From Colius striatus (taxonomy: Eukaryota > Chordata > Aves > Coliiformes > Coliidae), in contig NC_084768.1 in NCBI RefSeq assembly GCF_028858725.1, positions 3,579,853 through 3,643,852 on the forward strand: a stretch of DNA of 64,000 bases, written 5' to 3'. This document shows positions 1 through 64,000 of the stretch, in pieces. Position 1 is the stretch's first letter; the number at the start of each line of letters is the position of its first letter. The position numbers and the translations under genes are program-made. Under the pieces are notes generated by a model. The model saw nothing but the letters and a program-made list of their open reading frames with translations. It was not told the origin of the DNA and ran no database searches.

Positions 1-954
1 CCTCCTATTTGGAAGTTACTAGCAGTCTTCCAATTGAACTGTTTCTCTGAGCCTTTCCCAGCCTCCTGCACTCGTATTTTCCAGGTTATCAAAACCATAG
101 TGCAGACAGCAGAAAGCCCTGGATGGAAGCAATGGTTACACCTGGGGTGGTGTGGGCAGGCTGAGAACACCCCGTGCAGATGGACCTCGAAGTGAACACG
201 TGCCCAGTGCCTGAGCCCCTTGGAAATGCTTTCACTCCAGCTTTTCAATGTCCCCTTTACTCTGCAGTGGTTTTTACCAGGATGTTACTATTGCATGGGG
301 AAAACTCAGGGCTGTGAATGAGGACAGGGTCAACCAACAGACACACTAGTTACACAGTGATCTGAAAAGGTCAGTAACAAGTACAAGTAGAATCCAAGTC
401 CTTTGCCTTTGTCCAAGGAAGAAGAAATGTAATCCTAATCTAAATGACCCATCCATCTCCCTCTCCAGACAGTTCTCTTCATCCCATGGGAGGCTTCCAA
501 ACCCCTCCATTTTTACTGTGCCCTGATGTAGCTCTCCTGGAGACCTCCTTTCATTGCCATCATCACTGTGGATGGCAATATTTGGAAATCCTTTGTGTGC
601 AATGTGAGGATGTTTCCTCCTGTCTCTTAAGAAGAGGCCAATTGCTTTACTCATCCCTCTCAATCCTCTTCTCAGTAAAACAGGTAAGGTAGTGTCTGGT
701 TACTGAAATTCATGTCATTTTAGGTCAAATGTTAGGTCAAACAGCATGTCCTGACAACTCTGCACCAGTGCCAGGGTGCAGCTTTCCAGTGACCACACAA
801 CATTACTCTGTCATACACTACCTGCAGAGCAGCTCTGGAAAACAGTTTAAAGAAAAGGCATGAAAGAGACTTCTGAGTCAGTAAAAACTCCATTACAGCC
901 AGCAGTCCCAGGCAATAAAGGCAGTGGTGAATTTGCCAATTAATTTGTCCACAG
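1..954 (+). other. LEPR: LEPR intron, 3' end
   Basis: This is non-coding sequence upstream of the first LEPR exon in the window, ending in an ACAG acceptor. I looked for the preceding LEPR exon, which must end one base into a codon. A short open frame ending at a CAG/GTAAGG donor near 683 has the wrong phase for a join and no convincing similarity. I see no repeat here. Confidence 0.7.
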
Positions 955-20535
<19,581 letters not shown>

Positions 20536-21566
20536 AACTCCTAAGTCACCACACCAGAATGTGATGCTCTAGGTTCCAGGTGTTGATGCAGTCCCCTGTT
20601 TTTCCCTCTCCCAACTCCTTGCAGCAGCTCTCCTGTTCTGAAGCTGAGGAGCTGCTTCTGTACTGGAGCGCCAGGATCTTAGGAGGAAGAAACTCCCTTT
20701 CTTTACCAAATATTCAAACATGGGACTTTCTTTTGGAGATTTGGTTGTGTTCCAAACCTGGCACCAAATTCTCTGTCAGGGACATAGATTGAAGTAGGTC
20801 TGGGGAGTGGGGTTTGGGAGGGGAAAGCTTGAGAGTGTCGTTTCCCTGGGAAGGGCTGGGGAACCTGAGCCCACCTGGATGTGGCACAGCCACTGGGCAC
20901 TGGAGAAAGCTGCCAGTGGGGTGAATGGATGCACTTACACATACCAAATATCTTTGTTAGACTCCTTGTATTTTTTTTCCTCCAAGATCCTGGTTGATTT
21001 GTGGCTTGCCTGATGTCTGTGTTCCAGGGGGCCTGTGAACACACAGGCGATGCCCATGGAAATGTGGTCAGAATGCTGCATTGCACTTGTTGAAAGGGAG
21101 GCCCTGACCAAGGATGGCAAACTTGTCATGGGATCTCTTTTAAAGTAAACTAAAACTACTCATCAGTAGCACCAAAGAGCTGTAAAAGACACTGTGGTGT
21201 CAGAGACAGGTACCTCAGTGTGTGAAACACTCCCTGAGGAAGCAACAGCTGCAGTGGCTAAGGACTCCCAGTGCTGCAAGAACAAGAGGAGAATCTAAAT
21301 TGGTGTGGGTACATTACTTGGTGGGGTGTTACTCAGCTGAAATAAGGTGCTTTAAAGCAAAATCTCTGCTTTTTTTTTGTTGAGCTTGAGGTTCTGGTAC
21401 AAATGGCCCTGCTCTTAGGCTGCCATCTCTTCCAAAGCCCTTTGTCGAGAGCCAGGCAGCAGTGGGATCCTGGGGGTTGAGTCTGGCTGCCCCTGGAGAA
21501 GGTTGGTTTGCCTTCAGGAGGGCAGGAAAATTTGTTCTTGCATCTCTCTCTCTCTCACACACTCAC

Positions 21567-21675
21567 ACAGAGGATCTTAAGGGTGGGAAGAGACCTTGAA
21601 AGATCATCCAATCCACTTCCCCTGCCAGAGCAGGACCACCTAGAGTAGGTCACACAGCAACTCGTCCAGGTTTGC
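21567..21675 (-). repeat. Old CR1 fragment
   Basis: This is a diverged CR1 3' end read on the - strand ('gggtgggaagagaccttg', 'caccta..gtaggtcacacag'). It is clearly more diverged than the CR1 copies inside the LEPR introns. A short CT/CA run precedes it. Confidence 0.75.
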
Positions 21676-22301
21676 TGGGCTGTGCAGGTAGAGGCCCACA
21701 CTTATTTGCCAGACAAATACCTTTTTTTCTACTTCCTAGTTAGTAAATATTTTTGTATAGGTGCCTTTTCAAAGAACTCCTTTGAGGAGCTGAGAAAGAT
21801 GAATATATCATGTGTCCCAAAGCTAAAATTCTGTATGACTCCTGTAGGCAATTAAAAACCAAAGGGCAAAACCCAGCAACAGCAGTCAGTGCTGGGAGAG
21901 CATTTTTATCACTTGAGCACCTGTGATAAGAAAGCCTACAGAGCAAAAAGGACCAAAGCACATCTTTATCTGCACTTTCACCACAAGCTTTAAAACCCCA
22001 CTGCTTTCTCTCAAGCTGCTAACCTGGCCCTGGCTGGGGAAATCTTTGTTTCTGGATGTTGAATATGACATAAACCTAATGTTTTGTTTCACAAATGTTC
22101 TGTAGGGCAGGGAGGGGAATTAAAACATATGTTGTGGTAGTAAGCAGGAGACACTGTGGCTTGGTAATGCGACTGGAGCCTGTGGGGACAAAGTTGAAGG
22201 TTCCTAGAGGGCTCCAGGAGTGAAGGTGGGCTTGGCACATGGGTGGATGCTAAAGCAAGTTCACCCGAGAAGAGAAACTCCCTCCTGTGGGCACGTTTGT
22301 G

Positions 22302-22307
22302 AATAAA
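22302..22307 (+). terminator. LEPR: Candidate LEPR poly(A) signal AATAAA
   Basis: This is the first AATAAA found by eye after the LEPR stop. It is followed within 30 bases by GT-rich sequence (GGTGAATGGGTGTTTG), as expected for a cleavage site near 22325. An ATTAAA at 22119-22124 is a weaker alternative. Confidence 0.5.
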
Positions 22308-22330
22308 ATGTTTCTAGTTGTTCCTGGTGA

Positions 22331-25300
22331 ATGGGTGTTTGCCTGAGGTTTCAGCCTCTTGCAGAAAAAGGAGTTTAAATGCAGGTCCCTGATGTGAATT
22401 CTGTGCAGAGGAGGGCTCCTGTTCCTTCAGTCTTCCTTCTGCTGGGGAAGGAGCAGGAGTTGGATTTGTCACAGCTTGAAGGAAACCCAGGGGTCCTGCT
22501 GCAGTCGTTTCCAACGTGCAACAAGGGAATGCTGAGATTTCCATGTGTGAGCCTGGGGTCAGATGCTGCTAGTCACAAAGCCTCAGGGGCAGCATCGTGT
22601 GTGGCTGCCACGATGGAGCCCTGTGCTGCAGGCACACAGCCCTGGGAACAGGGAAAGCACTCGCAAAAAGCCTTTCCTTTCAAGAAGAGCCAAACTGGAA
22701 ACGGGCAGTGCCCTCCTAGCTGGAGAGCCCTGGGTTTTGGCAGGTATCATTCTGGTCTCTAATTATCCTAAACAAAAGGCAAGTGAATTGTCTTCTGGAG
22801 GCTCTAATTAATTACTCCCCATCAGGAGCTCCTTATGCAAGAGCTGTCATCAGCAGTGCTGGGAAAGGCACTGAGAAACTCTCACCGGGAGATGTGAAAA
22901 TCAGCCTTGATGGCTTGTGAAATAGCCCGGTGTCCTGCTGCTCGGGAATGAATGGCAAAACAAACCATGAAGAGGGATGGAGGGAAGGAGATCCTGAGGG
23001 GGGCTTTGAACGGTGATGAAAAGCCACGGACAGGAAGATCTCTGGGCTGCCCTATGTAAAGGTCACAGCAGCACACCTCCGTGTGCGTTTCAGCTGTAAT
23101 TAGTGCCTGGTATTGCCTTTCTCACCTCCTGCAACACACCACACCTCCTCACCTACTCCTAGATGGGCCCTTTATGAATGCAAATGAAGCTCATCTGTGA
23201 TCCCTGAAAACTGCTTGTAGAACATCCATTTAATGTCTTTAAACCTGAGCACAGCATAAAGGACAGAGATGCCAAACTTTCTGCTGCTGCTTTTACAGAG
23301 CTGCTTCTCAGCAGAGAAACTCATGTCTATATGGAAACCAGGGGGTTATCAGCTGTGGCACTTCGTGGGGGAGAAGGGATGTGATGGGACAGCCAAGGAA
23401 CAGACTTGCTGCTGATTGTCCCAAATCTGAGCTGCAAGGCAAGGCCAAGCAACTGATACATAGATGGGCAGGAGACACAGCGCAGGCTGCAACTTGTGCT
23501 GGAAAGAAACACTCAGAGGCTTATTTAATGATGATTAAAGATCTGGGACAGAAGAGCCTGGCAGTGAAATCTTCATTTAATCTTCTGGCTGCCTAATGTC
23601 AAAAGTGAGTTGAGAGCCCTGCTGCTGCTCTGCTGGAACAGCTTGCCATCCCTCTGCTTTCCACTGGCTGCCCATCAAAACACCCTCCTGCTTTTCCCAC
23701 CCCTCTCTTTGCCACAGCCTCCAGGGACTTGTAGAGAGCAAGAAAGGCCTCGGTAAGATCAGGAGGACTTGCTCAGGCTTGCTGGCTGTGCTGACACACA
23801 GCAGTCCCCCAGAAGGCAGCTGGGCTACAAGGGCTGATGTTGCTGTCAAATACTGCGTGTCCACACAGTCCTTCTGCCAGGGGCTGTGGGTTAGGGAGGA
23901 CTCTCTGAGTTTGGGGGTGGGTGGGGAGTGTGTGTGTGTGTGTGTAGAGGCAATAGCAAGAAGATCTTGTATTGCAGACCAAGCTGGATATGAGCTGCAG
24001 AAAAGGAGTGAAGGAAACCACCTTGTAAAGATAGCCATGGGTGCTGGCTGGCTGCATGTAGCACTAAGCAAGCCAGAGTCCATGGGTGCAGCAGACAGCT
24101 ACAGCTCTTGTGACCCACTTACAAGATACAGTGCCATGGCAAAGGAAGAGCAGAAGGTCGTCTCAAATCATTGAAAGCCTGTGATTCATAAGGACAGTGA
24201 TGTCATCAGTCATGATGAACAACTGGAAAAAGGGACAGGAAGCATGGGAGTGCTGAGAACCAACACCAAGGGACATCATCCTGCTGCTGAATTTATCTCT
24301 GGAAGGACACTGCAACATACAAATCCAATTATAGTCCTTAACAGGCAGTTTGGAGCCATCAGTTCCTCAGGGCTGATCAAAACACAGCAAGAGCTGAAGG
24401 AAAGAGGTGTGAAATGGTAGGGACATGCTAGCTAGAGACCTTAAGGACTTCCAAGAAAAACTGTCACACACCAGTTCCCAGAGATTTGTCTGGACTCAGA
24501 CCTGCAGATGGAGACCAGGAAAGTCTGTGCCAGAAGTGCTCCTTTCATTATATGCAGCAGTGTGAAAAATGGGCTGAGGCTGCTGTACCTGCTACATGCT
24601 CACAACAGAGTGACCCTGATGAGGTTGCTGCCAGCAAAAGAGAGAAAATCACTCTGTGAGGCGTGGGCATGAGTGAGAAGTGGGAAGGAGGGCCCTGAGT
24701 AGCCTCACCTGGAACCTCTACTCACACCCCTGGCCTGGCCTCTATTTAAGCTCAGCCCTGGGTCTTCCTCCTTACCTGAGTTGTGCAGGAGGAGCTCTTA
24801 TTGGTACAGCACATTGCCATTGAGGCTTGGGAACCTGCCTGGAGGAATGGTGAGGTAGCAAGGTCCGTGTTGGAGCACAACAGGCATAAATCATGTGATG
24901 TACAATAGCTGGGTCTTTTTTTAGCTCCTTTAAAATGATTTCTCCTAAGCAGCTGTTAGGAAATGGTATGCAGAATAAATTATTTGGATGAGCCTCTCTC
25001 CAGCTTGGGTTGGTGACCTGCAAATATCCTGCCAGAAAAACTCCTGCATGAACAGAACCATGGAATAACAGGGTGGGAAGAGGCCTCTGGAGATTTAATC
25101 CTACCCCCTGCTCGATGTAGGGTCAGCTAGGGCAGGACTCTGCCCACAGGACTGTGCCCAGGGTGGGGGCTTGGTAGCTGAACAAGTTTAAGGTATCATT
25201 TTGCAAAAGCATTCTTTTCCTCTGTGAAGAATTGCTTGTGCAGGAACCATCACTTGGGATTTCCACATCTGATGTGGGAAGAGAAGGGCCCACGGAGGGA

Positions 25301-28300
25301 ACGTTACTGATGCTTGTGGTTGTGACTCTCCCTTAAGGATAAATCATCTTGAGTTATGTGTTCACATTAGTGTTGAGCTTTTAATATTTGTTTTAGAGGA
25401 AACCTATTTTCCTACTCCTTGTAATATTAATGCTTCATTAAATTAAGTGGCTGGATTCCTGGCACCTTCCAAAACTCACACAGCTTTAATGTCAAGGCTA
25501 GATCCATTCATTAGATGGAACTTTAGCTGCTTTCCTCACAAAACACAAGGACCTTCCAGCCTGAGCTGTTATGCAAGACCAGAGCTGAAAGATATTGTTA
25601 GTGGCTATTTTTTTTCACAGAATTCATCACCATCTAGAGCAGCCCTCCCTCCTACAGTTCTATAAACCAGGCTGGCTGCAGCAGCGCTTGGGTTTTGGGC
25701 TGGCAGCCAGGGAGCCCTCGCTGGGAGGATTAGAATTATTCACCAGCAGGTTTCTCTGCGAGTGTCAGCTGTGACCCTGACCACCACTTTCCACTTTGAC
25801 TCTCTCAGGGATTTAGATATTCATAAAAGGCTGGGTGGAATGAATCAGCTCTGTGTCTGACAGCCTTGTCAATTAAAGCTGGGTGGCTGAGGGGGAGGAA
25901 GAGGAGCGAAGTGCAGGCACTGATGGGCTCAGGCAGAAAGGCTATGGGGAAGCTGCAGCACACTCCCCAAGCTGCTTCCCTCATCAAGACCTTGAAAGGA
26001 ACAGTCTTGGCCTGTCCTGCCTTCTAAAATCAGTCCCTTGGGGCAGGGGCTAAGGTAGTATCTTCTGGTCCTCTTAAGCAAGCTGTCAGACCTTGAACTG
26101 AACAATGGGAGCACTCAGCTCTCTCAAATAACCCACTTTCCTGCTGATAATTTTTCTGCTGTTACTACACATTTTACAGGGCAACCAGTGCTTCCCAGCT
26201 TATGTCTGTGAGGATGCCCCAGGGCTAAGAATTCCCCTGATGCCCAGCCTCCCTTTTGGAGCCCAGGCTATAGAGACAAATGGGATTGTGAGCTCTCCCA
26301 GCACGTGCTGTAATGTGACTTCACTGAAATGCTGTTGGCTTGGACCAAAACATTCTGGGTCTCAAACTTTTTTTCCCCTGAAGGAGGAATCATCCATGGA
26401 ATTGCCCTCGTTGGCTTTAGACTATGACAAAGCCTCTCATGCCACTGCTGCTGCTTCCCATCCCCTGACACACTGATGGCTGCAGGCTACACCTGCACAC
26501 TGGTTTGTAGGGAGAGGTTCCTGCGGTTGCAGCCCATCCCTGGCTTTGTGTCAGGGCTGCATACAAGAAGGTTGTGTTTCAAAACCACAGCAGCTTAGAT
26601 TTTAGAGTTAATAAAGTGAGGTTCAGTGGTTTAGTAAGCTACTGCCCTCTGCACAGGCAGAGGCAGCTGATCCCTTCTAGGAAAATCAGTCTGTTGGGTG
26701 GCAGGGCTGCCTGGGCTGCTGAGTTTGTCTGTTTACAGGCATGGTTTGGGAATTGGTGGTGGTCTCCTCCACTGGTGAGAGTGACAAGACTTATTAACAC
26801 CTCCCAAATGAACTTTGGAAGGGACAGGAGGTGCATCCTTCACAGCACAGCTGACTTGCATGCATTTCTCACTATTACGCTTCTAATACTATCAGGAAGC
26901 TAAGGAAGAGAGGAGAGCCTGCCTTGTACCTTGTCCCTCTTTGCTCACTTTGTCTTCTTGCAGCTGCTGAAAGCAAAAGCAGCAGGTTTTTTTGTCCCCT
27001 GGTATTAAATGTGGTGGGTAAATTTCTCTGCCTGGTCACAGGAGCACAGGCAGCAGCTGTTATATCCCACTGAATTCCCCTTTATTTGATACACATGAGC
27101 TTCTTCAGATGCAGTGGAAGGGCAGAGATGGCAGCAAAACCATCCACAAATCCTGCCAGTGAATGAATTCATTGACATCTTACAGCATTCCTTCCCCTTT
27201 TCCCACACTATATTATTAATACTCTTAATTAATTAACACCCTGCCAGTCTGCAGTCTCCCATCAGCTTTCACCTGAATTCCTCCTGGTACCAAGACCTCT
27301 ATAGAAGAGAGGTGGTGACAAAGCCATTTGGATTACAAGCGGAGGGCATGGATAGAAGAAGACATGTAGGGGGAGGTTCTGGCCATCTTCTCTGCTTGAT
27401 GTTGGCAGCACTGAGAAATCTCCTGATCCTCTTTGAAGAGAGGAGTTGGGGGGTGGGGTATGTGTGGAAAGAAACCAAGAAAACAATTCCCCAGAAGACT
27501 GTGCAAAATACCACAAACTGGGGACCAGCTTCTTGGGGGAAGTTCTGGGGCTGTGCTGCCTGCCAGGGGAGCAGTGGAGGGCACAGGAACCAGGAGCCTT
27601 TCTGCCAGTGGTGTCCTTCATGGTGAACTCCAGATAGGTAACCAGCAGAGGGATGGGGAAGGGAAGGAATTTTCCCTCAGAGGTAGAATCGTTTTCCTTT
27701 TGGCAGTGGAGAGTGAGGGCTGTGCTCCCCTTCACTTCCCCTTCTTTTTAGCATCGCTGATATCAGCCATCCTCATTCAGAGCACATTTGCTTTTACTCC
27801 TTTTCTATTTTAATAGGAAACAGATCTTCTTTTTGCTGTTTTGACAGTACCTCAGCAAAGCCATTTGTTCTCTCCTGCACAAACTCTGCTACCACACTTA
27901 TCACCAGAGTATCTGGGTGCATTAAGCAACATGACTAACATCTGCCAGGTTAAGTTTTTTTCTTTGTCTCCTCAGGGAAAAAACCCAACTGGATGCCATA
28001 GTGACCTATTTTGCTAAGTGGGACTCTCCCCCCCCATCCCCTTTTATGTGTCCATTGCCCTGGGTTCTTTTGTTATCATAGCAAAAGCTCCAGAAATGTA
28101 CCCTGCACATGGAGCAAAAACTAGTGACACATTAGTGATATTTACTTCTTGGTTCACTCCATATCCTCAGATTTGATCCCCAGACAGTTCTACTTTCTGG
28201 CTGCAAAGCCATATTGGCCCTCCACTGACCAGCAGTAATGGAGGTGTCAGCAGTACTCTTCATCCTCCTGGGCAGCCTTTTGGCTGTGGGAGCTTGCAGC

Positions 28301-29860
28301 AGAGAGGATTAGGGAGGTGAGAACTCTGCCCTTGATTTTGATCTTACAGGGAACTTTCTTGAGAACCTGAGTAGAGTCCAGGATGGTACCAGTGCTGCTG
28401 GCCACACTTCTCTTGAATGGTAAGAATTTACCTGGAGATGATGAAAAGCATTACTCAGATTGGTAGGTGAGAGTCCAGTGTCAACAATGCATCCAAAAAT
28501 AGACCCCAGTTACTGCCTGAACTGACTGCTTGTGCACCATCTCTACATTGCTGGCACTTGAGTGTTTACTGTCAGATGGCTGCTCCTGACTGGGATGGCA
28601 CTTTGTAAGGGGAAGGTCCAGCACGAGAGGAATGTGGTCCCATTCCTGTGAGGTGAGTGTCCCCTTCAGGAAGCCTTGTAGCGTGCTATCTTGGCAGTTC
28701 CTGTATGGAAGGCAGTGGGAACCCAGGGTTAGAAGTTTCAGCATGAAGTGACTCTGGAGAGGGAGAACAGATGCCTCCCTCCTACCTACTGAGAGGAGGA
28801 GACCAATTCATCACTGCCAGTAAAACTGCTTCATGGCTGTGCCTCGATTTGTGGCATCACAAACAGTGAGTTTAACCCTTAAAGGTTTCATAGGGAATGC
28901 ATTTCACTTCTCTGTTCAGGACTCTGAGCTTTTGGGACCTCGAGAGAGTTCTTTAAGCCATTTAAATGTTGCCCCTCAACTTTGAAGACTAGAATTTCCC
29001 TCTTTTAAAACATGAACCGAGTTCATTACTCCAGAAACTTGGCCTTTGATAAAGATATCAAACACCCAAGGACCTCGAATCACTGTTAGCATCAAACAAT
29101 AATAACGAAACCATATCCAAATGAGTTCTCCTTATCTTCCACATCGTGGGTGTTTGGGGATGGTGTGACCAGCCAGCAGCTTTAGTACACCCATGTGAGA
29201 TACTTTGCTGTTGCACCTCTGAGGTAAGCAGCTGCTGATTTGGAGCTTGGCCAGGCTGTGCCAGCACAGCTTCCCACACATGTACAGAGGGGAAGCTTAA
29301 AGGTCCAACACAACTGTCACTGGACTCCAAGCACTGACTTCTATGGAAGCTGGGATGGCCCCTTAGCAAGGAATTCTATGTGTGCCCAACTGATTTTAGT
29401 GCTTTTGGTTTGAAAATCACTTTTAAACAGGCACAACGTGCTGAAATGCCACATCTGTGTGTAATTAAGCGGGAGCTAACAGGGAGTCTTCCTTTCTCCT
29501 TAGCAAAGGCAGGAGAGGGGAGAAAAGCTTCAGTTAAAACTGACTCGTTCTTCCTATGAACTTGGTCTAGATTCCCGTGGTATAATATTTTCTCCCATTG
29601 TTTTGTTAATCTCGGGTTTGGAAGGTTTCTTGACCTCTGTCCCACGTGAGGTGACGACTGTATTTCTAGAGAAGGATTTCTTCTTTAATTGGTGTGTCTT
29701 AAGGGTTCTGCTGCTGAAATAGAAGGAAAAGTCAGATTCTGTTCACTGCAGCCCGTGTATTCTTCCCGCATAACTGGTTGCTTTCACAACTGACAGGCAC
29801 GAAACAGATGTCTGACGGTTTCTGTGACGTTCCTTTGCCCCTTGGGACAAGTCAGGAGTC
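22331..29860. other. LEPR-PDE4B intergenic region
   Basis: These 7.5 kb lie between the probable LEPR end and the PDE4B CpG island. I see one old CR1 (25053-25163), a short TG run at 23929-23945 and no gene. All open frames are short and without recognisable similarity. Stretches near 22795-23160 and 25700-25890 are free of repeats and carry TAATTA-type motifs, so they may be regulatory. That cannot be shown from one sequence. Confidence 0.6.
25053..25163 (-). repeat. Old CR1 fragment
   Basis: This is a diverged CR1 3' end on the - strand ('gggtgggaagaggcctctggag', 'ccccctgctcgatgtagggt'). It differs strongly from the younger copies in the window. Confidence 0.7.
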
Positions 29861-30102
29861 GGACGCGGCTATCAGATCCTTTAAAAGTGTCCAGTTGTGC
29901 GATCTGTGCGCCCGCGCGTCCCAGGGCGCCGGCGGTGGCTGTGGCAGCCGCGGCTGAGCCGGCTCCGCGCCTCAGGCTGCCGGGTGCTGGAGGCAGCGCT
30001 TCCCGCGGCCGCTGCTCGGGCCGCTGTCCGCCCTGTGCATCGCAGAGCCCCGCAACGGTACGGGCTGCAGGAGCCCCGCAGAGCTGCTCCGGCTCAAGCC
30101 TC

Positions 30103-30188
30103 TGCTAAAGCAGGTCCCCCTCCACCAGGGCCCACGGGAACGTGTCCAGGCGGGTTTGGAAAGCTCCCGAGAAGGAGGCTCCATCTGC
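30103..30188 (-). repeat. CR1 relic inside the CpG island
   Basis: Read on the - strand, this resembles the CR1 3' region ('gaacgtgtccaggcgggttt', then 'gaaagctcccgagaaggagg'), which fits the usual 'gtgtccaggcgggttttgaa' and 'ctccagagaaggagactcc' blocks of CR1. It is old and diverged, with CG-rich changes. Confidence 0.6.
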
Positions 30189-30599
30189 AAGCACAGACTG
30201 GCGTTCGGGCTTTATCGCCGGGCGGTTTGCAGCAGACCGTCTCTCCAAGCTCCCCCTCTGCTCAGCGGGGCTGCTGGCCAAAGCCAGCTGAGCGAGGCCC
30301 AGGGGTACCGACGGCCACCGGCCCCGGAGGGCTGCAGCGGAGCCAGCCGCAGCGGCTGAGACACGGCGGCGGGCGGCGCTGGGCCCGCGCTCCCCGCCTC
30401 GGCTCCGGAGGCGCCCCCCGGCGCTGCCGCCCCCCCTCCCGGCGGCCGCGCCGGCTCCGCTGGGCCGCAGCGCCCACACCTGCAGCAAGGCCGGCCCGGC
30501 CCGGCCCGGCGCCGCCCCCGCGGGCGGGCGGAGGGGCAGGAAGCGGGGCGCCGAGGCGAGCCCGCCCCGCGCCCGCAGGGCACGGCGAGGAGGGAGCGC

Positions 30600-30805
30600 G
30601 GCGCGGCGCAGCCCAGCCGCCGGCGCAGCCCGGGCACGTTGGTGGCTCCGCTCGCTCCGCCGCGTTCAGCCGCCGCCCCGCTGCCATTGCCGGGAGAGCG
30701 ACGGAGCCGTGGAGCGCTGAGGAGCGGCAGCTGAGGGCGAAGCTGCGCCGCCGCGGGGACAGCGGCGGAGCCCTCCCGGAGACGGCGCCGGGGCCGCCGC
30801 CGGAG
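30600..30805 (+). other. PDE4B: Probable noncoding first exon of PDE4B1 (5' end uncertain)
   Basis: A strong donor, CCGGAG/GTAAGC, lies at 30805/30806 at the 3' side of the densest CpG part. Spliced to the acceptor at 57533, it would give a 5'UTR ahead of the ATG at 57599. The 5' border given is arbitrary because the start site is not known. Other donors in the island are possible. Confidence 0.4.
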
Positions 30806-33712
30806 GTAAGCGCTGACTCGGCTCCCTGCCCGCGGCTCCGGGCCGCCGCCCGCGCCTCGCCGCCGCTCAGCCGCCCGGAGCCGGCTCTCCCTCGGCCCTC
30901 GGGTGGGGGCCACCGGGGCTCCGGGGAGGGGGCGGCGGCGGAGGGCGCCGGGGTTGCCCGGGGACCGGGAGCCGCGGGGTGCGCGGGGTTAGCCGGGGTG
31001 CGCGGCGCGGCCACCTGCGCGCAGCAGGTCTGATCGAGGAAAACATCTGAGTCACTTGTGGGTTGTTTCGGTGGTTTCGGTAAGTTTTGTCGTATACAAT
31101 CACATGGCGTTGGGAGCTGGTAGTGTACAAAAGAAAGAAGAGCAAAAGGGTTACGGTTTTCCAAGGAGGAAAGATGCGCTTTGATTGTTGGGGTTTGAAA
31201 TTATTTCCCTGCAGTTTTTTCCCCTCCAGAATTTCTAGTGGAGCGAACCGGTTTATTTTGGAGCTGTTAAGGCGGTGTTGCTGCAGCATCGCCTTTCGTT
31301 TCAGCGTGTGGCCGGGAGTCGTGCTCTTCCTGCGCCGCACCTGCGGCCGTGGGCAGGTGGATGCCGTGCCGGGCCTCCACCTCTGGTACCCCCCAAGTGG
31401 TCTGTAGGCTTGAGTCCTGGTAACTTCTTGTCGGGTCGGCCCTCCCCAGTGCTACTTTGCCTGTGGCATTTTCTCTTCTAGGCTTTGCAGCTATGCATCA
31501 TGTTCACTAACGTGTGGTTTGAGTCAGTTTGCTTTTCCCGATTCCCCTTTTCTCAGTTCGGTGCCTGGTGGGAGCTGTGAGTTTAGAGAGGATCTGGAAG
31601 TTGAGTGTTCCCTCAGCGTAGCTCCACATCAGCTCCGACACAAGCGCTGCCTGCAAGCCCTTGGGGTGCCGTGCAGGGGAGCAGCAACGAGTGCTCCTTT
31701 CACCTCCTTGGGGGAAGGTTGAGGAGTGATGAACCAGCTCTGATAACGCAGCGAGCTATTTACTGTAGATCTCTTGGGGGGTGAACATAGCCATGGAGGT
31801 AAGGAGTTGTTTTGTGTGGTGCTCAGCATCTGCCGCAACAGGAATCCCAAGAGATCGCCTACACTGGCGAGAGAATCCCTGTTAGATTTGTTCAGTGCTG
31901 CTTTTTTGCTTTTCCTTCCCCCTCTGAAATCCTGATGTCCAGAGGAACCAGCAGTGAACGAGCCAAATCGTTGCGTTTGCACGTTGTGAACTCAACGAAA
32001 CAGAGAAGTTTTTCCAGGGCTTTGAGAGAGCTGCTCGTCTGCTGCATCCCTCGCTATCGGCTCCAGACATGGAGGCCAGATTGGAAACAAATCTCTGGTT
32101 TATAAATCGCCTAGAATCTAAAGCTCTTTAGTACAGAGAGTGCTTTTCTGGCACACTGGTAAGTGTGCTGCCTGCATATAGCAGATTATTCGTTGTAGTT
32201 ATCTGTTTCTCTTGCTATCGTGATCTGTTTTAATGTGTCTCCATGTGCCTGCTCAGGAACTCCATGTACACCTATATCTTACTTTGTTCTCATCTTTGGA
32301 CATTTTAGATTCCAGTCAACCATTTTTAATGGAATGCATAAACATGGACCTGAAGTCAAATACAAGGTTCAACATATTCAGGTTGAATTTGCATCCAGGT
32401 GGGAAAATTCAAGCTAAGTGTGCTCTGTGTGCTGGAGGCATACCAGATCCTGAGCCCATGCTGTTCTGGTATTTGTAGGTAGGACCCATTTCTGGTAGTA
32501 AGCAGGGTGCTGCCTTCTGAAAATACAGCATCCCCTCTTCCTAGCTAGGTTGTGGGAAAAACCTCTTCCTTGATCCTTGTGCCCTCTGGTCACCCCAGTT
32601 TCCTTCTTTGCATCAGTATATTTGTGTTCTTGATGAAAAAACATTGCTGTCCAAACCATTTTTCATACCTGTTGGTCTGACCACACTGAGCATCAGCAGC
32701 AGATCCTTCTGCTGCTCTGAAGTACTGTGAAAGTGCCACAGAGAGTTCCATTCATCATCTTTCCTCTCGCTTGTGCGGTTACTTGCCTGCCTCTCTGTTT
32801 GCCCAGCACTGGCAGCTTTGTGTCCAAGACCTTGCTATTATTCTTCTCCAACCACCCCTGTGTTTACTTCCCGGCTCTTTCCACCTCACGTGGCAGCCTC
32901 TCCTTATTCACCATTCAAATCCTTGCTCAAGAGTCTGACTTATCTGTGGGGAAGCTTAGAACAGATTAGCCGAGTAATCGTCTTTGCGAACACTAGTCTT
33001 ACTTAAAACATCATTACAATCAACTATCTTGACTTTCCCCATTGGAAATGGATAGCCAGGAATAGATTTGTAAAATCCTTCCTAAAATGGTCATTTTAAG
33101 AGCTGACAGGTCAGGCCAGTTGAGACAATTTGTTTTGCCCAGGCAATGCTGCCTTGGAGTAAGCCACGTGGTACGAGCTATCCCACTAAAGATGTGGGTA
33201 GTTCTTACACCTTGAGAAAAGCAGTGAGCAGTGGGTACATGGAGATCCCTTTGTTTAAATTAAATGCCCATCATACAGCAAATAAAGCCTGGAAGTCTAT
33301 ACACTAGTTCCATCAGTACATGAGATGATCTAATGATGGCAGTAGGATAAATACAGCCTTAGCAGATGGGGGGAAAAAAAGCTGTTAGAAAAGCGTGGAA
33401 CAAATGGGGCACCCAAAAGAACTCTCCTAAACTTGGACACTTATCACCAAGAAATGTGTGTCTGTGTATGTTAAATATTGCTTCAAAGGAAAAGGCCATT
33501 AACCTGATGTTAATCTGTAACCTGATGTTGTTTGTTACTCATGCTCTGTTTGTTTTTCTTTCCCTTGTATTTCCCTTAGTTTAGAGAATGGAAGTAATTT
33601 GTCAGTTTCACTTTCAGATCTTTGCTGCTGTAGTGTTTTGGTTTCAGGCAATGCAGATGAATGGTTATTTAGCTGTTTTAGGTAAAGTGTTTTAAGCTGA
33701 ATTTGCTTAAGC

Positions 33713-34009
33713 TTGGGACATCCCTTTTTTCTATAGTAGCCAGCAACAGGACAAGGGGTGATGGGATGAAGCTGGAACACAAAAAGTTCCACTTAAACAT
33801 AAGAAAAATCTCTTTCAGTGTTTCAGTGAGGGAGCCCTGGCACAGGCTGCCCAGAGGGGTTGTGGAGGCTCCTTCCTTGGAGGGCTTCAAGACCCACCTG
33901 GACACGTTCCTATGTGACCTGATCTAGGTGACCCTGCTTCTGCAGGGGGGTTGGACTGGATGATCTCTAAAGGTTCCTTCCAACCCCTACCACTCTGTGA
34001 TTCTATGAA
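33713..34009 (+). repeat. CR1 LINE, 3' fragment
   Basis: It begins mid-ORF2 at the 'gggacatccc' block and runs through 'gccagcaacaggacaagggg' and 'ctgatctaggtgaccctg' to the GATTCTATGA end. It belongs to the same close family as the LEPR-intron copies. Confidence 0.92.
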
Positions 34010-37000
34010 GTTAATTATGAAAAAAGTAGTTTTTAGCTTGAAAAACTTGGTTTTCCTAAAAAAAGGAGCAACTTTATAGTCATTTCTTGCTAAAAACATG
34101 CATGAAGGGCCTGTTTCTCTCTTCTATTAGTACTATTCCATGAGTGCAAAATGCTGTTGGTTGTGTTTGTCTGAGCCCTATGCCGTTACACCTCAAATAG
34201 TTGAAGGGTAAGCCCTGTATTCGTGATGAATGCACAGAGAAAGTAAGTTAAGAACCTTTCTCCTGGTCATACCATATAAGAAAAACTAAGAGTATGTATC
34301 TATACACACACATTATGTATGTTATATATATGCACATTGTTTTATATGTATGTAAAAGAACAAACAAGACTGTTAATTGCTGTTTCATTGGTTGTATTCA
34401 TTAGACTGAGGGACCGTTTGCCAGAGCTTTTGTGATGCACAGAACTCCCATATCAAACATCATAATAAAGGAACAGTTTTGGAGAGCTGTAGAAAGGATG
34501 TGAAAGCTTCTGCTTCGTAGCTTAAGCTTATTTCTCTGAGAAATAAGGCTTGGAGGAAACTTTCTAGGACAGCAGACTATTCTGTGCCAGTCTCCAGTGG
34601 AACTTCTTGCACTTGCTGTTGAAGCATCTGGCGCTGCTGTCGGTGTTGAGAAAATAGATTGGTGGATGATGATGATGGATTAGATCTGTGGCTATTTGGA
34701 TGCTTAAAAAGTCTAATTCTATAAGTGCACACTGAGTTTGGCACTTTCTCAGGTTTATACAATGTGCTTTATTAAGAAGTCAGGAGGAGAAGATCCAGAG
34801 AATTCCCCTGTAACTGTCTTTGCTTCTCCCTTTTCCTTCTGTCTGTGTGGGTTCTGTGTGTGTATGGTTTGTGGGATTTTCTTCCCCTCCCCTTCACCTG
34901 TCTCTCTTTCCTGAATGTTCTCTCCTCTTTGGAAGTGAAGCAGAGTGTTATATAGATTTTTGCCTAATGGGGAATGAGGAGGCAAGTGGAATCAAAAGCT
35001 GCATCGTGGGCTTTGTGTACATGATGGCGTTTGGCTTCCTCCTTCAACCTTCTCTTCCACCTGCTGAGGGGGGGCCAGGAGGCAGAGGGAGAGGAGGGAA
35101 GGGTCTGTTGTGGGAGTGGGTGGTGTCAGGTGTGGCTAGGACATTGATAATACATTTCTACTAGGGCAACCAAGGTTGCTTACTGTTGGTAGGGGAGTCA
35201 TGAAACCAGGCTGTGACAAACCAAAGCGTAGGGTCTGGAGGGGTCTGTGCAGGTTCAGCACCTGGAAGAAGTAAGGACAAGCTTGGTGGTCCTGTATTAT
35301 ATACAGTGAGTTGTTTCATGGAGAAAGTAGCTTACTTGGGGTAGAATTATAAAGCTTGCTACCTTATGGGCTGAACATCTTTACTGTCAAGTCGTTGAAG
35401 AGCTGAGAAATGGGTAAGAGCTGGTGCCAGCACCAACAAATGTCTTCTGGTGGGCTGTGGGACAGTGAAGTGAGGCTGGATTGGATTTGGTATTTGGGCT
35501 CAGGATGGCGTGGGTGGATGATACTGTGGGCTTATGTGAAGTTTCTGTTGGGGTGAAAGTAGCTGAGGGTTCAGTGCAATGTGGCATAAAAAGCCACTTG
35601 GAGAAGGGGTGAGATATCATGAGCTCAGGTCTTCTCCCCTGTCTGTAGAAATGCTATGTGGCTAAAATTAGGGGTTGGCAAGCTGTGAGTTGATGGCTGT
35701 TTCTTTCTGTAACACCAGTAAGGGCTGATATTAACAGAAGGAAGCATCTTGAAGGATGGGTCTTGGCTGGATGGTGGTTAAAGCCACAGATAGGGGCTAG
35801 GGGTGGGTTTCTGAGATGGGAGCAGCAAACACACTAAGCAGTGTGCTCAGTTGTCCTTCAGCTGCAGTTGCTGGAGCCAAGTAAGCGAATGTCTTTTGCT
35901 GGACTATGATGATGAACAGCTTTGCTGAGCTGGAGTTAAGAGGCAGGTTTTCATTAAAACTTGCTGTGCTTAGATGTTTGCTATTAGGCAGCCCCTCTTG
36001 TGAGCTATAATACAGAGACTGCTTTCCTGTCCCACTAAATGGAGGCAGATGTAAGGCTTTTAGAGCCTTCACTCCATGAAGGATTCCCTTCAACTCTTGG
36101 TGTGGCCATCCTGACCCTTTCTTGCCAGTGATGTCAGTAACTGACCAAGCCATTTGTCCATTGCCTTGCTGGCTTTATACTTAGGAATAAGCACGATGTT
36201 CCTTTCAAATCACCAGTGCAGCCAGAGCAGTGCTGTCCCTGTGGGACATTCACTACCCAACATTAAACACAGTGTGCCAACCTCTTTAGGGCCTTACACC
36301 AGAGGTTTCTTCAGACCAGGCTGTGGATGCTGTCTTGGGGGAAGCCAGAGTCCCAGGAGTGCCCTGTCTGGGCACTAAACAGGAAAGATGAACTTGATCA
36401 ACAGGAGCTGCAAGCTTCATGATTTTTTGCATCATTGAAGACTTTAATTCCTTCTTACTTCTCTTCAAGGGTGTTTTTCCCCTTGTCTGCATTCTGTTCT
36501 CTGAAAATGAAAGCACTAAGCTGTCTGAGTCCTTTTAAGCTTCTTTTTATAATGGAAGCACTAGCTAATTCAGGGGACCTTTCCTTCACCAGGTGATTGA
36601 AAGCATCTGTGATTGTACTGTTGGTTGTCCAAAACACTTCCAGCAGTTCTGTTTTGTGTGGGCTGTAGGTAGTTTGATGAAATACTAGGACTTCAGTGTA
36701 TGATGTGTTTTATGTTAGTTTCTGGTAACAGAAGAGCAATGGAAGCCACCAGGACCCTTTGCCAATGCATCAAAGAAGTTTAGGTGGCTGGTGGTCTCTT
36801 TGTTTCTCAGGAGTCTTGTGAGAGATGCCTGGAAAAGGGTGGAGAACCTCCTTGGCAGTTCTGTGTTATGCTGAAGGTTTAGGTTACATTTCAATGGCAG
36901 CATGAGGCTGCAAGCTATTAGGTGACATTATTTAGCAACACTTGGAGTGTTGTTTGCTGAAATGCACTTCATTTGCAAACAGCTGCCTGTTAACATTAAG

Positions 37001-40000
37001 CTGACCCGACTTAGCTGCTAAACAGTTAATATGTGCTCCTTTGCTCTCTAATTACTTGCAGCACAGCTGATAATACCCTACTTCTGACCTGATTATGAGC
37101 AGCAGATTTTGCAGGGAGCAGCAGCTATTTGTGGTGAAGTGTTATGCCTTCCATGCCTGAAGTGTTAGTGAGCAGCATAGAACCAGAGTGACTATAGTTA
37201 CAACAGGTAACCAAGCAGCAGGTACTGATACCTCTCTTTCCTTAATCACAAACTTTTCAGTGTGCAAGAACTAGGATAGGAACTGTTTGTGTGAGGTTTG
37301 CAGTGAAAGAATGGTTTTTCTTGGGGTATTCAAGGTGTATCTCATAAAACACCACACAGAGCAAAAGCTCTGTTCTACAGGTAAAGAAATAGGATGAGAG
37401 GAGAAGGGAAGGAGAGGTCATCTAAAATAAATTCAAGGAAACAATATGGTCTTGAAGACTTCAAGGAGATAAGCAAGCAGGACAGAGTGGGGAACAGAGA
37501 ATAAGCTCATGCCCTGGGATGGCTGGAAGTCATTTGTGCTCTCCCAAACCCAGAAGGAAACCTGACCTGTTGGTGATGTTTTAGGGACAACGTTCTGCTG
37601 AGGTGGTGGTGTGTGTTTTACAGGCAAAGATACCTCAGGGAAACTGCAGAAGATAGCTAGAGTGAGAGCTTAATGCCAGGATTTTCTCCTCAGTGTTCTT
37701 TTAGATGTTCTCCTTGTATAACGGTGTCTCTAAACTTGTATACAAGAAGTCAACCCATTCCTTTGCTACAGTGAATAACCATGGCATTTTCATTTTTGGT
37801 TTTGCCTGAGGTCCTGGGTGAACTCAGGTGCCACTGACATACACAAAAAGCCAGTTTTCTTCTGGAAATGAATCCAAATAAAGTGAGTGTCTGCAGCAGG
37901 CAAGAAGTTTGGGAGTTGTTGGAGCCACAGTGATTTCTCACTTGGCAGTTTTGGGATGTAAACAGTAAAATATCAAGAAAAAAGGGACATTTCCCTTGAT
38001 GAGGGAGAACCTTCTCTAGCCTTCCTGTTGCTAAACAAAGCTTTGCATCTGAGTCATGCAGAATGATGTGGATTGAATGCTTTCTGCCAGCAAGATGGTC
38101 ACCAGGTGAAAAAAAAAATGCCTTCAGGGCATTGGTTAAAAGAACAGTACTCAGATTGAAAAAGAAATTCTTGCAGTTGATTTTTGTTTCATTCATGCTT
38201 TTGTAATTCAGTAATTGCTCAAGGAAGCAATGGGCTGCACACCACCTGAATTAAAAGTAGCACAAAACACTGTGAAATTGTCAGAGCACCTGGTAAATGC
38301 AGAAGATAAATGTGGAGTGGAGCTCCTTGCAACAGGAATACTTTCAAGAGTGCTTATAAATAGTGAAAACAGGAACTTCAGGAAGAGAGGAATCTGAAAT
38401 GATTAATCCTTGATAGTAACCATTTCTGAAACTACAAGCCCAAATAAGAAACAGAAAATGATGCAACCTCACAAGAGCTCTCGAGAAGAAAGTGAGTATA
38501 AAACATATGGAAACCTTCAGGTTGAAGCTGCTCTGTTTGATGGGATTCTGTTCAAAGAAAATCATGTTCTCAGGATGCACAGTGTGCTCAGGAATACTAA
38601 TCACTGATCTCCCAGTGCTGGTGTGTGGTGCAAGAGCTAAACCTGCTACTGCCTATTTTGGTCATCCCACTTGGAGAAAGGACATCCATGTTAAACATTT
38701 GCAATCACTGTGGGCATCAGCTTGGGAAATTGTTACTGAAATAGCACAAGATTCCCCATTTTTCACCTGAAAGGAGCCAGTGGTGTTTGGCATTGACAAT
38801 AACACTAGTCACTCTTGGGTGGGAGACAAAGAAAAGAGCCTTTAGCAACAGGACTGTGTTGTTTTCAGAGCTTGGATTTGGATCACTGCTTCTTACTCCT
38901 GGAGAAAACTCTCAGGGTATCAAGGGTATGTCTTTTGGGATACTCAAAGGAGAGCAGGAAACTTGTCTCTTCATCCTTGAAAGTTACAGAGGCTTCTCTT
39001 GGGAGCCTTAGTGGTGGGGAGCAGTGCAAAAAGAACAGAGCTGGAGAGTCAGGTTGGGTGTAGCAGCATCCTTGCCTGCCAGCCCCGAGAGATTTCATGA
39101 CAGGTGCTTGCGTGACACAAGTCCAAAAGAGATACATCATCAAGAAGCTCTACACAATATCAACTGCTATGATAACAATCAATATTGTGCTGTAACAGTT
39201 CTCAGCATATCCTTCCCCACTCTTTGTCCCCAGGTATGCAGGGTTGGGAGATGCCAACATGCATCAATTGGTTATGTGGGGTTATTTTTCCTTCTTCCTT
39301 TCCTCTGTCTCAGTTTTGCATTTCTTTTCCAGAGTTCCTTCAGAAATGTCTGTTATAACTCCTCTTCACTGCACTTTCCTAATGAATTATGTATGTAAGT
39401 TCCAGACCTTTGGGTGAAAACCACTAAGAAATAGGAATCCTTGGGTAAGCAGGATGATCAGAAGCCTGGCACTTCTGCAAAGCTGGTGATCTTTTTCCAT
39501 TCTGAGCCTTCAGCATATGCATGATGTTTTGGATCCTGAAATCCCCTACCTACACTGTTAAAGGTTTCTGTTACTTGCCATGTGTCCCATGTTTCTCCTG
39601 TTCTCCAGGTGAATTGGGCCTCTGTGCTTTTTTTGTTTGATTGGTTTTCATTCATTTTTGTTTGTTTCTGTGATTTTTTTGGAGGAGCCAAAGGACCTTT
39701 TTCTTTTTCCAAGTTGCTTGTGGGTCACTGAATCAATCCAGATATAAATTGAAGGCTTTAACTGCCTTTTCTCAGAGAGGTGAGAACAAAGCAGTGTTCA
39801 AATGAAATCAGGCATAAGGCTTATAAAAGTAAATACCTGTTTGCCTGATGGTTAGTTCTCTTCTGAAGCCTACTGGCATTTTCACACAAAAAGATGTATG
39901 TTTTGAAAAGGAAAAACAAGCAGATCATAGGAGAGGAGCTAACTAGATGGAAGTAGAGAGATACATTCTTTAGCATCTTTGCTTCTTGCTTACTCATCCA

Positions 40001-43000
40001 CTATCAGTGTAAAAGATGTTTTGTACAAGTGCTACAGCTCTAGTGCAAGACTCCTGCCCTGTAACAGAGCTGTAACAAAATGAATTCCTCAATTCAGGTA
40101 TGCAGAGGAACACTTAGGAAGTACTTGGTAAGCAAAAGATAAGCTATTTGTTTAGACTCCTATGAAAACAGAGTAGCTTTATGATGGAAAACCTCAGTAA
40201 CTTAGCCCTAAGCAAAATGCTGTTGACTTTGTGCACATCAGTAGAAATCTGTTGTGGATTTTTCTAGAGTAAATATTGTTTCTCCTCTTTGACCTGAGGT
40301 GTGCTGTTGCAGAGTTTGCTCGTTGCTCTTGTTACCAGGAGGAATTGATGCTAGCTGCATTTTGTGATCAACTGTAAAATGGCTTATGCTTCCATGTGCC
40401 TCTTGACCAGCAGATTTCCTCTTCTGCTTCACCTTAGGGTAGTGGTAGTGATGGTCCTCTTGTAGCACTCCTCATCTCAGCAGCTTTTCCATGTTGGGAG
40501 TGAATGCATCAGAGAAAGCATTTGCAACTAGCCCCCAAGGAAAAATGCCCTTCTCCTTTTCATTAATCCACTATATGATTTGACTGCAATATGGTGCAGT
40601 CCCTGCAGTGGTTATTGCTTTTTCCATTTTACTCTGCAGACATGGCTAATTGCTTCTTTATTTGGTAGGTCTAGGCCTAATGGATCGAAGAACTCCATGT
40701 TTGGTGGGCACCAGTACATGCTATGCCATAGAATAATGGAAAAACAATAAAGAAATGGTGAACTGAAAGGAAAGCCTCTACATCAGAGCTGCAGGACTGC
40801 TGGGCCCAGCTCAACTTTTGAAAGTTTGCTTGCATGGAGTAGGCTGGGCAGTTGCAGAGCATTGAATTGGGTTTTTTTCAGTGCTCTTTGTAAGAGATGG
40901 ATCCCAGCTGGGTAAAGGGAGTGAACTGAGATGGCAGAGCAAGTGGGTGATTGCTGCACGGAGGCATTTGGTTCTCAAAGCAGTGCTGTTCAACACCTTA
41001 CAGTGTACTTGGCAGCACAGGGGGTCTTTCCAGTCTGCAGATTACCTGTGGGCTTGGGGAAACACAAGTGATAGCTATACAACCATCTTAAGGTCTGCTT
41101 CTTCCCTGAGCCATGGCAGTCCCATCTCCAGTACTTCAGGATAAATACATATGCCTGTGCTAGTTATTCCCATCGCTGTGCCAGACCATGTTTAATCCAG
41201 AGCACGTTCATTCCCTTGCTTCATTTGTACCAGATACTTTGAGGCTGTACAAACCACATCTTCTTTAAGAAAGCTTATGCTTATCAGGAAACCAAGCCTG
41301 ATTTGGTGCTCATTCTTGCTCCTATGTCTTTGGGAGCAAACAAGCACCTGTGTTAATGCTGTGAAGTGCTGTCGTGTGGCACACGCAGCAGCTTCACACT
41401 GCTTTTCTCTGCAGACTTATACTTCCATTACTGCTGGTTTTTAAAGTGTGCTTACAATAATAGGTTTTAAAAGGGTGCTTCTAGATGCCTAACAACTGCA
41501 CTTTATAGCCAGAGTAATTAAATTCACAGAAATTAGTCTCTTGAAATAAAAAAGACTTGCAAGCAGCATAAAACCATTCTGGCTGTGTTCTTGTGTTTAT
41601 CACTGCATACTTGGTGACTAAAATGTTTTTACACTGTCAATATAAACAACTATTATTACCCTTTCCCTTACTTGTTTTGACTTAAAATATCTGAAGAATT
41701 TTATTCCCCCCCCTGTTGGAAGCCTGTAGGCTCAGATCATCTTTCCTTCTCCTGCAGAGGAGGTTGAAAGGAGTGTTCTCCATATGTCTAGGGGGTTAAA
41801 ATTATCCTGAGTGCTGTGTGACTATGGTTCTGCAGCTCAGTGCAGTTCTGCACTCTGCAGCTAAAATGGATCAATCTAAATGGAGAAGGCAGTGGGAGAA
41901 TGCTTCACTCCTGAGTCGTTCAGGCTGCTGGAAATTCAGGTTCTCCATTGCACCCGTTTGGCCCTTTGAAGTGGGACTTCCAGGAGGATTTTCTCTTTAA
42001 GCAGTAGATGTTTTTGCAAACAGAAGTGTGTAAGGTGATATTGCAGTTTTCATGCATTAACTCTGTGAGTGTCTGACAAAACTTCTGTCACAGAGACCTG
42101 CAGTCCTTTGTAAGGGTACCCAGGCTGTCTCCCAAGCCAGGTTAACTCAGCTGGGTGCTGAGCAGCTCCCTTCTGTGGGAGGGATGCAGCGTGGTGGCTC
42201 CCCTTGCTCCAAGCTAGGGAGAAAGGGAAATAGCCCACAGCTAATGTCTGCCTCTGGATGGACACACAGCACTATATACTGAACACTGACATGCTGTGCC
42301 CCTCCACAGATCTTGACTTACTGATTTTCCATCTTTTCCAGCCTGTTCCCTCCAAAACAACTGTCAACTACATTGTAACCTGCCAATGACAGAGTCCCTC
42401 TGTCCTTAGGAAGAGGAAAAGATTTGGTGTTTGAAGCCTTTTGACATGAATTAAACCCTGTGCAGGTCTGAAGTGGCAGGAGGCTGGTGCTCTTCAATTC
42501 CCTCCATGAATGGAGCAGGCAAGTGTCTTCCTTGCTTGCCCACCTCGTGCAACCAGGCTGAGGAGGCTTGCCTGTCCTCCCTGCCCTGTGGCACTGCTAA
42601 AGGAAGTGAGGTCTTTGCTTTTCTCCTCTGTATCTGTGCTGATGAGTAGAGGTGGCAATTCTAATCTCTGTCTGTGAAGCTGAAAATGAAGGGGGCTGAT
42701 TCTGCACACTGCAGTGTTGCAGGACCTTGGGATTTGCCTTGAGTTTCTTGCATTTTCCTGGCATTTCCAGCAGCAGAAGTCTGCCTGTTCATACCCTGAG
42801 ACTGTGAAATGTAGACCTAATAAATTAGGTTCTGAATGCTGCTTTGCTTGGTCTCTCAGTAGCTTTGCTTGTAAAGTCCTCAGTCCCTCTCCTCTGGGAT
42901 TCGTTCTAAATTCCACTTTCATCCAGGTTACAAGCTGTTCTGTGCACCATGTTTACCATAGAAAAACAGCTGAGGATACATCTTTCACAGGTTTATTTTG

Positions 43001-45581
43001 GGCATCTTATTTGGTTTCAGGAAAAAAACCCATTTCCTTCTATTCTGAGTTCTCAAAGGAAGGAACATAAGCATTTCCTTATCTCAGTGAAGGGAGATTT
43101 ATGGAGGGAGCACCTGAGTGTTGGAGCGAGTTAGGAATGTAAAAGCCTTTTGAAAGGAGAACAGAAGCTATCATATAGTGCCTTCCCCCAAATCCTGTAT
43201 GAACAGATGAAAATGAATGTAATTAATAACATCAAGAAGAAATCCATTAAGTTGTTATAGTAACTAGGAAGCTGAGGTTTAAAATGTGTGATCTGAGTGA
43301 CTCAGCTCTGGGGGAAGGGATCTGAAAACCCACATATGGAGAGCTGGCAGCATCCTTTTCTCTGGGCTCTTCTCTGTCCATGCCCTGGGAAGGTGTACTG
43401 TAAGCATGTTGCACTGTTAAGGCTGTCACCAAAGCCTGAGCTTATTTGACAGCACAAAGGATGAGTTTATTCTGTCTACTGTATCTGTGGCAAAAAAAAA
43501 GGCCTGTGGCTTTCCTGGTGTATGCCTCCATAATGATTGGTGGGTGTCTCTGCAGCATGCCTGGTGATCCTTGAAGAAGGTTGGCAAAACTCACCCAAAT
43601 TCAGTGCTTGTGGTAGCAGTGTGAAGTCTCTGAGAGGCTCTTTCATAATGGGTAATAAGGAACCCGTGGATTTTTGTGTGTACACCACCTCATTTGTGGA
43701 GATGTCTTGGAAGGAGAATATCTGCTGAGGTCTCCAAGGACACAATTTGTTTCTTACAAACTTATTTGGGATCTTCTTGGAACTATAGAAGGAAGCACGT
43801 TATTTTGTGGACCTCATGAAAATTACTTGTGTAGAGCAAATGTGGGAAAGGGTTGTGTTGGTTGTGTATCTGTGTGCTTCCATTACTTGCACTCGGTGCC
43901 TTCTCAGGATGCAACTGCTACCACAACCATTTCCCTGCTTCTCTGCAAGTGCTGATGTCAGGTGTTAGTGTGGATGTTTGAAGAGCAGGCTGCAGAAGTC
44001 TGGGATGCTTCTATCAGCCTGAAGTGAAGATACCTTTTGCTGTTGTAATCTGGTTGATTCACAGTGTGTCATTCTCCATCCAGAATTAACAAAATGAAGT
44101 TTTTGTCGATCACTTAATTGCAAAATGCCAAGCTCTAAACCTAGAACTGTTTTGGTGATGATCTGGGGTGAACTAAAAATATCTAGACAATACAGAGTGA
44201 TTTCAGTTAAAAATGAGTGTTAAAAAGGCTTATAAGTTCTCTGTAAGAATTTGGATTTAGTAACAAAACATTCAGAGGTAAATGGCTGACTGTTGGACAA
44301 CCTGTGTTGTTTCAGTGTGTGTCTGATCTGATGTATCAGCTGGCCCAAGTGTGTCAGTTCCTTCAGGTTTACATGGAATTCACATGCTGTAGGTAGACAT
44401 TCACTTCTGATGAAACTGAAGGATATCCAAGTGATCCATTTCTGGTCCAAACTTAAGATTTTGTCTGTTAAGCTATTAAGGTTAAAAGTGGTCAGGCTTC
44501 ATTTAGTCAACAGATAAAAGCACATATATTTAACTGTACAAATCTTGCAAAGTGAGTATATGGTTCTATGAAAGGCCCCAAGGAAATACTGTTACTTGTG
44601 TAACGTGAGGTTCTTTGATCTAATCTCTACTGTGGTAATGACAAGAAGGTGAAAAGCTGATATCTCTTTATCATTATGTTCTTCAAACTGTAAGAAAGGT
44701 ATTGATTTGATATATTGCTTTACACTGTGCAAGGAGAGTAGTCCCTGCTGTAAAATCCATCTAGTAATTTCATACTGCTGTTTGACTCCAGGAATACAGG
44801 TGCCCTTAGCTTTTCAGTAAGATAATTCTGAAAATGAGTTTTAAAACTGTTTATGCCTTGGGGTTTCATGTAGCTGGATGGTAATGTAATGATCTGTTAG
44901 GGCTACAGTAAGTCATATATCCTCTTAATCTGCTATCCATCTTTGAAAATCCTGCCCTTTCTTTCCATACAGCAACTTACAGAAATGGAAGAAAGCATGC
45001 AAGTAGCCCTAAGTCAATTCTTTTCCTCAACTGACTCACAATTCTATTACCTGACAGTGCTGCAGAAAGCCCCAGGTTGCTTGATGATGCTTCAAAAACA
45101 TGTTGGGTTTGAAGACTTTCCTGTAGTGGAGAGGTGTATCTAGAGTGCATGTGCACTGAGAGAAGAATATAGGATGGGCAGGACATCTGTCCTGCCTAGA
45201 GGAAAAGTCCACTTTGCTGTCCAGAGAAAGGAGGGTATTTTTTTTTGTCTGAGTAAAACACATCAAAAGAACAACATGGGAAACCTTGCAGAAACGTTAG
45301 GCCGCTTCTGTGACATAAAAAGGTCATTTCATGTCTACATCATGCTGTTGGTTTGACTGTTTTTTGCATTGGAAGAAGCAAAACCATCATATTCTTCCAC
45401 CTTGACCTAAATTTAGTTTGGAAGAATACTGATAATACCTAAATAATTCTGGATGTAGAGATACATGAGGTAGTACGTGATCATCTGTGGCCAGTAGAAT
45501 TGCCTGGTTTAAAAAGATCTCAGATATTTCAGGTACAGCCTTTTGCTTCATTGGTGCAAAGGTGAGGAACTGCTTTTTACC

Positions 45582-45601
45582 ATCAGATTTTCAAATCTGA
45601 T
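45582..45601. repeat. Short perfect hairpin
   Basis: Arms ATCAGATTT (45582-45590) and AAATCTGAT (45593-45601) have a 2-base loop and lie in PDE4B intron 1. This may be chance. Confidence 0.7.
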
Positions 45602-45789
45602 TAGGAGAGCAATGTCAATTGCAGTTACCAGTCTCATCTTTAGCAGTAGTTGAATATCTCTTACCTGAGAGGCTATTGAAGTGGTATCAGTTACTATTGC
45701 ATCTACAGATACAAATGTTGGCTTGTGAAATCAAGACTTCATTTTCTGTTGCTGCAATTTCTCAGAATTGCCAGCTGTGTGCAGTGGTC

Positions 45790-45859
45790 CTGCTCTGGCA
45801 GGGAGTTGGACTGGATGGTCTTTCAAGGTCCTTTCCAACCCTTAAGATTGATTCTGTGA
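45790..45859 (+). repeat. Short old CR1 3' end
   Basis: The blocks 'ggagttggactggatggtct' and 'tttccaaccctt', ending in GATTCTGTGA, are the extreme CR1 3' end of a different, older subfamily. Confidence 0.8.
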
Positions 45860-46216
45860 CCTTCGATCATTTTCTTCGTCAGGTTGGGATTCCTCTGACC
45901 ATGCTTTGAACAACCCTGTGCCTCTCACACACCCCAGTGTTTTGGGATTTCCAGTTTTGCATTCCCTTTGCAGCTTCACTGTCCAATAATTCGAACAAGA
46001 AGAGCCAGAATTTTGGTGGTGATGCATAGAAGAACCGTGGCACGAAGCTCATCCCTGGGAAACGATAAATCTGTGCTCTGAGGCACGGGGCTGCTGCAAG
46101 CAGAGGTTACCCAGCAGTGCCCTCCTCATTAATTGCACTCTTTGAAGTGACTGAATTTGATCAATACTTTCTAAAGTATTCAGTGGGAGGCAGACAGTGA
46201 GTGTTGGAAGTATCAG

Positions 46217-46234
46217 CCCCCCCCCCCCCCCCTA
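46217..46234. repeat. Poly-C homopolymer, 18 bases
   Basis: Eighteen C residues occur in a row in PDE4B intron 1. G-runs on the other strand could fold. Length in an assembly is unreliable for such runs. Confidence 0.9.
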
Positions 46235-46915
46235 TAATTAAAGGTTTGAAGAGTTTTAAATAACTAGGGAAAAAATACTACAATGAGAAGTCTGAGGAAA
46301 GTGCTGGTGTTAGCACTTTCACCTCACAGAATAGCACTTGATTTCTGGGAAAATTACAGAGCCATCTAAATTATTCTTTCTATTTTTTAAAGAAGAAATG
46401 GATGATCATTTCAGCCTGGAATCTAGAATAATGCAAATATTTTCCCAACAAGCAAAATACGAGATACTGAAGGAAACAAAATAGCAGGAGTATAAAGAAA
46501 CCGTAACATCTGCTTGGCTAAAACAAAAAATCCTGAAATAAGAAAGCTTAAACATTCTGCTAAATCAGCTTTTTTCTAAATCTCTTGTTTTGAATCAGTT
46601 TTTCAGAATACAAAAGTGTTGTCACAGATGCCTCTTCAAATACGTGAAGTAAAACATTTGAATGGAAGTGTTCTGAGCTAGCGGTTGGCAGAAAATATCT
46701 GTACATTTGAAGAAGGCCAAAGGCTTTTCCTCTAGTCTTATTCTTTTTTAATTGGGTGGACAAACAGGAATTTGAGTCTGGAAATTGTTAGTTTGGAAGA
46801 AAAACTGGGATAAATTGGGTTTGTAGTTGCCCAAGCTAAGCGAAGGCAGTCCTGTCCTCTTGCATACTCTGAATGCCAGTGTGATGTGAAATTGAATTTC
46901 AATTACCCTCTGTTT

Positions 46916-47024
46916 CTGGACATGTTCCTGTGTGACCTGATCTAGGTGACCCTGCTTCTGCAGGGGGGTTGGACTGGATGATCTCTAAAGGTCCCTTTCA
47001 ACCCTGCCATTCTGTGATTCTATG
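46916..47024 (+). repeat. CR1 LINE, 3' end only
   Basis: It starts at 'ctggacatgttcctgtgtga' and ends in GATTCTATGA. It forms a tail-to-tail pair with the - strand copy at 47188. Confidence 0.92.
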
Positions 47025-47187
47025 AAAATGGAACTTTCTGGAAAGTGAAGCCATTTGCTGAGCCACTTGTCCTCCAAAGTGAGTGTGTTACGATGGATGC
47101 TTTTCAGTGTGAGTTCTGGGAGAGGGCTGAGTTCTCCTGACAAGCCTTGAATCTTAACATTTTAGAGAATTTCCTTAGTTCTAAAGG

Positions 47188-47530
47188 AATCATAGAATCA
47201 CAGAATGGTAGGGGTTGGAAGGGACCTTTAGAGATCATCCAGTCCAACCCCCCTGCAGAAGCAGGGTCACCTAGATCAGGTCACACAGGAACATGTCCAG
47301 GTGGGTCTTGAAGCCCTCCAAGGAAGGAGCCTCCACAACCCCTCTGGGCAGCCTGTGCCAGGGCTCCCTCACTGAAACACTGAAGGAGTTTGTTCTTATA
47401 TTTAAGTGGAACTTTTTGTGTTCCAGCTTCATCCCATCACCCCTTGCCCTGTTGCTGGCTACTATAGAAAAGAGGGATGTCCCAACCTCCTGACACCCAC
47501 CCTTTGGATAATTGTAACTATTAATAAGGC
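47188..47530 (-). repeat. CR1 LINE, 5'-truncated
   Basis: It reads on the - strand as the ORF2 C-terminal part (GGCQEVGTSLFSIVASNRAR, FHLNIRTNSFSVSVREPW, RLPRGVVEAPSLEGFKTH) and the CR1 3' end at 47188. The 5' border near 47530 is approximate. Confidence 0.92.
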
Positions 47531-50500
47531 CATTGCAGAGGTGAGTTAAATGTGGGGTTGCTTTTCTAACCCATGCATACACAGCTTGTGTACTCTTTCT
47601 GGGTTGCTCCTGTGCAGTGGTGAACGTAGCTGGTTCTCCGTTGCATTTCTGACTCTGCTTTGACTCTTGAGTGGTTTTGAGTCATTTGTTTATTTATTTA
47701 TTTGTTTTTCAAATGCTGTGAGATCTGGGGGTGAGAAAAGTGTTGTAATGATGTTAAAACCTAGGCAGGAGATGCTGAGCCAACAGTTAGTTTGACTGTT
47801 GATACGTGGCTGGTTTTCTTATGAGAGATGATGTACGTGTTCCAATATATTTCATAACATATTTGAGACAATGCACTGTAGCATGGAATGATTATTCCTA
47901 TACTGAATAATAGAGTAATAGCAGCAACTGCTGCACAAGATCTGTGATCATATTTGACCAAGAAAAATGCTGCTGCAGACAGAAACAATATGTTGTGCAT
48001 GGCTAGATGCTGTTTCCCTAGAAGTAACCTCGTTTTGTGCTCATTCAACAGCATGGAGAGCTCTCTCCCAAACTCCCTCTTTCTCCTTCCTTGGGCTCCT
48101 TACTGGATTGCCTTTTCTCAGCAGTCTAGGATGCACAATTTATGAAAATGCAATTTGTCATCTGCAGAGTCCTTCCTGGAAGAGAGGACACAGGCAGAAG
48201 GAAACTGGCAGCAGCTGTTTACCTTGGCACGGGGCATCGTTCTTCCTTTTCATGGAGCTGGTGTGTGTGTCTGTGGTTGGAAAAGCTCCTCACTTGATCT
48301 CGCTGCTGTGGAAGCATTTACTCTAATTGGCCATGCAATAGGTTTTGCAATGAAATTGCTTTGTTAGGTGGTGGTTTGTGGCCTGCAGGGTTGTGTTTTT
48401 GAGGCTGGGCTGTGAGATGAGCAGGACCTGCCTGGCTGTGACTATTGGGTAGAGCAAAGCACCGTGCTGCAGCAGGAAGAGCTCAGTCCCCAGCTGCTGA
48501 TTAGTGCCTTCTCCCGTTTGAAGATGCTGCTGGCTATCTGATCATGCTGGTTCAGCTCCTCATCTCCCATTTTATAAGCTATCTGCAAATAAGACAGAAC
48601 AGCAAGAAAGGTTATGGGAGACTCAAGGGAGATTCTTGTTAACTTCTATGGTGTTTTTACCTGCCTAAACTGTACAAGGATAGAACAGGGGACGGTGTGT
48701 CTGACTGGAGGTGGCACCTGACTCCTCACAGGATGAGGAAAGGCTCCTGGAACAGCAAGGAAGTGGTGTTCTTGCAGAAGGAGCCCACCTTGGCTGTAGC
48801 CCTGCACCATGATTTTGCCCTTTGCCTGCAGACCTCGTTGGCCAGGCATAGCTGGGCAGCAGATCCGAGATCTTGCCACAGCACTAGCACCAGTGTATGG
48901 GGTCAGCTTCTGCCCTGGGATGCAGATGCAAGGCTCAGATGCAGCAGCAATAAAATGGAGTAGCTAAGGCCATCTCTTGCATAACACAGAGTATTTGATG
49001 GTTTGATTTGAGTTCTGCTGTTCACAAGGCTGTTAGCGTTTCTCATAGATGCTTTGAACTTTCTCCTTCAGCTTCTTGCTGTGCAGCTGGTGTACAGTTC
49101 AGATTTCTTCTTACTATTGTGGGCTCCCTGCTGTGCAGGGCTCAGATAGCTTTATTTTGATTCTCTCAGGGACCTCTTGCTGTTCTGATTTTGCATTCCA
49201 TCTTTCCCCACTATTCTTCAGTGGGTTTTTTTTTGGTAAGGTTAGGAACAGTCCTCTGTTAAAATTGATCTGGAGGATGTGTGCTTCTGAGAATGCTCTT
49301 TATTTGTAGGCTTGCTTGTGTGTTTCTGTGCTTAGGATCATTCTGTTGCTTTGCTGCATGGCCCAGTATTTTATAAAGGGGGAAAAAAAAAAGTCCCTCT
49401 TGCAGGCTGTTTGAACTTGACCCTTCCCATAAAAACCATAGGGAAAAGAGATCTGAGGATTTTAGAACCTTTCCTCCTGGACTAGAGCAATAGCTGGGTG
49501 AGCTCCAGTTAAGAAATAAACCAGTGGCACGAGGCAAGTGCTGCATTAGCTGGTGGTGACACAGTAAGTTTCCCCACGCTGTTCATGCAGCACATGCTAA
49601 TCCTGCCTGATCTGCAGTGTTCCCCTTATCTGTGCAGCCCAGCAAGGCTTAGTGCATGATGCCCCTCTCCTAATAAAAACACGTGGGGAACACGAGCCTC
49701 TGCTTTTTCAAAACAACAACCAACCAATCTAAAGGGGAGAAATGTGTGTTGTGTGTGTTTTCTGTTGCACCAGATTTGGCTTTATTTTTAAACTGACTTT
49801 TTTTTTCCCCCCAAGGCATAATTAGTAATTGTTCTTTGCTCTCTGAATGTTGTTGAGCTCCACTCTGAGGAGTAGGAGGCTTCGCTAGTCATTTGCACAT
49901 GGAACAAGAAAGGTACAAATTGCATCTTTTAATAGCATGCTTCCCTTTCCTAGGTAATTCCCTTGCAAATCCTGTATGTGCTGCATGTAATGTGCTGTTA
50001 AATCTCATCCTTTGTTGCTGTCAGAAGTGATTTTTAAACTAATTGCATTTGGCTGTAATAGTAGACAAACTTAGAGTTAAAAACCATTCACATAGTAAAG
50101 AAAACAGTGGGTTTTTTGCAATTCTTTCTTCTCCCCAGGCTATTAACATTTTACCTGAAAGTTTCCTGGAGGGGAAAAAAAAATATGGTCATATTTTCTC
50201 AGCAGTGATAGTGAATAATATTGCTTGTGTTTCATGGGAGTGCTGCAGAGCATGTTGGGCCTAATGGCAGTAAGCAGTGTAATGACAGCTTCAAATTAGT
50301 ATTGGTTTTCCTATCATAACTGGAATAAACAGAAAGCAATGACAAGCTGATTGTAGCCTCTGCTGGAAATCACAGGGTTCCTGGACTTTCTGGAACAGAC
50401 TGACTTGGTTAGTCCCAGCTTTCATGACTGGGTTGCCAGAGAAAAGACAAGTCTTTGCAATCTTCTTAACCTTGGTGGCATCTCAGTAAGAGACCTCCTA

Positions 50501-50621
50501 ATGAAAGTTAAGACCCTGTTTTAATAAAGGCTATTTACCCAGGGGTGATGTGAGAAGGGAGGTGGTTTTTAAAGTGGTTTTTTTATTTGGCCCTACACAA
50601 CTTTGACAGAACTTTCTCAAG

Positions 50622-50669
50622 CATAGAATCATTCTGTCTGGAAGAGATCTTTAAGATCCAGTCCAGCCT
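50622..50669 (-). repeat. Tiny CR1 3'-end remnant (tentative)
   Basis: 'catagaatcattctgtctgg', followed by 'aagatccagtccagcc', resembles the reverse complement of a CR1 3' end. It is short, so chance similarity cannot be excluded. Confidence 0.5.
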
Positions 50670-50990
50670 TTGATATAAAAAGAGTATCCTGCATATGACA
50701 TTCACTCTTGGTAATAAAAGAATGGGGTTAATTTTACACTGTAGGCAAATCTGCAACTTTATCACATCACACAGATGCCTGATAGCCTGAAACCAGCAAA
50801 CTAGTTTAGGCTTAGTTTGTGTACCCTGAGGTTGGCAGTTATGAGAAAGCTTAAAGCAGCCTTGGAAGAGGACAAACTGGAGCAGTCATTTTACTAGTTG
50901 GATAATATTGGTAGATCTTTAGCACATCTGTAGCAAACTTAGTTTATGTGAGAATTGTAGTGATAAGCAATAAAGCTAGTTTTACCTAAA

Positions 50991-51818
50991 CTTTTCAGAG
51001 TGTGTTTTCCCTTCTTCTTTCCCTTCTTCTTTCCCTTCTTCTTTCCCTTCTTCTTTCCCTTCTTCTTTCCCTTCTTCTTTCCCTTCTTCTTTCCCTTCTT
51101 CTTTCCCTTCTTCTTTCCCTTCTTCTTTCCCTTCTTCTTTCCCTTCTTCTTTCCCTTCTTCTTTCCCTTCTTCTTTCCCTTCTTCTTTCCCTTCTTCTTT
51201 CCCTTCTTCTTTCCCTTCTTCTTTCCCTTCTTCTTTCCCTTCTTCTTTCCCTTCTTCTTTCCCTTCTTCTTTCCCTTCTTCTTTCCCTTCTTCTTTCCCT
51301 TCTTCTTTCCCTTCTTCTTTCCCTTCTTCTTTCCCTTCTTCTTTCCCTTCTTCTTTCCCTTCTTCTTTCCCTTCTTCTTTCCCTTCTTCTTTCCCTTCTT
51401 CTTTCCCTTCTTCTTTCCCTTCTTCTTTCCCTTCTTCTTTCCCTTCTTCTTTCCCTTCTTCTTTCCCTTCTTCTTTCCCTTCTTCTTTCCCTTCTTCTTT
51501 CCCTTCTTCTTTCCCTTCTTCTTTCCCTTCTTCTTTCCCTTCTTCTTTCCCTTCTTCTTTCCCTTCTTCTTTCCCTTCTTCTTTCCCTTCTTCTTTCCCT
51601 TCTTCTTTCCCTTCTTCTTTCCCTTCTTCTTTCCCTTCTTCTTTCCCTTCTTCTTTCCCTTCTTCTTTCCCTTCTTCTTTCCCTTCTTCTTTCCCTTCTT
51701 CTTTCCCTTCTTCTTTCCCTTCTTCTTTCCCTTCTTCTTTCCCTTCTTCTTTCCCTTCTTCTTTCCCTTCTTCTTTCCCTTCTTCTTTCCCTTTCCCTCC
51801 TTTTCTGAGTGTGTTTTC
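50991..51818. repeat. 19-bp direct repeat flanking the 12-bp array
   Basis: CTTTTCAGAGTGTGTTTTC (50991-51009) and CTTTTCTGAGTGTGTTTTC (51800-51818) match at 18 of 19 positions and bracket the array exactly. This suggests that the array and flank arose by a duplication or slippage event that included this sequence. Confidence 0.85.
51009..51788. repeat. Minisatellite: 65 perfect tandem copies of a 12-bp polypyrimidine unit
   Basis: The unit is CCCTTCTTCTTT, repeated without any visible change over 780 bases, then decaying into CCCTTT CCCTCC (51789-51800). One strand is pure pyrimidine and the other pure purine (AAAGAAGAAGGG), with mirror-like symmetry that can form triplex (H-DNA) structures. 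All six frames are open, which gives false ORFs such as KKGK and FFPF repeats. It lies in PDE4B intron 1. Confidence 0.97.
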
Positions 51819-54606
51819 ATAGGTGACAAGCATTTGTGCTAATAGATGCTCGTGCTTTTGTATTGGATAATGCTATAAAGTCTTGTCACCGTTTTAGGAA
51901 GATCCTAATAGATTGACTTTTCTGAGGAGTGAGCTTCTTGGAGCTGCTATAATCTCTGCAGACCACTTTAGTTGTCTCCTTTAGCAAGGAATTGCAAAAG
52001 ACCACTGGAAAAAATCCCAACTTTTACTCTCTAAATAAATAGTAAAAAGGGCTATTTGGGAAATGCTTATGTGTATTTCTGAGAGGTTCTGTCCAAGTAG
52101 CTGGGCATAATACTGGTAGTCACAGAGCTAAAAGCTTAGGGCTTAACATTGGGGAAAAAAATAGCCTAGTGCCTAGATGGGTGAAGGGGAAAAGGTGCAG
52201 TTAACTCTTCTATGGCTCCAGATATGTGTCTGTGTGTGTGAGGCAAAAATAAAACAGTGACATTCCCAACAGAATTTTTTCTGGGGGAACACAATTTCTG
52301 CAGAAACATTTGACTGGTGACGCTTTGAAGTTGTATTTGTTACATGTGCAGCCTGTAAACACGCCGTGTGTTTGCTCCTGCTGGAGGGGGATGGCTCCAG
52401 TCCCCGCCGTGCTGCTGCCATGCTGTGACACCAGTTGGCCATGACCTCTGTTTCCTTTTCTGTAAGCAGGCTGACCTTCTTAGCAAAACATTGCTCTCAC
52501 AATTTGAACCAATTGGTTTTGTTTCAGGTAAAATACAAAACCATCACTGTTAAGGTACCAATTGCTATTTATACCTCAACTTTGACCGATGTGCAATCCA
52601 CGTAGGGTTTATTTTTATTACAGGGAATTGTGTGCCATTTCCAAGCCTGAAGTAAGAGCCCATGTGTTTTGTCTGGGAGACCTAGAGCTGAGACTATAAC
52701 TTCTTTATTTGTAGTGATTGTCACCCTGAGTATGTACTTCACTCTGTGAAGTCTTGATGATCTTTAAGAAGCAAGTTGTTTGAATCCCGGCTCACAAATG
52801 GTGTGATCAGATAATCTCCTTCTTCCCAGGCTTTTCCTCGGTAAAGCTTCTCTATTAATTTGCTCTTCAGGCTCCTGATTTTATCTCTGATTGTCTTCAG
52901 GTTCTGCTGAACCTTTAAGGATCAACATTTTGTTGCTGGGAAAAATTCTGTCCCAGCAATGTGTGTAATGGCCCTGCCAGGAAGAAACAGGTATAATTGT
53001 GCTCTGCCTTGTCTGTCTCTCACTGGGGAGGGGAGTGTCTTCAGGGCTGTGAGGGTTAATCTGTTGTACAAGCCTGTGGCTTTAAACCTGCCCATGCAGA
53101 AGCCAAAACACGCAGGGAAACAGCAACATGGTGAAATGTGTCTTCTGTTCCAAATCATAACAGAACTTGCACGTTAAGATGCGTTTTAGGAGTTTCTTTA
53201 AATAGTGGCTTTCACACTGGGTGAGTTAAATAGCTATTTTTAAAAAGCATGTAGGAAAAGCAGGCTTTATCACATGCAGCCATGTAGTTTTATCCTCACC
53301 ACTGCCAGCTGCCAGTGTTTGAACCCTGTTAATTCAGACCTTCACTATAAGGCTTTGCCACTCTGAAATTGCTGGAGAGCATTTGCCATCATTTTTGACA
53401 AACGTGATCATTGAGCACAAAACAAGTTCAGGTGGAAGAACTGGGTCATCTTGGTGTAAACAGAAATCTCATACCCTACCTAGAATCTATTCCAGCAAAA
53501 TGGATTAGACCCAATGGCAGCACTGAAAGTACTTTATAGTGTGATATCAAATACAAAGCCCTGCTGCTTTTAGGGCAGTCCCCATTGCCCACACTTAACC
53601 AGGCCACTTGGATACAGTTCCTTTTAGGAGACTTTGGGTACTGGAGAGAAATTCTGCTTGTAACAAAAGAGTACATGAATTAGCAAATATGCATGGGAAA
53701 AAAATTTCCAGTAAGCCTCTTTGGGGTATTTTGAGCTTTATTTTTACCCAAGATATTCATCCCAGGTGTCAGATCCTTTATGTAAGGACACGAGCAAAGA
53801 GTGACTCAGATTTTAACAGTAATTTAGTGGTGAGTAACGGATGTTTTTCTTGGTAAGCTCTTTGGAAATGCAATGCACATTGACCAAAATACGGATTGTA
53901 TCATTCATCATGGTCTGGATAAACTTACTGTGACAAATTTGTAAATATTTATAAAGGACAAGAAGTTGTGCTATCAGAGGATCTGCTAGTCAGTCTGGTC
54001 CATCTCTCCATCTCCTAGTGTTGCTTCTGATCCTGAAGTTCAGCAAAACTTAAGAGACATTTTTAGGCTCTCTATCTTTCCATTTTTTCTTTCCAAAGAT
54101 GTTTTCCTGGGTGTCTGTTAATGTGTTTACTTATTTACTTTATGTATGTACTTAATCATCTGTGTCACATTGGGAACTGACATAGATTCAGGGGGGAGAT
54201 GCAGTTGGAAGTCCCACCATGGGTTATGCCACGGTGCCGGTTCTTTTGTGTTGGGCATCCCAAAGTGTGCACAGACTGACACAACACTCGTGAACACCTC
54301 CAAGTTGCACTTCGTCAAGCACAAATCTATACTTTATTAAACAGGTATCTGTTTAATACCTACTTAGTTCTGCTGCTTATGGAACTGCTTCCTCCTTTTG
54401 TTCTCCCTATGAGTTTTGTTTATATATTACAGCAGAATGGGTGTTTCTTTCTGGCAGCAGATACTCATGCCATGTTATTCCTAGTCTGTACAGGCATACT
54501 ATTGTCATGGTTACTTTCATAGTGTCTGGGACAGTGCTATCTAATTTGCTGTATGCTGTCAGTTTTGGGTTCTTTTTATGACAGGATGCTTTGTTGTTTA
54601 GTGTTG

Positions 54607-55076
54607 AGAGGGACAGGGAAGTGCTGGAGAGAGTCCAGCACAGGGCACCAAGATGATGGGGACTGGAACATCTTTCATACGAGGAAAGGCTGCGGGACCT
54701 GGGGCTGTTTAGTCTGGAGAAGAGGAGACTGAGGGGGGATCTTATTAACAGTTACAAATACCTAAAGGGTGGGTGTCAGGAGGTTGGGACATCCCTCTTT
54801 TCTATAGCAGCCAGCAACAGGACAAGGGATGATGGGATGAAGCTGGAACACAAAAAGTTCCACTTAAACATAAGAAGAAACTGTTTGAGTGTTTCAGTGA
54901 GGGAGCCCTGGCACAGGCTGCCCAGAGGGGTTGTGGAGGCTCCTTCCTTGGAGGGCTTCAAGCCCCACCTGGACACGTTCCTGTGTGACCTGATCTAGGT
55001 GATCCTGCTTCTGCAGGGGGTTGGACTGGATGATCTCTAAAGGTCCCTTCCCACCCCTACCATTCTATGATATTCT
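54607..55076 (+). repeat. CR1 LINE, 5'-truncated
   Basis: It starts at the 'agagggacagggaagtgctg' block of ORF2, continues through the C-terminal coding part and ends at the 'ccattctatgat' 3' end. It has a small deletion in the 'gccaccaagatgatcagggg' block compared with its sisters. Confidence 0.92.
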
Positions 55077-55922
55077 AGCATTTAATTCTGATACTGTGAT
55101 ACAGCTTCTCTGTTGGTCAGAGGGTAATAGCTTTTCTCGCTCCTCACTTGCTCATCTAATTGCAATTATGGATTACAGGCTAGGTGAGGTTTGCAGAGAG
55201 AAGTGACATTGCCACGCAGCTGTGCTGCTACATTTTTAATAGCTACTCCACTGCTGTAATGCCTAAAACCACTCTGATTGCTTAGCTGGTCCATACATGG
55301 AGCCTATTTGTAAAATGAGGGTTCTTGATCAGGTTGTGAATCTGGTGTTCCCACTTGGCCTGGCTCTGGTGACAGCCAGCAGTGGAGAGCAAGCCTGAAG
55401 CAGGAATTGCAGAGTGCTTGCTGCCTTTTCTGTCCTTTGCTCCAGCATGGTCCTGTTCCTGCTTTTCTGGAGGAAAGCTGTTTAGGTGATTTAGAAGACA
55501 AATCCCTGTGCTCTTTTCCAATGCTGCTTCATTCTGGATGAAGCATTCAGCCCTGTGTGCTGGCACTTGTGCTGAGATGGCAGTGAGTTGTGTCTGGCAT
55601 GGATCTGAGCGCTCAGAGTGCTTTGGCTGGCAATGAAGGGATCTATGTGTGTTGGATGTATGAACCCTACGGAAACAAAAACAACTGGAGGTGCCTGTGC
55701 CACAGCCAGAACTGTGGGCAGACTCAGCTACAGTGCTGGCAGTGTGTGTTAGTGTTTCCCTTCAGTTTGTTTTGTTCTTTCTCCTCTCTCCTTTCTCTTT
55801 TTTTTCCCCTCACTGTGATCTGGTTTCGAGGGAAGCAGGTTTGTTACAGCACTTTTCTTGCTCATGGAAGAGCAGATGAACAATTGGCTTCTGGAGGCTG
55901 CCATGTCCTTGGACCTCTGTGC

Positions 55923-56229
55923 TCATAGAATCACAGAATGGCAGGGGTCGGAAGGAACCTTTAGAGATCATCCAGTCCAACCCCCCTGCAGAAGCAGGGT
56001 TACCTAGATCAGGTCACACAGGAACATGTCCAGGTGGGTCTTGAAGCCCTCCAAGGAAGGAGCCTCCACAACCCCTCTGGGCAGCCTGTGCCAGGGCTCC
56101 CTCACTCAAACACTGAAAGAGTTTTTTCTTATGTTTAAATGGAACTTTCTGTGTTCCAGCTTCATCCCATCATCCCTTGTCCTGTTGCTGGCTACTATAG
56201 AAAAGAGGGATGTCCCAACCTCCTGACAC
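55923..56229 (-). repeat. CR1 LINE, 3' fragment
   Basis: The 3' end at 55923 (CATAGAATCACAGAATGG in the + strand) runs to the 'gggatgtcccaacctcctga' block near 56229. It lies 0.85 kb from the + strand copy ending at 55076, tail to tail with it. Confidence 0.92.
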
Positions 56230-57533
56230 AAGAGGCACCACTCTATTCAGCTGCTATGCCTCAGAGTTAATGTGGGGTGTGTTTTTTCTTTAAGTCTTTT
56301 TAATTTAAATGGGTAGAGGTGCAAGCTTAATAGCGTTTAGCCTGGACACAGTGGTATTAAGCTGAACCTTAGCTCTCAATGGCACGGTGTGTTATGGCCG
56401 TAAGCCAAGCCGAGCTGCCACCCTTGAGTGTGCAGACAATCAAAGCAAGTGCTGCAGGCTGGCTGCTTTCTGGGACCTCAACTGCTGGTAGTGGCAGGGA
56501 AGAGAATTAGGTGCCTAAGTTTGATGCCACATCTGCTTCTCATCAGCTCTGTAGATGGCCAGGGTCTGGCAGCCCATGTTTATTTTGCAGGCAGTCTGAA
56601 TTACTCCTGAGCTTGCACTGCATGAACAGGGGATCTAGATACAGTTCAAAGTCCAGGATTTCTCAGAGTGAACAGTATGTTAGAAGTCTAACACTGTCCA
56701 GCCTGAAACCATTGCACAGCCTTTTTTTTTTTTTGTAGTGGCTTCAGCAATTATGTTTTTGAACAGTGACCCTTCAGCAGCCTTTCTACCTCAAAGATAA
56801 TCCTTCCAAGCAGGGGGGAAAGTTTGTCAGCACACATAAAGTGGCACTTCAACTCTAGCTGTCCTTTGGGGAAAGAAAAGGAAAAAACCTCACAGCTCTC
56901 CATAGAATCACAAATGTAGCTTTTTGAATGAGCACTAAATCCACAGCAAGAAAGAGGAGTGGGCCTGGGTCCACTCCAAGCAGGATTGTTCCCATATGCT
57001 AGTTTATGTCACTGCTTCAGCTGCTGAGCTGTGCTCTGTTCCTCTTAGCACCATTCAAAGTGGCTGCAGGGTAACTCTTTGCAGAAGGCTGTAATTTTGT
57101 GGCTGAAGTGGTGTGTGCATGCCAGTGGAATGGTAGATACTGTCTATGAGATTCTGTGACATGTAATTCCTTTTCTTATATGAGAGTCAGCCCAAGCTGT
57201 TCTGAGACACGTTTTTGTACTCTACATCTGAAAAGGGATCATGGAAAGAAACATTCTCTGCAAGCAGAACCTGTTAGCTTTGATCCTGTGTTACTAGACA
57301 TGTTTCAAAGCTTGCTTAAATTGCAGAGCCTTGTGAATATTGGCTACTTTGAACATGATTTTACTCAATATTGAATTATCCTTTCACTAACAGAGAGCTA
57401 CCCTTGTACAACATCTGCTGGCGGCTGTTTCAGGAAACTGGGCACTAAGTTCTCAGCCAGCTGTGGTGTTAGCAGTTAGCTCTAGAATTTATCAAACTCA
57501 GCTTGTTTTACAAATACAATTTTTTTCTTTCAG

Positions 57534-57640
57534 GTTGCCCATCTGAGGAAGTTGAACAACAAGAGGTTGTTGTAACAAGGTGCACTTTAATCGCAATAAT
57601 GAAGAAAAGCAGAAGTGTCATGACAGTAACTGCAGATGAA
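57534..57640 (+). CDS. PDE4B: PDE4B1 exon with start codon (5'UTR 57534-57598, coding 57599-57640)
   Basis: The acceptor is TTTCAG ending at 57533 after a strong pyrimidine tract, and the donor GTAAGT is at 57641. ATG at 57599-57601 begins MKKSRSVMTVTADE, matching PDE4B1 except for small changes (human reads ...MADDN). The 65 bases upstream in the exon are open in the ATG frame. The family start supports 57599, but in-frame translation from upstream cannot be excluded from this exon alone. Confidence 0.93.
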
Positions 57641-60389
57641 GTAAGTTTCTTCGCAAGACATGTCTTATTTTCCCCCAGTTCTTTGGGAAAATGAGATAAA
57701 AAGTTTTGTCTTATTTTGTAAGTGTCAACTGGTTTTGCTTTGATTACTCATTGATTTGGTTAGAGTTGTTTTCAGTTCATACAGGAGGCAGAAAATAAGC
57801 CCAGCACATTTAAAAATAAACCTGCCAACTCCCACACCGGGAGTTTAGTGAAGTCTGAAGCAGAGCATATACTTGGCTTTGGTCAATGTTAATGCTGGCA
57901 GACAGCAGGGAACATTGCCATACCTTATGGAAGAGCAACAGAGCTGGGGAGGGGTCTGGAGCACAAGTCCTATGAGTAGCAACTGAGGGAACTGGGGGTG
58001 TTCAGCCTGAAGTATCACTCTACAGCTCCCTGACAGGAGACTGTGGCCAGGTGGGAGTCGGGGTGTTCTCCCAAGTTACAAGTGAAAGGACAAGAGGAAA
58101 CTGCTTTAATTTGTGCCAGTGGAGGTTTAGATTAGAGATTGGGAAAAAACTTTCCCCAAAAGGGTTGTCAAACCCTGGCACAGGCTGCCAGGGAGGTGGT
58201 GGAGTCATCATCCCTGGAGGGATTCAAAAGCTGTGGAGCTGAGGGACATGGTTTTGGCAGTGCTGGAGGAATGATTCCATTCTATCTTAAAGGTCTTTTG
58301 CAACCTCAGTGATTCTATGGTGCTCTTTTCTGGATCCCATCTTTGTGCATGTACTACACTTCATAGAATCATATCTCTCTCCACTTTAGTTGCTGAACAC
58401 TTAATGTGGTGATGCATGTGTTATTCCATTTCTACACTCGCTTATCATCAGCATAATCCCCTATTAATTAAAATCCATTTCCTATTCTCTAGACATATGT
58501 AGCAGTTTGTAATGATGGTGTGATAACCACAGCCTAATTGGCTTGTTTGTCACAGCTGGGGCTCACCAAAGATAGAAAACCATGTGGAATGTGTATGAAA
58601 ATAGAGTGGAGGTGTGGAACCTGACAGTGTATCCTATAGCACTCCTTCAGTAAGTCAGTGTTTCCTTTATGTACTTAGACCACGTGTTGCACTGCTTGAT
58701 CATCAGTTTGCTTGAGGATGATGTTTAGTCCACTCAATCCTTGCTGGTTTTAATAAAAGCAGGCATCTGAACTGTAATGGAAGTCCCAGACTGGTTTGGG
58801 CTGGAAGGGGCCTTAGAGACCATCTCTCATTCCAACCCCTTGCTATGAGCAGGGACACATTCCACTAGCCCAGGTTGCTCCAATCCTCATCCAACCTGCC
58901 CTTGAGCACTTCCAGGGATGGGACAACCATAACCTGTCTGGGCAACCTGTTAGAATACTCTGCTGTATTCTAGAATCTAAGGCTAGAATACTGTGACATA
59001 GTAAAAGTAGTATGAAGTTTGATAACAAAGGGTTGTTAAGTCAGATCCTCGTATAGAAGCATTTCCTTTCTGAGGTTCCTAGAAATATTTTTGACCTGCT
59101 TTGTTGTTGTGAAAGAGTAGGGTTTGGTTCACTGAAGATCTCTAGTGTAGTTTTGACGACACAACACACCAACCAATTTAAATGTCTAAGTCATTATGAT
59201 TTCAGTGCCTTGGTAAACATGGAACTGCCCAGTATGCCTTGTAGCACTTCAGGCCTTTGTGCAAAGAGTAAAGTAGCTGGGCACCATGTTGTTTGCTCTG
59301 TGAATGCTTCAAATGGTTATGGGGTGGGCAAGTCAACAGGGCTGCCATAGATATATACATACACTGATTATAATAACCCTCTGGCGTCTGCTGGTAGCTC
59401 ATCACATGCAATACAGAAATATTCTCTTTGGTATTGGACAGTTATATTTGACTAACTAAATTCTTGGAGGAAGACCAAAACTGGCAACAGTCTTGCAGTG
59501 CTGTTCCACTGTGGGAGAACTGGCTTGGGTTTGAGAAGACTGACAGCTAGTTCTGTGATCATGGTGATGTCTTTAAATAAAAGTCAGTGGAAGCTATAAG
59601 AAGAGAAACTGCTTCAACTGGTCAAAACTGGGGTTTTTTTGTGAGACCATTTCTACTAGCAATGCCAGACATGGGTCTGAGTAGCCTGGCTGGAAGTTCT
59701 TCTCAGTGCATAGCTCCTGGATATTTCAGGATGTATCTAAGTGCCTCTAAGTATCAAGTATTCTTGGCACCTTTCTCTGCCTGGTGATTCATCAAAAAAC
59801 AAGTGGCTAACCAGTATGCTTGTGCTGTAGAAAGGAATGGTACTTTAGATGGATGTCAAGTGGAATGTTCTCTGAAAAATACCAGAAGTTTAGTGTGTGG
59901 CCCAAGTGACCTGGATTATTGAAGTCTTCATTTAGGTTAGAATTGGCTGTTGAATTTGTCTTGGACAAGTTGTGTGAATTTTGAAGTTAATTCATAACTT
60001 GACAGACTAACAATGCAATGCAGTCAGACTCTGCCAAGGTTACATTTATCTTTTGTGATTAGCTAGGGCTGTATAACAACAATTAAATGTGTTTTATCCT
60101 CGTGGAAGACAACATTTGTTTGCAGGAGTTCAGTGCCTTTTCTCTCTTTGCAGAATGCTCTGGATTACCTGGACTGTGGGCTGAGTAAATCCTACAGTAC
60201 CTCTACTCATGCTCTGGGCATAGACCTCTGGAGAGGAAGAAGATGTTGTTCTGGTAATCTGCAGTTACCACCACTATCCCAAAGACAAACAGAAAAAGCA
60301 AGGACACCCGACAGAGACATTGTCTGTAGACCAACGACTCTGCCTTTGTTGACACCTCCAAGTATCGCAATCACCACTTACCAAGACTG
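57534..60389 (+). CDS. PDE4B: cAMP-specific 3',5'-cyclic phosphodiesterase 4B, isoform PDE4B1 N-terminus (two exons, 3' partial)
   Basis: PDE4B hydrolyses cAMP to AMP and limits cAMP signalling in the cytosol. The coding part starts with ATG at 57599 and joins 14 codons of the first coding exon with 78 full codons plus two bases of the second, about 93 residues. This matches the 90-odd-residue N-terminus unique to the long PDE4B1 form: MKKSRSVMTV, then SKSY, then the hallmark GIDLWRGRRCCSGNLQLPPL and SQRQ. These residues precede the regulatory UCR1/UCR2 domains and the catalytic domain, which lie beyond the window. The N-terminus determines isoform location and partners. The phase at the end (Cys codon split after TG) fits the family's Cys at this point. 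The promoter is the CpG island 26.7 kb upstream. Confidence 0.94.
57938..58321 (+). repeat. Old CR1 fragment
   Basis: It is the same region as the young copies but of another subfamily: 'gagggaactgggggtgttca', 'aaaggacaagaggaaactgc' and 'aaaccctggcacaggctgcc', ending in GTGATTCTATGG. It carries many differences and indels. Confidence 0.85.
58790..58953 (-). repeat. Old CR1 fragment
   Basis: The - strand CR1 3' part: 'gggctggaaggggccttaga', 'ttccaaccccttgctatgag' and 'cttgagcacttccagggatg' (as read on +). It is an older subfamily that lacks the terminal octamers. Confidence 0.85.
60154..60389 (+). CDS. PDE4B: PDE4B1 second coding exon
   Basis: The acceptor is TTTGCAG ending at 60153 and the donor GTAGGT at 60390. 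It encodes NALDYLDCGLSKSYSTSTHA, then LGIDLWRGRRCCSGNLQLPP, SQRQTEKARTPDRD and TTLPLLTPPSIAITTYQDC (Cys completed by the next exon). If the donor were ignored the frame would read YQDW and hit a stop at once, which supports the splice. The next PDE4B exon is outside the window. Confidence 0.95.
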
Positions 60390-63300
60390 GTAGGTTATTT
60401 CCCTTTGTTATTGAAGCTGACTGGTTGTGGCTTTTTAGGAGTGGTTTGTGTTGTTATTGTTTCCCAGTTTTCAGTGGCTTTTGCTTTGGGTTTCCATGGA
60501 GTTTTTTGGTAAGGCACTATATAATTATCTTGCATGTACCCATGAGTATTGTTGATGTCTGTCAGTTGGTGTGTCGTGACCATGACTTTACAAAGTAACT
60601 GCCTTTGTTTGAAGTTCTATTTCTGTTCAAACTTTTTCTGTTTGCTTTTTGTGTGCATCTTGATGAAAATTTTTCATTGTAATCTCTAATCTTGGACAGA
60701 GGACTTGTGTTACTGGCTTTCTGCTCAGAGAAGAGTTCAGGGTAGACACTTCTACAACCAGTTGAGGAAAAAAAGGCTTTAGCTCTCTCCCTATTTCCTA
60801 TTCAAAGGTTAGAAGAAAGGCTTGGAGAAGCTTTGCAATCTCCTGTTGAGCTCAAGAAGAATTCCAAAGAAACTATCAGTGGGTTGATTAAAAGGGGGTT
60901 GCTGAGAGGTGGCTTCCAAAACAGGAACTCGAGGTTAAGTGGCAAAAGAAAGTGAAGGAGGAGAGGAAGACAAAGCCCTTGAGGGTTCTTGCATTGGAAT
61001 GGCAATGCTAGATTAATGGTTAAATAAGGTGAAGTGTCCAGCTTGCTGTATGAGTCTTGATATGACGTTGAAATGTGACCTTGCAACCTGTGCTCTCAGA
61101 TATCAAGTGTGCTTTAGATTCTTAAATGCTCCACTCTGTATTTTGTTTGCTGCCTGCCAGACCATGTTCACATCATTATTTCCAAAGGCTGCATCTGGTT
61201 TTAGCTTCTGTTAAGCTCATCACTCTTCAGAGCTGGCATTTCAGTTTGCATTTGAACAAGTAGAGAGGACACCTTAAATTCATTTGTTTGCTAATGGAAG
61301 TGGGACTTTCAAACGATGCACGTGGGTAGAAGAGATACAGAAATCAAAGAGGGATTAATAGGAGCTTTTGTTCAGTCTTTATATTTAACTGCTGTGGATA
61401 AATTTAACAAAATGAGTTATCTAATTTCAGATGGACTGTGAATTATGACAATAAAAGGGTTGATTGACCTTTATGAGCATTTTACGAGCGTTCCCTTTGG
61501 TGTCTCTGCAGAAACTTGTAGTCCCGACTGCAAAACGGTCGAGAATCTATTCATAAGGTTTGCTTTTAACAATGAATTCGTTCTGATCTTTGAATCCACC
61601 TTCATTCACGGTTTAGGGGGATGCCAGGCGTTGCCGTGGCGTTGTGACTAGTTTCCCTTGTGACACAAGGGGGCATTGCTGCTCCTCTCAGACGTTACAG
61701 CACAACCAGTGCAACGTGAGCATTATTTTTCTCGAACCAAAGAGAAAGCAACTGAGACTCGGGTTACTGCTATTTCTTTACCACTGTTGATCTCTCATAA
61801 GTGAGCAGATAGTTTCTGACTTCTCAGTTTGTGTTTGCAGCCAAGTAGCCAGCTGGGAGTTGCAGGTCAGTGTGACCATGGTGCAGTGCTGTGCCAACAC
61901 GATGTTGCACAGGCATCTTTGCATCTCCCTCCTTGGCACCTTTAGATTGACTGTTCTTACAGCTGAGCAGAAAACTAGTCTAATCTTTCCTGTTTTCTTT
62001 TTAAGTTGTAGTCATCAAGAACTTCTAACTACGTTGGCAGTCTCCTCTACCTCATGCCGGGCAGTTTTGCACTTACTTGGGGCCTGACCCTGCTCTCAGG
62101 GAGCACAGGCATGATGAAGAGTGTTTTTTTGTGTAGGAGTGGTGCAGGTGGGATCCAGTTCCCAAGCTGTTTGGGCTTCTATATTGTGGTTCAGTTCTGC
62201 ATGAAATATACCCCAGACAAGTTACAGTCAAGTAAGAATGGTTTGTGCCCATTGCATTGAAACAGCTTTAGAATGATAAGAGTGTTGAAAGACTTGGTGA
62301 GTGGGCATTTCATACTGAATGAAGAAGTCATTTCAATGTGAGGTTTTGGTTTCCATTTGTGAAAACCACTGTAGTCTTTGTAGAAATTTATTGTGTTAAT
62401 CACGAAAATAGTTATAAAGTTTATGGAGAGCCAGGGGTAAATCAAACTCTGGTCACTAGAGGATTGCTCTGAACTGTAAGGTGCAAAAAAGCTCTGCTTC
62501 TGTGTTGGCATTTCTTCCTCTTTGCTCCTGTTGACTTGATTAAATCCCTGGGGAAGCTCTCACTGGGTGTATTTAGGGTGTGCATTTTGAGCTATTCCTC
62601 CAGTTATTCCACTTCCTGATAGCACAAAATCCCCACTCTAGGCCCATTATATATCCCTTTCTTGTTCTTGTGTGGAATACTGTTTTGCTTTTCTCTAGAT
62701 AGTTTATGTAGGCTCACTGCTATCTCCAAAGCATTTCAGAGATTGTGCTCTGTATTGAGCAAAATGCCAAATATCTGGTGTTAAATGAGACTTCTGAACT
62801 GAAATCCTGAGGGGAGTTCATGTGTTATAATATCTCTGGTTCATCCTGGAACAATTCCTGGAGATCCCACATCTGTGGGAAACAAAGCTTCCCACTAGTA
62901 CCACAGCTGTGAGCATTACCCAGACATTGCAAAACTTTACCTGTTGGAGACTGTAGTCAGATTGTATGACACCAGCTTCAGTGCTTTGTTTCCTTTTAAA
63001 AGGTCGATCACTGTTGGTTAAGCAAAGTTTGAGTTTAATATCACCAAAATGATCAAAATTCGACCTGCAAAATCAGCACCTTGCTACAGACCATGTACTA
63101 AGAATGCCCTGATTGTGGAAGTTTTGCTTTTCCTGGGGTTGCAGTGACTGTGATTTGAAGAAAACAGAGTTCAAATACAGAATGTGTTATTTGGGAGGGG
63201 TAGGGAAATAGAAACCTGTTCCTTCTGTGAGCAGTTTTCCTGCAGCTGCTTTTGGGTTTTTTTTGGTCAGAAATCACCTCAAATTTCCCTTCCACTGGTA

Positions 63301-64000
63301 AAACAAAGCAAAGAACAGTGAGAGGGTGAGCTGTGACACATAAATACTTTAACTGATGTTACTGAAAAATAAAGCTGCTCCTGAGATGCTTTTTGATTTT
63401 AGATTTCTTTTTATTAGAACTGTGTTTTCTTGAGCCTGGTGCTGGTCTGACAAGATCTGTAATCAGGAAAGAAAAAATGGGCAGACTGACTCCAAAGCAA
63501 TAATTCTAAGCCATCTGGGATGTAATAATATTTAGTGTGGAAATGGCAAGGCAGTACACATACAAAATAGCTTTCATGAATCATGCAAGGGAAGAGAGAT
63601 ATACGATATAGATCTTCAAGTGGCAATCTGAATGGAGAAGTCTTATAAGCTGCTTTTGCACAGATTTTGTCCATATTTTCACTAAGGTTGTTGAAATGCT
63701 TCCCACAATCCTGCTCCATATTTTATAACTAAAGCTTTGTGATAGTAAATCCAGGCAAGAGGAAAAAATGATGCTGAGAAGAGGATGTTTGTAGCTACAC
63801 GTAGAGCATCCAAAATGGTTCTTTTGCCATATCTTTTTGTATTTACCAGCTCCTGGGTTAGATTTGAACACTAGCTTCTGCTTTACACCATTTGATTCAG
63901 GTCCATGGAGACATTTAGACAGTTTGCATCGGGTTTCTACTAGGTTGAAATGAAAGTAAGTTTTACAGTGAGGAAATAAAGGCCTTAAGAATTCTGTGGG
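60390..64000 (+). other. PDE4B: PDE4B intron, 5' part
   Basis: This is intron sequence running to the window edge. I see no CR1, exon or RNA gene. A stretch at 61440-61560 ends in AAG/GTTTGC and follows a CTCTGCAG, but it has no PDE4 similarity. Confidence 0.65.

Follow-up and report, generated by a model that had tools for sequence, protein, structure and literature searches.

We conclude that the perfect 12-bp pyrimidine array in PDE4B is most likely a single-locus, recently homogenised, probably intronic minisatellite that is probably neutral, and we give this reading a probability of roughly 0.77. The array is ordinary in kind, with no known function. In the mechanism that we propose, a pyrimidine-rich core with a copy of a 19-bp sequence on either side would have expanded in place, presumably by slippage or unequal exchange, and homogenisation of the units would have been recent enough that no substitution is left in the array. 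A single locus of this type matters little. The array offers a clear-cut candidate young VNTR on which the sizing of repeats in assemblies can be tested.

Extent and purity of the array

A direct count in the window (the whole 64-kb stretch of Colius striatus DNA that was analysed) gave 65 copies of the unit CCCTTCTTCTTT, all exact and all on the + strand, from 51009 to 51788. Copy number and position had been proposed in an earlier sequence-only reading, and its coordinates are right to the base. TRF reports 65.7 copies with 100% match and 0 indels over the slightly longer tract listed in Table 1. The decay at the 3' edge described in the same reading is also present, the array degenerating there into CCCTTTCCCTCCTTTTC. 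The longest period-12 self-match streak is 776 bases, compared to 21 bases for the best of the periods between 1 and 59 once multiples of 12 are set aside, and the period-12 signal is, therefore, not due to chance. Nowhere else in the window does a perfect period-12 run reach 36 bp, and TRF detects three further arrays, of 29-54 bp, in the rest of it. The head-to-tail units have a length within the range of ~10-60 bp that defines minisatellites, or VNTRs.

Table 1. Positions of the array, its edges, two related arrays and the surrounding gene features. Plain coordinates refer to the window; L017 and L029 are segments downstream of the window.
Feature	Position	Strand	Details
Perfect period-12 pyrimidine array, unit CCCTTCTTCTTT	51006..51793	+	788 bp; sequence count and TRF
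Pyrimidine-only stretch (array and degenerate 3' edge)	51005..51806	+	802 nt
Left 19-bp direct-repeat copy, CTTTTCAGAGTGTGTTTTC	50991..51009	+	pairwise comparison of array flanks
Right 19-bp direct-repeat copy, CTTTTCTGAGTGTGTTTTC	51800..51818	+	1 mismatch to the left copy
CpG island; the profile shows no second one in the window	29501..32000		1-kb overlapping windows, GC 0.53-0.79, CpG o/e 0.68-0.99
PDE4B first coding exon, coding part MKKSRSVMTVTADE	57599..57640	+	tblastn 12/14 residues, E 0.15 alone
Match over the second coding exon of long-form PDE4B	60124..60378	+	tblastn 69% over 85 residues, E 1e-31
Pure-pyrimidine array, PDE4B intron downstream of the window	L017:5871-7015	sense	1145 nt, period 15, 90% match
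Pure-pyrimidine array, PDE4B intron downstream of the window	L029:1316-1662	sense	347 nt, period 5, 96% match

Several other identities were considered for the array. Long open frames cross it because the unit length is a multiple of three, and a protein-coding array was rejected. A decoy 3' splice site is unlikely, since there is no A between 50999 and 51808 and, thus, no branch-point A within the usual reach. No Rfam family at gathering score and no tRNA was detected in the window, and no single-strand secondary structure was predicted for 120-nt pieces of either strand with RNA or DNA parameters (ViennaRNA, G4 option). Among the matches listed from the open-licence literature, we found no account of the array.

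A study of the chicken genome (galGal4) gives 12,310 minisatellite arrays with units of 11-60 bp and 123 different units (PMC4992247); the likeness to the PDE4B array is one of class. Short-tandem-repeat introns have also been described in several chicken genes, which, unlike the PDE4B array, are GC-rich and G4-rich (PMC6792250).

Probable location in intron 1 of PDE4B

The array is located 5' of the first coding exon of PDE4B, which supports the placement in intron 1 made in the sequence-only reading; the CpG island and the coding-exon context make intron 1 probable. The coding exons were identified using the human PDE4B1 protein as the query. The first is preceded by the 3' splice-site-like sequence TTTTTTTCTTTCAG and followed by GTAAGT. 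The match to the second starts with residues that precede the likely acceptor. Over the following 200 kb of the contig, PDE4B residues 91-736 are covered in order on the + strand by 11 tblastn rows (E <=1e-3). Pfam PDEase_I was found in two of the four PDE4B exon translations scanned, with one score 0.1 bit below the curated cut-off.

The CpG island, which is presumably the promoter and 5' exon of PDE4B, sits between a leptin-receptor exon and the PDE4B coding exons. The leptin-receptor exon was recognised upstream by a match to Lep_receptor_Ig (Pfam) in 4726-5250; the open frame at 19747-20535, in which Pfam gave no match, we take to be the end of LEPR. With the island upstream of it, the array is probably intronic rather than upstream of PDE4B. 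If the CpG island is the PDE4B promoter, the array is intronic and (CCCUUCUUCUUU)65 forms part of the transcript.

The exact three-unit string is found at one locus

In the assembly (191 contigs, 1.21 Gb), an exact 36-mer of three units has 63 forward matches, all of which are at the array, and 0 matches on the reverse strand (1,212,370,026 bases searched). For this exact string there are, thus, not several loci as for a dispersed satellite, and a captured piece of a genome-wide satellite was rejected. Because the exact three-unit string is present nowhere else in the assembly, expansion in place is the simplest reading. Outside this genome, a two-unit 24-mer and the 19-mer each gave 0 matches in IMG/VR, and the 36-mer gave 0 matches in a bacterial/archaeal set, which may omit records near the window.

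The 19-bp direct repeat at the array edges

The near-identical 19-mers that had been noticed at both edges are real, with 18 of 19 positions identical and an A/T mismatch at the seventh base as the sole difference. Beyond the 19-mers, the flanks are unlike, with matches at 2/12 positions just upstream and 1/12 just downstream. If either A or T is accepted at the variable base, the 1.21 Gb contain three exact copies of the 19-mer, namely the two at the array edges and a third on a different contig, and a dispersed repeat was rejected on this count; when up to one mismatch is allowed, it is found at 13 places in the assembly vs 6 for a reversed-pattern control. In a local-alignment null, which is inflated by dispersed repeats, 21 of 19,333 random 60-bp pairs drawn from the window score at least as high as the flank pair. 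TRF identified 31 non-overlapping arrays in the 264 kb made up of the window and the next 200 kb, and 13 of these passed a length filter for a comparison of flanks. In three of the 13, including the period-12 array, the flanks are more alike than 95% of the null, which is here also inflated by repeats. As two other arrays have the same property, flank similarity is not peculiar to the period-12 array.

In the model for minisatellite birth by slippage between short direct repeats, the flanking repeat forms part of the repeated unit. The array departs from this model: the 19-mer is present once per edge and is absent from the units, and only its end overlaps the pyrimidine run. The sequence-only reading had gone further and suggested that a unit containing the flank was duplicated before the inside expanded. 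The direct repeat on which this suggestion was built stands; the larger duplicated unit is not visible because flank similarity ends at 19 bp. Two histories fit the flanks. In one, a short duplication arose when a pyrimidine core was inserted; in the other, a tandem duplication was followed by loss. We consider it possible, albeit somewhat doubtful, that the 19-bp repeat was left behind by an insertion or a filled-in staggered break that brought in a pyrimidine fragment, which later expanded. Such an origin would be compatible with the minisatellite reading, and it would account for a direct repeat that is clean, with the similarity ending abruptly on both sides, and for a 19-mer that is otherwise nearly unique in the genome. 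However, no donor with three perfect units exists elsewhere in the assembly, a tandem duplication with later loss leaves an identical picture, and the similar flanks at two of the other arrays weigh against a special event at this one.

Age of the array and fidelity of the assembly

The sequence-only reading had offered two explanations for the perfect purity, a very recent event or an assembly artefact. Our data favor the first in the form of recent homogenisation. With 0 changes in 788 bp, the upper age of the array (95%) would be ~1.5-3.2 Myr without homogenisation, assuming rates of 1.2-2.5e-9 changes per site per year. The 19-mer pair has 1 mismatch in 38 bases compared to 0 in 788 bases of the array (Fisher p = 0.046, a value that rests on one base), weakly suggesting that the array was homogenised after the 19-mer had been duplicated. 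Purity varies among the arrays across the same 264 kb, from perfect (240 bp, period 20) down to 82-91% match, in a TRF list of arrays of at least 100 bp drawn from 58 overlapping rows. This spread is what ordinary turnover would give.

Under the second explanation, the real tract is of a smaller or greater length or is heterogeneous, and its consensus was evened out or mis-sized in assembly or polishing. A consensus error could likewise yield perfect identity over 788 bp, but the case for it is weakened by two observations, and we regard it as improbable. First, neither the window nor the next 200 kb contains an N, which together with 1.21 Gb in 191 contigs suggests the use of long reads, which would span the 788 bp. 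Second, two nearby pyrimidine arrays in PDE4B retain indels and variants (1133 bp at 90% and 347 bp at 96% match). Evening-out of arrays is, thus, not a general feature of the assembly.

Potential for triplex, G4 and R-loop formation

The sequence-only reading had also pointed out that long homopurine-homopyrimidine mirror tracts can form triplexes and R-loops and can stall polymerases. We consider it highly improbable that the array acts as such a non-B element, in the form of either H-DNA or an R-loop. In favor of one are the homopurine-homopyrimidine tract of 802 nt and the agreement of the unit with its reverse, which reaches 10/12 positions in the best rotation. However, among 300 shuffled units, 265 score 10/12, 35 score 12/12 and none scores worse. 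The arm cut-off for H-DNA is ~10 nt, and the longest perfect mirror arm in the array is 8 nt (spacers 0-20). As for G4, G3 runs recur every 12 nt and give 63 overlapping G4-like matches if loops of up to 12 nt are allowed; canonical G4 motifs (four G3 runs, loops of 1-7 nt) have 0 matches in the array. On these grounds, both a mirror repeat with H-DNA and a canonical G4 were rejected. The (GAA)n repeat of FXN in Friedreich ataxia is a parallel in location and composition, being a first-intron purine-pyrimidine expansion with related GAA/TTC triplets. However, (GAA)n is a perfect mirror with a score of 1.0 compared to 0.83 for the PDE4B array, and FXN RNA bears the purine strand. In published S1-seq work, pyrimidine repeats that are not mirror repeats were enriched slightly or not at all.

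R-loop formation in the direction of PDE4B transcription is likewise not supported. Using nearest-neighbour parameters, the sense RNA:DNA hybrid is predicted to be weaker than the duplex by 3.22 kcal/mol per 12 bp, while an antisense transcript would favor the hybrid, which is predicted to be stronger than the duplex (-3.69 kcal/mol per 12 bp). For comparison, the hybrid sums in 257 PDE4B windows that avoid the three pyrimidine arrays have a mean of -0.49 and a maximum of 0.92. A published parallel is the human PKD1 gene, in which introns 21 and 22 have long pyrimidine tracts on the sense strand. The sense strand of intron 22 is rich in C, and in vitro this intron gave R-loops under antisense transcription only (PMC10873753). 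Intron 21 has numerous G4 motifs and an inhibitory effect on replication, and one reference title in the source refers to a mirror-repeat tract (PMC11696556). By contrast, the PDE4B array consists of a single perfect 12-bp unit without canonical G4 or mirror symmetry. Thus, the lack of mirror symmetry, the weak sense hybrid and the PKD1 analogue make triplexes and sense R-loops unlikely at the array.

If the array had any biochemical effect, it would most likely be in RNA, where UCUU sites could bind PTBP1-like proteins; triplex or R-loop formation during PDE4B transcription appears less likely than such an effect. The motif TCTT (UCUU in RNA) is present 130 times in the 788-nt array vs 186 times in the remaining 25.2 kb that separate the CpG island and the first coding exon.

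Strand pattern of long pyrimidine tracts in PDE4B

The PDE4B span, i.e. the 208.6 kb bounded by the CpG island and the last PDE4B coding match, contains three pyrimidine arrays longer than 300 nt, and all three are on the sense strand (3/3, p = 0.25 on their own). Together, these tracts comprise 2294 nt with no purine, and the two downstream arrays are purine-free although their units vary. Among pure tracts of at least 25 nt, seven of seven are sense pyrimidine and none is purine (binomial 0.016), in a comparison based on one gene and on a threshold set after seeing the data; lowering the threshold gives counts of 16 to 12 at 20 nt (p = 0.57) and of 59 to 55 at 15 nt. A common origin of the three 37-nt pyrimidine tracts in PDE4B was rejected because their sequences differ. 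In human and mouse introns, the sense strand has T > A but G > C (PMC10030826), so that only the T part of the strand pattern would be expected. The 7:0 pattern is not expected if tracts were placed regardless of transcription, and this leaves room for selection.

It is, therefore, conceivable that the sense pyrimidine arrays in PDE4B have been kept by selection, or by a filter linked to transcription, and act as a docking platform for PTBP1 in the pre-mRNA; however, we give this only a slim chance. In addition to the strand pattern of the arrays and of the longest tracts, a precedent exists in PNCTR, a tandem UC-rich RNA with many PTBP1-type sites, as the PDE4B array transcript would be, which binds and sequesters PTBP1 (PMC11294396). 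Nevertheless, PNCTR derives from an rDNA spacer, while the PDE4B repeat would be intronic and is a putative PTBP1 target. The strand pattern itself comes from one gene, fades at the lower thresholds and is in part anticipated by the T excess of introns. Also, the sense hybrid of the period-5 array is predicted to be about neutral (+0.08) and, thus, not disfavoured; as this hybrid is approximately as stable as the duplex, R-loop avoidance explains the strand pattern poorly.

By extension, and with similarly long odds, we speculate that across the genome long intronic polypyrimidine arrays may survive mostly in the sense orientation, since arrays turned the other way would lead to R-loops and to splicing enhancers rich in purines, and that the PDE4B pre-mRNA may be a multivalent PTBP1 platform. 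If the one-strand pattern held across many introns, it would provide a natural test of whether transcription-linked structures and splicing signals determine which long purine-pyrimidine arrays are tolerated in genes.

Other repeats in the region

Five mutually similar open frames in the window, located at 4233-4670 (-), 12951-13412 (+), 14224-14679 (+), 47271-47681 (-) and 54657-54998 (+), presumably resemble the 3' end of a CR1 LINE; a Pfam scan of one of the five gave no match. Two further tandem arrays are found beyond the last PDE4B coding match. One is a 1.5-kb array with a period of ~49 and 82% match (L030:8435-9965), which lies ~3.8 kb past this match, and the other is a perfect array of 12 copies of a 20-bp unit (L032:8634-8873; 240 bp, 100% match).
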